Assembly: GCF_004194535.1 (NCBI RefSeq)
Contig: NZ_CP025781.1
Coordinates: forward strand, 1,116,001 to 1,180,000
Reading direction: 5' to 3'
Source of the DNA: Iodobacter fluviatilis
GTDB taxonomy: Bacteria; Pseudomonadota; Gammaproteobacteria; Burkholderiales; Chitinibacteraceae
DNA length: 64,000 nt
Below the pieces are notes generated by a model that searched no databases, was not told the DNA's origin, and worked only from the letters and a program-made list of their open reading frames with translations. Both the position numbers and the translations under genes were made by a program. Below are positions 1 through 64,000 of the stretch, piece after piece. How positions within the stretch are numbered: position 1 is the first letter of the stretch; the number at the start of each line of letters is the position of its first letter.

Positions 1-475
1 CTTGCTCTTCAATCAGTTCAATCAAGCGAATTAAGGCGTGGCGTACCGTTTGCTTACGTACCTCGGCCCTATCGCCATCAAATAATTCTTGCTCTGTGAT
101 AATGCCCGTTGGCCCTGCAAAGGCAAAGCACACGGTTCCGACCGGCTTATCCACACTACCGCCAGCGGGGCCAGCTACGCCACTCACCGCCACTCCCCAC
201 TCGGCATTGGCTAGCAAACACGCGCCTTGCACCATGGCGGCCACCACCGGCTCGCTCACCGCACCTAACTTGGCGATAAACTCTGGCGGAACGCTAAGCA
301 TGTCCATTTTGGCTTCGTTGGAGTAGGTGATAAACCCGCGCTCAAACCATGCAGAGCTACCCGCGATATCAGTAATCGCCCCAGCAATTAAACCGCCGGT
401 GCAAGATTCTGCGGTGGTAACGCTTTGACCACGCGCCAACAGCACGCGGCCCAGTTCAGTTGCTAGTCCTAACAT
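1..475 (-). CDS. pncC: CinA C-terminal family nicotinamide-nucleotide amidase, 3' end outside window
   Basis: The reading frame opens at ATG 475 on the minus strand and stays open for 158 codons to the window edge, so the C-terminus is missing. The protein begins directly with the amidase domain; there is no N-terminal CinA/MoeA-like domain. The family signature TTAESCTGG lies near residues 19-27, and a glycine-rich GVAGPAGG segment near residues 100-110. Family members deamidate nicotinamide mononucleotide to nicotinate mononucleotide in the cytoplasmic NAD salvage cycle. The neighbouring orn gene lies upstream in the same orientation, about 120 bp away. The family call is firm; the exact substrate is inferred from the family. 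Confidence 0.85.
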   Translation of the reverse strand, partial: MLGLATELGRVLLARGQSVTTAESCTGGLIAGAITDIAGSSAWFERGFITYSNEAKMDMLSVPPEFIAKLGAVSEPVVAAMVQGACLLANAEWGVAVSGVAGPAGGSVDKPVGTVCFAFAGPTGIITEQELFDGDRAEVRKQTVRHALIRLIELIEEQ

Positions 476-593
476 GGGGTTAAACCTTTAGATTTCAAAT
501 AAAAATAAATGTAGGCCAGGCATGATTTTATACCCACGCGTGAATGTGATATCCGATAGCCGCGTGGGCACAGCAGCGTGCCCACGCCAAATT

Positions 594-1148
594 TTAAACC
601 GCAGGCTGGCGGATAAAGTGTTCGCGGTAGAACTTCAGCTCATCAATCGATTCTTGAATATCGGCCAGTGCCGTATGCGCGCCACGCTTTTTAAATTGCT
701 TAGCGACTTCTGGTTGCCAACGCTTGCATAGCTCTTTCAGGGTTGAAACATCCAAATTGCGGTAGTGAAAAAATTCTTCCAAAGTGGGTAGATATTTCAC
801 TAGGAAACGGCGATCTTGGTGTACCGAATTACCACACAGCGGCGATGCGCCCTTAGGCACGTATTCTTCTAAAAAAGCAATCAGCTGCGCTTCTACTTCT
901 GCTTCGCTTAAGGTCGATGCTTTTACCTTTTCAATTAAGCCCGATTTACCATGGGTATTTTTATTCCAGTCGTCCATCGCATCCAAAATGCTAGCGTCTT
1001 GGTGCACAACAAACACAGGCCCCTCGGCAATCAGGTTGAGATTGCTGTCTGTAATAATGACGGCAATTTCAATAACACGCTCTTTTTCTGGATCAAGCCC
1101 AGTCATCTCCATATCAACCCAGATGAGGTGGTTCTTGTCTTGTGGCAT
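594..1148 (-). CDS. orn: Oligoribonuclease
   Basis: This 184-residue protein is a DEDDh 3'-5' exoribonuclease that degrades 2-5 nt RNAs and pGpG, and so completes RNA decay and c-di-GMP turnover. All five catalytic residues are visible: D12 and E14 in DMEMTGLD, D112 in VHQDRRF, and H158 and D163 in GAHTALAD. The length is typical of the family. It is transcribed away from the M48 protease gene, with only about 40 bp between the two starts, so the promoters must overlap. The window also encodes a diguanylate cyclase (53924-55879) whose second messenger ends in Orn substrates. Confidence 0.97.
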
Positions 1149-1191
1149 ACTTGGCCCTATTCAACATACAAAAATGCTATTTTACCTGCAA

Positions 1192-2448
1192 ATGAACGCT
1201 AATCAGTTCTCCCTCCTCTTTCTGTTTGCATTAACGGCCAGTGTGATCTTGCAACTCTGGCTGGCAATGCGCCATATCAACCATGTAAAGCGCCACAGAG
1301 CCAGCGTTCCAGCAGAATTTAATGGCCATATTACCCAAGCATCGCACCAACGCGCCGCCGATTACACTGTGGCAAAAACGCGTTTTGGCATGATCGTTAA
1401 CCTATTTGAGGCGATGCTCTTAGCGGCATTTACCCTAGGTGGCGGTATTGAATGGATCAATCAGCAACTATCTGACTGGATTAGCTCCCCACTTTGGGCA
1501 GGCGTTATACTGATTGCAGGTTTCACCCTGCTGCATAGCTTAATTACGCTGCCGTTTACTTTAATTTCTACTTTTAAAATTGAAGCCTCATACGGCTTCA
1601 ACAACACCAGCGGCAAGCTTTTTATCGCAGATACGCTTAAAACTACCGCCGTTGCAGCCGCAATTGGCTTGCCGCTTTTGGCAGGAGTGCTCTGGTTAAT
1701 GGATCAGATGGGTGCATATTGGTGGCTATGGGTTTGGATAACTTGGGTGAGCTTTTCATTATTATTAATGTGGGCCTTTCCTACTTTTATTGCGCCTATT
1801 TTTAATAAATTTGAACCACTAAGTGATGAGCATTTACAAGCGCGAATTGAATCGCTGTTAAAACGCTGCGGTTTTAAAACCAATGGCATTTATGTGATGG
1901 ATGGTTCTAAACGCTCTAGCCATGGCAATGCTTATTTCACCGGCCTGGGTAAAGCCAAGCGTATTGTGTTTTTTGATACCCTGCTTAAATCTTTAAATGC
2001 CAGCGAAGTGGCCGCCGTCTTAGCGCATGAATTAGGCCATTTTAAACATCGCCATATTGCCAAACGCATGCTGTGGACTTTCGGCCTGATGCTGGCCATG
2101 TTGTGGACATTAGGCCAGCTCAAACAAGAACTATGGTTTTATCAAGGGCTTGGGGTAAATAGTAGTAGCACTGCTACAGCGCTATTACTATTCTTTTTAG
2201 TGATGCCCGTATTTACATTTATTTTTGCGCCACTAAGCTCAATGTCATCGAGGAAACATGAATACGAGGCTGATGCCTACGCAGCGGAACAAGAATCCGC
2301 TGCTGATCTTATTAATGCCTTAGTTAAACTTTATGAGGGCAATGCAGCTACGCTGACACCTGATCCATTGCATAGCCTATTTTACGATAGTCATCCTCCG
2401 GCAGCACTGCGCATTGCCGCCTTGAAGAAACTCAATAATAAGGAATAA
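1192..2448 (+). CDS. M48 family (Ste24/CAAX protease-like) membrane metalloendopeptidase
   Basis: The protein is 418 residues from ATG 1192. The open frame extends upstream to 784, but that part lies inside orn on the other strand and is not coding. An alternative ATG at 1174 is also possible. Several hydrophobic helices precede the zinc motif HELGH (H279, E280, H283), and the third ligand is probably E357 in EYEADAYA. This is the Ste24/HtpX type of inner-membrane protease, active on the cytoplasmic face and probably in membrane protein quality control. It ends 3 bp before the pterin dehydratase gene, so the two are co-transcribed. This gene, the dehydratase and rsgA form one operon. Confidence 0.9.
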   Translation: MNANQFSLLFLFALTASVILQLWLAMRHINHVKRHRASVPAEFNGHITQASHQRAADYTVAKTRFGMIVNLFEAMLLAAFTLGGGIEWINQQLSDWISSPLWAGVILIAGFTLLHSLITLPFTLISTFKIEASYGFNNTSGKLFIADTLKTTAVAAAIGLPLLAGVLWLMDQMGAYWWLWVWITWVSFSLLLMWAFPTFIAPIFNKFEPLSDEHLQARIESLLKRCGFKTNGIYVMDGSKRSSHGNAYFTGLGKAKRIVFFDTLLKSLNASEVAAVLAHELGHFKHRHIAKRMLWTFGLMLAMLWTLGQLKQELWFYQGLGVNSSSTATALLLFFLVMPVFTFIFAPLSSMSSRKHEYEADAYAAEQESAADLINALVKLYEGNAATLTPDPLHSLFYDSHPPAALRIAALKKLNNKE

Positions 2449-2451
2449 ATC

Positions 2452-2778
2452 ATGTCCCTTAGTACCGAAAACTGTATCGATGGCGCAGTAAAGCTCAGCG
2501 AAGTTGAAGCTGAAATGCTATCTACCGATCTACAAGACTGGATCGTGACCGATGCTTATCTTGAAAGAACGTTTCGCTTTAAAAATTTTCACGAAACAAT
2601 GGGTTTTGTAAATGCAGTCGCTTGGATGTCCAACCAACAAAATCACCACCCCGATTTAGACGTTAGCTATAGCCGCTGCCGCGTGCGCTGGAGTACTCAT
2701 TCTGCCAACGGCATCACCCGTAATGATTTTATCTGCGCCGCTAGATCGGACGCACTCACATTGAAAGCGAATTCATGA
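2452..2778 (+). CDS. phhB: Pterin-4a-carbinolamine dehydratase (4a-hydroxytetrahydrobiopterin dehydratase)
   Basis: The protein has 108 residues, the normal length for the PCD/DCoH family. The active-site pattern is present: H65-H66-P67 in NQQNHHPDL, then H83 and D92. Known members dehydrate 4a-hydroxy-tetrahydropterins formed by aromatic amino acid hydroxylases, allowing the cofactor to be recycled. No phenylalanine hydroxylase gene is in the window. The gene starts 3 bp after the protease stop and overlaps rsgA by ATGA, which indicates translational coupling. The symbol follows Pseudomonas usage. Confidence 0.9.
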   Translation: MSLSTENCIDGAVKLSEVEAEMLSTDLQDWIVTDAYLERTFRFKNFHETMGFVNAVAWMSNQQNHHPDLDVSYSRCRVRWSTHSANGITRNDFICAARSDALTLKANS

Positions 2779-3656
2779 CAGAAACAGCCCGTATCGTCGC
2801 TAGCCACGGCAGGTCTTATATTGTTGAACGCACTAATGGCCAGCGCCTTCGGGCTAGTACCCGTGGCAAAAAAACGGATTACGCCTGCGGTGATTTAGTC
2901 GACATCCAAATTTTGAACGACGAGCAAGCAGTGATTGAGCGCATATTAGAGCGTAAAACCCTGCTTTATCGCTCAGACGCATGGAAAAGCAAGCTGATCG
3001 CAGCCAATGTCACACAGCTAATTATTGTGCTGGCCTCAGAACCTAGCTTTTCGACCGAGCTGATCAGCCGCTGCGCCATTGCGGCCGAAGCGGGCGGTAT
3101 TCAAACACTGATCTGCTTAAATAAATGCGATTTACCGACGGCTACGGCTGCAAAAGAGCGGCTGCAATACTTTGTGAATCTGGGCTATAAGGTGATCGAA
3201 GTTTCAGCGCTCAACAACGACATCACCCCACTACGCGCCGCCTTAGTTGGGCATATTTCTGTGTTGGTAGGGCAATCGGGAATGGGTAAATCCACCATTA
3301 CCAATGCCCTATTACCGGATGCCAACGCCCGTGTAAATGAGATTTCCATCGCACTGGATGCGGGTAAACACACCACCACCAATGCTACTTTTTATCATCT
3401 AGATACAGAATCAGCGCTCATTGATTCACCTGGTCTGCAATCCTTTGGCTTGGCGCATATCACCGCTCAGGATTTGCCCGCTTACTTTCCTGAATTTAAA
3501 GAGCGTATTGGTACTTGCCGCTTTCATAACTGCCGTCACCGCCAAGAGCCAGATTGTGGCATGCGTAAAGGGGTAGAAGAAGGCACGATCAGCCCGCAAC
3601 GATTGGCGCTGCTGCACCGTTTGCAAGATGAATTAAGCTCCGGTAGCCGTTATTAA
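2775..3656 (+). CDS. rsgA: Ribosome small-subunit biogenesis GTPase RsgA (YjeQ)
   Basis: This 293-residue protein has the circularly permuted GTPase order typical of RsgA: an N-terminal OB-fold, then G4 (NKCDLP, about 116-121), G1 (GQSGMGKST, about 166-174) and G3 (DSPG, about 217). It ends with a zinc-binding knuckle (CRFHNCRHRQEPDCG, from about residue 247). RsgA checks the decoding centre during late 30S maturation and releases RbfA. Its start overlaps the dehydratase stop by 4 nt. An inverted repeat with GCCTCTG/CAGAGGC arms (3741-3767) follows the gene but lacks a strong T tract. Confidence 0.96.
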   Translation: MTETARIVASHGRSYIVERTNGQRLRASTRGKKTDYACGDLVDIQILNDEQAVIERILERKTLLYRSDAWKSKLIAANVTQLIIVLASEPSFSTELISRCAIAAEAGGIQTLICLNKCDLPTATAAKERLQYFVNLGYKVIEVSALNNDITPLRAALVGHISVLVGQSGMGKSTITNALLPDANARVNEISIALDAGKHTTTNATFYHLDTESALIDSPGLQSFGLAHITAQDLPAYFPEFKERIGTCRFHNCRHRQEPDCGMRKGVEEGTISPQRLALLHRLQDELSSGSRY

Positions 3657-3898
3657 CTCCAAAAAAATAACCGCTTTATTTGTGAATGACTCAGCCTAGA
3701 CTAAGCTAAAGAAGAGCAAGAGTAACAATTAGCCTAAGCGGCCTCTGTGTACTGTGTAAGCAGAGGCGCTTTAACACCCGCTGTAAATACTAATACATAC
3801 TTGATTTTCTTATTCACTTTGCTGCCACAAAAAGCAAAAACACTTTCAATTTCCAATATCAATAGCGATGACACTTCGCCATTGATGTTGTCTACTAG

Positions 3899-4058
3899 CA
3901 GCCTGTCGGGCTTAAGCGATCGTAGCGAGGGAAAGACCGATTTGAGACAGATTTCGCGGGCTTTTGAGGCGAATAGCTGGCTATTCAACGAGAAAATGCG
4001 TGAAATATGGCCAAATCCGGCTTTTCCGTAGTAGATCAGTATTAAGTCCGACAGGCTG
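3899..4058 (+). mobile_element. MITE-like element family A, copy 1
   Basis: A 160-bp element with terminal inverted repeats CAGCCTGTCGG(G/A)CTTAA, flanked on both sides by CTAG (3895-3898 and 4059-4062). It has a central short palindrome (GAATAGCTGGCTATTC) and no plausible ORF of its own. A nearly identical copy lies in reverse orientation at 24138-24297, and a diverged one at 48376-48535. The flanking CTAG looks like a 4-bp YTAR target duplication, as made by some IS5-family transposases; that assignment is inference. The rest of 3657-4126 shows only the rsgA-distal inverted repeat. Confidence 0.8.
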
Positions 4059-4126
4059 CTAGGGGTAACTTCTGCCCTATGCTTAGAACACTGAAGACAT
4101 TTTGAACGATTTGTTTGAGGTCAGTA

Positions 4127-5638
4127 ATGAGCAAAGCTACGACTGTACGCCACCAATTTATAAGCTTGCTCACCCTCATCGCTTTTTTACTTTTGGCCCA
4201 AGCCACCATTATTTGGTATTTGTCTGCTGGCGTACTGATCAATGGGGATCGCTATCAACGCATTGTTGCAAGTAAAGATCTCATTGCCGATGCCCTTCCG
4301 CCCCCCGCTAATTTGCTTGAAACGCATCTCATTGTTCAACAATTAATCAGCAACATAAATAACACACAAAGAATCAAACTCACCCAAGATCTACACAAAG
4401 CAACTAACGCCTTTGAACAGCGCCGAGACTACTGGCTCAGTAGCTCTATTCCACAAGAAATTATCCAGGCCATGCGTGACATTGCATCACCGCCTGCTCA
4501 GCAATACTTAGTCTTACTCAGGCAGCAGCTATTACCTGCAGTTAACGATTACGATAGCTTAGCGATAAAAGACAGCATGCTGAAGTTACAGCCTTTATAC
4601 GATGCACATCGCAAAGGCATTGAAGCCATGATCCCTGCTGTAATTGCTTATCAAAAACAAGAAGAACAAAATGCCACTAAAAGCACGCAGTACAGCATTC
4701 AACTAGTGTCTGTGCTGATGTTAGTTACGCTGATTATTATTGGCTTAGTGGTAGCATCCAACTACCGCAAGGTGATCAATATATTAGAAGCAGAACCAGC
4801 CATGACCAATGTGATGACTCATATTGCTGCAGGGAATTTGCATGTGGTGACCACACTTAAGCCCCAAGATCCTAGTGGCCTACTGGCTGGCATCAAGACC
4901 ATGGGGATGCAGCTAAAATCGATTATCGAAGAAACCCAAAATTGCGTCTCTTCACTATCAGCTCTTTCCACACAAATTTGCTCTACCGCTCAAACACTGG
5001 GTCATTCTAGTCACGAGCTAGCAGCAGGCATTGAAGAAAGTACCGCCACGCTAAACCAGCTCAGCGACACCACACACCTTACGCTGCATAACAGCCAACA
5101 ATCCGTTCACCAATCACAAAATGCCGTAGCAGCCTCTAAGCACGGAGCTCTCATCGTCAGAGACACCATAGCGGTCATGAGAAATATCGCAAAAAAAGTC
5201 TGCATTGTTGACGATATTGCCTATCAAACTAATCTGCTTGCCTTAAATGCCGCAATTGAAGCCGCTAGAGCAGGAGAGCATGGCAGAGGCTTTGCAGTCG
5301 TCGCCGTAGAGGTACAAAAATTAGCACTGCGCAGCCAAACCGCCGCATCAGATATAGAGAGTTTAGCCCAACAGAGCATTGAAAAATCAGATGCGGCCAT
5401 TCATGCGCTTGATCAAATTGAAACTGATATTCAAGCTACCGCACATTTAATTGCACAAATATCGGCATCTGCTGCAGAGCAATCCAGTGCCATCGAGCAA
5501 ATCAGTGAAACCGTGCAGCAATTCAACATCATATCCACCATGAACGCCAATCTTGCCATGCAACTATCCGCCTCATCAGATCAAATCGAACGGCAAACAC
5601 AGCTAGTGCGAAGCAAAATAGAATTTTTTAAACTCTAA
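4127..5638 (+). CDS. Methyl-accepting chemotaxis protein, transmembrane, atypical signalling tip
   Basis: The protein has 503 residues from ATG 4127, chosen because GAGG lies 6 bp upstream; an in-frame TTG at 4115 would overlap that site. One transmembrane helix lies near residues 12-34 and a second near 190-212. They enclose a roughly 155-residue helical periplasmic sensor of the four-helix-bundle kind. The cytoplasmic part carries the receptor hairpin ([19 protein letters not shown]), but the usual [11 protein letters not shown] is replaced by [11 protein letters not shown]. It probably still docks CheA/CheW, with altered charge just after the tip. The ligand is unknown. No che genes are nearby. 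Confidence 0.88.
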
Positions 5639-5808
5639 GCTCTTCCCTTACCTTTTATAAAAAAATCGATCTACTTTCACCATAAGAAAGCTTAAACCAA
5701 CACTTTTTTATTAAAAACAAGAAATTATTTACAATAAACTCAGTTCACACTATGACTGTCCACTCAAAGTAGGCAAAATCGGAGTCTAATTTTTAGATGT
5801 GATTTGCC

Positions 5809-8012
5809 ATGGTTGCCGTTACCCGCCCACTTGCCCAATCTATTGCCGAAGCTGCAGACCCTGATCGCTGGCTTAGTGCCCTGACTGAGCGCTACCCACC
5901 CACCGATATCGTGCGTATACACCAAGCGCTTGATTGGATATTCGAGCAATACGGCCAACTTACTCATACCGATACTGGCTGCTCGCTGTTCCAGCATGCC
6001 GTAGCCAGCGCATCCATCGTGGCCGATTTACGCCTCGATGCAAATTCGGTGATCGCCACCCTCTTGTTTGCGCTGCCTACTCAGCTTAATCAACCCATCG
6101 CGTTGATTTGTACCCACTTTGGCCCTGATGTTACTCGGCTAGTAGATGGTGCCAGTAAGGTCAGCAAATTACGCAGCCTAGCTCACCCTACTGGTGGTAA
6201 AGCCGCAGATGCTGCACAGCAGATTGAAGCCGTGCGCAAAATGCTGATCGCCATGGTAGAAGATATCCGCGCTGTGCTGATCAAGCTGGCTTGGCGCACC
6301 CAAACCATGCACGAGCTAGCCCGAGCACCCGAAGAAACTCGTCGCCGCATTGCGCAAGAAACCCTCGATTTATTTGCCCCTTTAGCTAATCGCTTGGGGG
6401 TATGGCAAATTAAATGGGAATTAGAAGACTTAGGCTTTAGATATCTGCACCCCGATACCTATAAAAAAATTGCCAAGCTATTAGACGAGCGTCGAGTTGA
6501 TCGGGAAAAGTTTATTGATGACGTATTAGATACGCTCAGAATTGAGCTTAATAATGCCGGCGTAAAAGCCGATTTAATGGGGCGGCCAAAACATATTTTC
6601 AGCATTTGGAAAAAAATGCAAAAGAAAAAGCTCGATTTTTCTGAGCTATATGATATTCGCGCGGTACGGATTTTAGTGCCAGATTTAAAAGATTGCTATA
6701 CCGCGCTCGGTATTGTGCACAATCTTTGGCAACCTATTCCGGGTGAGTTTGACGATTATATTGCTCACCCGAAAGGCAATTTTTATCGCAGCCTACACAC
6801 GGCCGTGATTGGCGAAAATGATAAAGCGGTTGAAGTACAAATTCGCACCGTAGAAATGCACGAGCACGCAGAATACGGCGTGGCGGCACACTGGCGCTAT
6901 AAAGAAGGCGGCCAGGGCGATGCGCGCTACGAAGAAAAAATTGCTTGGCTGCGCCAGTTATTAGACTGGCGTGAAGATATGGCCAGCGAAACGCAATTCG
7001 CCGAGACCTTTAAAGCCGAGTTATTCGACGACACTATTTATATTCTGACCCCAGCAGGCCGCGTCATTACCCTGCCCAAGGGCAGCACGCCCGTTGATTT
7101 TGCCTACCATGTGCACACCGATCTTGGGCATCGCTGCCGAGGGGCCAAAGTAAACGGCCAAATTGTGCCGCTGTATACCGCACTAGAAAACGGCCAGCGC
7201 GTAGAAATTCTATCCACAAAAGAAGGTGGGCCTAGCCTTGATTGGCTGCATAATAGTTATGTAAAAAGCCACCGTGCCGCCAGCAAAATCCGCCATTGGA
7301 TACGACAGCAACACCAAGATATCGCCCTTGAAGCAGGCCGCTCTATTTATGATAAAGAGGCGGCTCGCTGCGCTGCGCGCGATGCCAATCAAGAAAATAT
7401 CGCAGTTAAGCTAGGCTGCAAGCACATTGATGAGCTGTATGCAGCGCTGGGCCAAGGCGAAATCTCCCAACGTGAGCTTAATCAAGCCTTCAGAGAAAGC
7501 CTTGCACCTATTGAGCCGATTGCAGCAGAACCCACTAACGACTTTATTAAAGCCGCCAGAGCCAATGGAAACGGCGAAGGTATTTTAATTGAGGGTGTGG
7601 ATAAACTCATGACGCTGCTGGCTAAATGCTGCAAGCCTGTTCCCCCCGATCACGTTATGGGCTTTGTAACCAAGGGCCGGGGATATCTATTCACCGCAGT
7701 GATTGCAGTACACTAAAGCGCCTAGCTAGCGCAGCGCCAGAGCGGCTTATCAATGCCGATTGGGGCATTCAAAGAGGCCATGTATTTGCAACTGATTTAT
7801 TAGTTGAAGCGCATAACCGTAGCACATTGCTTAGAGATCTATCTGACATAATGGCACGAGAGCGAATTAATGTAACTGCAGTCAATACGCAAAGCAAAGA
7901 TCAGCGGGTAATGATGCGGTTTACTTTAGAAATTAGAGATGCAGAGCAATTACAAAGAATCTTAATAAAGTTACAAGATGTGAATGAAGTTATTCGTGTC
8001 ATACGCGGATGA
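5809..8012 (+). pseudogene. relA: RelA (p)ppGpp synthetase, interrupted by a single-base frameshift near 7680
   Basis: Two overlapping frames together encode one RelA of 734 residues, the usual length. The order is: a degenerate HD domain (LLFALPTQ where hydrolases have an HD..ED motif, so synthetase-only), the synthetase domain (EFDDY near residue 312, then QIRTVEMHEHAEYGVAAHW), TGS (about 400-465), a zinc-finger-like CCKPVPPDH segment, and C-terminal ACT. The first frame (5809-7716) runs to KGRG and then goes wrong. The second continues with ISIHRSDC to 8012. Restoring one G to the GGGG run at about 7677-7680 rejoins them. RelA makes (p)ppGpp on stalled ribosomes. This is either a sequencing error or a RelA lacking its ACT domain. 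Confidence 0.9.
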
Positions 8013-8189
8013 CACCTTACAGCAGCTAACCTTCAGTTGCTAATGTCTTTATATTTTTTTGTGCAATAATACCAATTAGGAGTATTCAAACGGCAGATGG
8101 ATAAGCCAGCTTGAGAATGATATTTAGATAAATTCTTACGGCTCATCCAGCAGACTACTAATCAATAATTAGCTTTAAAGAGCCAAACC

Positions 8190-10076
8190 ATGAATCAATC
8201 ACTCAAAGTTAAGTTGATTATATTTATTTCAGTTTTAACGCTGATATCTGGCTCTATACTTACATTTGGCAGCTATTTAAAAATGCGCCATGAAATAGTG
8301 AATGTAAGTCTACACAATGAAATAGTAGGTATTGCCACTGGCTACAATGTCGTACTTCGTAATTGGGTAAGCGAAAAGCAAAATATTGTTTCTGGCTTAG
8401 CAGAAGCATTATCCAAAGCCGATGACCCAGTTCCTGCTTTATACCAAACTGAAAAAAGCGCAAAATTCGATTTAGCCTATATCGGCACTCCAGATAAAAA
8501 ATTCATCAGCGGGCATAAAGTTGATATGCCCGCTGGATTTGATGCCACATCTCGGCCTTGGTATAAACAAGCCGTTGCAGCGGGAAAAACCATCCTTACC
8601 CCGCCCTATGTAGATGCAGAAAGCAAACAGCTTATTTTATCTTTTGCCTCGCCAGTAAACGGAGAAGCCGGTTTTAAAGGCGTTGCCGCTGTTGATATCT
8701 CCTTAGCGGGAGTGGTTAAAGATGTTTTAAATATCAAATTAACCGGTAATGGTTATGCTATTTTGGCCGATAAAGGCGGCCAAATCCTAGCGCATAATGA
8801 TAAAGATAAGCTCAATAAGCCTACCAGTGATATCTCCAGCGATTTAAACGCCAATAACCTTGCCAGCATGGCAGCGACAAATGACCTAGCTGAAATTACT
8901 ATTGCGAACGAGAAAAAATTTGTTTTTGTACAGCCGATTGAAGGTACTGATTTAAATCTAATCTTAGTGATCGATAAATCAGTGATTTTAGAACCACTCA
9001 ATCAACTTATCCTTCAAGCTATTGCAGCCTTAGTTATTTTGTTAATTATAGTAATTCCTCTCGCTGGATTTTTAATTACTAAAATGCTACGCAGCTTGGA
9101 TAAAGTTCGGCATGCAATGCAAGAAATTGCACAAGGCGGTGGCGATTTAACCCGCAAAATTGAAATTGATGGCACTGATGAAATAGCCGCTACTGCGCAA
9201 GCATTTAATCGATTCACCGATCAATTGCGCGATATGTTTATTGATATTCGCAAAGAAACAGAAAATTTAACTGTTGGTATTGGTTCTATTAATTCGGTGT
9301 TAAATGATTTGGCAAATGACTCGCAAAGGCTATCGGACTTATCCGCATCCAATGCGGCCACTATTGAAGAAATAACCGTCAGTATCTCGCATATCGCCGA
9401 TAATTCCAGAGATGCAAATAAACTCGTCACAAGTACGGGGGCCTTATCTGGGCAATCAGCAGCCACAGTTAAAGAAGTCGCCAATGAAGTTGGCAAATCA
9501 GCGAAAGAAGTCAGCGATTTATCCAATCTGCTCGATCGCCTTAATCAAAGAGCCCAAGATATTAGCGGCATTATCCGCGTGATTAAGGAAATTGCAGACC
9601 AAACAAACCTGCTGGCGCTTAATGCCGCTATTGAAGCTGCCCGAGCTGGCGAGCAAGGCCGCGGCTTTGCCGTTGTAGCAGACGAAGTGCGCAAGCTAGC
9701 AGAGCGTACTTCCTCCGCAACCATTGAAATTACCGGAATGATTGAAGGGATTCGCGGAGAAACAGGGATTGCTGTGAGCAATATGCAAACAACCATCACC
9801 GCAGTACAAAGCGGCGTGAATTTATCTGAAGAAGCGGCAACCAAGATTGGTACCATTCGCGAAAACATGGATGAAGTAATGGCCAAAATTGGCGAAATTG
9901 CACACGCCACTCTCGAGCAACAAAATGCCACAACCGCGATGGCACAAAGCGCGGAAAACATTACCAACCAAATGCAACAATCTGATGCCAATCTGCAAAA
10001 TGCCACCAGAACGGTTCACGATCTAAACCAACTAGCTGCTTTCCTAAGAGAGCAATTTGGCCGCTTTAAGCTTTAA
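8190..10076 (+). CDS. Methyl-accepting chemotaxis protein with dCache sensor domain
   Basis: A 628-residue receptor. TM1 is near residues 9-31, followed by a large periplasmic dCache_1 domain (about 35-270; the SRPWYKQA signature is near residue 130) and TM2 (about 272-296). A HAMP domain follows, then a complete signalling hairpin with [19 protein letters not shown] and [13 protein letters not shown]. dCache domains usually bind amino acids or other small organic ligands; this ligand cannot be named from sequence. A rho-independent terminator follows at 10097-10126. The gene stands alone. Confidence 0.95.
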
Positions 10077-10096
10077 GCCTCAGCCATGTTCTTACA

Positions 10097-10126
10097 ATAA
10101 AAATAGCCCAACTGGGCTATTTTTAT
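10097..10126 (+). terminator. Rho-independent terminator of the dCache receptor
   Basis: The hairpin AAATAGCCCA / TGGGCTATTT is followed by a T-rich tail. It lies 20 bp after the receptor stop codon. Its arms are A/T-flanked, so it may work in both directions. Confidence 0.8.
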
Positions 10127-10161
10127 TGTCCAATGGAATTGGCAAGCATATACACAAACAA

Positions 10162-10192
10162 CAAAAAACCCGCAGAGCATAAAGCTTGCGGG
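10162..10192 (-). terminator. Terminator of tRNA-Arg(CCT)
   Basis: On the minus strand, the stem CCCGCA...TGCGGG is followed by TTTTTT, about 25 bp beyond the CCA end of the tRNA-Arg gene. Confidence 0.8.
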
Positions 10193-10214
10193 CTGATGTT
10201 TTGTAGCACAAAAC

Positions 10215-10289
10215 TGGTGTCCCCGACAGGAATCGAACCTGTACCTAGCGCTTAGGAGGCACTTGTACTATCCGTTGTACTACGAGGAC
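10215..10289 (-). tRNA. tRNA-Arg, anticodon CCT
   Basis: A full cloverleaf on the minus strand. The acceptor stem is GTCCTCG / CGGGGAC, the anticodon stem AGTGC / GCGCT with loop CTCCTAA (anticodon CCT), and the T-arm contains GGTTCGATTCC. CCA is encoded (10215-10217). It decodes the rare AGG codon. It is a single gene between two convergently ending protein genes, with its own terminator. Confidence 0.95.
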
Positions 10290-10329
10290 TACTCTTGCAG
10301 GGCAGATTATACCTATCATCTGCAAGCTT

Positions 10330-10812
10330 TTACATCCTAATGCTTAATTTCTTTATCATCGGCTCTAAATCGCTAGGGAAATAGATTGCTTCGCCAGGCG
10401 TAGTCAAAACTTCTAGCTTGCCATTACTAATAATGCCCACTTCTAATTTTCTATTTTCAACATCAATCAGAATATACGCCTGCCCTTTGCCCTCTTCTCT
10501 ACTGCTGCCACTCACATACAACACACGATCTTGTAGAAGTGGGCTGGATTTTTCCATATACAGCTTAAAAGTAGCAAGCTGGGGGCCAAGTAATAAGCGT
10601 AACGCATGCTTAAGCGGAGCACGCTCCCACAGCTTGATATCTTGCGGATTTTGGCCAACAAATTGCTGTAAGGTATCCCATTCGGCTTGGTTCTTTTTAA
10701 AAAACACATCAGGGGTACTCGCTTGTGCTTGAGCCTTAGAGCGAGGGGAGTGATTTTCTTGGCAAGCCGTTAATACAAAGGCCAAGCACAAAATAGTAAT
10801 ACGGAACAACAT
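10330..10812 (-). CDS. Predicted lipoprotein of unknown function
   Basis: The protein has 160 residues with an N-terminal hydrophobic stretch and a lipobox ending LTAC (C17 as the lipidated cysteine), so it is probably membrane-anchored in the periplasm or outer membrane. The remainder is soluble and mixed alpha/beta in composition; I recognise no domain. It stands alone, about 40 bp beyond the 5' end of tRNA-Arg. The signal supports a real gene; no function is proposed. Confidence 0.75.
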   Translation of the reverse strand: MLFRITILCLAFVLTACQENHSPRSKAQAQASTPDVFFKKNQAEWDTLQQFVGQNPQDIKLWERAPLKHALRLLLGPQLATFKLYMEKSSPLLQDRVLYVSGSSREEGKGQAYILIDVENRKLEVGIISNGKLEVLTTPGEAIYFPSDLEPMIKKLSIRM

Positions 10813-10918
10813 AAAAAATCCTTAGCGAGCGATCCTTGTTTGGAAAGAATACAGAGCTAAAGTTCATTTTTTTATTTGTAAATGCTGCTCACGCCCTGAT
10901 TTAAGCAAATAAGCGGAA

Positions 10919-11455
10919 TTATTCCCATAGTTTTGTCCATCCCGCCAAGCCCATAGCACGCAAGGTAGCAATATTGCGCTCCACAATCACATCTGCATCG
11001 GCCTCTACCTTGGCAATGCTCTCTTCACGAATTAAATGCAAAGTGGGGTAAGGGCTGCGGTTGGTGTAGTTATCAATATCATCAGGGCAACTCCCCTCAA
11101 ACTGATACTGTGGGTGAAAACTGGCAATTTGCAAAACGCCTCCTAAATTTAGCTCTTCCAGCAGAGAGTCAGCAATGTCTAGAAAATCGTTATAGGCTAA
11201 AAAATCACCCAAAATATGGGGATGGATCAGTAGCGTAGTTTCAATTTCAGCAGGGTTTGCAGCAGCTAACGTTTCTAGCTCGGTAATTAATGTTTCAATC
11301 AAAACATCAATATTGCGTGCTTCACTCAGCACATAGCGAATTTGCTTTTTAACGTGCACCGCTTTAGCAAAGGGGCAAAGATTAAGGCCAATCACCGCAC
11401 TCGTTAACCAGCGCTCGGTCTCTTGAATAATTTGTTGATTAGATAGATGCGTCAT
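10919..11455 (-). CDS. DUF1415 family protein
   Basis: This 178-residue protein matches my recall of the DUF1415 family: it opens with ETERWLTSAVIGLNLCPFAK and has a conserved SFHPQYQFEG(S)CPDDIDNYTNRSPYP segment around residues 115-140. The conserved Cys, His and Asp residues suggest an enzyme or metal site, but the family has no established reaction. It overlaps the MazG-like gene by 4 nt (ATGA), so the two are translated from one message. A link to nucleotide clean-up is only inferred from this pairing. Confidence 0.85.
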   Translation of the reverse strand: MTHLSNQQIIQETERWLTSAVIGLNLCPFAKAVHVKKQIRYVLSEARNIDVLIETLITELETLAAANPAEIETTLLIHPHILGDFLAYNDFLDIADSLLEELNLGGVLQIASFHPQYQFEGSCPDDIDNYTNRSPYPTLHLIREESIAKVEADADVIVERNIATLRAMGLAGWTKLWE

Positions 11456-11766
11456 TTTGATAGCGGTGGATATTTAATGGCATTAAGCAGGATTTTTTCA
11501 CGGATGGCCGTTTCTAAATCTACATTTAGCACATCGCTCAGCCTAATCATATACAGCAGCACATCGGCCATTTCTTGCTCTACGGCGGTGCGCTTCTCGC
11601 TGCTTAATTGCTGAGATTCTTCTGCTGTATCCCATTGAAAATGCTCAAGCAATTCGGCCATTTCTACCGACATTGCCATACATAAATTCTTAGGCGTGTG
11701 ATAACGCTCCCAATCGCGATCTTTAGCAAATTGGCGAACATCGAGCATTAACTGATTTAAATCCAT
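11452..11766 (-). CDS. MazG-like nucleotide pyrophosphohydrolase (dCTPase/RS21-C6 type)
   Basis: The protein has 104 residues and is a single all-alpha NTP-PPase domain. The metal-binding pattern is present: EMAELLEHFQW near residue 34 and EQEMADVLLYMIRLSD near residue 65. Relatives hydrolyse (d)NTPs, often dCTP or modified dCTP, to monophosphate and pyrophosphate, cleaning the nucleotide pool. It is the first gene of a two-gene unit with the DUF1415 gene. The 258 bp upstream (11767-12024) hold only A/T-rich sequence with CACAGAG motifs and no supported gene. Confidence 0.88.
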   Translation of the reverse strand: MDLNQLMLDVRQFAKDRDWERYHTPKNLCMAMSVEMAELLEHFQWDTAEESQQLSSEKRTAVEQEMADVLLYMIRLSDVLNVDLETAIREKILLNAIKYPPLSK

Positions 11767-12024
11767 TTGTTTCTCAGAAAAGTTGCTTTAAAAGATCTGT
11801 AGACACAGAGATCAAGAAGAACACAGCGCACACAGAGAAAACCTGAAATTGAATATGCTGTGCTAAATAACTACTAGTCAATGTTAATGTAAAGTCTAGC
11901 TTGGCGTTGAGCATACGAAACCCAATATTCTTAATCGTATTTTTGGGCCTCATTTGACTCAGCACAAAGCGACAACACACCGATTTTTTCTCTGCGTCTA
12001 TAGGTATTATTTTAATTTAATGAG

Positions 12025-12570
12025 CTACTTAAACGCTTTTAAAACCGTAAAGTGCGCTTCGATAGATTGGCTATTATCTGCCAGCCATACTTGCCCATCT
12101 TGAATCGTGCATTGCAATTGCATATTGCGATTAGCGAGCGTAGCTAATGTTTGCGTCATTTCTACTGGCACATTAATCACTTGCAGATTATCTAAACGCT
12201 CTAATTTGCTGGCAATGCCTTTCCACCAAACATCAGCGCTATTGCCGCTGTATGTAAACACCGCTACTTTTTCGGCGCGCCCACATGCTTGGCGAATACG
12301 CTTTTCATCCGGCTGGCCTAATTCAATCCACAATTGAATTGCGCCGGTTAAATCTTTATCCCAAATATCTGGCTCATCGGTATCGCTCAAGCCTTTAGTA
12401 AAAGCGAGCGATTCATTAGCATTCAGGGCGAATGCTAATAAGCGCACCATCATGCGCTCGTCATCTTCAGAAGGATGGCGCGCAATCACCAGCGGATGCG
12501 TTGCGTAGTAATGCCGATCCATATCGGCAATTTGCAAATCAGACTTAAAAATAGTTGCCTTGAGGGCCAT
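12025..12570 (-). CDS. yaeQ: YaeQ family protein
   Basis: This 181-residue protein has the normal length of the YaeQ family. Its N-terminus (MALKATIFKSDLQIADMDRHYY) and the WIELGQPDEKRIRQACG segment around residues 82-98 are characteristic. The family has a PD-(D/E)XK nuclease-like fold by structure, but no established substrate; early reports linked it to haemolysin transcription elongation. It is a single gene with about 60 bp to the small upstream ORF. Confidence 0.9.
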   Translation of the reverse strand: MALKATIFKSDLQIADMDRHYYATHPLVIARHPSEDDERMMVRLLAFALNANESLAFTKGLSDTDEPDIWDKDLTGAIQLWIELGQPDEKRIRQACGRAEKVAVFTYSGNSADVWWKGIASKLERLDNLQVINVPVEMTQTLATLANRNMQLQCTIQDGQVWLADNSQSIEAHFTVLKAFK

Positions 12571-12634
12571 GGCGGATCACGGGAAAAATGAAATAAGCCA
12601 GCATCTTACCCTAAGTTAAATTTTAGGTTAAACC

Positions 12635-12832
12635 TCAATCCAACCCGCACGGTTTCGTGCCATTCGGCTGATGAGCCAAATACTTCATCATATGATGTAA
12701 ATCAGTGAGGCTTTCTAAACATGCACTACGCAATAGCTCTTGCTCGCCATGATGAGTAACACGGAAAAGCCCGTATTCCATCGCTTCAGGTTCGCTCACT
12801 GGCCAGATGGGGTGGATTACAAAAGTGCTCAT
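12635..12832 (-). CDS. Small hypothetical protein (65 aa)
   Basis: The ORF starts at ATG 12832, preceded by TAGGATG with spacing suited to ribosome binding; a start 9 bp upstream is also possible. The protein is soluble and acidic to neutral, with TFVIHPIWPVSEPEAMEYGLFRV at the front. I do not recognise a domain. Codon use and the ribosome-binding site favour a real gene. It sits between yaeQ and yceH on the same strand. Confidence 0.5.
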   Translation of the reverse strand: MSTFVIHPIWPVSEPEAMEYGLFRVTHHGEQELLRSACLESLTDLHHMMKYLAHQPNGTKPCGLD

Positions 12833-12989
12833 GATAAACATCCTAATAATCGAGTGTTATCAAAAGACTATGCAAGTATAGTGCCAAAATCTCGAAAGCT
12901 TGCAAGCCGCATAACTAGATCATCGGCAGCATATAAGCAGACTTTAATGCCTCGGCCAAGCGGCATTCTTTGCCGCTTGGCAAGGCAGT

Positions 12990-13625
12990 TTAATCCATAC
13001 CTAATTCGGCGCAAATCTTTGCCACTTTTTCTTTTAACTCAAAGAGTTCAATTTCTAAACGATCCACTTTGGCCTGCAAGGCCGAATCGGTACTGCCTTT
13101 GGCACTTGGTGCGGCCTCATTGATCACTGGCTCACCCGATAGCAAGTGCGCCCAGCGGCACTCCCTTGCGCTTGGTGCGCGCGGCAGCTTTACCACTAAG
13201 CCGTCCGCACTTCGCTCCGCCAGCTCTTCTAAAAAGCCTTCTACAGCCGAAATATCTGAGAATTTATGCAAGCGCTCGCAAGCTAAACGCAACTCGCCGG
13301 CCGTTTGCGGGCCGCGCAACATCAAGGCGGCTAAAATTGCCACCGATTGCGACGGAATTTGTAGCACGGCGGCAAAATGCTGCGAATAACGCGCAATCCG
13401 CCCTCCGGGATGGTATCCCTCAACCAATTTCAATTCTTTTAAACGAACCAGCGCCTCGTCCACCTCCGTGTCATTCACTTCCATGACAGGATCGCGATTT
13501 GATTTTTGATTACAAGCTGAAACAAGGGAATTAAGCGAGAGGGGATAGGTATCAGGAACAGTAATCTGCTTTTCAATCAACGCGCCAAGAATGCGGGTTT
13601 CGAGCAGGGAAAGAAGAAAAGTCAT
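12990..13625 (-). CDS. yceH: YceH family protein (DUF480)
   Basis: The protein is 211 residues from ATG 13625 (MTFLLSLLETRILGAL). The open frame reaches 13742, but those codons lie partly in the family B element that ends at 13688, and they match the element rather than the family. DUF480 proteins are two winged-helix domains. The EKQITVPDTYPLSLNSLVSACNQKSNRDPV segment is diagnostic. A C-terminal coiled coil (about 185-208) is visible. The function is unknown; a DNA-binding or regulatory role is suggested by fold only. Confidence 0.9.
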   Translation of the reverse strand: MTFLLSLLETRILGALIEKQITVPDTYPLSLNSLVSACNQKSNRDPVMEVNDTEVDEALVRLKELKLVEGYHPGGRIARYSQHFAAVLQIPSQSVAILAALMLRGPQTAGELRLACERLHKFSDISAVEGFLEELAERSADGLVVKLPRAPSARECRWAHLLSGEPVINEAAPSAKGSTDSALQAKVDRLEIELFELKEKVAKICAELGMD

Positions 13626-13687
13626 AAACCACCAGCTAAGCAATGCAGACCGGCTTATTATGCACCGATTGGGGGAAAGCTTACTAG

Positions 13688-13950
13688 GGTCTATTGACGT
13701 TTCATTCACGGCTGCGTTTGGCCCAGTTTTGGTGCTGAACAAGGAGAAAATTGCGACATGGTACGAGTACCATCAGCGATTTTTAACGCCGTGCAGCCCC
13801 AAAAGTGGGCTAAACCCGAAGGGCTGAGCCGGAAAATGGCCATTCACTGCGTTATGCTCCTCGACAATAACCCGTTATTGCCTTCGTCACATGCCTTGTG
13901 CCTGACCGTTTTCCGGCTCAGCGCAATGGCGAATGAAACGTCAACAGACC
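13688..13950 (+). mobile_element. MITE-like element family B, copy 1
   Basis: A 263-bp element with terminal inverted repeats GGTCTRTTGACGTTTCATTC, flanked by CTAG on the left (13684-13687) and CTAA on the right (13951-13954). Inside are a long internal inverted repeat (CTGAGCCGGAAAA / TTTTCCGGCTCAG), a GGTACGAGTACC palindrome, and a CAATAACCCGTTATTG palindrome. It has no transposase. A copy of the same length lies reversed at 36009-36271, and solo ends at 48540 and 49437. It lies 62 bp upstream of yceH and could alter that promoter. Confidence 0.85.
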
Positions 13951-14050
13951 CTAACACAAGGCTTAAAAAAACTGTAAAAAAATAGAAAGAGCAAGATGGT
14001 TGATCTTGATTGGCCCACAAAGAGTCTGCAGGCACCGCGATAAAACCAAG

Positions 14051-14105
14051 AGCACACAGAGATCACTGAGAAACCGATTATTGCTTTCTCAGTGATCTGT
14101 GTGCT
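14051..14105. terminator. Long hairpin downstream of putA
   Basis: An inverted repeat of about 21 bp per arm (AGCACACAGA..TCACTGAGAAA and its complement) with a 2-nt bulge and a 12-nt loop. It lies about 50 bp past the putA stop. On the minus strand it is followed by CTTGGTTTTATC, so it may terminate putA. Its CACAGAG-rich arms resemble other gene-end sequences in the window, for example 29736-29785. Confidence 0.55.
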
Positions 14106-14152
14106 GAATGCCCATTGTGTTTACAGACCTTTTTCCTTCCTCTCTTAGCGAA

Positions 14153-17100
14153 TTAACTAATGCTCATCAAGCTAGCATTACCGCCTGCCGCTGCGGTATT
14201 GACGCTGATGGAGCGCTCTGCCAAGAGCCGTGCTAGATCAAAATCTTCGCCCGCTGCCAAAGCCGCGCTAGATAAGCCTTGCACTTGTAAGATAGGGCCT
14301 GCCAACTCGGCGATTTGGCGGTTGATCTTAGCCAATGCATCGCTATCCCCCTCAAACAATACCGCCCCAACATCCCCAGCTTCTTCAAGTGTAGATTTAA
14401 GAGTTAAGCGGCTTTTCAGAGGATTCGGTAAGGAATCGTACAGTGCTTGCGCCAGGGAATGGGCAATAAAGACCGCTTGATTGCCGCTGGCCAGTGCTGC
14501 TGAAAATTGTGCAATCGCCCCCTGTTCACTGGCTGCAATACAGAGCACAGGGCCGCGAGGATGCAGCAGATAGCGGTTGCGCTCGCCCGTTGGGCCGGGC
14601 AAATAAAGATTTGCCCCTAGGCCAGATCCTGCTAAATAACGGCTGCAACGCGCTGCTGCTTCGGTTTGCTGGCTAGCTTGCAAGTGATCGTGATAAGCCA
14701 GCAGTGGAGCAAGAGCGGCCTGATCACCAGGCAAGGTTTGTACTGGGCGGCGTGATAATAAACGCGGCAGATAAAGCGGCCCGCCCGCCTTAGGGCCAGT
14801 ACCAGATAAGCCTTCGCCGCCAAAAGGTTGCACCCCAACTACAGCACCAATTACATTGCGGTTTACATAGACATTACCCGCTTGCACCTTGCCAACCACA
14901 TGGGCAATGGTTTCATCGATGCGTGTGTGCACGCCAAAGGTCAGGCCAAAGCCTGTGCCATTGATATCGTCAATCAATTGATCTAATGCTTCGCGGCGAT
15001 AGCGAACCACATGCAGCACGGGGCCAAATATTTCTTGTTTCAGCTCGGCAAGGCTGCTGATTTCGATCAGCGTTGGCGCGATAAATGTGCCTTGCTGGCA
15101 AGCTGCGGGTAATGGTAGCGCCAGCACTTCAGCACCACGGCTCTTAAATGCTGCGATATGCGCGGCAATATTTTGCTGAGCCTCTGCATCAATCACTGGG
15201 CCTACATCCACGCTGAGCGAATCTGGATTACCAATATGCAGCTCTTGCATCGCACCTTTGAGCATATGCAAGATATGATCGGCGGCTTCTTCCTGCAAGC
15301 ACAACACGCGCAGTGCCGAGCAGCGTTGGCCTGCCGAATCAAAGGCCGACATGAGCACATCCCCGACCACCTGCTCTGCCAGCGCCGATGAATCGACGAT
15401 CATGCAGTTCTGCCCGCCAGTTTCCGCAATCAACGGAATAGTGCGGCCATCTTTGTCTAAACGCTGCGCCAGATTGCTGGCAATTAAGCGTGCAACTTGG
15501 GTGGAACCAGTAAACATCACACCGCTACAACGCGCGTCAGAAATCAAGGCGCTACCTACGGTTTCACCACGCCCTGGTAGCAGTTGCACCGCGCCTGCTG
15601 GCACGCCAGCGGCACGCAAAATACGCACGGCTTCAGCAGCAATCAATGGCGTTTGCTCAGCAGGCTTAGCCAACACAGGGTTACCTGCGGCTAAGGCGGC
15701 GGCCACTTGACCAATAAAGATCGCCAGCGGGAAATTCCATGGGCTGATGCATACAATAGGGCCAAGTGGGCGGTGCGAATCGTTAGCAAAGTCTTGCTCA
15801 ATTTGCTGCGCGTAGTAACGTAAGAAATCCACTGCTTCACGCACTTCAGCGATCGCGTTAGGCAAAGATTTACCCGCTTCGCGCACAATCAGCCCCAAGA
15901 GCGGCTGCATTCCCGATTCAAGCATTTGCGCCGCGCGGTTTAGGCAGGCAGCGCGCTCGGCCACCGATGTGGCTTGCCAAATTGGGCCAATATTGGCGGC
16001 GTACATAAAGGCGGCGGCCACATCTGCCTCATCCGCTTCAATCACATGACCAACAATATCTTGATGATCTGCAGGATTTTTAACGGCTTGCTTACGTGAT
16101 ACATCCGGCTCAGCCGTAATCCCTAACATGGGCAGCGCTAACCATTCACTATTCGCGCCAGCCAGCAGCGCCGCAGAAAGCGACGCTAATCTATGCTCAT
16201 TAGATAAATCCAAACCACTAGAATTCAGCCGATTGAGCCCAAATAAAAAGCGTGGCAAAGGGATTTTATCGTGTGGGGCAAAGGCAGGGATCACCGCCGT
16301 AGCTTGCACGATAGGATCCACAATCAGCTCTTCAATCGCCACGTTTTCATCAGCGATCCGGTTTACAAACGAGCTATTGGCACCGTTTTCTAAGAGGCGG
16401 CGCACCAAGTAGGCCAGCAGCGTTTCATGGCTGCCCACCGGCGCATACACACGGCATGGGCGGCCCAGCTTTTCACGCGCGGTGACTTCTTCGTATAGAG
16501 GCTCGCCCATGCCGTGCAGACATTGGAATTCATACTGGCCTGGATAGTAATTTTGTCCTGCCAGATGATAAATCGCCGAGAGCGTTTGGGCATTATGCGT
16601 TGCAAACTGTGGATATACCGCATCTGGCGTGGCCAGTAGTTTTTGAGCACACGCTAGGTAAGATACATCGGTATAAACCTTACGGGTATATACCGGATAG
16701 TCTTCTAACCCATCCACTTGCGCACGCTTGATTTCGCTATCCCAATACGCACCTTTCACTAAGCGAATCATCAGGCGGTGGCCGCTGCGACGCGCCAAAT
16801 CGATCACATAATCAATCACATGCGGGGCACGTTTTTGGTAAGCCTGAATCACAAAGCCAATCCCATTCCAGCCAGCCAGCTCCTCATCAAAGCACATGGC
16901 TTCTAGCAAATCGAGCGAGATTTCTAAGCGGTCGGCTTCTTCGGCATCAATATTTAAGCCGATATCGTAACGGCGAGCCAAGCGGGCTAGCGCAAGCACG
17001 CTGGGCAATAGTTCGGCAGTTACGCGGTCTTGCTGAGCACGCGAATAACGTGGATGCAACGCAGAAAGCTTAATCGAAATACCTGGGCCTTCGTAGATAC

Positions 17101-18037
17101 CACGGCCAGCGGATGCCTTGCCAATGGCATGAATGGCTTGCTCATAAGCGGCGTAATAGCGCTTGGCATCTTCCGCAGTGGTGGCCGCTTCACCCAGCAT
17201 ATCGTAAGAATATCTAAAGCCACGGGCTTCAAATTTACGGCTATTGGCCAGCGCTTCGGCAATGGTTTCGCCAGTTACAAACTGCTCACCCATCAAACGC
17301 ATCGCCATATCGACGCCCTTACGGATCAACGGCTCGCCACCCTTACCAATCATACGGGTCAGTGCAGAAGATAAGCCCGCCTCGCTATTGGTTGCAACCA
17401 ATTTACCGGTCAGCATCAGCCCCCAGCTCGCCGCGTTTACAAACAAAGAAGGCGATTGGCCAAGGTGAGCATGCCAATCGCCCTTGCTGACTTTATCTCT
17501 GATCAATACATCCCGTGTAGCACGGTCAGGAATCCGCAGCAGGGCTTCGGCCAAGCACATCAGTGCCACGCCTTCTTGGCTAGATAAAGAGAATTCGTGG
17601 ATCAAGCCTTCAACGCCGCCACCGGTGCGCTTGGCGCGTAATGCCGCCACCAATTTATACGCGAGTGCTTGAGTTTGCTCCGCCATTTGCGCATTCGGCA
17701 TTTTGGCTTGTTCAACCAGCACCGGCAGGCATTCGGCTTCTGGGCGGCGATAAGCCGAGGTGATGGCAGAGCGTAAAACACTTTGTACCGCAATGCTTTG
17801 GGCCAGCTCTAGGAAAGGGAGATTCGTTTCAACACCATCTGCATCATCCAGCACGGGCAGCGCTTCGCCATCTTGCGCCAGCTCCAGCGGGCGAGCGCCC
17901 TGCTCTACCTGCTGCAAGTAGGCAAAAATAGATTGTTTAATCAACCAATGCGGCGTTCTATCCATTTGCTGAGCGGCAGTTTTAATCCGCGCGCGTAAAG
18001 CATCATCTACTTTAATTCCTAGCGTTGTACTGGCCAT
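14153..18037 (-). CDS. putA: Trifunctional PutA: proline dehydrogenase / P5C dehydrogenase / DNA-binding repressor
   Basis: At 1294 residues this is a full-length, long-form PutA. An N-terminal ribbon-helix-helix (about 1-47, TTLGIKVDDALRARIKTAAQQ) gives DNA binding. The FAD-dependent proline dehydrogenase barrel spans about 260-570 (YEGPGISIKLSALHPRY; LVKGAYWDSEIKRAQ). The P5C dehydrogenase spans about 640-1110 (SPWNFPLAIFIGQ; AETGGQN with the catalytic Glu; the Cys in SAGQRCSALRVL), and a C-terminal domain follows. It oxidises proline to glutamate at the membrane. Three GTTGCA boxes upstream (18082-18132) match known PutA operators, implying autorepression. No putP is visible here. proC, at 28 kb, performs the reverse route. 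Confidence 0.97.
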   Translation of the reverse strand: MASTTLGIKVDDALRARIKTAAQQMDRTPHWLIKQSIFAYLQQVEQGARPLELAQDGEALPVLDDADGVETNLPFLELAQSIAVQSVLRSAITSAYRRPEAECLPVLVEQAKMPNAQMAEQTQALAYKLVAALRAKRTGGGVEGLIHEFSLSSQEGVALMCLAEALLRIPDRATRDVLIRDKVSKGDWHAHLGQSPSLFVNAASWGLMLTGKLVATNSEAGLSSALTRMIGKGGEPLIRKGVDMAMRLMGEQFVTGETIAEALANSRKFEARGFRYSYDMLGEAATTAEDAKRYYAAYEQAIHAIGKASAGRGIYEGPGISIKLSALHPRYSRAQQDRVTAELLPSVLALARLARRYDIGLNIDAEEADRLEISLDLLEAMCFDEELAGWNGIGFVIQAYQKRAPHVIDYVIDLARRSGHRLMIRLVKGAYWDSEIKRAQVDGLEDYPVYTRKVYTDVSYLACAQKLLATPDAVYPQFATHNAQTLSAIYHLAGQNYYPGQYEFQCLHGMGEPLYEEVTAREKLGRPCRVYAPVGSHETLLAYLVRRLLENGANSSFVNRIADENVAIEELIVDPIVQATAVIPAFAPHDKIPLPRFLFGLNRLNSSGLDLSNEHRLASLSAALLAGANSEWLALPMLGITAEPDVSRKQAVKNPADHQDIVGHVIEADEADVAAAFMYAANIGPIWQATSVAERAACLNRAAQMLESGMQPLLGLIVREAGKSLPNAIAEVREAVDFLRYYAQQIEQDFANDSHRPLGPIVCISPWNFPLAIFIGQVAAALAAGNPVLAKPAEQTPLIAAEAVRILRAAGVPAGAVQLLPGRGETVGSALISDARCSGVMFTGSTQVARLIASNLAQRLDKDGRTIPLIAETGGQNCMIVDSSALAEQVVGDVLMSAFDSAGQRCSALRVLCLQEEAADHILHMLKGAMQELHIGNPDSLSVDVGPVIDAEAQQNIAAHIAAFKSRGAEVLALPLPAACQQGTFIAPTLIEISSLAELKQEIFGPVLHVVRYRREALDQLIDDINGTGFGLTFGVHTRIDETIAHVVGKVQAGNVYVNRNVIGAVVGVQPFGGEGLSGTGPKAGGPLYLPRLLSRRPVQTLPGDQAALAPLLAYHDHLQASQQTEAAARCSRYLAGSGLGANLYLPGPTGERNRYLLHPRGPVLCIAASEQGAIAQFSAALASGNQAVFIAHSLAQALYDSLPNPLKSRLTLKSTLEEAGDVGAVLFEGDSDALAKINRQIAELAGPILQVQGLSSAALAAGEDFDLARLLAERSISVNTAAAGGNASLMSIS

Positions 18038-18081
18038 GTTTATGCCGTAGTTATTTTATCAAGCTCGCATATTAAGATAGA

Positions 18082-18132
18082 GTTGCACCTAAAAAATCAG
18101 GACTATCCCTATGGTTGCACCTTTTGGTTGCA
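18082..18132 (-). promoter_or_regulatory. Predicted PutA operators (three GTTGCA boxes)
   Basis: GTTGCA occurs at 18082-18087, 18114-18119 and 18127-18132, each in the longer context (G/A)GTTGCACCT. They lie 45-95 bp upstream of the putA start. GTTGCA is the consensus bound by the E. coli PutA ribbon-helix-helix domain, and this putA encodes that domain. Autorepression when proline is absent is inferred from family knowledge. Confidence 0.7.
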
Positions 18133-18318
18133 CCTAAAATAAAGAACGGCCGTCGATTCCCACAAAACCAAAAATTGCAAGAGATACAGCAATGCAATCA
18201 GAGCAACTGCAAAGTTGTGATTGCCCGCTGGAATATGGCATCGCGCCAATCCAATAAAGCACGCACCGATGCCGATCAATATATAGATGAGGTGAAGACT
18301 TTAATTGGGATTGATTGA
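18115..18318 (+). CDS. Doubtful small ORF (67 aa), possibly a gene remnant
   Basis: An open frame from a TTG codon encodes a basic, Gln/Asn-rich protein (…RRFPQNQKLQEIQQCNQSNCK…) with no recognised domain. Its first codons overlap the proposed PutA operators and no ribosome-binding site is clear. The C-terminal half (DADQYIDEVKTLIGID) looks protein-like, so it could be the tail of a decayed gene. The remainder, 18319-18499, is non-coding. Confidence 0.25.
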   Translation: MHLLVAPKIKNGRRFPQNQKLQEIQQCNQSNCKVVIARWNMASRQSNKARTDADQYIDEVKTLIGID

Positions 18319-18499
18319 GAAAAACCAAAACCTTGAAACACGGAGTTTCACAGAGAGCTCAGCGTTTCAGGAAGCCCCCCCAATTCAACACAATAGTTTG
18401 CCAGCTAAATAAATCGCATTACTCAGCGCTTCCCTAAGGCATCCATTGCCGCTTGGCTTTATACTGCACCTCCAAATATAAAAACTGTTGGAGACTTGG

Positions 18500-19411
18500 A
18501 TGTTTGCTCGATTTCGCCCCCTGATTGTTGCCGTCGCTGTCGCCACCACCCTCCTCGCCCCCCATGTTAGCGCCGCTACCAATAAAGCCAGCGCAAGTGC
18601 AAAAGTAGAAAACGCCAACAGCCTGTTGTGGAAAATAGAAAAAAAAGGCACGCCTAATTCTTGGCTATTTGGCACCGCCCACGTTGGCGACCCTCGCGTT
18701 ACCCAACTTAGCCCAAAAACTGAAGCCGCCTTTAGCGACGCCAAGCACGTTGTCACTGAAATCCGCCTAGATTTTGGCATGATGATGGAAATGGGTAAGC
18801 GCATGCTGACGCCAGAACCTTCTTTAGCGCAAAAAATAGATGCCGAGCACTACCAAAAGCTCTTACCAGCACTGGAAGCGCGCGGTTACCCAGAAGTAGC
18901 CACGGCCAAGCTCAAGCCTTGGGGCGCAGCCATGCTGCTCATGACCCCAATTAGACAATCTGGGCAAATGCCGCTGGATTTGCTGTTTGCTAAAATGGCG
19001 ATCGAAGGGCAAAAAGAATATACCGGTTTAGAAACACTGGACGAGCAACTCAGCCTATTTGAAAATATTCCAGAAGAAAAACAAATTGAGCTGCTTTACA
19101 CCGTGCTGGATCAGCAAGCAGCTATGCAGCAAAGCTATCAACAGATTTTAGATCTGTATCTTAAGCAAGATATCAACGGCCTTGCGGCTTTTGCTGAGCA
19201 AGACGACATCAAGATGGGCGATCAAGCTTGGTATAGCCAATGGCGCTTTCAACTACTAGAAGCACGCAACCCACGCATGGCAGAGCGCCTAGCGGACAAG
19301 CTTAAAGAGGGTAATGCTTTTATTGCCGTAGGTGCGCTCCACCTACCAGGCAAAACCGGCCTGATTCAAAGCTTGCGCCAACAAGGCTACCGAGTCAGCC
19401 CAGTTAGATAA
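18500..19411 (+). CDS. TraB/GumN family protein, exported
   Basis: The protein is 303 residues from ATG 18500, chosen because GGAG lies 6 bp upstream; the TTG at 18488 would overlap that site. An N-terminal signal peptide ends near APHVSA (about residue 27). The mature part has the TraB/GumN signatures: WLFGTAHVGDPR near residue 60 with the conserved GTxH, and FIAVGALHLPGKTGLI near the end with the second conserved GxxH. Homologues are thought to be metal-dependent peptidases of the Tiki/TraB superfamily. The periplasmic role is unknown. It is a single gene. Confidence 0.87.
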   Translation: MFARFRPLIVAVAVATTLLAPHVSAATNKASASAKVENANSLLWKIEKKGTPNSWLFGTAHVGDPRVTQLSPKTEAAFSDAKHVVTEIRLDFGMMMEMGKRMLTPEPSLAQKIDAEHYQKLLPALEARGYPEVATAKLKPWGAAMLLMTPIRQSGQMPLDLLFAKMAIEGQKEYTGLETLDEQLSLFENIPEEKQIELLYTVLDQQAAMQQSYQQILDLYLKQDINGLAAFAEQDDIKMGDQAWYSQWRFQLLEARNPRMAERLADKLKEGNAFIAVGALHLPGKTGLIQSLRQQGYRVSPVR

Positions 19412-19602
19412 TTATTCCGCCTATAAAAGACACGAAAACCACTAAAAATCTTTTTGCGAGAAGCTCAATGCAGGGACGTTGCTTGAGTTTGTTTGCATGA
19501 AGCCGTTCATCTGGGGGGTAACCCTTGACGAGCGTTAATGTTTCTCGTGGCTTTTATGGGGAAAGCTTTTTTGTACCCTCCTGCTTGTAAAGGATTAGCC
19601 CG

Positions 19603-20640
19603 ATGAAATACCGCCTCTTAGCTGGCACTGATTTAAACATCTCTACCCTATGCCTTGGCACCATGACCTTTGGTGAGCAAAACAGCGAAGCCGAAGCGCA
19701 TGAGCAGCTTGACTTCGCACAAGCAGCTGGGATTAATTTTATTGATACGGCCGAGATGTATCCCGTGCCAGGCAAAGCAGAAACTCAGGGCCTAACCGAA
19801 AATTATGTAGGCTCTTGGCTGGCCAAACAAAGCCGTGACAAGATCATTCTGGCGAGCAAGATTTCTGGCCCAAACCGTGGTATGGATTGGATACGCGGCG
19901 GGCCTAAGCTTAATCGTGAGCAAATTATTAGTGCATGCGATGCCAGCCTCAAGCGCCTACGTACGGATTATTTAGACCTCTATCAGCTGCACTGGCCCGC
20001 CCGCCATGTGCCAATGTTTGGCCAAAGCTATTACGACCCTAGCCAAGAACCCGATAACACACCCGATTTTGCTGAGCAATTGGCCGCCTTAAATGAGCTA
20101 GTCACCGCGGGCAAGGTGCGCCATATCGGCCTATCCAATGAAACCCCTTGGGGCGTAATGGAAGCCAGCCGCGTGGCTAAGGCACAATCGTTACCGCGAA
20201 TTGCCACCATTCAAAATGTATTTAATTTAATTAATCGTCATTTTGAAAATGGGCTGGTTGAAACCTGCCACCGAGAAAACGTGAGTCTGCTTGCGTATAG
20301 CCCCTTGGCCTTTGGCTTATTGTCTGGCAAATACTTAGATAACCCACAGGCTGCAGGCCGAATGACGCGTTATAGTAATTTTGGGGCGCGATATTTAAAA
20401 CTCGCCGTTCCGCCTGCTATTGCTGCCTATGTACAGCTAGCTAGGGATCACGATGTATCCCCAGCTCAAATGGCCTTAGCATGGGTAAGCAGCCGCTGGT
20501 ACGTTGCCAGCAATATTATTGGTGCCACCACCATGGCTCAGCTTAAAGAAAACATTGCTAGCTTAGATGTACTCATTACCCCAGAGCTAGATGCCGCCAT
20601 CGAGGCAATTCACAAACAAAACCCTAGTCCTGCCAATTAA
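19603..20640 (+). CDS. tas: Aldo/keto reductase, Tas family
   Basis: The protein has 345 residues. Its N-terminal region (LGTMTFGEQNSEAEAHEQLD and INFIDTAEMYPVPGKAETQG) closely follows E. coli Tas as I recall it. AKR catalytic residues are visible: D near 49 and Y near 54 in DTAEMYP, K near 86 in LASKISG, and H near 125 in LYQLHWP. It would reduce aldehydes or ketones with NADPH in the cytoplasm. In E. coli, Tas can complement a prephenate dehydrogenase defect, but the true substrate is unknown. It stands alone, about 190 bp from each neighbour. Confidence 0.92.
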   Translation: MKYRLLAGTDLNISTLCLGTMTFGEQNSEAEAHEQLDFAQAAGINFIDTAEMYPVPGKAETQGLTENYVGSWLAKQSRDKIILASKISGPNRGMDWIRGGPKLNREQIISACDASLKRLRTDYLDLYQLHWPARHVPMFGQSYYDPSQEPDNTPDFAEQLAALNELVTAGKVRHIGLSNETPWGVMEASRVAKAQSLPRIATIQNVFNLINRHFENGLVETCHRENVSLLAYSPLAFGLLSGKYLDNPQAAGRMTRYSNFGARYLKLAVPPAIAAYVQLARDHDVSPAQMALAWVSSRWYVASNIIGATTMAQLKENIASLDVLITPELDAAIEAIHKQNPSPAN

Positions 20641-20869
20641 GCAGTAGTAACGATCCTTCATTGCTCTTTTCTAATCTGTTGCAAGCTATACAAGGGATTT
20701 ATTGCAGAGTTTTACTTTGTGATAAGTCCCTTATTTCCCCCCATAAACTCCTTTGTTTTTTTAAAAAACAAAAGCTTATTTCGATCGCAATTGATTGATT
20801 TTAAGTCTAGCCATTCTATAAAGAGGACAGTCACTTTGCCTTCAATACCGTTTTCTAGGGGATCACCTT

Positions 20870-21997
20870 ATGTTTGGCTTGACTCAAAAAACAGAAACAA
20901 AAAATACCGCTGATGCTCAACTAGATACCATGAAAGCAGTACTCGATCATGTCGACAATATGGTGCTCCTTTGCGATACCAGCCATGAAAACAATATTTT
21001 TTATGTCAACCAAACAGCCAAAAATATCTTTGAGCAATATCGCCAAGAAATGACCCAAGCTTTACGCGGCGCAGACCCTACCGCAGCACAAGGCGGCTCT
21101 ATTCACCGCTTTCATACTGACCCAGATCGTGTGCGGCGTATTTTAGAAAAACTAGGCAGTGGTGCACGCAATGCCACCCACGTGGCCGATATCCCTCTAG
21201 GCAGCATCACCTTACGCACCAAAGCCTTTCCCATTTGGGATGCCACAGATTCTAGCAAGGTAAAATGCTACCTTGCCTGCTGGGAAGACATCACCAGTAA
21301 GCTTAAGCATGAAAATTTACAACAACACGTAGCCAGCAAAGCCAGCCAACTGCATGAGCAGGTGTCTTATATTGCCTCCACCATGGAGCAAGTCAGCACC
21401 AGCCTCGACGAAGTAGCCCACACCACCAGCGAGGCTGGTAATCGCGGCAATAGCGCGTTTAGCAGTGCCAATGAAGGGCAAGTCGTGGTTGAAGGTGCGG
21501 TGCAAGGAATGCGCGATGTCGCGTTATTGGTTCGCACCACGGCTGGCGTGATCGGCCAGCTCAATACCCAATCGGATAAAATTGGCGTGATTGTTGGTGT
21601 GATTAAAGATATTGCCGATCAAACTAATCTACTGGCACTCAACGCCGCCATCGAAGCCGCCCGCGCCGGAGACACAGGCCGTGGCTTTGCCGTGGTAGCT
21701 GATGAGGTGCGCAAATTATCCGAGCGCACCGCAAAAGCCACCGCAGAAATTGGCGAGCTGATTCACTCTATCCAAATCGAAATTGAACGCGCAGTAGGCA
21801 CCATGACCTCAGGCGAGAAAGAGGTCTCGGCAGGAGAAGAAAAAGCCGTTAGTGCAGAAAAAGCATTAGTTAGAATTGTGCAAGACGTGGGTGCAATGCG
21901 TAATTTAATCAGTGAAATTACCAATGCTACCGAGCAGCAAGCCAGCTCAGTACGAGATGTGGCGCAGCGCTTAGAAGTAATTACATCAAATCAATAA
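20870..21997 (+). CDS. Soluble PAS-type methyl-accepting chemotaxis protein
   Basis: A 375-residue protein without transmembrane helices, hence cytoplasmic. The N-terminal part (about 15-150) resembles a PAS sensor ([40 protein letters not shown]), a type often seen before short receptor domains and sometimes heme- or flavin-binding. The C-terminal part has the canonical tip [19 protein letters not shown] and [21 protein letters not shown] precedes the start. A strong terminator follows at 22027-22062. It probably senses an internal metabolic or redox signal; the cofactor is unknown. Confidence 0.9.
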
Positions 21998-22026
21998 ACT
22001 TAGTTTTTCTATATTAAAAGCGCAGT

Positions 22027-22062
22027 AAAAAGCCCATTAGCAAATAACTAATGGGCTTTTTT
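22027..22062. terminator. Bidirectional terminator between receptor gene and peroxiredoxin
   Basis: The arms AAAAAGCCCATTAG and CTAATGGGCTTTTTT enclose a 7-nt loop. A and T tails lie on both sides, serving the convergent genes ending at 21997 and 22090. Confidence 0.92.
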
Positions 22063-22089
22063 ATATGCGTAATCTAATCAGTGATACGC

Positions 22090-22695
22090 TTACAAGTCTT
22101 TAGCATTCTTAGCCAAGTAATCAGCTACGCCAGCGGCGTCAGCCTTCATACCTGTTTTACCTTTGCTCCAACCTGCTGGGCAAACTTCACCGTGTTCTTC
22201 CGTAAATTGCAGCGCATCAACTACACGCAGCATTTCACTGATATCACGGCCCAATGGCAAGTTATTCACTACTTGGTGTTGTACAACGCCATCTTTATCA
22301 ATCAAGAAAGAGCCGCGCAATGCAACACCTTCTTTTGCCAACTCAACATCATAAGCTTGGCAAATTAAGTGTTTAGTATCCGCAACCAAGGTGTAGCCAA
22401 CTTGACCAATCCCACCTTTTTCTACGGGGGTATTACGCCATGCCGCGTGAGTAAACTGGCTGTCGATCGACACGCCAATGACTTCAACATTGCGCTCTTT
22501 GAATTCAGCCAGACGGTGATCAAAAGCGATCAACTCTGATGGGCAAACAAAAGTGAAATCCAGAGGGTAGAAGAACACCACGGCGTATTTGCCAGCAATG
22601 GCGGCCTTAAGGTTGTAGCTATCTACGATCTTGCCATCTCCAAGAACGGCGGCGGCGGTGAAATCTGGTGCGCTTTTACCAACGAGTACGGCCAT
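22090..22695 (-). CDS. Typical 2-Cys peroxiredoxin (AhpC/Prx1 subfamily)
   Basis: The protein has 201 residues. The peroxidatic cysteine lies in DFTFVCPSE (about residue 51) and the resolving cysteine in EVCPAGW (about residue 173). The catalytic PxxxT/SxxC surroundings and a conserved arginine are present, and the C-terminal extension is typical of the sensitive 2-Cys class. It reduces hydrogen and organic peroxides in the cytoplasm using a thioredoxin- or AhpF-type donor. No ahpF or oxyR is adjacent. It is transcribed alone, converging on the receptor gene. Confidence 0.94.
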   Translation of the reverse strand: MAVLVGKSAPDFTAAAVLGDGKIVDSYNLKAAIAGKYAVVFFYPLDFTFVCPSELIAFDHRLAEFKERNVEVIGVSIDSQFTHAAWRNTPVEKGGIGQVGYTLVADTKHLICQAYDVELAKEGVALRGSFLIDKDGVVQHQVVNNLPLGRDISEMLRVVDALQFTEEHGEVCPAGWSKGKTGMKADAAGVADYLAKNAKDL

Positions 22696-23039
22696 GTAGA
22701 TGTTCCTTTATTTAAGACTAAAAAATAACCACGGGTATTTTGGGCCAATAACGTGGACTTTGTCCAATCAACAAAGTTCATCTTGATGATAGCTTTTCTC
22801 AATGATGTCTTGATGAAATCATGTAATCAAGCCACCACTCGCCATGTGATGCTTACATATATGTGAGGCCATAAATGCCATACCCGTTACCACCCGATAA
22901 CTTACACCAAAAATTCATAATTTGTAACTATATTTTAAATCAATCGACCGATTATTGTAGATCTGCGGATAGCTCACCTAGATTTTTTGCTGCGTTGCCA
23001 ACCTACTGCAAAGGCACCTTATTATACCTTACCATAATA

Positions 23040-23222
23040 TTAATAATATCTTACACTTTTTAATATATTTTCAGTACCCTTAGATTGCTGTGCCGTGGTT
23101 TGAGCAATATGCTGCACGCTTTCCAACATTACATTGGTGCCTAAAGTTATTTCAGCAATTTGATTAGCTACTTCTCTACTGTAAGCTACTGATATTGTTA
23201 TGAAATAATCAACATCAAACAA
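23040..23222 (-). pseudogene. Remnant of a methyl-accepting chemotaxis protein C-terminus
   Basis: About 45 residues on the minus strand (SREVANQIAEITLGTNVM, then HIAQTTAQQSKGTENI) match the distal signalling helix of chemoreceptors. No start, sensor domain or hairpin tip is nearby. The surrounding sequence, 22696-23039 and 23223-23400, is A/T-rich with no supported gene. I read it as the tail of a deleted receptor gene. Confidence 0.6.
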
Positions 23223-23409
23223 AAAACTTTATTTAAAATGTCCTTAATGCCTTTTTACACAGGGCTTAATATTCAAGAGGCAACAAGTGTTAATATGAAA
23301 TTCTTTTATGTCCTGCCCCGCCGAATACTAATCATTCTTGCAAAGCCCTTCTTAGGAAGTGTTGCGTCGGTTCGAAAAGCATCCTACGCCGCACCTACAC
23401 AAGGCTTTC

Positions 23410-24084
23410 ATGTCTACTATTGCCACGCTTGGCTATCAAATCAAACATCAGCAAGTTGCCGTTGCTGGTGGGCTTGAATTAAATATCCGCTCACTTCTGG
23501 ATATTCAGCAATATTATGACCCGCTTGGAGAGGCTGAAAAAGCGGGAATATCCCCAGCCTGCTGGCCTCTATTTGGGCAGCTTTGGCCTTCCGCACAAAA
23601 ACTAGCTGATCTAATGCAGGTTTATCAATTAGGTGAACGTAGAGTCTTAGAAATAGGCTGTGGTTTAGCGTTAGCCAGTATGGTGGTGCATCGTAGAAAT
23701 GGCGATATCACTGCAAGTGATTGCCACCCGCTCACAGAAAATTTTCTAAATGCCAACTTACTACTCAATGCCCTACCTGCCCTAAAGTACAGTACCGGTA
23801 ATTGGGATAGGGCCAATCCAGAATTGGGAAAATTTGATCTAATTATTGGCAGCGATGTTTTGTATGAGCGCAACCAGCCCGCCGCACTCGCCACTTTTAT
23901 TGATTTACACGCCGCAACGGATGCAGAGGTGTTAATTATCGATCCCAATCGTGGAAATCGCACGGCCTTTAATCGCCAGATGGCCGAACATGGCTTTAAC
24001 CTAACAGAAACGCTAATTAAAACGCCATTACATAATGGCAATGCCTATAAAGGCCGCTTACTAAAATATCTAAGAGAAAATTAA
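23410..24084 (+). CDS. Class I SAM-dependent methyltransferase (METTL21/protein-methyltransferase-like)
   Basis: The protein is 224 residues from ATG 23410; a GTG at 23359 is an alternative start. Motif I is VLEIGCGLALASMV (about 74-87), the acidic post-I residue is in ITASDCHP, and motif IV is FDLIIGSDVLYERNQP (about 136-151). This resembles the small lysine-methyltransferase branch that modifies proteins, rather than rRNA enzymes. Substrate not determinable. It is a lone gene between a receptor remnant and a family A element. Confidence 0.8.
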   Translation: MSTIATLGYQIKHQQVAVAGGLELNIRSLLDIQQYYDPLGEAEKAGISPACWPLFGQLWPSAQKLADLMQVYQLGERRVLEIGCGLALASMVVHRRNGDITASDCHPLTENFLNANLLLNALPALKYSTGNWDRANPELGKFDLIIGSDVLYERNQPAALATFIDLHAATDAEVLIIDPNRGNRTAFNRQMAEHGFNLTETLIKTPLHNGNAYKGRLLKYLREN

Positions 24085-24137
24085 ATCAATTAAAAGTGGA
24101 TTAACTGCGCCCAACACGCCTGAGAATCGGTACCTAG

Positions 24138-24297
24138 CAGCCTGTCGGACTTAAGACTGATCTACTACGGAAAAGCCGGATTTGGCCATATTTCACGCAT
24201 TTTCTTGTTGAATAGCCAGCTATTCGCCTCAAAAACCCGCGAAATCTGTCTCAAACCGCTCTTTCCCTCGCTACGATCGCTTAAGTCCGACAGGCTG
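24138..24297 (-). mobile_element. MITE-like element family A, copy 2
   Basis: 160 bp, in reverse orientation to copy 1 and by eye nearly identical to it over the full length. It is flanked by CTAG on both sides (24134-24137, 24298-24301). It has the same TIRs and central GAATAGCTGGCTATTC palindrome. It lies 50 bp after the methyltransferase stop, next to the IS3 remnant region. Confidence 0.8.
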
Positions 24298-24486
24298 CTA
24301 GGCGACAGGAGCTACAGTTGCATGGAAATCAAGATATCCAGCCACTTTACAGCAAGTTGACGTTGCTCTAGCTCATAACAAGCCGCTTGAGCATTCTCAT
24401 ATCTAAATGCCCAATTATCGCTTGCAAAGCAGGATCGCTGCTTAAGAAGTGAGGGCTGAGTCAATAAATGACACCACGCTTTGGGT

Positions 24487-24643
24487 TTACTCTTGATTGC
24501 CTAGCTCAAACTGTTTGGCGGCTTGCGACACATTCAAGCGTTGTTCGAGTACTAATTTAACGGCTTCTGCACGAAATGCAGCGGTGTAACTACTGGCCAA
24601 AACTTATCCCCAGAGACAATTTTATCTCAATTGAAGGTATCCA
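24487..24643 (-). mobile_element. Remnant of an IS3-family insertion sequence (left end and OrfA start)
   Basis: On the minus strand, a TGGATACCTTCAATTGAG end is followed by about 35 codons reading SSYTAAFRAEAVKLVLEQ, then SQAAKQFELGNQE and a stop. This is the helix-turn-helix start of IS3-type OrfA (YT.EFR.EAVKLVLEQ.L). The rest of the element is gone. It interrupts the FimV-like gene just upstream. The downstream stretch 24312-24486 holds only a short open tail in another frame (see findings). Confidence 0.65.
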
Positions 24644-24878
24644 TATTTAGCAGCCTACCTCGCGATAAATGCGCCCGTAAATGGGCGACATTCTCATCCT
24701 GAGTTGCAACTAGCCGAAAACAATGGCGATCTAATTCATCACCATCATTTGCAACAGCATTTATTCTGGCATTAAAACGCTCGCCCAATGCCGAACTAAC
24801 TTGCACATCGCCCAAGAGCGCCGCATAAGCCGGCTGGAGCATCACACTCGCCAGTAATAAATATTGGTTAAATTGCAT
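24627..24878 (-). pseudogene. Truncated FimV-like N-terminal domain protein
   Basis: From ATG 24878 the frame gives a signal peptide (MQFNQYLLLASVMLQPAYA) and then LLGDVQVSSALGERFNARI, the type of N-terminal domain seen in FimV and related pilus/peptidoglycan-linked proteins. After about 80 residues it runs into the IS3 left end and stops. FimV-like proteins normally continue for hundreds of residues. Its position directly after pilU suggests it once took part in type IV pilus assembly. The product is unlikely to be functional. Confidence 0.6.
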
Positions 24879-24885
24879 AGGCACT

Positions 24886-26022
24886 TTAAACAATATCGAG
24901 GTGATCAAGGCCAGAAAGTACATCTGTATGCTTAGCCTCGGCCCCCTGGAGTTTAATGCTCAAGCGTAAATCATTCACCGAATCGGCATTGCGCAAAGCA
25001 TCTTCGTAAGTAATTTTGCCCGCCTCATAGTGATCAAATAAAGCCTGATCAAAAGTTTGCATGCCTAACTCACGCGATTTTTTCATAATTTCTTTGATTT
25101 CGTGCACTTCACCTTTAAAAATCAACTCAGAAATCAAAGGACTATTCAGCATCACTTCCACCGCAGCCACGCGCCCTTTACCCGTGCGATGCGGCACCAA
25201 GCGTTGCGAAACAAAGGAGCGTAGATTGAGCGATAGATCCATCAATAACTGCTGGCGGCGCTCTTCTGGAAAGAAATTGATAATCCGATCCAACGCTTGA
25301 TTGGCCGAATTGGCATGCAAGGTTGCCATACAGAGGTGGCCTGTTTCAGAGAAAGCAATCGCGTAATCCATCGTTTCACGGTCGCGAATTTCACCGATTA
25401 AAATCACATCTGGTGCTTGGCGTAAGGTATTTTTCAGCGCGGCCTGCCATGAGTCCGTATCGACACCTACTTCACGCTGAGTCACAATGCAATTTTTATG
25501 TGCGTGTACGTATTCAATCGGGTCTTCAATGGTAATGATGTGATCGTAACCATGCTCATTACGATGCCCAATCATCGCCGCTAGCGACGTGGATTTACCC
25601 GAGCCCGTACCGCCCACAAAAATCACCAAACCCCGTTTGGCCATAGCGATATCGCATAAAACTGGCGGCAGACCTAACTCGCCCAAGGATGGAATTTCAG
25701 AGTTAATCGTACGCAGCACCATGCCTACATGGCCTTGCTGCATAAAAGCATTCACCCGAAAGCGCCCAAGCTGGCCAGGGCTAATCGCAAAATTACACTC
25801 TTTGGATGCTTCAAAATCTTCTGCTTGGCGATCATTCATAATCGCCCGCGCTAATTCTTTACTGTGTTGTGCAGAAAGAATTTGATTTGAAACCGGCGTC
25901 ACTTTGCCATCAATTTTCATAGCTGGTGGGAAATCAGCCGTGATAAATAAATCCGACGCCCCCTTACCACGCATATGCCGCAATAAGTCGTGCATAAATT
26001 TTGCAGCTTGTTCTTTTTCCAT
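24886..26022 (-). CDS. pilU: Type IV pilus retraction ATPase PilU
   Basis: The protein is 378 residues from ATG 26022 (MEKEQAAKFMHDLLRHM); the frame extends upstream without a good start. Walker A is GGTGSGKST (near residue 132), with an Asp box in TIEDPIEYVH, Walker B in DVILIGEIRD, and a His box in GHLCMATLHANS. The longer C-terminal tail (to DVLSGLDHLDIV) separates PilU from PilT. PilU works with PilT as an accessory retraction motor at the inner membrane. The pair is the usual Neisseriales/Pseudomonas arrangement, here with a 263-bp gap holding pilT's terminator. Confidence 0.95.
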   Translation of the reverse strand: MEKEQAAKFMHDLLRHMRGKGASDLFITADFPPAMKIDGKVTPVSNQILSAQHSKELARAIMNDRQAEDFEASKECNFAISPGQLGRFRVNAFMQQGHVGMVLRTINSEIPSLGELGLPPVLCDIAMAKRGLVIFVGGTGSGKSTSLAAMIGHRNEHGYDHIITIEDPIEYVHAHKNCIVTQREVGVDTDSWQAALKNTLRQAPDVILIGEIRDRETMDYAIAFSETGHLCMATLHANSANQALDRIINFFPEERRQQLLMDLSLNLRSFVSQRLVPHRTGKGRVAAVEVMLNSPLISELIFKGEVHEIKEIMKKSRELGMQTFDQALFDHYEAGKITYEDALRNADSVNDLRLSIKLQGAEAKHTDVLSGLDHLDIV

Positions 26023-26244
26023 TATTTTTTTTCCGCGATGCGCTTGTTTTAATTGCCTAGTATCAGCAGCAACTTGTAAATATATTATTAAGATGCCGCA
26101 ACAGTAACTACACAACAATCAAAAAAACAAACTTTAATTTAGACAGTAGAATTTAATAATAAATCTAACCACACTCTCAACAGCTTGAATTTAAGAAAAT
26201 ACTAACAAATTTAAATGATTTTGCTTAAGCAATACGACTTCACT

Positions 26245-26276
26245 AAACGACCAGCCCCAGTGGCTGATCGTTTTTC
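26245..26276. terminator. Hairpin after pilT
   Basis: CGACCAGCC / GGCTGATCG arms with a CCAGT loop. TTTTT follows on the plus strand and TTT on the minus. It lies 10 bp after the pilT stop, and so separates pilT from pilU transcription. Confidence 0.65.
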
Positions 26277-26285
26277 TGCGCTGAC

Positions 26286-27326
26286 TTAGCCTCTAAAATT
26301 ATCTGGAATGGCCGCTTTCATTCGTGCCTCAGGCAAAGAAATAATATTGCGCTTCAATAACTCTTGTAAGCACTGATCTAAAGTCTGCATGCCAAACTGC
26401 TGGCCGGTTTGAATTGCCGAATACATCTGAGCAATTTTATTTTCACGAATCAAATTTCGAATCGCTGGCACACCAATCATGACTTCATGCGCAGCTACAC
26501 GCCCGCCTTCTTTCTTTTTTAATAATGTCTGCGAAATAACCGCCCTTAATGATTCAGAGAGCATAGAGCGAACCATTTCTTTTTCTGCTGCTGGAAACAC
26601 ATCGACCACCCGATCAATCGTTTTAGCAGCTGAGGAGGTATGTAGCGTCCCAAACACCAAGTGACCGGTTTCAGCGGCAGTCAGTGCCAGACGAATCGTT
26701 TCTAGATCACGCATTTCCCCCACCAGAATTACGTCAGGATCTTCACGCAATGCTGAGCGCAAAGCGTTAGAAAAGCTCATGGTATGTGGCCCAACTTCCC
26801 GCTGGTTAATCAGGCATTTTTGCGAGGTATGGACAAACTCAATCGGGTCTTCCACGGTTAAGATATGCCCGTATTCATTGGCATTGATATAGTTAATCAT
26901 TGCCGCCAGCGTGGTGGATTTACCCGATCCCGTAGGGCCAGTTACCAGCACCAAGCCACGTGGTGTTTCGGCAATCTCTTGGAAAATACGGGGGCAACCC
27001 AGTTCTTCCAGCGTTTTAATATCAGATGGAATCACCCGAAATACCGCACTTGCCCCACGGTTTTGCACAAAGGCATTCACCCGAAAGCGGGCTAAGCGTG
27101 GTATTTCGAAAGAAAAATCGCATTCCAGCGTATCTTCATAAATCTTGCGCTGGCCGTCATTCATGATGTCGTACACCATATCGTGTACGTCTTTATGCGA
27201 CAGTGCCGGCGTATTAATGCGACGAATATCTCCGTCAACGCGAATCATGGGAGGCAATCCAGACGATAGATGTAAATCGGATGCCTTGTTTTTCACGGTG
27301 AAAGCTAATAGTTCGGAGATTTCCAT
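26286..27326 (-). CDS. pilT: Type IV pilus retraction ATPase PilT
   Basis: A 346-residue hexameric ATPase that depolymerises pili for twitching and DNA uptake. Visible motifs are the Walker A TGPTGSGKSTT (near residue 131), Asp box TVEDPIEFVH, Walker B VILVGEMRD, His box GHLVFGTLHT, and the C-terminal AIRNLIRENKIAQ region required for retraction. It is divergent from yggS with about 178 bp between starts, the classic pilT/yggS-proC-yggT arrangement of beta- and gammaproteobacteria. Confidence 0.98.
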   Translation of the reverse strand: MEISELLAFTVKNKASDLHLSSGLPPMIRVDGDIRRINTPALSHKDVHDMVYDIMNDGQRKIYEDTLECDFSFEIPRLARFRVNAFVQNRGASAVFRVIPSDIKTLEELGCPRIFQEIAETPRGLVLVTGPTGSGKSTTLAAMINYINANEYGHILTVEDPIEFVHTSQKCLINQREVGPHTMSFSNALRSALREDPDVILVGEMRDLETIRLALTAAETGHLVFGTLHTSSAAKTIDRVVDVFPAAEKEMVRSMLSESLRAVISQTLLKKKEGGRVAAHEVMIGVPAIRNLIRENKIAQMYSAIQTGQQFGMQTLDQCLQELLKRNIISLPEARMKAAIPDNFRG

Positions 27327-27504
27327 TGTCTAATCCAGTCCACATAGTAGAAGTGAAACAAATTTTTGCGTAATAATGTTCAAACGCCTGCTATATATTG
27401 GCCCCCATAGCGCGTGAAGGCGGCCTTTTTACACCACTTTATATCTACCGATATTGTGAGTGGCTCATTCTATAGCCAACAATATTTCAAGCTGAGAGCT
27501 CATT

Positions 27505-28218
27505 ATGGCAACGATATTTACAGCATTGCAAGGCGTGCAAGAGCGCATTGCCGATGCCTGCTTAAGAAATCATAGAGAAAGCAGCGGTGTAGTGCTACTT
27601 GCCGTTAGTAAGACATTTCCAAGTTCCGACATAAGAGCGCTTTATTTAACTGGTCAGCGGAACTTTGGCGAAAATTATGTACAAGAGCTGATTGAGAAAC
27701 ACGCAGCTTTAAGCGACTGTAAAGCACTAGTTTGGCATTTTATCGGCCCGCTGCAGAGCAATAAAACCCGATCTGTGGCAGAGTTAGCGGATTGGGTGCA
27801 TTCAATCGATCGTTTAAAGGTTGTTGAGCGGCTTTCTGCACAGCGACCGGAACATCTACCCGATCTTAATGTCTGTATACAAATTAATGTATCGGGTGAG
27901 GTCTCTAAATCAGGCATTAGCCCAGATGAATGTTTAGAGCTGGCAAGCAAAATTTGTCAACTTCCTCGTATAAAATTACGCGGATTAATGTGTATACCCG
28001 AAGCGAGCCGCGATGCGGTGCATTTAGCTTCACAGTTTAAGATACTTCGTAACCTGCAAAGCCAGCTAATGAGCCACGACATTACATTGGATGTTTTATC
28101 AATGGGCATGTCGAGCGATTTAGAAATCGCCATTAGCGAAGGTTCAACGCTAGTACGGATAGGAACCGCCTTATTCGGCTCCCGCACTACGAAACCGAGC
28201 GACACGCCCCCCAATTAA
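27505..28218 (+). CDS. yggS: YggS family PLP homeostasis protein
   Basis: The protein has 237 residues in a single alanine-racemase-like barrel. The PLP-binding lysine is in LLAVSKTFP (near residue 36). Other landmarks are FGENYVQELIEK, WHFIGPLQSNK, and the phosphate-binding MGMSSDLEIAISEGSTLVRIGTALFG at the end. It binds and supplies pyridoxal phosphate and affects amino acid balance; it is not a racemase. It opens the yggS-proC-yggT operon, with 39 bp to proC. Confidence 0.95.
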   Translation: MATIFTALQGVQERIADACLRNHRESSGVVLLAVSKTFPSSDIRALYLTGQRNFGENYVQELIEKHAALSDCKALVWHFIGPLQSNKTRSVAELADWVHSIDRLKVVERLSAQRPEHLPDLNVCIQINVSGEVSKSGISPDECLELASKICQLPRIKLRGLMCIPEASRDAVHLASQFKILRNLQSQLMSHDITLDVLSMGMSSDLEIAISEGSTLVRIGTALFGSRTTKPSDTPPN

Positions 28219-28257
28219 ACGGGGAAATGATGCGTTCGTTTCACCTTAAGGATACTT

Positions 28258-29058
28258 ATGAAAATCACTTTTATCGGTGGCGGAAACATGGCCATCGCCA
28301 TGATCGGTGGCATGCTTAAACAAGGCTTTAGCACCAATCAAATCCATGTGGTTGATCCCAGCGAAGAGCAACGCGCACATCTTAGTCATACCTATGCCAT
28401 TGAATGTAGCAGCCCAGATCAACCACTTTTACCTAGCGATGTGATTTTATTTGCCGTAAAACCCCAACAACTGCAGGCCGTGGCACAATCACTTTGCGCG
28501 CAAATCAATGGCGCCTTAGTCATCTCGATTGCAGCTGGCGTTCGCGCCGATACACTGGCCAAATGGCTAGATGCTTACCCGCGCATTGTGCGCGTGATGC
28601 CCAATACCCCGGCACTTGTGCAAGCAGGCATGTCAGGGGCTTACGCCACTAGCAATGTTACGCCTGCCGACCGAGCCTTAACCGAGCGCATGCTCGCCGC
28701 GATTGGCGAGATGGTTTGGGTAGAGAACGAAAGTGAAATTGATGGCATTACCGCCATTTCTGGCTCTGGCCCCGCTTATGTTTTCTACTTTATGGAAGCC
28801 TTACAAGCCGCAGCGCACGCTCAAGGCTTTGCACCTGATGTGGCCCGTAAATTAGCTTACAAAACATTTGAGGGCGCAGTGAAGCTGGCCTTACAAAGTG
28901 AAGATGATGCCGCCACTTTGCGTAAAAAAGTGACCTCCAAAGGCGGCACCACCGAGCGGGCCATTAATGCGCTGGAAACGAGCCAAGTGCGAACTACCAT
29001 TATCGCCGCTGCTGCTGCTGCGGCGGCGCGCTCACGCGAATTAGGGGAGGAATCCTAA
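28258..29058 (+). CDS. proC: Pyrroline-5-carboxylate reductase
   Basis: 266 residues. A Rossmann fold starts with ITFIGGGNMAIAMIGGML. The family signature near residues 223-245 (LRKKVTSKGGTTERAINALE) is present. It catalyses the last step of proline synthesis, with NAD(P)H as donor, and so opposes PutA, encoded at 14-18 kb. Its stop overlaps the yggT start (TAATG), showing coupling. The C-terminus contains an alanine run (AAAAAAAARS). Confidence 0.97.
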   Translation: MKITFIGGGNMAIAMIGGMLKQGFSTNQIHVVDPSEEQRAHLSHTYAIECSSPDQPLLPSDVILFAVKPQQLQAVAQSLCAQINGALVISIAAGVRADTLAKWLDAYPRIVRVMPNTPALVQAGMSGAYATSNVTPADRALTERMLAAIGEMVWVENESEIDGITAISGSGPAYVFYFMEALQAAAHAQGFAPDVARKLAYKTFEGAVKLALQSEDDAATLRKKVTSKGGTTERAINALETSQVRTTIIAAAAAAAARSRELGEES

Positions 29059-29651
29059 TGTTGACCAATACGCTCAATTTTTTAATCCGTAATCTGTGCG
29101 AGTTTTTTCTACTACTACTCTTAGCTAGGTTTTTTTTACAGGCAGCGCGGATTCCTTTTAAGCACCCACTGACGCAATTTGTTCTATCACTCACCAACTG
29201 GGCCGTTATTCCAGTACGGCGTATTTTGCCGCCGTTTCGTGGCCTAGACAGCGCCAGCTTAGTACTGGCATGGCTAGTAGCGCTGCTTATGCACGCCACT
29301 TTACTGGCCCTATCACCCTGGCCTTTTGATTTTACTGCGCCATTTTCACTATTTTCTTTAGCCCTTGCGGCCCTATTAGAAATCTGCAAAATGTCGCTAT
29401 ACCTGCTGTTTGCCACCGTTATTGGCCAAGCATTGATGTCTTGGCTTGCACCGTACAATCCGCTCATGCCGATTTTAACCGCGCTTACCGCACCATTCCT
29501 ACGTCCACTACATCGCTTTATTCCACCGATAGGTGGCGTAGATATCACACCACTGGTGCTGATTTTAGGAATTCAACTGGTGCTGAATGTTGTGGTGCCT
29601 AGCTTAGAGCAAATTATTTTGCAGGGCGTAAGCATGATTATGCTGAAGTAA
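29058..29651 (+). CDS. yggT: YggT family integral membrane protein
   Basis: This 197-residue, very hydrophobic protein has two YGGT repeats, each with a pair of helices: about 5-110 (FFLQAARIPFKHPLTQFVLSLTNWAVIPVRRILPP) and about 110-195 (LMSWLAPYNPLMPILTALTAPFLRPLHRFIPPIGGVDITPLV). Members are linked to osmotic tolerance and, in some lineages, membrane or cell-division roles. Third gene of the yggS-proC-yggT unit, coupled to proC by a 1-nt overlap. Confidence 0.92.
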   Translation: MLTNTLNFLIRNLCEFFLLLLLARFFLQAARIPFKHPLTQFVLSLTNWAVIPVRRILPPFRGLDSASLVLAWLVALLMHATLLALSPWPFDFTAPFSLFSLALAALLEICKMSLYLLFATVIGQALMSWLAPYNPLMPILTALTAPFLRPLHRFIPPIGGVDITPLVLILGIQLVLNVVVPSLEQIILQGVSMIMLK

Positions 29652-29735
29652 CTGAAGTTTTCAGCAAAATCCAAATATTGAACCACAGAGGAGCACGTAA
29701 CATTAGTCAATAAAAAAGCACGGAGAGAAAGCCAA

Positions 29736-29785
29736 TCCCTTGGTTTTCTCCCCGTGCTCTGAGTCTCTTTATTTGTAACTAGAGC
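29736..29785. terminator. Hairpin between yggT and fxsA
   Basis: Arms AGCACGG.GAGAAA / TTTTCTCCCCGTGCT, followed on the plus strand by CTGAGTCTCTTTATTT. It lies between the convergent genes yggT and fxsA. The composition (CACGGAG/GAGAAA) matches the hairpin after putA. Confidence 0.6.
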
Positions 29786-29803
29786 GTTTTGTCTATATAA
29801 AGC

Positions 29804-30229
29804 TTAGCCTTTCAAGCGATCCACATCGGGTTTAACTTGCCGGTACTCACCATCAATGACATCACTATCTGCACTCGCTGAAGCGGGCGTAACGGCCGCC
29901 TTATTACCCACCAAATAGCCCCAAGGCAACAGCAATACAAGCGCCACCACGTCGCCCAAAATACCCGGCAACAGCAGCAGTAACGCAGCAATATAATAAC
30001 GAGCAACGGCAAATAAGCTACTAACCCTTAAGCGCCCAGAACGCACATCATTAAACAGGGCAGCACCCACGGCGAGTTTATGATGGCGTAGCATCAGCAA
30101 ACCACTAAAAAACGCCACAATCAGCCACAGCACCACCCAAAAAATACCGATAGCTTTTGCCAGTAAAACAATCGAGATAATTTCAGCAATCGGATAGGCT
30201 ACAAACAACAATAACAGCAGGTAAGGCAT
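29804..30229 (-). CDS. fxsA: FxsA family membrane protein
   Basis: The protein is 141 residues from ATG 30229, with GGAG 6-8 bp upstream. It starts MPYLLLLLFVAYPIAEI and has several transmembrane helices (about 1-20, 25-45 and 75-100) with the conserved GLLMLRHHK segment, which fits FxsA. E. coli FxsA can overcome exclusion of phage T7 by F plasmids when overproduced; its normal role is unknown. The start codon shares two bases with the cutA start on the other strand, so each gene's ribosome-binding site lies inside the other gene. Confidence 0.88.
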   Translation of the reverse strand: MPYLLLLLFVAYPIAEIISIVLLAKAIGIFWVVLWLIVAFFSGLLMLRHHKLAVGAALFNDVRSGRLRVSSLFAVARYYIAALLLLLPGILGDVVALVLLLPWGYLVGNKAAVTPASASADSDVIDGEYRQVKPDVDRLKG

Positions 30230-30572
30230 GTCAACTCCAAATAATATTTTGATCGTGCTGTGCAATTGCCCAGACGAAGATGTAGCAAATCGTTTAGCCA
30301 GCGGTGTTGTAGCAGCGCGCCTAGCGGCCTGTGTGAACCAATTAGCCCCCGTGCAATCTACCTACTTATGGAACGAAAGAATCGAATCTACAAGGGAAGT
30401 TCCCCTCTTGATTAAAACGACCCAAACCGCCTACCCTGCTTTAGAAGCTTGGCTAGCCGCACATCACCCGTATGAGGTAGCAGAAATTATCGCCCTAAGC
30501 CTCACCGCAGGACTGCCCGCCTATCTAAACTGGGTACAAGACTCTGTTGGCTCTAAGGAAGCTATCGAATGA
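30228..30572 (+). CDS. cutA: CutA1 divalent-cation tolerance protein
   Basis: This 114-residue ferredoxin-like trimeric protein has the family landmarks ANRLASGVVAARLAACVNQL, STYLWNERIESTREVPLLIKT and HPYEVAEIIAL. Reported roles are copper/divalent-metal tolerance and possibly signalling; the mechanism is unclear. Start 30228 reads ATG within CATG shared with fxsA. It overlaps dsbD by ATGA, which is the E. coli cutA-dsbD gene order, and so forms a metal/thiol operon. Confidence 0.93.
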   Translation: MSTPNNILIVLCNCPDEDVANRLASGVVAARLAACVNQLAPVQSTYLWNERIESTREVPLLIKTTQTAYPALEAWLAAHHPYEVAEIIALSLTAGLPAYLNWVQDSVGSKEAIE

Positions 30573-32104
30573 TCTCTCTATTTCGCCTATTTAGCTTTTT
30601 CTTGCTCATCGGCTCCGCCAATGCAACAGATGACTTATTACCTCCAGAAAAAGCCTTCCAAGCTTACATGGTACAGATTGATGACCATACATTGGAAGTT
30701 CGTTTTAAAGTGGCACCCGGCTATTACCTCTATCGAGACCGGATTAGCTTTAAAGCCAATCCACAGCTCACGCCTGATTTCCCGATTGGTGCAGAAAAAA
30801 ACGACCCTAGCTTTGGTAAAGTGCACGTTTACAAGTACGATACCGCAGTTCGGCTCAAATCCACCGCACCTGTTCCATTAGATATGGCCATTAGTGCTAA
30901 GTTCCAAGGCTGTGCCGAAGTTGGCGTGTGTTACCCGCCGCAAACCCAGCAACTTAAAATAGGCGACGAGCCCAAAGACGCGCTAGAACAGCTTTTTGGC
31001 AAGAACAACACTCCCGTAGCAATCGGCCCCAGCGGGGCCGATGTTTTTTTCAGTGGTGGGTTTTTAACCACTCTCGGCATATTTTTTTTAGCGGGGCTGG
31101 GTTTAGCACTCACCTCCTGCATGTATCCCTTGATTCCTATTGTCTCAGGCATTGTTTTAGGTAATGGTCAGCAGGGCAAAATGCGCGCTTTGGGGTTGAC
31201 ATTTACCTATGTGCAAGGCTTGGCACTGAGCTACACCCTAATTGGCATTGCAGCCGCCGCTACCGGCACCTTACTTGTTGTTACCTTACAACAACCTTTT
31301 GTTATTGCCATATTTTCCATGTTTTTTGTTTTCATGGCGCTGGCTATGTTTGGGCTGTTTGATCTGCAACTGTCGGGCGGCATCCAAAGCAAAATGAATC
31401 AATGGGCCAATCTCCTACCTGGTGGCCAATTTACCTCCGTATTTGCGATGGGAGCACTTTCAGCGCTGATCGTTGGGCCTTGCATTGTCCCGCCATTGGC
31501 TGCTGCATTGGCTTATTTAGGCCAAACGGGAGATCTACTACTCGGTGGTAGCGCTCTATACATGCTGGCGCTTGGTCTAGGCTTGCCCTTACTTGCCATC
31601 GGCGTGTTTGGTGGCAGCGTCTTACCCAAGCTATCAGGCAAATTCATGCAGGGGATTAGAATAGTCTTCGGTGTCTTATTACTGGTTATGGCAGTATGGG
31701 TGGCTCGACCATTGTGGGAAAAAACAAGCGAAACAACTGGGCCGCAATTTGCTGCAATTAGTTCCGTGGCAGAATTAGATCGCTCCATTGCCAATGCCAA
31801 TGGCCAAATTGTTGTGTTAGATTTTTATGCTGATTGGTGTATTGCCTGCAAAGAGTTTGAGCGCGATACCCTGAGCGATCCAGAGATTCAAGCCACATTA
31901 TCCAAGATGGTATTACTGCGTGCCGATGTAACCCAAAATAATCCCGCAGACCAAGCATTATTAAAACGCTTTAAGCTATTTGGCCCCCCCGCTATTTTAT
32001 TTACTGGTAACCAAGGGCAATTTTTAAATGAGCGTGTGATTGGCTACCAAGATCCCGCAGCATTTAAAGCCACATTAAACCGAGTTAAAAAGGAAGCACA
32101 ATGA
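30569..32104 (+). CDS. dsbD: Thiol:disulfide interchange protein DsbD
   Basis: 511 residues, somewhat shorter than the 565 of E. coli. A signal sequence is followed by the periplasmic alpha domain (about 25-140; cysteines in CAEVGVCYPP near 115-121). An eight-helix membrane part holds the two reactive cysteines (TSCMYPL near 184, GPCIVPPL near 304). The C-terminal thioredoxin domain has CIAC at 424-427. It carries electrons from cytoplasmic thioredoxin to periplasmic partners such as DsbC and cytochrome c maturation proteins. It is coupled to cutA upstream and overlaps the TlpA-like gene by 4 nt. Confidence 0.95.
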   Translation: MISLFRLFSFFLLIGSANATDDLLPPEKAFQAYMVQIDDHTLEVRFKVAPGYYLYRDRISFKANPQLTPDFPIGAEKNDPSFGKVHVYKYDTAVRLKSTAPVPLDMAISAKFQGCAEVGVCYPPQTQQLKIGDEPKDALEQLFGKNNTPVAIGPSGADVFFSGGFLTTLGIFFLAGLGLALTSCMYPLIPIVSGIVLGNGQQGKMRALGLTFTYVQGLALSYTLIGIAAAATGTLLVVTLQQPFVIAIFSMFFVFMALAMFGLFDLQLSGGIQSKMNQWANLLPGGQFTSVFAMGALSALIVGPCIVPPLAAALAYLGQTGDLLLGGSALYMLALGLGLPLLAIGVFGGSVLPKLSGKFMQGIRIVFGVLLLVMAVWVARPLWEKTSETTGPQFAAISSVAELDRSIANANGQIVVLDFYADWCIACKEFERDTLSDPEIQATLSKMVLLRADVTQNNPADQALLKRFKLFGPPAILFTGNQGQFLNERVIGYQDPAAFKATLNRVKKEAQ

Positions 32105-32565
32105 AACATTGGCTTATTGCATTCAGTTTTATCAGTGCTTTAGCGCAGGCAGAAGGGATATTCACAGCCCAACTACCTGATTTAAAAAACAATGCTCAAT
32201 CTTTTGCACAGTGGAAAGGTAAACCAGTCATCATGAACTATTGGGCAACGTGGTGCAGCCCATGCCGCGAAGAAATTCCAGAATTTATTGCTTTACAAAA
32301 AAAGTATGCTGGAAAGGTACAGTTTATTGGCATTGCCATTGATGACGCAAAAGACGTCAGCACCTTTTCCAAACAATATGGAATTAATTACCCAATATTA
32401 GTGGGTGATGCCAATGCAATGGAGCTGATGCGAAAAGAAGGTAATCAGCTTGGTGGCTTACCCTTTACCGCAATTTACAATGCAAAGGGAGAGCGCGTCG
32501 CAATAGAATTAGGGCGGCTCAAAAAAGAAAAACTAGAAGGTTACTTAAAAGAATTAAGTAAATAA
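32101..32565 (+). CDS. TlpA/ResA-like periplasmic thioredoxin
   Basis: 154 residues. A cleavable signal peptide (ends near AQAEG, about residue 18) precedes a thioredoxin fold with the active site WCSPC (C52, C55), and a cis-proline region in GGLPFTAIYN. It is an exported reductase of the TlpA/ResA/DsbE type and probably receives electrons from DsbD, whose gene overlaps its start. Likely targets are apocytochrome c or other periplasmic cysteines; no ccm genes are in the window. A 10-bp-arm palindrome CATCGCGTAC/GTACGCGATG (32588-32610) follows and may terminate transcription. Confidence 0.9.
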   Translation: MKHWLIAFSFISALAQAEGIFTAQLPDLKNNAQSFAQWKGKPVIMNYWATWCSPCREEIPEFIALQKKYAGKVQFIGIAIDDAKDVSTFSKQYGINYPILVGDANAMELMRKEGNQLGGLPFTAIYNAKGERVAIELGRLKKEKLEGYLKELSK

Positions 32566-32617
32566 TTGTAAATTTATATTAGGGCAACATCGCGTACTTG
32601 GTACGCGATGTAAACAG

Positions 32618-32923
32618 CTAAAAGCCGCAAAACACATTTCTAAGCATCACAATCACTTCAAGAGTACGCAAATCACCAACACGGTAAAAAACCCGATTAG
32701 CATCTTTGCGCGTACGCAACACACCTTTTTCCCGCATCAAAGCCAGATGCTGGGAAATATTCGATTGTGTGGTGCCTACTTGCTCCACAATATCTTGCAC
32801 GCTAACTTCTTTATCCCCTAAAACACAGAGAATTTTTAAGCGCAGCGGGTGCGACATTGCTTTCATTGCACGCGAAGCCTGATCTATGTGGGGGTCGTCC
32901 ATATGCTCAATGGAATTGGCCAT
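32618..32923 (-). CDS. ArsR-family repressor resembling persulfide sensors (YgaV/BigR/SqrR type)
   Basis: 101 residues from ATG 32923 (an in-frame GTG at 32929 is possible). The winged helix includes the recognition helix TTQSNISQHLALMREKGVL. The metal-binding ELCVCDL motif of ArsR/SmtB is absent. Two cysteines remain, C33 in RLKILCVL and C99 in RNVFCGF. They sit 66 residues apart, matching the redox pair of SqrR and the LILC...NVYC pattern of YgaV. It is thus a candidate sulfane-sulfur or redox repressor. It converges on the dsbD/tlpA-like operon; targets are unknown. Confidence 0.8.
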   Translation of the reverse strand: MANSIEHMDDPHIDQASRAMKAMSHPLRLKILCVLGDKEVSVQDIVEQVGTTQSNISQHLALMREKGVLRTRKDANRVFYRVGDLRTLEVIVMLRNVFCGF

Positions 32924-33103
32924 AATCACTATCTGAAAAATAAAAGGTTTAAGGGGATATTCTAATTATATATTGCTGATTAGGGTAGAAATATTGCCAA
33001 ACGTTATAGAGGCTATTATGCAATGCGTTAGAATACTAGTGATATTTAAAAATTGTTTGCGTAACAAACCTGCGTAAGCAAACATCATAGGGATAAATTC
33101 AAT

Positions 33104-34639
33104 ATGAGCCAAAACGTGAAACCTGTCTTGTTACTCATTCTAGACGGCTTCGGTTACCGAGAAGAGACAACTGATAACGCCATCGCAGCCGCCAACAAGC
33201 CTCATTTAGATCGTTTATTTGCCACCTACCCGTGGACCACAATTAACGCCTCAGAAGAATACGTAGGCCTGCCTAAGGGCCAATTTGGCAACTCTGAAGT
33301 AGGTCATCTAAATATTGGCGCTGGGCGCGTGTTGCAGCAAGACATCAGCCGCATTGATTGTGACGTTGCAGATGGCTCCATTGGTCAAAACCCTGTGTTT
33401 GCTGAGGCCATTTCGCAAGCCAAGAATAGCAGCAAAACATTGCATATTTTGGGCTTGATTTCTGATGGTGGCGTACATTGTCACGAAGCCCATGTAAATG
33501 CTTTGATCACCGCAGCCAGTGATGCTGGTGTTACACAAATCCATGTGCATGCCTTCCTTGATGGCCGAGATACTCCACCACGCAGCGCCGCCGTTTACCT
33601 CGCCAAATTACAAGCCGTGTGCGACGCCCACCCAGTTGCGCGGATTGTCTCGGTGACTGGCCGCTACTGGGCGATGGATAGAGATAAGCGTTGGGAGCGC
33701 GTAGAACCCGCCTATAAGGTCATGGTGGAAGGTGAAGGCCTATTTCATGCAAACAACGCTGCAGATGCACTGGCCGCTGGTTACGCTCGCGATGAAAACG
33801 ATGAGTTTATCTCTGCCACCGCTATTGGTGAAAAATCATCGATGCAAGATGGTGATGTGGTGATCTTTATGAATTTCCGCGCCGACCGGGCTCGCCAAAT
33901 CACCACAGCACTCACCGATGCCAGTTTTGATGGCTTTAAAGCGCGTCAGCCAAAATTTGCCTCATTTAGCACGGCTACCAACTATGGCGCAGCCTATCCA
34001 AGCCTGCTTGTCGCCTACAATAAGCCAAAAGTAAAAAATAGCTTTGGTGAATACGTTGCCGCTCAAGGCTTGAAACAACTACGCATCGCCGAAACCGAAA
34101 AATACCCACATGTCACTTATTTTTTCTCTGGCGGCGAAGAAAAAGAATTTGCAGGGGAAGACCGCATCTTAGTGCCTTCACCTAAAGTAGCCACTTACGA
34201 TTTGCAGCCAGAAATGAGCGCACCAGAAGTCACTCGGCAAATTGTGGCAGCCATCGAATCCAAGCAATACTCTGTCATTATCTGTAACTATGCCAATGGC
34301 GATATGGTGGGCCACTCAGGTATTTTTGACGCAGCAGTTAAAGCAGTTGAAGCTTTAGACCAGTGTGTTGCACAATGTGTTGACGCCATGCTTGCAGTAG
34401 GTGGAGAAATCCTAATCACTGCTGACCATGGCAATTGTGAATTGATGTATGACCATACCGCGCATCAGCCGCATACCCAGCACACCACGGATCAAGTTCC
34501 ATTTATTTATATTGGCCGGCCAGCAACAATGGCGGCTCGTGGTAGCGGCGCATTACGCGATATTGCACCAACCATGCTGGCCTTAATGGGCCTTAATCAG
34601 CCCGAAGAAATGACGGGTAAATCATTGGTGAATTTCTAA
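33104..34639 (+). CDS. gpmI: 2,3-bisphosphoglycerate-independent phosphoglycerate mutase
   Basis: 511 residues, the normal length. The protein is of the alkaline phosphatase superfamily with two Mn ions. The phosphorylated serine lies in GNSEVGHLNIGAGR (near residue 63). Metal ligands lie in LLILDGFG (D14), NYANGDMVGHSG and ITADHGNCE. It interconverts 3- and 2-phosphoglycerate in glycolysis. envC starts 2 bp after the stop, as in the E. coli gpmI-envC order. Confidence 0.97.
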   Translation: MSQNVKPVLLLILDGFGYREETTDNAIAAANKPHLDRLFATYPWTTINASEEYVGLPKGQFGNSEVGHLNIGAGRVLQQDISRIDCDVADGSIGQNPVFAEAISQAKNSSKTLHILGLISDGGVHCHEAHVNALITAASDAGVTQIHVHAFLDGRDTPPRSAAVYLAKLQAVCDAHPVARIVSVTGRYWAMDRDKRWERVEPAYKVMVEGEGLFHANNAADALAAGYARDENDEFISATAIGEKSSMQDGDVVIFMNFRADRARQITTALTDASFDGFKARQPKFASFSTATNYGAAYPSLLVAYNKPKVKNSFGEYVAAQGLKQLRIAETEKYPHVTYFFSGGEEKEFAGEDRILVPSPKVATYDLQPEMSAPEVTRQIVAAIESKQYSVIICNYANGDMVGHSGIFDAAVKAVEALDQCVAQCVDAMLAVGGEILITADHGNCELMYDHTAHQPHTQHTTDQVPFIYIGRPATMAARGSGALRDIAPTMLALMGLNQPEEMTGKSLVNF

Positions 34640-34640
34640 A

Positions 34641-35954
34641 TTGCTTAGACCACTACTTCTTTTATTACTTACAAGCGGTGCACTGGCTGCACCTGCTACC
34701 CCTGCCGCTCCGCAGCAAGAATCACAGGCTAAGCAGGCCGAGCTAAAAGACTTACGTGGTCAATTGCAAGAGCTTAAAAAAGATCTGGCTGCCAATGAAT
34801 CCCACCGAAGCGAAGCCAGCGACGCTTTAAAAGATTCAGAAACAGCCATTTCTGACGCCAATCGTGTGCTAAGCAGCATGCAAGAAGAACAAGCCTTAAG
34901 CTCAGCCGAAATTAAACGTCTAGAAAATGATATTAGCCATACTCGTAGAGGCATTCAAGCCAGTCAAGTCAGGCTTGGAAAGATCCTCAAGACCCGTTAC
35001 AAGGCGGGCCAAATTGAAGCTTGGCGCTTACTACTTAATCAACAAGACCCTAATCAAGTCAGCCGCGAGCTCACCTACTACCGCTATATCAGCCGCTCTC
35101 AGCTGCAATTGACCAATAAACTAGAAGCGCAGCTGGCCGAACTATCCCAGCTTTCCGAAGAAATTCGCCAAAAAAACGAAGCCTTGCAACAGCTTGCCCA
35201 ACGCAAAAAGCAGCAAAAAGAAATACTGGTTTCTGAGCAGCAAGAAAAAAAACAAATTGTGAACAGCCTGTCACAAGAAATCAATAGCCAGCGAAATCAA
35301 ATCCAAAAGCTCGCTGCCGATGAAAAACGCCTAACTGGCCTAGTTGATAAACTCAATGCAATTATTAAACGCCAAGAGCTAGCGCGCGCAAAGCAAGCCG
35401 CCGCAGCCAAGCAGCTAGCAGAGAAAAAAGCCAAAGAACGCGCCATCAGAAATGCCACTGCACAGGCTAAAGCCAAAGCCGCTGGCAAACCCGCACCTAA
35501 AGCTGAACCAGAACCAGCACCAGAAACCACAACCGCGCTACCTGATGCCAGCCAAGCAGGCCAAGCCTTTGCTTCCCTCAAAGGCAAGCTCAGATTGCCG
35601 ATTAAGGGCGAGATTATGGGCCGCTTTGGCAGCACCCGGGGTGAAGGCGGGCAATGGAAAGGCGTATTTATCCGCGCCGCCTCCGGCCAGAGCGTGAAGG
35701 CCGTTGCCAGCGGGCGTGTGGTGTTTGCCGAATGGCTGCGTGGCTTTGGTAATATGCTGATTGTGGATCACGGCAGTGGATATATGAGTATTTACGCCGC
35801 GAATGAGAGCATTCTTAAGCAAGTAGGTGATACGATTAAGGCAGGAGACAGTATTGCCACCAGTGGGAACAGCGGTGGGATGGCTGATTCCGGCTTATAC
35901 TTTGAACTCAGGCAAAACGGCCGCCCTGTTGACCCACTAGCGTGGGCTGGCTAA
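34641..35954 (+). CDS. envC: EnvC-type murein hydrolase activator (LytM/M23 domain)
   Basis: 437 residues from a TTG start 2 bp after gpmI. It has a signal peptide (ends near ALAAP), long coiled coils (about 25-115 and 165-270), an Ala/Lys/Pro-rich linker (about 265-305) and a C-terminal LytM domain (GRFGSTRGEGGQWKGVFI … YFELRQNGRPVDPLAWAG). The zinc ligands of active M23 enzymes are replaced (KGVFI where HxGxD is usual), as in E. coli EnvC. It therefore activates amidases at the division site rather than cutting murein itself. Confidence 0.92.
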   Translation: MLRPLLLLLLTSGALAAPATPAAPQQESQAKQAELKDLRGQLQELKKDLAANESHRSEASDALKDSETAISDANRVLSSMQEEQALSSAEIKRLENDISHTRRGIQASQVRLGKILKTRYKAGQIEAWRLLLNQQDPNQVSRELTYYRYISRSQLQLTNKLEAQLAELSQLSEEIRQKNEALQQLAQRKKQQKEILVSEQQEKKQIVNSLSQEINSQRNQIQKLAADEKRLTGLVDKLNAIIKRQELARAKQAAAAKQLAEKKAKERAIRNATAQAKAKAAGKPAPKAEPEPAPETTTALPDASQAGQAFASLKGKLRLPIKGEIMGRFGSTRGEGGQWKGVFIRAASGQSVKAVASGRVVFAEWLRGFGNMLIVDHGSGYMSIYAANESILKQVGDTIKAGDSIATSGNSGGMADSGLYFELRQNGRPVDPLAWAG

Positions 35955-36008
35955 TGAGTATTAAGCAAATGGGCTTCTCCCGCATAAGTTGCAAAGCCAT
36001 TGGCCTAG

Positions 36009-36271
36009 GGTCTGTTGACGTTTCATTCGCCATTGCGCTGAGCCGGAAAACGGCTAGGCACAAGGCATGTGACGAAGGCAATAACGGGTTATTGTCGAGG
36101 AGCATAACGCATTGAATGGCCATTTTCCGGCTCAGCCCTTCGGGTTTAGCCCATTTTTGGGACTGCACGGCGTTAAAAATCGCTCATGGTACTCGTACCA
36201 TATCGCAATTTTCTCCTTGTTCAGCCCCAAAACTGTGCCAAACGCAGCCGTGAATGAAACGTCAATAGACC
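36009..36271 (-). mobile_element. MITE-like element family B, copy 2
   Basis: 263 bp, the reverse complement of copy 1 and by eye nearly identical to it over the full length. It is flanked by CTAG (36005-36008) and ATAG (36272-36275), in the 489-bp gap between envC and ctpA. The rest of the gap, 36276-36443, is A/T-rich and presumably carries the ctpA promoter. Confidence 0.85.
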
Positions 36272-36443
36272 ATAGGAAGTATTTGCTATACCAAATAAGA
36301 TTATTAAATCAAATCACGATATTGCACCGCATCTAAGGTCATTTTTTTATGCCTTTAGTGCTTTTCGTAGCAAAAAGCATCAAGAACACCCTAAACATTA
36401 AGAACAAAACCCATGTCAGTAAGCCTATAACAGGAAAACGCGG

Positions 36444-37895
36444 ATGTCCTCGAGCAGCAAAAAACCAAAGCTCCAAAAGATCGCCTTGCTACTGGCAGGC
36501 GCAGGTCTGGGCGTTGCCCTCAGTCTTTCCTTTAATGCCGTCGCCGATAAAGATGCAGGCGGGAACCCTCTGCCCGTTGAAGAGCTACGGGCATTTTCAA
36601 CGGTGTTTGGCCTGATTAAGCAAAGCTATGTTGAGCCAGTTGAAGATAAAAAGCTGATTACAGAAGCCATCAAAGGCATGGTTTCTGGCCTTGACCCCCA
36701 CTCAAGCTATCTAGATGCCGATGCATTTAAAGATATGCAAATCCAAACCCAAGGTGAGTTTGGTGGTTTGGGCATAGAAGTCAGCATGGAAGACGGCTTG
36801 GTTCGAGTCGTCTCGCCAATCGAAGACACCCCTGCTTACCGCGCAGGCGTAAAAGCCGGTGACTTTATCGCTAAAATCGACGAAACACCTGTGCAAGGCA
36901 TGTCGCTTAATGATGCCGTGACCAAGATGCGCGGCAAGATCGGTACATCCGTAACGCTCACCATGTTACGCAAAGGCGAAAGCAAGCCAATTGTGCTATC
37001 GCTAAAACGAGCGGTGATTAAAGTGCAAAGCGTGAAATCTAAGCTTGCCGAACCTGGCTACGGCTATATCCGTGTGGCGCAATTCCAAGAACACACCACA
37101 GAAAACGTCGCCCAAGCCTTAGAAGCGCTTTATAAAGAAAACAAAGCGCCCCTCAAAGGCGTCGTCTTAGATTTGCGTAATGATCCGGGTGGTTTGCTAA
37201 ACGGTGCAGTGGGTGTATCCGCAGCATTCTTACCTAAAGATACGCTGGTGGTTTACACCGAAGGCCGCACACCGGATTCTAAGATCAAGCTCACCGCTAG
37301 CAAGGAAAACTATCTACGCGAAAGTGGTAAAGATGATTACTTTAAAAACACACCAAAAGAAGTCAAAACCGTACCACTGGTCATCTTGGTCAATGGTGGA
37401 TCGGCTTCTGCTTCAGAAATCGTAGCGGGTGCATTGCAAGATCATAAGCGCGCCATCGTAGTTGGGACTCAGACTTTTGGTAAAGCATCGGTACAAACCA
37501 TCATGCCGATTGATAACAAAACGGCTCTGAAGCTCACCACCGCACGCTATTTCACCCCGCTAGGCCGCTCGATTCAGTTAAAAGGGATCACTCCGGATAT
37601 CGAGGTTGAAGAAGCAACCCTCAATGGCAAGGAACAAAGCGCCTTCCGTATTCGTGAAGCTGATTTAGGCCATCGTTTGGATAACCCAAATGAAAAAGAC
37701 GCAGGTAAAGCGGCATCCGAGCCTAAAGCCGTCATCAAGGCCCAAAAACCTAAAGGAGCTGTAAGCGAAACGGCGGAAGACACCCCACGCGAGCTGGCTT
37801 CTAAAAATGACTACCAACTGCAACAAGCGCTAAATATTTTAAAAGTTCAGCAAATTTTACAAAATAAAGCTGTAGCAGCACCCGCTAAGCCGTAG
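36444..37895 (+). CDS. ctpA: Carboxy-terminal processing protease CtpA (S41)
   Basis: 483 residues. There is an N-terminal membrane anchor/signal (about 10-33), a PDZ domain (about 95-170, EFGGLGIEVSMEDGLVRVVSPIEDTPAYRAGVKAGD) and an S41 core with the catalytic serine in GGSASASEIVAGAL (near 322) and lysine in TFGKASVQT (near 347). A charged Lys/Glu-rich tail follows. It trims periplasmic proteins and murein hydrolases, which fits its place after envC. The envC-ctpA-moeB order is common in betaproteobacteria. Confidence 0.95.
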   Translation: MSSSSKKPKLQKIALLLAGAGLGVALSLSFNAVADKDAGGNPLPVEELRAFSTVFGLIKQSYVEPVEDKKLITEAIKGMVSGLDPHSSYLDADAFKDMQIQTQGEFGGLGIEVSMEDGLVRVVSPIEDTPAYRAGVKAGDFIAKIDETPVQGMSLNDAVTKMRGKIGTSVTLTMLRKGESKPIVLSLKRAVIKVQSVKSKLAEPGYGYIRVAQFQEHTTENVAQALEALYKENKAPLKGVVLDLRNDPGGLLNGAVGVSAAFLPKDTLVVYTEGRTPDSKIKLTASKENYLRESGKDDYFKNTPKEVKTVPLVILVNGGSASASEIVAGALQDHKRAIVVGTQTFGKASVQTIMPIDNKTALKLTTARYFTPLGRSIQLKGITPDIEVEEATLNGKEQSAFRIREADLGHRLDNPNEKDAGKAASEPKAVIKAQKPKGAVSETAEDTPRELASKNDYQLQQALNILKVQQILQNKAVAAPAKP

Positions 37896-37991
37896 TCATA
37901 ACGCAAAATATCCATGAGGGGCTTGCCCTTCATGGATGCTTTGGGTGGGCAAGCTTTATCTACCCATGCAAGCTCGCAAAAGCGGAGAATA

Positions 37992-38390
37992 ATGATGAAG
38001 CCAGCAGACCCTCTCTCTAGGCAACACGATATTCAATTTTATCCGCGCCCTGCCCAGGCCAACCATGCGTTTCAATTTCTGGCAACGCTAACGGGCATTT
38101 CCGTTCAAATCTTTGCCAGCAAACATCGCATCTGTGTGCGCTACCAAATCAAAGAACACACATTACAAAGCATCGAAAATCAGCTCAAAGCGGCAGGCTT
38201 TCATTTGGATGAAAGCATCCTAAGCAAAATCAAACGCGCTCTTATTTATTATTGCGAAGATATCGCTCGTAGCAATTTAGAAATCCCCGAGCACAATATT
38301 AAAAGCCGCGATGTCTATGTTAAGGTTTGGGATAATCACCCACACGGTGATCACGATGAAACGCCGGAGGAGTTACGGCGGTATTTATAA
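37992..38390 (+). CDS. Conserved-looking hypothetical protein (132 aa)
   Basis: The start is at ATG 37992, with GGAG 5 bp upstream; the frame extends to 37914 without support. The protein is soluble, with no signal or membrane segment. It is His- and Ile-rich (HAFQFLATLTGISVQIFASKH; IKRALIYYCEDIARSN). I recognise no family. It has a good ribosome-binding site and lies between ctpA and moeB in the same direction, so it is probably expressed. Confidence 0.7.
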   Translation: MMKPADPLSRQHDIQFYPRPAQANHAFQFLATLTGISVQIFASKHRICVRYQIKEHTLQSIENQLKAAGFHLDESILSKIKRALIYYCEDIARSNLEIPEHNIKSRDVYVKVWDNHPHGDHDETPEELRRYL

Positions 38391-38478
38391 AACACTCCCA
38401 CTTAAGCATTGCAATGCACGCGCAAAAAACCATCCCACAACCTCCGTATAATCTCCTTCTTTATTGTGATTTTTAGAT

Positions 38479-39279
38479 ATGATCAGCCGAATGCCTCTCC
38501 AATCTGTTGCTAACGAAGCGGATCTTAGCGATCAAGATTTACTGCGCTATAGCCGCCATATTTTACTCGATGAAATCGGTATTGAAGGCCAGTTGGCGAT
38601 CAGCAATTCCCATATTCTGCTGATTGGAGCGGGAGGCTTAGGCTCACCCGCGGCACTGTACCTAGCCTCCGCAGGCGTTGGCACACTCAGTATGGTAGAT
38701 GACGATCATGTGGAATTATCTAATTTACAACGTCAGATTATCCATAACACAGCCAGCCTTGGGCAGAACAAAGCCTTATCTGCCAGAGTGGCGGCTATCG
38801 CAATCAACCCGCAAATAAAAATCAATGCAATCACCACACGCGCCACGGCAGCCGAGCTAGATCAACTCGTGGCAGCGGCCGATATTGTGCTGGATTGCTG
38901 CGATAATTTTGCCACTCGCCACGCGGTAAACCGCGCCTGTGTCGTACACAAAGTACCACTGGTTTCAGGCGCAGCGGTACGCTTTGACGGTCAGCTCACC
39001 ACTTTTGATTCACGCCTCAGTAATGCTCCCTGCTACCACTGTTTGTTTGGGGAAGAAGGCGACACTAGCGATGGCCCATGCGCCACCTTCGGCGTATTTG
39101 CCCCTCTGGTAGGGATTATTGGCGCGGCTCAAGCCGCAGAGGCGCTCAAACTACTGGTGGGAATAGGCACGCCGCTGATTGGGCGCTTGCAGCTATTAGA
39201 TGCTCGGAATATGGCTTGGCGTGAAATGCGCTACAAACAAGATCCTGCCTGCCCAGTTTGTCATCACCACACACAGTAA
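38479..39279 (+). CDS. moeB: HesA/MoeB/ThiF family E1-like adenylyltransferase
   Basis: 266 residues. The ATP-binding glycine motif LLIGAGGLGSPAALYLA (about 49-65), DDDHVELSNLQRQI, a catalytic-type cysteine in DGPCATFG, and two zinc CxxC pairs (CYHC, CPVC) are all visible. It adenylates the C-terminal glycine of a ubiquitin-like sulfur carrier (MoaD or ThiS) for molybdopterin or thiamine synthesis. MoeB is preferred over ThiF because of the ctpA-moeB order; sequence alone does not settle it. Confidence 0.88.
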   Translation: MISRMPLQSVANEADLSDQDLLRYSRHILLDEIGIEGQLAISNSHILLIGAGGLGSPAALYLASAGVGTLSMVDDDHVELSNLQRQIIHNTASLGQNKALSARVAAIAINPQIKINAITTRATAAELDQLVAAADIVLDCCDNFATRHAVNRACVVHKVPLVSGAAVRFDGQLTTFDSRLSNAPCYHCLFGEEGDTSDGPCATFGVFAPLVGIIGAAQAAEALKLLVGIGTPLIGRLQLLDARNMAWREMRYKQDPACPVCHHHTQ

Positions 39280-39349
39280 ATGATAATAATTATCAATAAA
39301 TAGCTTGCTAATATAGACAAGCGGTCTAAAAGCTGCAATAGTAGAGCCC

Positions 39350-39427
39350 ATGAACGCACTTCAACGCCCCCTTATTTCCCAGCCAACGAGCTGGTGCTAC
39401 CGCCACTATATGTTACTGGCGGCCTAG
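39350..39427 (+). CDS. Predicted trpS leader peptide (25 aa)
   Basis: A short ORF, ATG 39350 to TAG 39425-39427, reads MNALQRPLISQPTSWCYRHY followed by MLLAA. It holds one Trp codon (TGG, 39392-39394). Two mutually exclusive hairpins and a terminator follow directly (39400-39476), ahead of the tryptophanyl-tRNA synthetase gene. This is the layout of a transcription-attenuation leader. The peptide itself probably has no function beyond ribosome positioning. Confidence 0.65.
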   Translation: MNALQRPLISQPTSWCYRHYMLLAA

Positions 39428-39476
39428 ACTCATTTATTTGAACGATGCCGCCGGTCCAGGCGGCATTGTTGTTTTT
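39400..39476 (+). promoter_or_regulatory. Transcription attenuator of trpS
   Basis: Segment 1 CCGCCA (39400-39405) pairs with TGGCGG (39417-39422). GGCGGC (39418-39423) can instead pair with GCCGCC (39447-39452) as antiterminator. ATGCCGCC (39445-39452) pairs with GGCGGCAT (39459-39466), followed by TTGTTGTTTTT, as terminator. A ribosome stalled at the Trp codon would cover segment 1 and favour antitermination. Confidence 0.7.
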
Positions 39477-39524
39477 ACACACCCCATGGGCTCGGCGGCG
39501 TAAATCCACACAAGGATCGAGAGC

Positions 39525-40523
39525 ATGACTTCGCATATTATTCTGACTGGCGACCGCACAACTGGCCCATTGCATCTGGGCCACTTTGTTGGCTCATTAC
39601 AAAACCGCCTCGCATTTCAAGATAAACACACCCAATTTTTAATGCTGGCCGATGCGCAAGCACTCACCGATACCGATCACGATGCAGTACACCGCAATGT
39701 ATTGGAAGTCGCGCTTGACTACCTAGCAGTTGGCCTTGATCCTGCTAAAAACACCATTTTTATTCAATCGCAAGTTCCTGAGCTATCTGAGCTGACTTAC
39801 TACTTTATGAATTTGGTAACGGTGGCGCGCTTAGAACGTAACCCTACGGTGAAAGAAGAAATTCGCCAAAAAAACTTCCAGCGTGATATTCCCGCAGGAT
39901 TTTTAAGCTACCCAGTGAGCCAAGCGGCCGACATTACCGCCTTTAAAGCCACTGCGGTGCCAGTAGGTGCAGATCAAGCGCCGATGATCGAGCAAACCAA
40001 TGAAATTGTGCGCCGCTTTAATACCCTAGTGGGTAAAGATATTCTGCTAGAAACCCGTGCGATTATCCCGCAAACCGGCCGCCTACCAGGCGCAGATGGC
40101 CAAAGCAAAATGAGTAAATCTCAAGGTAATGCGCTGCATTTATCGGCTAGCCCAGATGAAATTAGCCTATACGTTAAAAGCATGTACACCGATGCGAAGC
40201 ACTTAAGAATTAACGATCCAGGCCAAGTTGAAGGCAACGCCGTCTTTACCTTTCTTGATGCTTTTGAACCTGATATTAGTTTCATTGACGATTTGAAAGC
40301 CAAATACCGCAAGGGTGGCTTGGCCGATTCAGTGATCAAGCAGCATTTAGAGGTACGCCTGCAAGAGTTGATCGCGCCGATCCGCACGCGCCGTCTTGAG
40401 CTAGCCAAAGATCCTGCCCATGTTATGCAAATCTTAAAAGCAGGCACGATGCATGCGCGCACCATCGCCGCAGCAACTTTGGGCGAAGTAAAATCTGCAC
40501 TGGAGTTGGACTATTTTAACTAG
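39525..40523 (+). CDS. trpS: Tryptophanyl-tRNA synthetase
   Basis: 332 residues, a class I synthetase of the bacterial type. The HIGH-like motif is PLHLGHFVG (about 15-23) and the KMSKS motif is SKMSKSQGN (near 203). It charges tRNA-Trp with tryptophan. AAGGA precedes the start. An attenuator upstream (39350-39476) suggests that expression rises when charged tRNA-Trp is low. A GC hairpin (40549-40566) without a T tract lies between it and the convergent gntR gene. Confidence 0.96.
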   Translation: MTSHIILTGDRTTGPLHLGHFVGSLQNRLAFQDKHTQFLMLADAQALTDTDHDAVHRNVLEVALDYLAVGLDPAKNTIFIQSQVPELSELTYYFMNLVTVARLERNPTVKEEIRQKNFQRDIPAGFLSYPVSQAADITAFKATAVPVGADQAPMIEQTNEIVRRFNTLVGKDILLETRAIIPQTGRLPGADGQSKMSKSQGNALHLSASPDEISLYVKSMYTDAKHLRINDPGQVEGNAVFTFLDAFEPDISFIDDLKAKYRKGGLADSVIKQHLEVRLQELIAPIRTRRLELAKDPAHVMQILKAGTMHARTIAAATLGEVKSALELDYFN

Positions 40524-40567
40524 CAGATTGTCCTCATAAACACAGAGAGGGGCGGCTATCCGCCCCC

Positions 40568-41569
40568 CTACAAGCTTTGGCCTAGAAAAATTTCATAAGC
40601 TAAATCCACCACCTTGTCAGGGTAATGACGGCCCTCTATCCTGCCAATTAAACGCTCAGCAGCCAGCCGGCCAATCGCTTCACGCGGGGTAATTACGCTG
40701 GCTAGCTGTGGTGCTAGGGCTAGGCCAATATCGAGGGCATTAAATCCTGCCACGCTGATTTGCTCTGGTACACGAAGCCCCAATGCTTGGCAGGCCAACA
40801 TCGCCCCCGCAGCAATATCATCATTGGTGCAAAACACCCCATCCAAATCAGGCGCAACTTGCAGCGCATCACGTAATAATTGCCCGCCTAAGGTAAAGCA
40901 GGAAGGCTGATCGGTGTGAATCAGAATAGGCTCAAAACCCGCCTTAGCCAGTGCCGCTAAATACCCTGCTTCACGCTGGCGAGTTCTATGGTCTAAACGT
41001 GCCGCCAGATAGGCAATCCGCTTGCGCCCTTTAACCAGCATTAAACTCACCATCACTTGCGCCGCGGCGGCATGATTTAAGCCAACCGCCAAATCAATCG
41101 GCCGCTCAGGCAGCTCCATAATTTCTACCACGGGAATAGCGGCGATTTCCAACATTCTTAAGGTGCGATCAGTATGCTGCGTTTCAGACAAAATCAGCCC
41201 ATCGACATTAAACGAAAGTAATTGCTCAATCTGCTGCTCTTCCCGCGCCATGGTATAGCCATAATGACCATAGAGCGCGTGTAATCCAGCTGGCCCAGTT
41301 ACCGACTCAATACCACGTACTACACTGGAAAAAACCTGATTTGACATCGAAGGTAGTAACACACCTATTGCACGGCTTTTGGCATTCGCCAGCATATCGG
41401 GCACACGATTATGGATGTACCCCAGCTCCTCCATTGCCAGTGCAATTTTCTGCGCCGTTGCCACCGCCACTTGCTGCGGCTCACGCAGATAGCGGCTAAC
41501 GGTCATTTTGGAGGCACCTACTTTATCGGCAACATCTTGCAAAGTAGGTCGCCGAGCTTTGTGATTCAT
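40568..41569 (-). CDS. gntR: LacI-family regulator of the GntR (gluconate) type
   Basis: 333 residues from ATG 41569, with AGGA just upstream. An N-terminal LacI helix-turn-helix (RPTLQDVADKVGASKMTVSRYLREPQQVA) precedes a periplasmic-binding-protein-like effector domain (SRAIGVLLPSMSNQVFSSVVRGIESV; GVFCTNDDIAAGAML). It follows E. coli GntR closely in my recall, which represses gluconate uptake and kinase genes. No gluconate genes are in the window, so it acts elsewhere or on an unidentified target. Confidence 0.85.
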   Translation of the reverse strand: MNHKARRPTLQDVADKVGASKMTVSRYLREPQQVAVATAQKIALAMEELGYIHNRVPDMLANAKSRAIGVLLPSMSNQVFSSVVRGIESVTGPAGLHALYGHYGYTMAREEQQIEQLLSFNVDGLILSETQHTDRTLRMLEIAAIPVVEIMELPERPIDLAVGLNHAAAAQVMVSLMLVKGRKRIAYLAARLDHRTRQREAGYLAALAKAGFEPILIHTDQPSCFTLGGQLLRDALQVAPDLDGVFCTNDDIAAGAMLACQALGLRVPEQISVAGFNALDIGLALAPQLASVITPREAIGRLAAERLIGRIEGRHYPDKVVDLAYEIFLGQSL

Positions 41570-41786
41570 AGGATTCCTAAAACAATTTCTGCAAGGGATT
41601 TGTAACAAGGTAAAATCGCTTGGCAGTTTCTTACAAGCTCAATATACGTCCAGTAGCATCAGTATAACCATCTAAAGCATCTCATTTAATTCACACCTAT
41701 ATTGTCTTTACATGTAATTTTAACCTGTACAGCTGATCTATTCTTCGTCTATGTCCGTCTGGCAGTAGATCAATGGGGTATGAAAC

Positions 41787-44588
41787 GTGCGTCTGTTGTT
41801 AACGAATCTGCTCCTAGCCTTAGCTTACATAGTGGCAGGCAAGCTTGGCTTACTGATATCACTTCCTCCTGGCTATGCCACGGCCATCTGGCCCGCAGCA
41901 GGGATAGCGTTTGCTGCTTGCTTACTATTTGATGGGCGCAAAATTTGGCCGAGCATACTCATTGGCTCTTGGTACGTTAATTCAAGCGTAGGGCCGCAAT
42001 GGGATCTGGGAATTTTACCCCTTATTATTGCCGCTGCATCGGTCTTACAAGCCATGATTGGCGCCAGATTACTACGCAAATTTGATCCGCACTTTGAAAT
42101 GGATCAGCCTATACGTATTCTGCAATTTAGTGGCTGTGGGCTCTTGGCTGGCACCATCGCCAGCACTATTGCCAATACCGCCTTATTCTTTAAAGGCTAT
42201 TTAAGTGGAGGCTTACTTACACAAAACTTATCCACTTGGTGGCTAGGGGATGCACTGGGCATATTAATTTTTACACCGCTCTGTATTGCTCTTTACGACA
42301 AACGCCCAGTTTGGAGGGATAGGCGCTGGATGGTGGTGACACCACTTCTCCTCACCTTCTCATCTTTTGTCTTTGTGTATTTATTTCTCAGGAACAGTGA
42401 AATAAAACAGATACAAAGCCAGTTTTCTACCGAAGCAATCACGATTAGCCAAGATTTTGAGAAATTAGATGCAGTAAACACCCAAACCCTGCGCAATTTG
42501 GCCACCCTCGCCCAGCTGGTTAAACCATTATCCTTGCCGCAGTTTTCTACCTTTGTAAAACAAAGCTATCAAGCCTCTACAAGCTTTCGTACTTTATCTT
42601 GGGCCCCCTTATTACGCCATGCTCCCTACGATCACCAATATGAACAGCTGCAACAAACCCTCAATTTAAATAATATAAAAATACACCGTCTAGCCAACTG
42701 GCAGCCCAATCCCACAGGGGTTTTACCCTTAACCCTGATCAGCCCACCCAGCCCTTCAGTATTGGGATTAGATTTGCTCTCCGAGCCACGCCGAGCTCAA
42801 ACAGCAAAGGCCGTTATTACAAGCCATCAAGTAGCCATTAGCCCCAAAATCTTACTTAGTGATGATTTAAAAGGGCCTGGTGGCTTACTCATGATGGCTC
42901 CTGTTTTATCTGCAACGGGGGAAGTAGAAAGCATTGTATCCGGTGTTATTGATATTCGGAGCTGGCTTAAACTGATGCAACAACACAAGCAAGTGCAATG
43001 GGCAATCCTTGATCTTACCGAGGGGAACGCTGAAGTGGTTTACTCTAATTTTAATAGCCCCTTCCCCTCATTTATAGGCTCAAGCCAACTCGACCCTACC
43101 GGCGTTTATTTTCAGCAGCCATTCAAGTTTGCAAATCGGCAATGGCAGCTGATCTTGCATAAACCAACTCATACTTTAGGAGGTAAAACCATCAGTGCTT
43201 CCTTAGTGCTGTTATTTTGTATCCTGACCGCCACTGCCGTCATCGGAAATCTCGCCTTAATTTTAAGTGCAGACCGCCGCCGTGTAACGATTGAAGTTGA
43301 AAACAAAACCCTTGTTTTGCAGCAAGAAATGATCATACGCAAGCAACAAGAGATACTACTTATTGAAGCCAAACAGCAGGCTGAATCCGCCAATCTAGCC
43401 AAGAGCCAGTTTCTAGCCACCATGAGCCACGAAATCCGTACCCCACTTAATGGCGTAATAGGAATGGCACAGCTACTGATGCAAGAAAAAGTAGGCGAGG
43501 CAGAACGCCTAAATTACGCACAAACTATCCTTCGCTCCGGCGATAATCTGCTTTCCTTGCTGAATGAAATTTTAGATTTTTCTAAAGTAGAAGCGGGGAA
43601 AATGGCATTAGAATCGCTGATTTACCAACCTGCGGAGCTAGTACAAGAAGTTGTCAATTTATTCCGAGAAACAGCCCATCAACGAGATCTACAGTTAGTT
43701 TTATCGTTTGATGTACCACGTCATTTTAGCTGCTGGGGTGATCCTTATCGCCTAAGACAAGTCATTAGCAACTTACTAAGCAATGCACTTAAATTTACGA
43801 CGAAAGGAACCATCACCCTACAGCTCGAGCAATTAGAGAACTCTTTCTTAAAGTTTACGGTAGCAGACACCGGAGATGGAATTGATGAATTACAAATCTC
43901 TAAGCTATTTCAAACCTTTAGCCAAGGCGATGGTAGCATCACTCGCCGCTATGGTGGCACAGGCTTAGGCCTTGCCATTTGCCGCAGTCTGATTCAGCTA
44001 ATGGGGGGCGAAATCGGGGTAAAAAGCCAATTAGGCAAGGGATCACAATTCTGGTTTCAGATTCCTATTGATGAAGTAACAGATTCAGAAAAGCACCATC
44101 CCATCCATTACCAAGCATTACCTCCACTACAAAAGACACCACAGATACATCGTATTTTAGTGGTTGAAGATAACCCAATTAATCAAGTCGTGGTGTTAGC
44201 CATGCTGGATCGTTTAGGCTATCAAACGGGGCTGGCTCAACACGGGCAAGAAGCTCTCGATGCCATAAAAAGTGCTAGCCAATATGATTTAATTTTAATG
44301 GATTGCCAAATGCCCATCATGGATGGTTATGAGGCTAGCTTACTAATCCGTAGCTGGGAGCAACAATTCAAACGCAAACGCATCCCCATTATCGCGCTCA
44401 CTGCAGATGCCTACCAAGAAGATAAAAACCGCTGCCAAGCAGTAGGCATGGACGATTTCTTAAGTAAACCCCTCTGCATTCATGACTTAGCAGAAACCCT
44501 CAAGCGCTGGCTACCACAACGGCTGGCTCGCTCTATTTTAGGGTACTCAGTACTGACTCGGCCTACTAGGCTGAAGACAAGCAAATAA
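41787..44588 (+). CDS. MASE1-CHASE hybrid sensor histidine kinase with receiver domain
   Basis: 933 residues from GTG 41787, with GGGG upstream. The order is MASE1 membrane sensor (about 1-210, multiple helices; PPGYATAIWPAAGIAFA), CHASE-type extracytoplasmic domain (about 235-430), a transmembrane helix near 470-490, HisKA with the phospho-histidine H548 in MSHEIRTPLNG, HATPase (NLLSNALKF; DTGDGI; GGTGLGLAI) and a C-terminal receiver with D839 in LMDCQMPIMDG. It has no Hpt domain and no response regulator gene beside it, so it must pass phosphate to a protein encoded elsewhere. The ligand is unknown. Confidence 0.93.
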   Translation: MRLLLTNLLLALAYIVAGKLGLLISLPPGYATAIWPAAGIAFAACLLFDGRKIWPSILIGSWYVNSSVGPQWDLGILPLIIAAASVLQAMIGARLLRKFDPHFEMDQPIRILQFSGCGLLAGTIASTIANTALFFKGYLSGGLLTQNLSTWWLGDALGILIFTPLCIALYDKRPVWRDRRWMVVTPLLLTFSSFVFVYLFLRNSEIKQIQSQFSTEAITISQDFEKLDAVNTQTLRNLATLAQLVKPLSLPQFSTFVKQSYQASTSFRTLSWAPLLRHAPYDHQYEQLQQTLNLNNIKIHRLANWQPNPTGVLPLTLISPPSPSVLGLDLLSEPRRAQTAKAVITSHQVAISPKILLSDDLKGPGGLLMMAPVLSATGEVESIVSGVIDIRSWLKLMQQHKQVQWAILDLTEGNAEVVYSNFNSPFPSFIGSSQLDPTGVYFQQPFKFANRQWQLILHKPTHTLGGKTISASLVLLFCILTATAVIGNLALILSADRRRVTIEVENKTLVLQQEMIIRKQQEILLIEAKQQAESANLAKSQFLATMSHEIRTPLNGVIGMAQLLMQEKVGEAERLNYAQTILRSGDNLLSLLNEILDFSKVEAGKMALESLIYQPAELVQEVVNLFRETAHQRDLQLVLSFDVPRHFSCWGDPYRLRQVISNLLSNALKFTTKGTITLQLEQLENSFLKFTVADTGDGIDELQISKLFQTFSQGDGSITRRYGGTGLGLAICRSLIQLMGGEIGVKSQLGKGSQFWFQIPIDEVTDSEKHHPIHYQALPPLQKTPQIHRILVVEDNPINQVVVLAMLDRLGYQTGLAQHGQEALDAIKSASQYDLILMDCQMPIMDGYEASLLIRSWEQQFKRKRIPIIALTADAYQEDKNRCQAVGMDDFLSKPLCIHDLAETLKRWLPQRLARSILGYSVLTRPTRLKTSK

Positions 44589-44668
44589 TCACGGCATGAT
44601 GCAAAAATGGCTTAGGAACGCCACCCCATCCTATCCACGGTATCGCAACGTAATATTTATCTATCTAA

Positions 44669-44728
44669 TAACATGGCTGAAAAACCATGTTACTTAGCAG
44701 GCGCTGGCTCTAAAGCGCTGCGCCTGCT
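44669..44728 (+). promoter_or_regulatory. Structured 5' leader of dbpA (two hairpins)
   Basis: TAACATGG/CCATGTTA (44669-44692) and AGCAGGCGC/GCGCCTGCT (44696-44728) lie in the 177-bp gap before dbpA. They could form part of a cold-responsive or autoregulatory leader; the first could also help terminate the kinase gene. No T tract follows either. Confidence 0.4.
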
Positions 44729-44765
44729 AGACTACCGCCCCTTTTGGTCTGCGAGATAAGTCATT

Positions 44766-46151
44766 GTGAATACAACATCTTTTGCCAATCTACCTCTCTC
44801 GCCGGCCATGCTGCAAAACTTGGACAGCTTGGGTTACGTTGAGATGACCGAGATCCAAGCGCGCAGCCTGCCGCTGATTCTAGAGCGCCGCGATTTAATC
44901 GCCCAAGCCAAAACCGGTAGCGGCAAGACGGCAGCGTTTGGGATTGGCATGTTGCATAAGCTTAACCCTAGCTACTTTGCCATTCAGGGCTTGGTGATTT
45001 GCCCCACCCGCGAGCTGGCCGATCAAGTTTCTAAAGAGCTGCGCCGTTTAGCGCGCTTTACCGACAATATTAAAATTCTGACGCTATGTGGTGGCTCGCC
45101 AATGGGGCCGCAAATTGCCTCACTAGTACACGGTGCGCACATTATTGTCGGTACACCGGGCCGTATCCGAGACCATTTAGGCCGCGCCTCGATTGATTTA
45201 TCCACGGTACAAACGCTAGTACTGGACGAAGCCGACCGCATGGTCGACATGGGCTTTTACGATGAAATTGCCGGTATTGTTAGTGCCTGCCCAACGCGCC
45301 GCCAAACCCTGCTGTTTTCTGCCACCTATCCCGACAACATTCGTAAAGACAGCGCTAAATTTCTAAAGCTGCCTGCCGAAGTGAAAGTAGAGGCACAACA
45401 TGCTGATAGTCAAATCGAACAACGCTTCTACCTCGTTGAACACGAGGAACGTAACGCCGCCGTGGCGCAGTTACTCAATCACTACAAACCGGTCTCGACA
45501 CTGGCCTTCTGCAATACCAAGATCCACTGCCGAGAGCTTGCTGCCGAGCTCCGAGATCAAGGTTTTAGTGCCCTGGCGCTTTACGGCGAGCTAGAGCAAC
45601 GCGAACGCGACGAGATTCTGGTGCAGTTTTCTAATCAAAGCTGCTCAGTACTGGTTGCTACCGACGTGGCCGCGCGGGGTTTAGATATCCAAAGCCTAGG
45701 CGCGGTGATTAACGTTGACGTATCTAAAGACACCGAAGTACATATCCACCGCATTGGTCGTACCGGCCGTGGCCACGATAAAGGCCTAGCCCTCAGTCTT
45801 TGCGCCCCGAACGAGAAAAAATGGGTGACCCTGATCGAAGAATACCAAGGCGGCCCAGTGCGTTGGTTTGATTTGAGCACCCTAGAAGCCGAAGCCAGCG
45901 GCCCGCTACGCGCCCCTATGGTGACGCTATGCATTATGGGTGGCAAAAAAGACAAACTTCGCCCAGGTGATTTACTTGGCGCTCTGACTGGCGATGCGGG
46001 CCTGACTAAAGAGCAGGTCGGAAAAATTAATGTGTATGAGTTTATGACCTATGTGGCGATTGATCGCCGCGTAGCGGATAAAGCATTTAATAGCCTGAGC
46101 CAAGGAAATATCAAAGGCCGCAGCTTTAAAATGCGTTTTATCGGCGCTTAA
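44766..46151 (+). CDS. dbpA: ATP-dependent RNA helicase DbpA
   Basis: 461 residues from GTG 44766. DEAD-box motifs are present: Q motif (MTEIQARSLP), motif I (AKTGSGKTAA), motif II as DEAD (VLDEADRMVD), SAT and HRIGRTGRG. The C-terminal DbpA RNA-binding domain (about 385-460, LCIMGGKKDKLRPGDLLGALTGDAGL) binds hairpin 92 of 23S rRNA and directs the helicase to 50S assembly. It lies in tandem with rhlE. A GGGGCACGG/CCGTGCCCC hairpin (46159-46180) follows. Confidence 0.96.
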   Translation: MNTTSFANLPLSPAMLQNLDSLGYVEMTEIQARSLPLILERRDLIAQAKTGSGKTAAFGIGMLHKLNPSYFAIQGLVICPTRELADQVSKELRRLARFTDNIKILTLCGGSPMGPQIASLVHGAHIIVGTPGRIRDHLGRASIDLSTVQTLVLDEADRMVDMGFYDEIAGIVSACPTRRQTLLFSATYPDNIRKDSAKFLKLPAEVKVEAQHADSQIEQRFYLVEHEERNAAVAQLLNHYKPVSTLAFCNTKIHCRELAAELRDQGFSALALYGELEQRERDEILVQFSNQSCSVLVATDVAARGLDIQSLGAVINVDVSKDTEVHIHRIGRTGRGHDKGLALSLCAPNEKKWVTLIEEYQGGPVRWFDLSTLEAEASGPLRAPMVTLCIMGGKKDKLRPGDLLGALTGDAGLTKEQVGKINVYEFMTYVAIDRRVADKAFNSLSQGNIKGRSFKMRFIGA

Positions 46152-46158
46152 TAGGTAA

Positions 46159-46180
46159 GGGGCACGGCATACCGTGCCCC
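46159..46180 (+). terminator. Hairpin after dbpA
   Basis: A 9-bp perfect GC stem GGGGCACGG/CCGTGCCCC with a CATA loop, 8 bp past the dbpA stop. The tail TACAAATAAA is not T-rich, so termination may be partial and allow some read-through to rhlE. The rest of 46181-46474 is a long leader with a CTCAGCAA/TTGCTGAG hairpin. Confidence 0.5.
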
Positions 46181-46474
46181 TACAAATAAACAATAAGCGC
46201 TGTGTAATCTGCACTAATTCATGATTGCTTCACACGCCAATGCAAGTACACAGGTATAATCAGGCCGTGGGCGCGTTACCCAGTCTCCGCGCTACACCAC
46301 CCAGATACGCCATCAAGCTTAAATCCTTTACCTCGCAATGTTTTTTACATGCAAGGCTCAGCAAAAAGTTGCTGAGTGAGCTATCTTGATGCCATATTTG
46401 TAAGATCACCTACCCCATCTGCCTTTGACTGGCGCCACTCTTGGCGACAGGCCGATACCTCCTCTGGAGTTTGA

Positions 46475-48199
46475 ATGAGTTTTTCCGCCCTAGGGCTTGC
46501 GGACAATATCGTCCGTGCCGTTACTGAACTTGGCTACACCACACCAACCCCTATTCAGCAACAGGCGATTCCTGCCGTGCTATCCGGTGGTGATTTACTT
46601 GCTGGCGCACAAACCGGTACGGGTAAAACAGCCGGCTTCACGCTGCCGCTGCTGCATTTACTCAGCACAAAACCTGCCACTGGCAAAAAAATTCGTGCAC
46701 TGATTCTTACCCCTACGCGTGAATTGGCCGCTCAAGTTGAAGAAAGCGTGCGCGACTATGGCAAATACCTGCCGCTTAAATCCATGATGATGTTTGGTGG
46801 CGTGAGTATTAATCCACAAATTAAACAGCTGAAAGGTCAGGTCGATATTCTGGTGGCCACACCAGGCCGTCTGCTCGATCATATGTCGCAAAAGACCGTT
46901 GATTTAAGTGCTGTTGAGATTTTGATTCTGGATGAAGCAGACCGCATGCTCGACATGGGGTTTATCCGTGATATCAAAAAAGTGCTTGCTCTATTGCCAG
47001 CCAAACGCCAAAACTTGCTGTTCTCGGCTACTTTTTCTGACGAAATCAAAACACTGGCTGATGGCCTCTTAGATAACCCAGCGCTGATCGAAGTGGCTCG
47101 CCGCAACGCGACCGCCGAAATGATTACGCAAAAGGTCTATTTTGTTGATCGTGAGCGTAAACGTGAGCTACTCACCCAGCTGATTAAAGAAAAAAATTGG
47201 TTCCAAGTTTTGGTGTTTACCCGCACCAAACACGGTGCTAATCGCTTAGCCGAACAGCTAAGCAAAGATGGCATTAACTCGCTGGCGATTCACGGCAATA
47301 AGAGCCAAGCCGCCCGTACCCGTGCGCTGGCCGAATTTAAATCTGGCACGCTGCAAGTGCTGTGCGCTACCGATATCGCCGCTCGCGGTATTGATATCGA
47401 AGAATTGCCGCATGTGGTGAACTTTGAGCTACCTAACGTCGCCGAAGATTATGTACACCGTATTGGCCGCACTGGCCGTGCTGGCTCCGAAGGTGAAGCG
47501 ATTTCCTTGGTTTGTGTCGATGAGCACAAGCTATTAAACGATATCGAACGACTGATCAAACGCGATATCACCCGCGAAAGCGTAGAAGGTTTTGCGGTTG
47601 ACCCAAGCATCAAAGCCGAGCCGATTTTAAATGGTCGCAATGGTGCAGCGCGCAATAGCAATCGTGATCCACGTAACCCAAATAGTGGCCGTCCTCCACG
47701 TGGGCACAATCGCACAAACACTGCCCCAGCTGCGGCAGCGGGTGATGCACCGCGTCCACCACGTAGCAATCCACGTGCTGGCGAAGATAGCCGCCGCCCA
47801 GCAGCGCGCCCAACTAGCCGTTTCAATCCTGACGCACGCCCTAGCCCAGAAGGCCGTTTCAATAATAATCCACGCGGTGAAACGCCTTCTTCCGCAGCAC
47901 CACGCCCTGCTGGTGAAGGTCGCTTCAATAACAATCCACGTGGCGAAGCACGCAGCCCATCGGCAACGCGCCCAGCAGCAGATGGCCGTAGCAATCCACG
48001 CACTGGCAGTGATCAGCCACAAGGCCGTGCACCGCAAGAGCGCAATTATGCCGATCGTGGCGCGCGCAGCGATACCCGCAGCGCAGCACCGCGTACCCCA
48101 ACTAAGCCGCGTGGCGATCAACAGCCATTAAGCAATGAAAACACCCCAGTAGCCGCCTTATTTGCCCCGATCAAACGATCGGGCGGTCGCCACCACTAA
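46475..48199 (+). CDS. rhlE: DEAD-box RNA helicase RhlE
   Basis: 574 residues. The helicase core spans about 1-375 with [22 protein letters not shown] ([12 protein letters not shown]), SAT and [11 protein letters not shown] long, low-complexity Arg/Asn/Pro/Gly-rich tail (about 385-574) contains repeated [10 protein letters not shown] units, typical of RhlE-type proteins and thought to bind RNA loosely. RhlE acts in ribosome maturation and RNA decay, especially in the cold. A 323-bp non-coding leader precedes it. A strong terminator follows at 48237-48262. Confidence 0.94.
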
Positions 48200-48236
48200 G
48201 CAGCGGCACGGCATGCCGTGCTGCAGCAGTAGCCCC

Positions 48237-48262
48237 AAACGGCGCTCTAAGCGCCGTTTTTT
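48237..48262 (+). terminator. Terminator of rhlE
   Basis: The stem AACGGCGC/GCGCCGTT with a short loop is followed by TTTTTT, 40 bp after the rhlE stop. Confidence 0.9.
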
Positions 48263-48375
48263 ATATGTGCTCAGCAGGCTTATAAATAGTAATTACTCAC
48301 AAACCAGCACGCTCCCTTCCTGCCTTATCCATTAATTAAACCCCGATAAATCGCCGCTCCCCTCATAAACCCTAG

Positions 48376-48535
48376 CAGCCTGTCGGACTTAGACGGTCGA
48401 AGCGAAAAATCGCATGGTCGAGACCAGATTTTGCCGGATTTGCAGCGCCAATAACGAGTTATTGGTCAAAAATCTGTTGAAATATGGGCCGACCAGGTGA
48501 TTTTGCAGCTGACTGATGCTAAGTCCGACAGTCTG
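48376..48535 (+). mobile_element. MITE-like element family A, diverged copy 3
   Basis: 160 bp, with the same TIRs as copies 1 and 2 (CAGCCTGTCGGACTTA / TAAGTCCGACAGTCTG), flanked by CTAG (48372-48375) and CTAA (48536-48539). The interior differs and has family-B-like pieces: ATGGTCGAGACCA, GATTTT and CCAATAACGAGTTATTGG. It is therefore intermediate between A and B. It lies between rhlE and rquA. Confidence 0.75.
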
Positions 48536-48539
48536 CTAA

Positions 48540-48565
48540 GGTCTGTTGACGTTTCATCCGCCATT
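48540..48565 (+). mobile_element. Solo left end of a family B element
   Basis: GGTCTGTTGACGTTTCAT followed by CCGCCATT matches the first 26 bp of family B except for one base, then the similarity stops. It directly abuts the CTAA flank of A copy 3. The remaining sequence to rquA (48566-48701) shows no gene. Confidence 0.65.
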
Positions 48566-48701
48566 AAAAATACAACTCTCTTAGCAATACTCATCTAGAA
48601 GCGGCCCACCTAAGCCTAAATAGCTAGATATTGGCCCAGCTCAAGGCATGCTGCCGCCCCTCAGATTAAGCTAAAGAAAATCCCCTAGAAAGCGTGCCAC
48701 C

Positions 48702-49412
48702 ATGACACAAAATCACCCCAAACTACCTGCAGACCCTTACTACGAAGGGGTTCCTGGTTATATGACCGATGTTTACGACTGGGCCTATGTCAACCCCAAA
48801 CGCGTTAATCAACTTGACCATAATATGGTGGTTAAAGTGCTGCTATTTGGGAATGACCAGCGCCTGATGCGCGCCTATCTGAATGAAATTGAACCAGGTA
48901 TGAAGGTGTGGCAGGTGGCGCATGTTTATGGCGACCTTGTACGTAAAGTCGCTCAAAAAGTAGGGCAGGAGGGTGAATTTCATTTATGCGATATTACCCC
49001 AGCACAAATTGAGCACGCACAAGCCAAATTAGCGTTATATCCATGGGCCAAAGTAATCCGCAGTGACGCCGCCACCTATCAAAGCGCGCAATCTTTTGAT
49101 CTTATTTGCAGCTTCTTTTTATTACATGAAGTACCTGATGACAAAAAATGTAGCATCGTTGACCATATGCTCAGCGCAATGCCTGATGGGGGTAAAGTAT
49201 TGTTTGTTGATTACCATCGCCCATCGCTCTGGCAGCCAATCCGCTGGATATTAAAGTGGGTAAACGCCAAGCTAGAGCCCTTTGCCGAAGCGTTATGGAC
49301 TAATGAAATTAGTCATTACGCCAGCCACGCAGATCAATATCATTGGCAAAAACGCACGATATTTGGTGGGGTCTACCAGATAGTAACCGTCACTCGAATG
49401 CCGCAACCTTAA
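48702..49412 (+). CDS. rquA: Rhodoquinone biosynthesis protein RquA
   Basis: 236 residues, related to class I methyltransferases. Family landmarks as I recall them are all visible: YYEGVPGYMTDVYDWAYVNP, VKVLLFGNDQRLMRAYL, VWQVAHVYGDLVRKVA and FDLICSFFLLHEVPDD. RquA converts ubiquinone to rhodoquinone by SAM-dependent amination, enabling fumarate respiration with low oxygen. It has no metabolic partners nearby. The upstream flank carries A and B element ends, and a degenerate copy of that junction overlaps its stop codon, which suggests horizontal acquisition. An alternative is an uncharacterised quinone methyltransferase. Confidence 0.82.
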   Translation: MTQNHPKLPADPYYEGVPGYMTDVYDWAYVNPKRVNQLDHNMVVKVLLFGNDQRLMRAYLNEIEPGMKVWQVAHVYGDLVRKVAQKVGQEGEFHLCDITPAQIEHAQAKLALYPWAKVIRSDAATYQSAQSFDLICSFFLLHEVPDDKKCSIVDHMLSAMPDGGKVLFVDYHRPSLWQPIRWILKWVNAKLEPFAEALWTNEISHYASHADQYHWQKRTIFGGVYQIVTVTRMPQP

Positions 49413-49455
49413 GCCGACAGCTCATCGGACGCTTAGGATCTGTTGATGTTTGATA
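49409..49455 (+). mobile_element. Degenerate A-end/B-end junction downstream of rquA
   Basis: CTTAAGCCGACAG (49409-49421) resembles the right end of family A. TTAG and then GATCTGTTGATGTTTGAT (49437-49454) resemble the left end of family B (15 of 18 bases). It has the same order and orientation as the junction upstream of rquA. The rest of 49456-49744 is non-coding and precedes the PEP-CTERM gene. Confidence 0.4.
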
Positions 49456-49744
49456 CGCACACAGAGCCATAATCAACCCAATACAAACCATAACGAGCAT
49501 AAAACACAACCTAGCGAGCCGAAGGGTCTGTATTGTTGTTGCTAAACAATAGCAGCCAACACTTATCGATCACTCCCCCTCTGCGCACAAAGATAAAAAC
49601 TCATCAGCTGCGTGGGTAGCTGCTGAGCAACCCAAATCAAACAAACACCAAACTTACAACAAATGAAACATATGTTTTGACACCAGCAAGGAACAAGACA
49701 GAAAATACTTGGATTCAGTGATTTTCTATCTATAGGAAAAGTTC

Positions 49745-50326
49745 ATGCTGCACACAAAACTATTGTTCTCTAGTGCTATTTTCGCTTTAAGTACTTTTGC
49801 AAATGCCACCGTGATCGATTTCAATCATTTAGCTCACAACGATACTTTTCAAACTTTCAATAGCATCAAAACCAATGGCTTTGTCATTAAAAATGACAGC
49901 CAAGGCAGTGATCGTCTAGGGATTTGGGGTAAAAACGATGAGTTTCAGGCCGATAAAGGCCACGCTGCCGTCTTTGTAAACTACAGCGGTAGCAAAACCA
50001 GTCTTGAGCAAGCTAATAAATCATTCTTTAATTTTAAATCCATTGACATTGGCGATGTGTTTAATCAAGGGGATTCAGCCTCTATTCAATTTAGCTTTTT
50101 TAATGGGCAGAGCACATCATTTGAAACCGTCATTCTTGATCGACTCAAGGGTCTGCAAACCTTTGTTTTTAATAAAAATAATATCACCAAAGTCTCTTGG
50201 GTAGGCTCTAACAGCCAATTTGATAACATTAATATAAGTACGCCAGTCCCAGAGCCAGAAACATATGCTCTGATCGGCCTAGGCTTAACCGGCTTATGGA
50301 TTGCACGCCGCCGTAAGCAATCATAA
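49745..50326 (+). CDS. PEP-CTERM sorting-domain exported protein
   Basis: 193 residues. A signal peptide (ends near TFANA, about residue 22) is followed by a beta-rich domain (about 25-165) and the C-terminal sorting tag VPEPETYALIGLGLTGLWIARRRK. The tag marks proteins for exosortase (EpsH/XrtA) processing and export, often with exopolysaccharide. No exosortase is in the window, so it must lie elsewhere in the genome. The mature domain is not recognised. Confidence 0.9.
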   Translation: MLHTKLLFSSAIFALSTFANATVIDFNHLAHNDTFQTFNSIKTNGFVIKNDSQGSDRLGIWGKNDEFQADKGHAAVFVNYSGSKTSLEQANKSFFNFKSIDIGDVFNQGDSASIQFSFFNGQSTSFETVILDRLKGLQTFVFNKNNITKVSWVGSNSQFDNINISTPVPEPETYALIGLGLTGLWIARRRKQS

Positions 50327-50354
50327 TTTAGTAAAGCTTCTCGCTATTCGCTCT

Positions 50355-50400
50355 TGCCATATAAGAACCACGCTATGATCAAGGCGGTTTTTATATGGCA
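50355..50400. terminator. 46-bp interrupted palindrome after the PEP-CTERM gene
   Basis: Outer arms TGCCATATA/TATATGGCA and inner arms AACC.CGC/GCGGTT form a long stem-loop 28 bp past the stop codon. It is a probable terminator, although no run of T follows. The rest of 50401-50780 has no supported gene. Confidence 0.5.
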
Positions 50401-50784
50401 TTTATGTTAATTGAATACGCCCATTGCAGCACTTATTCGCCAGCGGCTCTCAACACTCGCCACAATCCAGATCATCATTTACAAAAAAACTGCGCTAGTG
50501 AACTTTTTATTGCCCAGCTACTCAAATTAATGCACAGTTGTTTGCGTTATTCTCCATATATTAATATGGCATTCACCCTGCAATACACATTCCCAATGTA
50601 AGCAATAGCGTCTGATTTGCACAAACTAGCAAATCATCTCATATAAAACTAAGCGCTTTTCTTTGCTGCATCTTGGTCTGTTTTCACTGTGTACAGAGCT
50701 ATGATGCTCTGTGTTCAATGCGGCATATCTGTACGTATATTGCCAAACTCGCGATAAATCACTGTCCTTACACTGGAGCATATT

Positions 50785-50817
50785 ATGTTGAATCTTTTTT
50801 CTCTGGCGCCACAATGA
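50785..50817 (+). CDS. Possible 10-aa upstream ORF coupled to chaA
   Basis: ATG 50785 follows TGGAG at ideal spacing (6 nt) and encodes MLNLFSLAPQ. Its TGA overlaps the chaA ATG (ATGA at 50814-50817). chaA itself has no clear ribosome-binding site, so its translation may depend on this ORF. Confidence 0.45.
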   Translation: MLNLFSLAPQ

Positions 50818-51890
50818 AAGTAACACTCCCTATCTGGACAATTGCCGCCCCGATTATCGCTTGGCTACTCTACCTCACCCCTTTGCAAAGCTTGGGCAGC
50901 GTCTACCTTGGCTTATTAACCTTGGCCTTGTTTGGCGGCGTATTAGCTGCTGTACACCATGCCGAAGTCATTGCCCATCGAGTTGGCGAGCCTTATGGCA
51001 CCTTGGTGCTGGCTGTAGCCGTTACGATTATTGAAGTGGCTTTGATTGTTTCATTAATGATAGCTGGTGGGCCAGAAACCACGGCTTTGGCTAGAGATAC
51101 CGTTTTTGCTGCAGTGATGATTATTCTGAATGGAATAGTCGGTATGTGCTTATTGGTGGGCGGTTTACGCTACAAAGAGCAAAGCTTTAGCTTAGATGGT
51201 GCCAGCGCATCGCTCACCACCTTGGCGGCCATTGCTGTGCTCACCCTGATTTTGCCTAACTACACCACCAGTGCGCCTGGCCCTGTGTATACATCCAGCC
51301 AGCTGATCTTTATTGCCGTAGTCACCTTAGTGCTGTACGGCACCTTTGTGCTAGTGCAAACCGTGCGCCACCGTGATTATTTTTTACCTAACCATGCGAT
51401 TGAGGACGAAGAAATTCATGCCGAGCCGCCTACGCTTAGCACCACCTCAATCAGCGCTTTTTTACTCTTAGTTTGCCTTGCCGCCGTTGTGCTTTTAGCC
51501 AAAGCACTTGCACCCAGTATTGAGTTAGGTGTTGCCAATATGGGGGCGCCTAAAGCCGTGGTTGGCGTTATTATTGCTGCTGTAGTGCTCTTGCCAGAAG
51601 CAATTGCAGCCTTCCATGCTGCGCGTGCTAACCGCCTGCAAACCAGCTTAAACTTAGCCCTAGGCTCTGCGCTAGCCAGTATCGGTTTAACAATTCCAAC
51701 CGTTGCCGTACTTTCACTTAGCAGCGGCCTAACCTTAACCCTAGGCCTAGATATCAAGTCATCCGTACTACTGATGCTATCGCTCTTTATCACGATGCTA
51801 TCGCTAAAAACCGGTAAAACCACCGTATTACAAGGCGTGGTGCTCTTAGTTATTTTTGCCGTCTATTTATTCACTACCATCATCCCATAA
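50814..51890 (+). CDS. chaA: ChaA-type Ca2+(Na+,K+)/H+ antiporter
   Basis: 358 residues from ATG 50814; the longer frame to 50673 has no start support. There are about eleven hydrophobic helices. The two CaCA repeats each carry an acidic motif: HHAEVIAHRVGEPYGTL...TIIEVALI near residues 45-80, and VLLPEAIAAFHAARANRLQTSLNLALGSALASIG near 260-295. It exchanges cytoplasmic Ca2+, Na+ or K+ for protons and helps with alkaline or salt stress. Its start overlaps the stop of a short upstream ORF. It ends 64 bp before the ivy-like gene. Confidence 0.92.
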   Translation: MKVTLPIWTIAAPIIAWLLYLTPLQSLGSVYLGLLTLALFGGVLAAVHHAEVIAHRVGEPYGTLVLAVAVTIIEVALIVSLMIAGGPETTALARDTVFAAVMIILNGIVGMCLLVGGLRYKEQSFSLDGASASLTTLAAIAVLTLILPNYTTSAPGPVYTSSQLIFIAVVTLVLYGTFVLVQTVRHRDYFLPNHAIEDEEIHAEPPTLSTTSISAFLLLVCLAAVVLLAKALAPSIELGVANMGAPKAVVGVIIAAVVLLPEAIAAFHAARANRLQTSLNLALGSALASIGLTIPTVAVLSLSSGLTLTLGLDIKSSVLLMLSLFITMLSLKTGKTTVLQGVVLLVIFAVYLFTTIIP

Positions 51891-51954
51891 ATCAATACAC
51901 GGTCTATGCAGCCCATGATTCAATGGCCCGCATAGACCATCACAGCGGGAAATA

Positions 51955-52461
51955 ATGCAACGGATTAAGTAAGTTTCAATCTACGCCAGCATCATTGCGA
52001 CACTCTTTTTACCACTGAATGCACAGGCTAAAAACGGGAGCAGTGCAAAGGCCATAGCCTGCATAGACAGCACACAATGCGCCTATTTTTATGACGTTTA
52101 TCTTGCAGATAAAACACTACGCCAGCAGCTCAATCTTGCCTTTACCACATCCAAAATAAAGCCACCGCGTTGGCTAGGTAAAGGGACTTCCACCCCGATG
52201 ATCCCTATTGTCTTAGGACAAATACACTACCTAGCAGGATCGGTTTGCGAACCACATAACTGTGGGCATTCCGTCCATGTACTTTACGCACCAGCGCAAA
52301 AACGCGCAGTGGCTCACTACCAAACTGAAAATGGTCCAGCTCAATGGCTAGGAGCACCTAATCCGGCAGAACAAAAACTACTCAGCGAGCTTGAGACCGC
52401 AAATAGCCCACTACAAATCAAGCTAGATAGCCACCCCAAGCTACCTATCATCGTGGACTAA
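51955..52461 (+). pseudogene. ivy: Ivy-like lysozyme inhibitor with in-frame stop at codon 6
   Basis: The frame from ATG 51955 (GCGGGA upstream) reads MQRIK, TAA, VSIYASIIATLFLPLNAQA and on to 52461, 168 codons in all. After the signal-peptide-like start, the mature part has the Ivy hallmarks: FYDVYLADKTLRQQLNLAF, WLGKGTSTPMIPI and CEPHNCGH, whose CxPHxC loop plugs lysozyme's active site. Apart from the TAA at 51970-51972 the gene is intact. Without read-through only an unexported fragment from ATG 52198 could be made. It is a true nonsense mutation or a sequencing error. Confidence 0.75.
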
Positions 52462-52717
52462 GCAGTATGCAGATGATATAAAATCTGCACATCAATAGCG
52501 TAGACGAAACCCAATATATTTTGCGATAGAAGCCCAAGCAATCTGTGGGTTTCATCTTTGCTAAACAGCCTTTAATATCTACACTGCACTCCGTATTTAG
52601 ATCACAAATACCTAACCCCACCTCTGCCCTGCTATTCATAACATCATTTGCAAGATAATGAAAAAACACCGTAATATGGCACTCACATATTACTGACCAG
52701 CCGCCAAAGGAAAACAA

Positions 52718-53083
52718 ATGGGCCGTATTATTACCCTCATTATCCTAATTGGCGCACTCTCTGCCGCTTGGAGGCATTATCAGCGCCCCAGCCAATCCAG
52801 TGACAGCTATAGCAGCCAACAAATTAATCAATTATCCAGTACGGTCAAACCAAATGAAGTGGTAATGTATTCCACCACAGAGTGCGTTTATTGTGTGGAA
52901 GCTTAATATTGGCTCAAGCAAAACAACTTTGCCTTTACCGAATGCAATATGAGCATTGAAGAGCACTGCCAACAAGAATTTAATAGCTACGGTGCAATCG
53001 GTACGCCATTTCTGATTGTGCGCGGCCACCAAATGAAAGATGGCTTTGATTCAGATGAATTTTTACAGGCATTGAGTATTTAA
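52718..53083 (+). pseudogene. Membrane-anchored glutaredoxin-like protein with in-frame stop at codon 63
   Basis: The frame from ATG 52718 gives an N-terminal hydrophobic anchor (MGRIITLIILIGALSAAW). A glutaredoxin-like domain follows, with VVMYSTTECVYCVEA, then TAA (52904-52906), then YWLKQNNFAFTECNMS and GAIGTPFLIVRG to 53083, 121 sense codons in all. The CVYC redox site and the TP cis-proline lie on opposite sides of the stop, so the short product cannot fold as a glutaredoxin. The gap 52462-52717 shows no supported gene. Confidence 0.75.
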
Positions 53084-53126
53084 TTTAAATGCTCAATATT
53101 TATTCTTTATGCACTGCGTAAATACC

Positions 53127-53708
53127 ATGACAATCAAGCCCATCCTGCTTGATTTTCCCGATCACTTTGAATCAAAACGGCTTATTATTCGCAGCCCACG
53201 TGCAGGCGATGGCGTAGCTATGCACCAAGCCAAGTTAGAATCAATTACAGAGCTGCGCCGCTATCCCGCCTCTTAGCCTTGGGCCATGCACGAATTAGAC
53301 CCCGCTGATGCAGAAATATACTGCCGAAAAAGCCAAGCCGAATTTATTGATCGAACTAATTTAACCATGTTGCTATTTTTAAAAGAAACGGGGCAGTTTA
53401 TTGGTGCATCAGGATTAACAAGAATGGACTGGGATACCCAAAAATTTGAAATTGGCTATTGGTGCCGAACTTCACTCCACGGCCACGGCTTAATCACCGA
53501 AGCCGTCAACGCCATTAGCGAATTCGCTTTTAAGTATTTAAACGCCAAACGCTTAGAAATATTTTCTGACGATTTAAATACCGCCAGCTGGCGCGTAGCA
53601 GAAAAATCTGGGGTTCAGCTTGAAGGATTGCTAAAAAACGAACGGAAAGATCCGGATGGCACGCTGCGCAATACACGAGTTTATGCAAAAATAGCTGCAA
53701 GATATTGA
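53127..53708 (+). pseudogene. GNAT N-acetyltransferase with in-frame TAG at codon 50
   Basis: The frame from ATG 53127 reads LLDFPDHFESKRLIIRSPRAGD, then ELRRYPAS, TAG (53274-53276), PWAMHELDPADAE and onward. It is a complete RimJ/RimL-like acetyltransferase of 193 residues if the stop is ignored. The acetyl-CoA site is GYWCRTSLHGHGLITEAV, and the C-terminal beta strands are intact (LEGLLKNERKDPDGTLRNTRVYAKI). A shorter start at ATG 53286 would lack the first strand and helix of the fold. The substrate is unknown. Confidence 0.75.
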
Positions 53709-53923
53709 GGGAGCAATTCAACCGTAGCGGCGATTTCAAAGAAAATATAGCCCGGATAAAGAAATACTGCTATTTTTTTCTATCCTAAAAAATATTTGGC
53801 CAATTTATTTTTAACTTCATTAAATTAATAAAAAACAAATTGATAGTAATACATAAGCACTATGCAGCTAAAGATGGCATTCAAGAGGTTAAGCAAGCAC
53901 AATAAAATTGTACATGATAGCTT

Positions 53924-55879
53924 TCAAGTGGGTGTAGTAAAAACACTAACCTTATTACCCCCTAACTCTTTCGCTTGATACATGGCCAAATCCGCATTTT
54001 TAATCAACTCGGCTAATTCTTCGCCATGCTCAGGATAAATAGCAATACCGATACAAGATGAAATATCGAGTTGCTTATTTGCCATATTAAAAGGTTGATT
54101 CAAAGCTATGCGGATTTTCTCTGCAACCGAATAAGCGTCGTTATCGCTTGCTATTTCAGGCAATAGCACAACAAACTCATCTCCTCCCACTCGGCCAACG
54201 CTGTCTGAATCTCTCAGGCAGGCGACCATTCTTTTGGCTGTTTCTTGCAGAAGAAAATCACCCACCGCATGGCCATACTTATCATTAATAGGTTTAAATT
54301 TATCCAAATCAATAAACATCAAAGCTAATTTGCTATTATTACGTTTAGCCGCCAATAGCCATTGACTAATCCGCTCAAATAACAATGATCGATTGGGCAA
54401 GCTAGTGAGCATATCGTAATGTGCGGCGTGAGCAAGCTTAGTATGAATTTGCTTTCGCTCATTTATATCCTGCAATACCGCAATATAATGGGTTGTTTGG
54501 CCATCACAATCTTTGACTGGCGCAATATGGGCTTCTGCACAAGAAGTTTCACCCGTTTTATGGCGAATATTTAATTCGCCACTCCATAAGACTCCTTGCT
54601 GCAGTTGCTTCCACATTCGTTTAAATATTACGTAATCCACTATATCGGCCTGCAATATATTACTGGGCTTCCCTAGCACTTCATTGAAAGAGTATCCCGT
54701 TTCTTGCGTAAATTTTGGGTTTACATATTGAATGATATTATCAGGCCCAGCAATCAATACCGCCATTGGGCTTTGCTCAATGGCGGTTGAAAACACTTTT
54801 AAACGCTGCTCAGCCTGTTTTACTTCGGCAAGACTCACAGCCAAACGTTGATTAAGCCGATAAATATGCAGTGCAATTGCGCCAACCGTGCCCAGTAGAG
54901 CAAATACAGCAGCGAGAACGGTATATATCCAGGTTAAATCAACTTTAGGATTGGGATCATATAAAAACCCATCCAAAGGAAAATTAACTGGCAACATGCC
55001 AATTTCTGCATAAGTGTCTGCAATATGCCGCCATCGGACAGCATTCATATAACCAATGGTGATTAGATCACTACGCATTAATGCAAGCATTTGACTAAAT
55101 TCATACTGATAGTGCTCTTTTGAGCGCTGCTGTGGGTATGTATTCAATATGAGTTGAATCGTTTCATCGGGATGAGCCATCGCATATTCCCACCCCCGTA
55201 AACTAGCGGCTCGAAACGCCTTTACCCGATCTGGGTACTGCTCAATTTCTGCTTCAGAAGTAAATAGATTATCACCATAGAAATCAATACCTGCAGTACG
55301 AGGACTATATATTCGATAACGAAAGCCCGCATTATCCAATAGAAAAGGCTCATAAATGGTATATGCAGTGATTGCATCCACCTTGGCGGCTAACAGTTCA
55401 TCAGTTTTAAAACTGTGCGGAACGATCTGCAGATGATTCAATGCAATACCTTCACGCTTTAGATAAGCAAAAATTTCAGAGGAAAGTGACTCCACCATAA
55501 TGTGTTTATTATTTAGATCTTGAATACTTTGTGTTGTACCTTTATCAGGAGTAATCAATACAGAGGAAGAATGCTGAAAAATAGCCGCTAAAACAACCAC
55601 AGGCTTACCCGCTTTTCTTGCCAGCAGCAAGCTACTGGTACCCACTCCAAAATTCGCCTTACCCGCCAACACCTCATCCAGCACATTAGTGCTGGCCTCA
55701 GCTTCTTTAATCTGGACATCTAATCCTGCTTGCTGATAATAACCCTGCTGTTTGGCAACGTAATAGCCTGCAAACTGAAACGCATGCTTCCACTTTAATT
55801 GCAGCGTCACTTGTTCTGCAGCCATGACATCATGTAAGTATGAAGCAAAAAACAACAAGATAATTAGTAAATTTCTCAT
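53924..55879 (-). CDS. Diguanylate cyclase with NMT1/THI5-like periplasmic sensor and PAS domain
   Basis: 651 residues from ATG 55879; a TTG 36 bp upstream is possible. A signal peptide is followed by a periplasmic binding-protein domain of the NMT1/THI5 type (about 25-310, LQLKWKHAFQFAGYYVAKQQGYY), a membrane helix (about 325-350), PAS (about 365-480), and GGDEF (about 485-650) with the active GGDEF motif and an RDSD inhibitory site five residues before it. It probably makes c-di-GMP when a small pyrimidine- or sulfonate-like ligand binds; the ligand is unknown. It is a single gene. Confidence 0.92.
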   Translation of the reverse strand: MRNLLIILLFFASYLHDVMAAEQVTLQLKWKHAFQFAGYYVAKQQGYYQQAGLDVQIKEAEASTNVLDEVLAGKANFGVGTSSLLLARKAGKPVVVLAAIFQHSSSVLITPDKGTTQSIQDLNNKHIMVESLSSEIFAYLKREGIALNHLQIVPHSFKTDELLAAKVDAITAYTIYEPFLLDNAGFRYRIYSPRTAGIDFYGDNLFTSEAEIEQYPDRVKAFRAASLRGWEYAMAHPDETIQLILNTYPQQRSKEHYQYEFSQMLALMRSDLITIGYMNAVRWRHIADTYAEIGMLPVNFPLDGFLYDPNPKVDLTWIYTVLAAVFALLGTVGAIALHIYRLNQRLAVSLAEVKQAEQRLKVFSTAIEQSPMAVLIAGPDNIIQYVNPKFTQETGYSFNEVLGKPSNILQADIVDYVIFKRMWKQLQQGVLWSGELNIRHKTGETSCAEAHIAPVKDCDGQTTHYIAVLQDINERKQIHTKLAHAAHYDMLTSLPNRSLLFERISQWLLAAKRNNSKLALMFIDLDKFKPINDKYGHAVGDFLLQETAKRMVACLRDSDSVGRVGGDEFVVLLPEIASDNDAYSVAEKIRIALNQPFNMANKQLDISSCIGIAIYPEHGEELAELIKNADLAMYQAKELGGNKVSVFTTPT

Positions 55880-56055
55880 AAGATATTTATTAATGAAGCC
55901 TTCATATTTTTTCAAAATAAATAAGTATTACCAGCTAAACCATAGCTGAAATCTAGGTATTTTTCTCTAGCTTGCTTAAATTTAATACATACCTAGTCGA
56001 TAAAAATACCGAGACTACCGGATTGGAAGCGCAGAGTAATACAGAGCAAAAGGCG

Positions 56056-56082
56056 AAAAAAAAGCCCGTCGCTACGGGCCAA
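56056..56082 (-). terminator. Terminator of the pilZ-tatD-MBL transcript
   Basis: On the minus strand, GCCCGT/ACGGGC with a 4-nt loop is followed by eight T. It lies about 70 bp past the MBL hydrolase stop. The rest of 55880-56055 is A/T-rich with no gene. Confidence 0.85.
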
Positions 56083-56150
56083 ATAAAAAGAAAATTTACT
56101 AAAAAACATCGTATAGAAGCAGAGTCATATCAGCACATTACTCAAGGCAG

Positions 56151-56935
56151 CTAAAGGCTGCTATTTACCTCGCTCACTAAGCACATTCCATCAAAGCCCA
56201 CCACCATGCCGGCTGGTAATTCTTGCGAGAGCACGTGGTATTCTAGCTCGTGCGTCATATGAATCATCACGGTTTGCTTGGCCCCTATTTGCTTGGCCGC
56301 TGCGATGGCTTGATCTACGGAAAAATGCGTAGGATGTGGCACACGACGTAGGCAATCGAGTAGCACAACATCTAAGCCCTGAAGCTTAGCAAGGCTCTCT
56401 GCGGGGATTTCTGATACATCTGTTAAATAGGCTACTTTGCCGATGCGGTAGCCAAGAATCGGCCATTTGCCGTGCATCAGCGGAATAGGCTCGATGGCAA
56501 TCCCAGCAAATTCAAAGGTGCTATCGCCAACAGGATGTAGCGTTAATACCGGCTTATCCCAAAAATTATTTGGTGGAAATAACGTGTAAGGGAAACGCTG
56601 GCGAATATGCTCAAGCATAAATTCATTGCCAAATACAGGAATAGGCGCTTTTTGCAGCCAGCAAAATGCACGTAAATCGTCGATCCCATTAAGGTGATCG
56701 GCATGCGGATGGGTATAAAGCACCGCATCCACGTGCAGTAATTGCTCACGCAGGGCTTGATAACGTAAATCGGGGCCAGTATCTATAAGAAATGTTTTGC
56801 CCCAACCCGTAGTACCGATGATGCGCGACTACGGCTATTTTTAGAATCGCTAGAGGTGCAGGTTGGGCAAGAGCAGCCTAGCGCTGGTGAACCACCGCTA
56901 GAACCCACACCCAAAATTAGCACCTCTACTTTCAT
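56151..56935 (-). pseudogene. MBL-fold (PhnP-like) metal-dependent hydrolase, frameshifted near 56815-56825
   Basis: ATG 56935 overlaps the tatD stop (ATGA). The first 37-40 residues (MKVEVLILGVGSSGGSPALG, CSCPTCTS, SRSRAS) are in one frame. FLIDTGPDLRYQALRE and YTHPHADHLNGID (the metal-binding HxHxDH motif) through to the end are in another. Adding one base near GCATCATCGG joins them as ...RAS-(I/S)-GTTGWGKTFLIDTGP, a protein of 261 residues. The family includes phosphodiesterases such as PhnP. The frameshift is either real or an assembly error. Confidence 0.8.
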
Positions 56936-57702
56936 TTTTGCGCCCTTGCAAATAGCTTAAAGAAGTTAGCTGTCGTGGCATCTGCAATTTGATTAACGCT
57001 AATTCCGCGTAAATCTGCTATCGATTCACCTACATGTCTAACCCAAGCGGGTTGGTTCTGTTTACCACGATATGGCACCGGTGCTAAATAAGGCGAATCA
57101 GTTTCGATTAGCAGCCTATCCAACGGCACAAGCCGAGCCACTTCTTGCAACTCAATAGCTTTTTTGAAAGTAACAATGCCAGAGATTGAGATATAAAACC
57201 CTAGCTCCATCGCCGCCTGCGCCACTTCCCAAGTCTCGGTAAAGCAGTGCAATACCCCACCAACTTCATCCGCGCCCTCTTCTTTTAAGATGCGAATAGT
57301 GTCTACTGCGGATGAACGAGTATGGATAATCAGCGGCAAGCCTGCCTGCTTGGCAGCGCGGATATGTACTCTAAAGCGCTCTCTTTGCCATTCCAAATCG
57401 CCTTGTAAGCGATAGTAATCAAGCCCCGTTTCGCCAATAGCAACCACTCTAGGGTGCTTAGCTAGCTCTACCAACTGTTCTACGTTTGGCTCTGGTGTAT
57501 CTTCGTAATCAGGATGCACACCTACCGAAGCAAAGATATTGGCATGCGCTTCCGCCAAGGCCAACACAGAGGGCAGCTCAGGCAAATTCACTGCCACGCA
57601 AAGCGCGTGCGTCACTTTATTTTCTGCCATATTGGCAAGCAGCGGGTCGATATTGGCAGCAAGATCGGGGAAATTAATATGGCAGTGCGAATCAATAAAC
57701 AT
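56932..57702 (-). CDS. TatD family metal-dependent DNase
   Basis: 256 residues. A TIM-barrel hydrolase with the metal ligands in DSHCHINF (H6, H8), the glutamate in AIGETGLDYYR, HTRSS, HCF and the aspartate in IETDSPYLAP. TatD enzymes act as 3'-5' exonucleases on DNA/RNA in repair; this member sits in the usual holB-pilZ-tatD order (E. coli YcfH branch). It overlaps the MBL gene by 4 nt. A 170-bp gap with a large palindrome separates it from pilZ. Confidence 0.93.
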   Translation of the reverse strand: MFIDSHCHINFPDLAANIDPLLANMAENKVTHALCVAVNLPELPSVLALAEAHANIFASVGVHPDYEDTPEPNVEQLVELAKHPRVVAIGETGLDYYRLQGDLEWQRERFRVHIRAAKQAGLPLIIHTRSSAVDTIRILKEEGADEVGGVLHCFTETWEVAQAAMELGFYISISGIVTFKKAIELQEVARLVPLDRLLIETDSPYLAPVPYRGKQNQPAWVRHVGESIADLRGISVNQIADATTANFFKLFARAQK

Positions 57703-57742
57703 AGGGCTTCAAAGAGGCAAATTCAGGAAAACAACAAGGGGC

Positions 57743-57873
57743 TTCGAAAAGCCTATCCTTCGAAATAAGACTAGGCGCGTGTTAAAAAATCGACGTTGCA
57801 TATGTTTGATATGTAAGAAGATTTTTTAATGCGCAACGCCGTATTATGGCGAAAGATAGGTTTTTCGAGATTC
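57743..57873. repeat. About 130-bp imperfect palindrome between pilZ and tatD
   Basis: Outer arms CGAAAAGCCTATCCTTCG and CGAAAGATAGGTTTTTCG (near-complementary), then inner arms GCGCGTGTTAAAAAATC and GATTTTTTAATGCGC. It could fold into one long hairpin. It may be a decayed palindromic mobile element or a terminator; no ORF. It is unrelated to families A and B. Confidence 0.6.
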
Positions 57874-57874
57874 C

Positions 57875-58240
57875 CTACATGGTGTGCGTGGTGCGAGCCG
57901 ATTGCAAATAGCCGCCCAACAAGCCTTCAATCTTGGTTTTAGCTTGATTGCCCGCTTCATTCGCCGAGAATTTAACCCCAATTCCCTGCTGATGATTATT
58001 ATTGGCACCCTGTGGGGTAATCCACACCACATTGCCCGAAACGGCAATTTTGGCGGGATCATCCAACAGCGAAAGCAACATAAACACTTCATCGCCTAAT
58101 ACATATGCTTTATTGGTTGGAATAAAAATACCGCCGCCTGTTAAAAAAGGCATGTACGAAGCATACAGAGCAGCTTTTTCTTTAATATTTAGCGACAATA
58201 CGCCAGGCCGCGATAATGGGGCCTTAATTGGTTCACTCAT
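57875..58240 (-). CDS. pilZ: Type IV pilus assembly PilZ protein
   Basis: 121 residues, a stand-alone PilZ domain of the original P. aeruginosa PilZ type (GVLSLNIKEKAALYASYMPFLTGGGIFIPT). It lacks a clear N-terminal RxxxR c-di-GMP motif, as in that group, which does not bind c-di-GMP. It acts in pilus biogenesis with FimX/PilB and fits the pilT/pilU genes at 25-27 kb. It overlaps holB by 4 nt (ATGA), the conserved holB-pilZ coupling. Confidence 0.92.
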   Translation of the reverse strand: MSEPIKAPLSRPGVLSLNIKEKAALYASYMPFLTGGGIFIPTNKAYVLGDEVFMLLSLLDDPAKIAVSGNVVWITPQGANNNHQQGIGVKFSANEAGNQAKTKIEGLLGGYLQSARTTHTM

Positions 58241-59250
58241 TTTTTCCCCTTACTACTACGCAATGCATCCAGATAGGCAAAAAGCAAAGACTCAAATACT
58301 AATCGCTGATTTAAAGGGTGGTGCGCTAGGCGCATCGCCTCATTAAGACGATCGGTATAATGAAAAAAGACGGGGGATTGCGCTGCTAAGCGCTGTAAAT
58401 CGCTCTCCCAATCTGGATAATAGCGAAGTTTTCCCGTCATCTTGATATTGATTAAATCATGGACCCATTTTTGCAACCAGCCCACCACTAGAGACATCTC
58501 TAGTTTAGCCTTTTCTAGCTCGCTAGCCACAGCCAGCACATCTAAAACTGCTGGATTGGCAATATGCGCCAAAAATGCTTTGCGATTAGGCAACCATTCG
58601 GCAGTTGCATCTTCTAAAGCTGCCAAGGGCGCGCCGCCCGTATGCGCCAAATGCAGTACAGGATTGACCACCTGCTGCTGCGCCAACCATGCCGCCGCCG
58701 TTACATGTTCTGGCGTAGCCATTGGAAACACGCGACAACGGCTGCGGATCGTCGGTAATAAACGCCGCCAGTGATTTGATACCAGAATAAACATCGCGCC
58801 TGATGGCGGCTCTTCTAGTGTTTTTAAAAAGGCATTCGCCGCGGCCACATTCAGCGTTTCAGCCGGATAAACCACGGTGACACGGATGCCTTTGCGGTGT
58901 GCAGTTAAGTTAACAAAATCAGCCAAATCTCGGATGTCATCTACACCAATCACCTGCGATTTACGCTTAGGCTTGCCTTCTTCGCTCGCATCGCTCTCCT
59001 TGTCTTCTGGCGAAAGCACGCGATAATCGGGATGATTTCCCGCCATATACCAGCGGCATCCATCACACATACCACAAGGTGCCGTGGTTTTAGCTTCGTC
59101 TTCGCAAAGTAGAAACTGGGCTAAGTATTCTGCAAAACGTCTTTTCCCAATGCCTTGTTCACCGGTAATCAGCATGGCATGTGGCAGTCTATCCATCTCG
59201 CGCATCAATTGCGACCAAGCTGCGGCTTGCCAAGGGTAAAGTGTTTTCAT
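58237..59250 (-). CDS. holB: DNA polymerase III subunit delta'
   Basis: 337 residues. The clamp-loader AAA+ fold has the degenerate P-loop GEQGIGKRRFAEYL (about 30-43), the zinc module CEDEAKTTAPCGMCDGC (about 49-65), and LKTLEEPPSGAMFILVS with the SRC motif (TIRSRCRVFP). It is part of the replication clamp loader. The usual tmk-holB-pilZ-tatD order is kept, with about 10 bp between the tmk stop and the holB start. Confidence 0.95.
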   Translation of the reverse strand: MKTLYPWQAAAWSQLMREMDRLPHAMLITGEQGIGKRRFAEYLAQFLLCEDEAKTTAPCGMCDGCRWYMAGNHPDYRVLSPEDKESDASEEGKPKRKSQVIGVDDIRDLADFVNLTAHRKGIRVTVVYPAETLNVAAANAFLKTLEEPPSGAMFILVSNHWRRLLPTIRSRCRVFPMATPEHVTAAAWLAQQQVVNPVLHLAHTGGAPLAALEDATAEWLPNRKAFLAHIANPAVLDVLAVASELEKAKLEMSLVVGWLQKWVHDLINIKMTGKLRYYPDWESDLQRLAAQSPVFFHYTDRLNEAMRLAHHPLNQRLVFESLLFAYLDALRSSKGKK

Positions 59251-59260
59251 CTAGGTGCTC

Positions 59261-59915
<655 letters not shown>

Positions 59916-59954
59916 TCAGAATTTTACACGGGGATGGTTGGAATGGTGCGGACG

Positions 59955-59986
59955 AAAAAAAACCTGCCACATGGGCAGGTTTTTTA
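59955..59986 (-). terminator. Terminator of the tRNA cluster
   Basis: Minus-strand stem CCTGCC/GGCAGG with an ATGT-containing loop, followed by eight T, just beyond the CCA end of the last tRNA-Glu. Confidence 0.9.
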
Positions 59987-59989
59987 AAT

Positions 59990-60064
59990 TGGCGATCCCA
60001 CGGGGAATCGAACCCCGGCCGCCGCCGTGAAAGGGCAGTGTTCTAACCGCTAAACTATGGGATC
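59990..60064 (-). tRNA. tRNA-Glu, anticodon TTC (copy 1)
   Basis: Acceptor GATCCCA/TGGGATC, anticodon arm CTGCC CTTTCAC GGCGG (TTC), T-arm GGTTCGATTCC, encoded CCA. Its D-arm (TAGTTTAGCGGTTAGAAC) differs from that of copy 2. It is the last gene of a four-tRNA transcript. Confidence 0.93.
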
Positions 60065-60111
60065 ATACTTTTAAGCTAACTCTTATAAACTGAGTAGCAT
60101 TTAAAACTGAT

Positions 60112-60188
60112 TGGTGCGGCTGAAGAGATTCGAACTCCTGACCCTCTGGTTCGTAGCCAGATACTCTATCCAACTGAGCTACAGCCGC
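60112..60188 (-). tRNA. tRNA-Arg, anticodon ACG
   Basis: Acceptor GCGGCTG/CAGCCGC, anticodon arm TCTGG CTACGAA CCAGA (ACG, read as ICG after deamination), T-arm GAGTTCGAATCTC, encoded CCA. Third in the cluster. Confidence 0.95.
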
Positions 60189-60208
60189 ACGGTAAAACTA
60201 AGATTAGA

Positions 60209-60284
60209 TGGCGATCCCACGGGGATTCGAACCCCGGTCGCCGCCGTGAAAGGGCAGTGTCCTAGGCCTCTAGACGATGGGATC
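60209..60284 (-). tRNA. tRNA-Glu, anticodon TTC (copy 2)
   Basis: The same acceptor and anticodon arms as copy 1, but with the common D-arm CGTCTAGAGGCCTAGGAC and one changed base in the variable region. CCA is encoded. Second in the cluster. Confidence 0.95.
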
Positions 60285-60343
60285 AATCTAAAACTCTATT
60301 TAATAAGTTACAGTTTAGATAACAACTATGGCTCATTTAATTC

Positions 60344-60419
<76 letters not shown>

Positions 60420-60492
60420 CGAAAGAGATGCGAATATTACAGAGCAAAATTAAGCCTGTAAACCCCCCTTTCGAAAATAAATTAAATATTCC

Positions 60493-61296
60493 TTACCAAG
60501 GCTTCCACCAGTCAGAATCAGTGAATAAGCTGCTCTCATCCAATACTGTGGTTTCTGGGTAATTTTTAAGCAATACTTTTTTTACATCATCACGCAGTGG
60601 GATCAAACCTAGCTTATCGTAAGACAAAGCCATAATGCCTAAAGCAGGCTCAACTTGCTTAGTGTTCGAATAGGTTTCTAGTAAATATTTACCACGATTA
60701 GCCGCCGCTAAGAATGCACCACGATTGTAGTAATACTTAGCTACGTGTAATTCTAAGTTAGCTAATGCCCCAACTAAGTAGCCCATACGCACCGTAGCAT
60801 CGGCAGCGTATTTGCTTTCTGGGTAACGCGTAACCAGCTGGCGGAAGGTATCGTAGGATTCGCGAGCGGCCTTAGGATCGCGCTCAGACATATCCTGTTT
60901 TACCACGCTAGATAAGAAACCTTGTGCCTCATTAAAATTGACCAAGCCCTTTAAATAGTAGGCGTAATCAATATTTGGATGCGCTGGGTATTGCTTAATA
61001 AAGCGATCGATTGCGGCAAAAGCCAGCAAAGGCTCTTGGTTTTTATAGTGATTATAAGCAGTCTCTATTTGTGCTTGCTGTGCGTGCCGCCCATAAGGAA
61101 AGCGCGCTTCTAGCTTTTCGAATAACTTATTGGATCGATCATAACTGCGGCTTTCTTGCTCTGATTTTGCCTCAGCAAAAATCTTCTCCGCAGTCCAGCC
61201 ACGAGTTTCATCCTGCTCTTCTGGAGTGGATGCGCAGCCCGCCAATAATCCGGCAAATACTGCAGAGACGATGAATCGCGGTAGAATCTTATTCAT
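60493..61296 (-). CDS. bamD: Outer membrane assembly lipoprotein BamD (ComL)
   Basis: 267 residues. The signal ends in the lipobox LLAGC (C21). Tetratricopeptide-like helices follow (about 35-240: AEAKSEQESRSYDRSNKLFEKLEARFPYG, with later repeats). BamD is the essential lipoprotein of the BAM complex that inserts beta-barrel proteins. It is divergent from rluD, and the two start codons overlap in CATG(ATG), so promoters lie inside the partner's coding region. The bamD/rluD pairing is widely conserved. Confidence 0.96.
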   Translation of the reverse strand: MNKILPRFIVSAVFAGLLAGCASTPEEQDETRGWTAEKIFAEAKSEQESRSYDRSNKLFEKLEARFPYGRHAQQAQIETAYNHYKNQEPLLAFAAIDRFIKQYPAHPNIDYAYYLKGLVNFNEAQGFLSSVVKQDMSERDPKAARESYDTFRQLVTRYPESKYAADATVRMGYLVGALANLELHVAKYYYNRGAFLAAANRGKYLLETYSNTKQVEPALGIMALSYDKLGLIPLRDDVKKVLLKNYPETTVLDESSLFTDSDWWKPW

Positions 61297-62344
61297 GATG
61301 CATTCCGAAAACGAATTAAACGATTATAACGACTTCGAGCAGGCGCGTGTCCTGACCGTGCCATCCGATTTGGCAGGGGAGCGCTTGGACGCTGCTTTAG
61401 CCAAGATGCTGCCCGAGTTTTCCCGTAACCGACTCTCCACATGGATTAAAGACGGCTTAGTCTTTCTTAACGGCAATCCAGCCGTCCCCAAAACAAAACT
61501 ATGGGGCAGTGAAACGATTAGTGTCTTACCCCAACCCGAACCAGACGAAAGTGCTTTTCAGCCTGAAGATATCGAGCTGGATATTATTTACGAAGATGCT
61601 ACCTTACTTGTGCTAAATAAAGCACCAGGCTTAGTTGTACATCCAGGCACAGGCAACTGGACTGGTACTGTACTGAATGGCTTACTTTATCGCTACCCAG
61701 AGCTTAAAACTATTCCCCGCGCTGGCATCGTACACCGACTGGACAAGGATACCAGTGGGCTAATGGTGATTGCACGCAACTTAAAAGCACAAAACAGCTT
61801 GGTGCAACAATTACAAGCTCGTACAGTTAAGCGCCATTACACCGCTGTTGCCCAAGGTTTATTTGGCGCAGATGGTAAAGTAGATGCCCCAATTGGCCGC
61901 CATCCTAAAGAAAGAATTAAGATGGCCGTAGTGCATTCGGGTAAGCATGCCGTTACGCATTACAAGGTGCATGAGCGCTTTACCGCACATACTTTGATTG
62001 AATGTCAGCTAGAAACCGGCCGCACGCATCAAATTCGAGTGCATATGGCGCATTTAAACCATCCACTCGCTGCAGATCCAATCTACGGCGGCAAGCCAAG
62101 AATACACTCACCTGAAGTCAGTATTGCGCTGAGTGAATTTGCACGTCAGGCGCTACATGCTAGAAAACTGTCTCTGATTCACCCAGAAACAGGCAAAACC
62201 ATGACTTGGAAAGCAGCTCTTCCTGAAGATATGGAAATGCTAATCAATGTCTTGCGCCTAGACGCCGGCATGCTAGAAGAGGATTGGGAAGACGATTGGG
62301 ATATTGACGATAGTGACTGCGAAGTCATGTATGTCCGTGAATAA
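61295..62344 (+). CDS. rluD: 23S rRNA pseudouridine synthase RluD
   Basis: About 349 residues, from ATG 61295 or the adjacent ATG 61298; the open frame to 61226 overlaps bamD and lacks support. An S4 RNA-binding domain (about 30-90, ERLDAALAKMLPEFSRNRLSTWIKDGLV) precedes the catalytic domain with the active aspartate in HRLDKDTSGLMV. Further motifs are GRTHQIRVHM and an acidic C-terminal tail (EEDWEDDWDIDDSD). It modifies helix 69 of 23S rRNA (positions 1911/1915/1917). It overlaps pgeF by 14 bp. Confidence 0.95.
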   Translation: MMHSENELNDYNDFEQARVLTVPSDLAGERLDAALAKMLPEFSRNRLSTWIKDGLVFLNGNPAVPKTKLWGSETISVLPQPEPDESAFQPEDIELDIIYEDATLLVLNKAPGLVVHPGTGNWTGTVLNGLLYRYPELKTIPRAGIVHRLDKDTSGLMVIARNLKAQNSLVQQLQARTVKRHYTAVAQGLFGADGKVDAPIGRHPKERIKMAVVHSGKHAVTHYKVHERFTAHTLIECQLETGRTHQIRVHMAHLNHPLAADPIYGGKPRIHSPEVSIALSEFARQALHARKLSLIHPETGKTMTWKAALPEDMEMLINVLRLDAGMLEEDWEDDWDIDDSDCEVMYVRE

Positions 62345-63086
62345 GCCCCTTCCCCCAATGTGGATCAGGCCTGATTGGCCTGCACCAGCAACGGTGCAGG
62401 CCATTTCAACCAGCCGTCACGGTGGCGTCAGTGATGCGCCGTGGGCCAGTCTTAATTTGGGCAATCATGTTGATGATTGCCCAAAAGCTGTTGAGCAAAA
62501 CCGCGCCATCGTTCGTCACTACCTACCTGCTGATCCACTCTGGCTTACACAGGTACACGGCGTGCACGTAGTTAACGCAGCAACGGCCGCCCAAAATACC
62601 GAAGCCGATGCCAGCGTGTCACATGTTACCTCTGCCGTTTGCGCCATTATGACGGCAGACTGCTTGCCTGTTTTGCTGTGTAATCAAGCCGGAACCGTCG
62701 TCGGCGCGGCCCATGCAGGCTGGCGTGGCCTCTGTAATGGCGTGATTGAAGCAACGATTGCCCAAATGGATGTCGCGCCAGAAACCCTAATGGCGTGGCT
62801 AGGCCCTGCGATTGGGCCAAGTGCTTTTGAGGTAGGCGATGAAGTAAAAGCCGCATTTACCGCACAAAACCCAGCCGCCAGCGCAGCATTTCACGCCACA
62901 GCCACACATGGAAAATGGCTGGTTGATATCTATTTACTTGCAAAGCAAAGGCTTAATGCGCAAGGAATTAGCACAATTTATGGGGGTGACTATTGCACAG
63001 TAAGCGATGCGGAACGGTTTTTTTCTTACCGCCGCGATCAGCGCACCGGCAGGATGGCTAGTTTAATTTGGTTAAGCGAAGTTTGA
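62331..63086 (+). CDS. pgeF: YfiH/PgeF family protein (peptidoglycan editing factor, DUF152)
   Basis: 251 residues from ATG 62331, inside the rluD end, matching the usual rluD-yfiH coupling. The copper/zinc-binding family signatures are visible: STSRHGGVS, QVHG, MTADCLPVLL (Cys-His type site) and AHAGWRGL, with a GPAIGP loop. E. coli PgeF removes wrongly incorporated serine from murein precursors; homologues also show purine nucleoside phosphorylase activity. The following 273 bp (63087-63359) contain no supported gene. Confidence 0.93.
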   Translation: MSVNKPLPPMWIRPDWPAPATVQAISTSRHGGVSDAPWASLNLGNHVDDCPKAVEQNRAIVRHYLPADPLWLTQVHGVHVVNAATAAQNTEADASVSHVTSAVCAIMTADCLPVLLCNQAGTVVGAAHAGWRGLCNGVIEATIAQMDVAPETLMAWLGPAIGPSAFEVGDEVKAAFTAQNPAASAAFHATATHGKWLVDIYLLAKQRLNAQGISTIYGGDYCTVSDAERFFSYRRDQRTGRMASLIWLSEV

Positions 63087-63359
63087 AACCAACAAAGCCC
63101 CCTGCTAACCAAGCTAAAAAATGCATAACCTGATTGCCTTTACCCGCCCGCTACCCTTATAAAATAACGCTTTAGCCCCTTTGCAAAGCCTGACTAAACG
63201 CCCGCAGCTTAAAGACACGGCCCAGCAAGTAGCGCTGATTCTGGCAGGGGTGGCATTTATTGCTATTCCACATTGATGCGCAGTATTAAATTACCGAATT
63301 AGCCCGCCCTATTCAGCCCGTCCAATACCCTAATCTTTGTTGTAATTAGGAAACGCCGC

Positions 63360-64000
63360 TTGCTTAAACCTAGGTATTTAATCCTCAGCCTGCTCTTGGG
63401 CTGCTTGCTTATCCGCTACTGGCCGCATGAGCCGCTGGCTGTAGCAGGCTCAACAGCGGTGCTAGCGCAAGATGGCAAGCTGCTAAGGCTAACGCTTGCT
63501 CCCGATCAGCGTTATCGGTTGTGGCTGCCACTAGAGCAATTCTCCACCACGCTGATCACTGCGGTTAAATTACAAGAAGATCGCTGGTTTTACTGGCATT
63601 TTGGGCTAAACCCCGTCGCTTTACTGCGTGCCATCACAGAGACCTACGGCGGTGGCGCTAAGCAAGGCGCATCCACACTAACCATGCAATTGGCACGGCT
63701 TAAATACCGTCTGAATACCAAAACGCCGACTGGAAAACTGAGGCAAATTGCACTGGCACTGTGGATAGAAGCGCGTTACAGCAAACATGATATTTTAGAA
63801 GCCTATTTAAACCTCGCCCCCTATGGCAGAAATATCGAAGGCGCTGCTGCGGCCAGCCTCGTCTACTTTGGCAAAGCGCCTAAGCTGCTCACGCTGCCCG
63901 AAAGCCTAACGCTGGCAGTGATTCCACAGCAACCCAATCAGCGCTTAGGTAGTGGCGTATCGCTCAGCGATGCACGCCAAAGGTTATGGCAACGCTGGCA
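63360..64000 (+). CDS. pbpC: Penicillin-binding protein 1C, 5' part (continues past window)
   Basis: An open frame from TTG 63360 (AGGA 9 bp upstream) runs to the window edge, giving the first 213 residues. An N-terminal anchor (LKPRYLILSLLLGCLLIRYW) is followed by a glycosyltransferase family 51 domain with the catalytic glutamate in QEDRWFYWHFGLNP, GASTLTMQLARL and YLNLAPYGRNIEGAAAAS. These fit PBP1C, a bifunctional murein polymerase whose transpeptidase part lies outside the window. In other bacteria it often neighbours an alpha-2-macroglobulin gene. Confidence 0.9.
   Translation, partial: MLKPRYLILSLLLGCLLIRYWPHEPLAVAGSTAVLAQDGKLLRLTLAPDQRYRLWLPLEQFSTTLITAVKLQEDRWFYWHFGLNPVALLRAITETYGGGAKQGASTLTMQLARLKYRLNTKTPTGKLRQIALALWIEARYSKHDILEAYLNLAPYGRNIEGAAAASLVYFGKAPKLLTLPESLTLAVIPQQPNQRLGSGVSLSDARQRLWQRW

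Follow-up and report, generated by a model that had tools for sequence, protein, structure and literature searches.

A predicted trp-type attenuator with further downstream pairing segments in front of an auxiliary tryptophanyl-tRNA synthetase gene of Iodobacter fluviatilis

The tryptophanyl-tRNA synthetase (TrpRS) gene trpS of Iodobacter fluviatilis analysed here is an auxiliary gene, an extra copy in its genome, and its upstream sequence makes it very probable that a ribosome-dependent transcription attenuator of the trp type controls its expression. Downstream of RNA segments 1 to 4 of this attenuator two further segments, 5 and 6, were found, and their coevolution indicates that the pairings of segment 5 and of the trpS start site are likely to be real. 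Tentatively, we propose a six-segment relay as a possible arrangement, slightly less likely than not, in which one ribosome stall would set both transcription and translation of the auxiliary TrpRS in scattered alpha- and betaproteobacteria. An earlier note on this DNA had read the region as a case of textbook trp-type attenuation. That reading is well supported but incomplete, since the leader ORF is apparently leaderless, the arrangement is more widely distributed, and additional pairing segments follow downstream. All coordinates refer to the window, which is the whole stretch of 64,000 nt that was analysed (contig NZ_CP025781.1, positions 1,116,001-1,180,000 of the forward strand).

The leader and segments 1 to 4 in the window

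Table 1. Features of the predicted trpS attenuator region (window positions).
Feature	Position	Strand	Basis or remark
Promoter: -35 TAGACA 39314-39319, extended -10 TGC-AATAGT 39334-39342	39314..39342	+	Consensus scan, conservation
Leader peptide ORF, 25 codons, MNALQRPLISQPTSWCYRHYMLLAA	39350..39427	+	Single Trp codon TGG 39392-39394; stop TAG 39425-39427
Segment 1, CCGCCA; predicted to pair with segment 2	39400..39405	+	1:2 helix coevolves
Segment 2 (contains TGGCGG 39417-39422); predicted to pair with segment 1 or 39447-39455	39415..39423	+	Sequence, folding
Segment 3, terminator 5' arm (contains GCCGCC 39447-39452)	39441..39452	+	Terminator call
Terminator loop GGTCCA; also predicted to pair with segment 5	39453..39458	+	Loop alone coevolves with segment 5
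Segment 4: terminator 3' arm 39459-39470 and U-tract GTTTTT 39471-39476	39459..39476	+	Terminator call
Segment 5; predicted to pair with 39445-39458, 14 pairs, bulge at 39492	39487..39501	+	Folding and coevolution
Segment 6, trpS initiation region	39504..39526	+	Folding; coevolves with the segment-5 region
trpS, TrpRS of 332 aa	39525..40523	+	Nearest solved structures are TrpRS II

The sequence elements on which the earlier note was built (the ORF, its TGG codon, CCGCCA, TGGCGG, GCCGCC and the terminator) are all in place (Table 1), and two details had to be corrected. The Trp codon does lie shortly before segment 1, but five bases (39395-39399) intervene instead of the claimed 6 bp, and the antiterminator, which had been given six pairs, has nine contiguous pairs including one G-U (39415-39423 with 39447-39455). 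The terminator stem (39441-39470) comprises twelve pairs. The fold of the window leader had a z of -3.54, and none of 200 shuffled sequences was as good (0/200). Of 200 shuffles, 0.5% equalled the antiterminator duplex, and for the 1:2 stretch the fold had a z of -2.46 versus shuffles.

With ample Trp-tRNA, the ribosome would pass the single Trp codon and reach the stop codon, which closely follows segment 2. In this position it would block 2:3 pairing, the 3:4 terminator would form, and RNA polymerase would halt near 39476. If Trp-tRNA is scarce, the ribosome would stall at the Trp codon and mask segment 1; segment 2 could then pair with segment 3, which would prevent the terminator and allow transcription of trpS. 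We infer that stalling, termination and the 2:3 switch occur in this manner in vivo.

The consensus scan detected 3 promoter-like sites in 701 bases, versus 1.0 expected. The -35 box of the promoter in Table 1 starts 36 nt upstream of the leader ATG, the same spacing as in the relatives, and no Shine-Dalgarno sequence was seen in front of the leader ORF in the window. In an alignment of Iodobacter species the leader ATG, the Trp codon, the in-frame stop and the promoter boxes were kept in 9/9 species. Nearly all stem positions were identical in these nine species and changes occurred mostly outside the stems, while the leader ORFs differ by a six-base indel that keeps the frame. The leader motif in the genus is (S/N)W(C/Y)YR, with one Trp codon in all nine species. 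Conservation of the leader and its stems in close relatives, on which the earlier note had let its reading depend, was thus found within Iodobacter, and leaders also stand upstream of orthologues elsewhere.

The minimum-energy fold contained an additional helix that joined bases upstream of the leader ATG to approximately 39485-39493. This candidate was dropped, because the upstream bases vary within the genus and are probably not transcribed.

Leaders upstream of other trpS genes

A first set comprised 108 regions upstream of orthologues (28 plus 80 named loci; L039 and L005 are one contig). As a leader we accepted an ORF of 10-34 codons that starts with ATG, has a late Trp codon and is preceded by a -35-like box 35-37 nt upstream. 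By this rule a Trp leader was found at 77 of the 108 orthologues, and inspection by eye revealed a leader at three of the 31 rule-negative loci as well (L015, L097, L104). Among the 108 loci, the rule found no leader at those of Acinetobacter, Methylophilus and Pandoraea and at most of those of Cupriavidus. A later set of 29 regions consisted of 25 new places from genomes of the window's order, one from its class and three alphaproteobacterial ones; the rule identified a leader in 17 of these 29, and the leader of L169 was recognised by eye alone. The loci are chiefly beta- or alphaproteobacterial, with one titled as a Nitrospira MAG (L091) and one as a deltaproteobacterial MAG (L079).

The 94 leaders found by the rule contain WW in 72 cases and WWR in 64, and in 79/94 Trp lies within the final six residues. 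Examples are YYYWWRP in Chitinibacter tainanensis (L112), TWWRR in Massilia (L052) and MWWRSF in Rhizobium (L078). A leader with one Trp codon, to which the earlier note had drawn attention, is indeed what Iodobacter has, but it is not confined to this genus: a single Trp was present in 22 of the 94 leaders, 10 of which are Iodobacter rows and the others from Duganella, Undibacterium and Crenobacter. By eye, no Trp leader was seen at the trpE gene of the I. fluviatilis genome (L119), at its lower-scoring relatives L120 and L121, or at the TrpRS genes L031 and L032.

The Undibacterium-type loci L063, L069, L077 and L157 lack the leader ORF but still show a promoter-like box and a terminator (by eye). 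These trpS loci apparently carry a decaying attenuator.

Since the leader rule itself includes a promoter distance, initiation of the leader peptide was studied on 68 leaders that were picked by their Trp codons and a downstream GC motif, with no promoter rule, against circularity. Iodobacter, in which neither Trp nor Arg comes after the Trp residue, is for that reason absent from this selection. The sequence TTGAC occurred 35, 36 and 37 nt before the ATG in 15, 28 and 2 of the 68 leaders, respectively (45/68), and in total 5 times at the remaining offsets between 18 and 57. At least 4 bases of AGGAGG preceded 3 of the 68 leader starts (4 with the best in-frame start). A Shine-Dalgarno sequence was present before 61/68 trpS starts when the nearest ATG was taken; an alternative count gave 51/61, with starts mostly chosen by the best Shine-Dalgarno sequence, which favours the contrast. 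These data suggest that transcription begins at or beside the first base of the leader ATG (39350 in the window). An RNA with this 5' end would have to be translated as a leaderless RNA, and this is probably how the leader peptide is read.

Coevolution and the role of segments 5 and 6

To assess pairing across clades, a strand of one clade was paired with its own partner and with those from the remaining clades, and 20,000 permutations of the partners were run; clades were assigned from organism, kinship or sequence. The first set for this test contained 67 of the 77 leaders (13 clades), the others being dropped because their terminator was absent or poorly called (L040, L047, L057, L072, L082, L083, L087, L095, L098, L117). 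In this set the 1:2 helix gave z -3.97 and the 3:4 helix z -6.18; no coevolution was detected for 2:3 (z -1.45, p 0.079). Strong values were obtained for the pairing of segment 3 plus the loop with segment 5 (3+loop:5, z -6.74), for the loop alone with segment 5 (z -5.89) and for the segment-5 region with the trpS start site (z -3.83), and controls were null (-0.71 and +1.54). The later set was fetched afterwards and treated by the same rules, which resulted in 16 loci of 13 groups (L161 gave no terminator and start). Here, 3+loop:5 had a z of -7.80 with the own partner better in 13/13 groups, followed by loop:5 (-5.84), 3:4 (-5.37), the start site (-4.55) and 1:2 (-2.79); 2:3 again showed no coevolution (z +0.60; 16 loci, 13 groups), and the controls were at +1.01 and -0.78. 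When both sets were merged (83 loci, 23 clades), z was -10.32 for 3+loop:5, -7.98 for loop:5 and -7.06 for the start site, and for each of these three pairings the own partner was better in 21/23 clades. Seven controls taken from coding sequence, the leader ORF and the stretch before it ranged from -0.60 to +1.93. The two sets are not wholly independent, as they share families, and L148 and L153, which are near first-set families, are both in the merged test.

The earlier note had suggested a search for compensatory changes in three stems. These changes are seen for 1:2 and 3:4, but not for 2:3. Lack of coevolution in 2:3 is expected if GGCGGC/GCCGCC hardly varies, which is no proof of the helix. 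Compared with shuffles, the antiterminator duplex reached p 0.05 in 28/71 loci (71 of the 77 rule-found leaders; six gave no terminator). Support for the putative 2:3 helix thus comes from conservation and partly from shuffles, not from coevolution.

In the window, 3+loop:5 pairing was calculated at -26.2 kcal/mol (z -3.61), and over 67 loci the mean z was -2.4, with p 0.05 reached by 43 loci. Near-identical rows were removed before the survey of segment 5, and 59 of 67 were kept. The terminator itself leaves the loop free to vary, yet segment 5 matches the loop letters, as in GGACCG/CGGTCC, GGAAA/TTTCC, TGATC/GATTG, GTTC/GAAC and GACAAG/CTTGTC. Segment 5 was not seen in the Undibacterium rows or in L101, and it was weak in g3. 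Within segment 6, ATCC (39504-39507) is predicted to pair with GGAT (39514-39517) across the Shine-Dalgarno sequence, and CGAG (39518-39521) and CAT (39524-39526) are able to pair back to 39486-39494.

In the proposed relay, the terminator 5' arm and loop would be common to three mutually exclusive helices, 2:3, 3:4 and 3+loop:5. Once RNA polymerase has passed, 3+loop:5 would act as an anti-sequestor: starting from the loop, its toehold, it would release the trpS start site. With segment 3 held in 3:4, segment 5 would instead be available to occlude this site. We infer this direction of the translational layer. For the window RNA masked by a stalled ribosome through 39406, and with segment 5 already made, folding gave -33.5 kcal/mol for 3+loop:5, -27.2 for 2:3 and -36.1 for 3:4. 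Stability and opening were compared at 65 of the 67 loci; 3+loop:5 was better than 2:3 in 41/65 and better than 3:4 in 16/65. As 3:4 is the stabler structure in 49/65 loci, the second layer would need co-transcriptional kinetics. The stretch from the Shine-Dalgarno sequence to the ATG was opener with 3+loop:5 than with 3:4 in 45/65 loci and in 11/13 clades, and the mean predicted opening of the trpS start stretch rose from 0.41 with 3:4 to 0.52 with 3+loop:5. The average change in Iodobacter was small (0.45 to 0.47). In the window the opening of the ATG rose from 0.48 to 0.80, with the Shine-Dalgarno sequence unchanged at 0.36.

Several of these data would also fit transcription attenuation alone, with segment 5 serving mRNA stability or the resetting of the RNA after read-through instead of translation, an explanation that we regard as less likely than not. 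The greater stability of 3:4 in 49/65 loci agrees with it, and so does Shine-Dalgarno pairing, which is barely above that of shuffles (0.57 versus 0.49 in 57 loci, after duplicates, long fragments and seven rows with a doubtful segment 5 were left out). Segment 5 overlaps the start-site pairing in 73/83 loci, which is hardly above the baseline of 0.84 and therefore uninformative. Coevolution of the segment-5 region with the trpS start site in the first, later and merged sets argues against attenuation alone, as does the more open start stretch with 3+loop:5 in 45/65 loci. Closure of the Shine-Dalgarno sequence as the sole role of segment 5 was also considered and is a weak candidate, given the same small difference from shuffles.

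It is unlikely that the leader RNA, once terminated (39350 to about 39476), pairs in trans with segment 5 of the trpS mRNA. Coevolution of the loop alone with segment 5 in all three sets would suit such an action, and the attenuator RNA rnTrpL of Sinorhizobium meliloti is reported, in the part of the source available to us, to act on another mRNA (PMC7298713). Pairing with segment 5, however, also involves the 5' arm, and a folded terminator keeps this arm closed; cis pairing as in the relay, moreover, requires no second molecule. A plain terminator of the upstream moeB/thiF-like gene (named by eye) together with a chance ORF is highly improbable: that gene does end at 39279 and short ORFs are common, but the Trp-codon leader, its fixed distance to the promoter and the coevolving 1:2 and 3:4 helices recur before trpS in other genera. 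We give hardly any weight to a T-box or another ligand- or protein-binding element in place of ribosome stalling, for although T-boxes are described in the accessible part of PMC1262725 as controlling many synthetase genes in Firmicutes, the window leader had no Rfam match up to E 5, the leaders of 20 relatives had none at the gathering score, and the leader Trp codons are at the expected place.

The trpS gene and known attenuators

The I. fluviatilis genome has three TrpRS genes: the gene at 39525 and two others, whose open frames are 409 and 439 aa long (L031, L032). The 439-aa protein has an additional C-terminal stretch that by eye resembles DUF1508/YegP. Among solved structures, the best matches of the trpS product were 2a4m and 1yi8 (E about 3e-114), with the next at 3.8e-62. 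2a4m carries the name tryptophanyl-tRNA synthetase II, and we take 2a4m and 1yi8 to be the same enzyme, TrpRS II of Deinococcus radiodurans. A search of the I. fluviatilis genome for a nitric oxide synthase partner gave no PF02898 match. The gene is therefore not classed as a TrpRS II coupled to nitric oxide synthase, and the Deinococcus partnership is not implied.

The distribution of trpS is patchy. Matches at E 1e-90 were present in 31/250 sampled genomes of the window's order and in 2/274 genomes of its class, the I. fluviatilis genome counted. An alphaproteobacterial query had matches in 21/240 genomes of that class, three of which were taken into the later set, and a DNA search among plasmids gave no match. 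Leaders were present in 28/31 genomes with two TrpRS genes versus 4/16 genomes with one (Fisher p 1.1e-5, uncorrected for kinship and assembly gaps). This count covers 47 genomes reached via 48 of the 80 named loci (L103 left out); split genes were merged, rows below the cut-off were omitted, and the leader of L097 (G096) was counted by eye. The leader would tie a scattered TrpRS gene, mostly found beside another TrpRS, to the charging of tRNA-Trp.

In relatives of the window's family we noticed a TrpRS-like paralogue of 290-300 aa without a recognisable KMSKS motif (by eye; L036 458-1354, minus strand, and L038 538-1413, plus strand). The L038 copy has lost the HIGH motif too (by eye) and adjoins an intact trpS on the opposite strand. 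The paralogue may be a non-catalytic relative, and partial TrpRS rows, e.g., in G012, G020, G028, G032 and G035, may represent the same paralogue.

The textbook attenuators of the Escherichia coli thr, leu, trp, his and ilv operons consist of a leader peptide and segments 1-4, and the window's leader shares these parts with them. In the five E. coli attenuators, the terminator arm and loop paired with the downstream spacer at -3.4 to -13.2 kcal/mol, compared with a clade mean of -20.2 for the trpS leaders studied here; the ilvG pairing had p 0.03 versus shuffles and the other four 0.07 to 0.41. In textbooks, amino-acid attenuators have four segments, which govern nothing but the continuation of transcription. 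Coevolution of segment 5 with the terminator arm and loop is similar in strength to that between the two terminator arms, and selection therefore seems to act on something outside the textbook scheme. If segment 5 opens the start site, this would explain how read-through RNA is silenced once tryptophan returns.

For Streptomyces, Vecchione and Sello are said to have published in 2010 an experimental paper on attenuation of the auxiliary, indolmycin-resistant TrpRS gene (trpRS1 / trpS). Attenuation of the second TrpRS gene of Streptomyces was also predicted, as far as the accessible part of that source goes (PMC1262725). According to the passages available of PMC8079986, the S. lividans leader trpL2 is leaderless and has a single Trp codon, and no terminator was found after trpL2. 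By these partial descriptions the Streptomyces and Iodobacter systems are alike in a second TrpRS gene, a short leader ORF with Trp codon and hairpins before trpS. They differ in phylum, and Iodobacter has an intrinsic terminator with U-tract and the coevolving segments 5 and 6.

The trpL-trpE(G) attenuator of S. meliloti likewise responds to Trp and has a leader ORF that starts at the first base of the RNA (PMC7298713, PMC10117765, each in part). Unlike the leader described here it controls anthranilate synthase and not a tRNA synthetase, and the parts consulted of these sources do not mention a segment 5. In Caulobacter crescentus, ribosome profiling identified a small leader CDS before trpS (PMC4117421); compared by description, this is a translated leader ORF on a proteobacterial trpS mRNA, and the accessible text gives no mechanism or structure. 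In tlrB (yxjB) of Bacillus subtilis, a ribosome that stalls in the leader peptide governs termination as well as sequestration of the ribosome-binding site (PMC6851288, in part). By that account tlrB differs from the relay in that it senses an antibiotic instead of an amino acid and that the two hairpins are blocked directly by the stalled ribosome. An antiterminator was not identified in the text available, and no strand is passed from the terminator to start-site control.

In the open-licence literature we found neither a trpS attenuator described for Neisseriales or Burkholderiales nor a fifth segment; older papers may hold more. The beta- and alphaproteobacterial trpS attenuator would belong to a kind of control already known from Streptomyces, with a fifth segment that appears to be new. 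The trpS leaders also provide natural variants for testing leaderless leader peptides.

Some further features were observed around trpS. A gene for a LacI-type regulator (by eye) at 40568-41608 on the minus strand is convergent with trpS, and seemingly the same gene follows trpS in L002. On the minus strand at 37314-37536 there is a sub-threshold Rfam match to Rickettsia sRNA47 (37.8 bits versus a gathering score of 60), which lies antisense within a protease-like gene (36444-37895) and perhaps merely reflects shared coding sequence. In L100 (3781-3828, minus strand), a Guanidine-II riboswitch match above the gathering score was located away from trpS.
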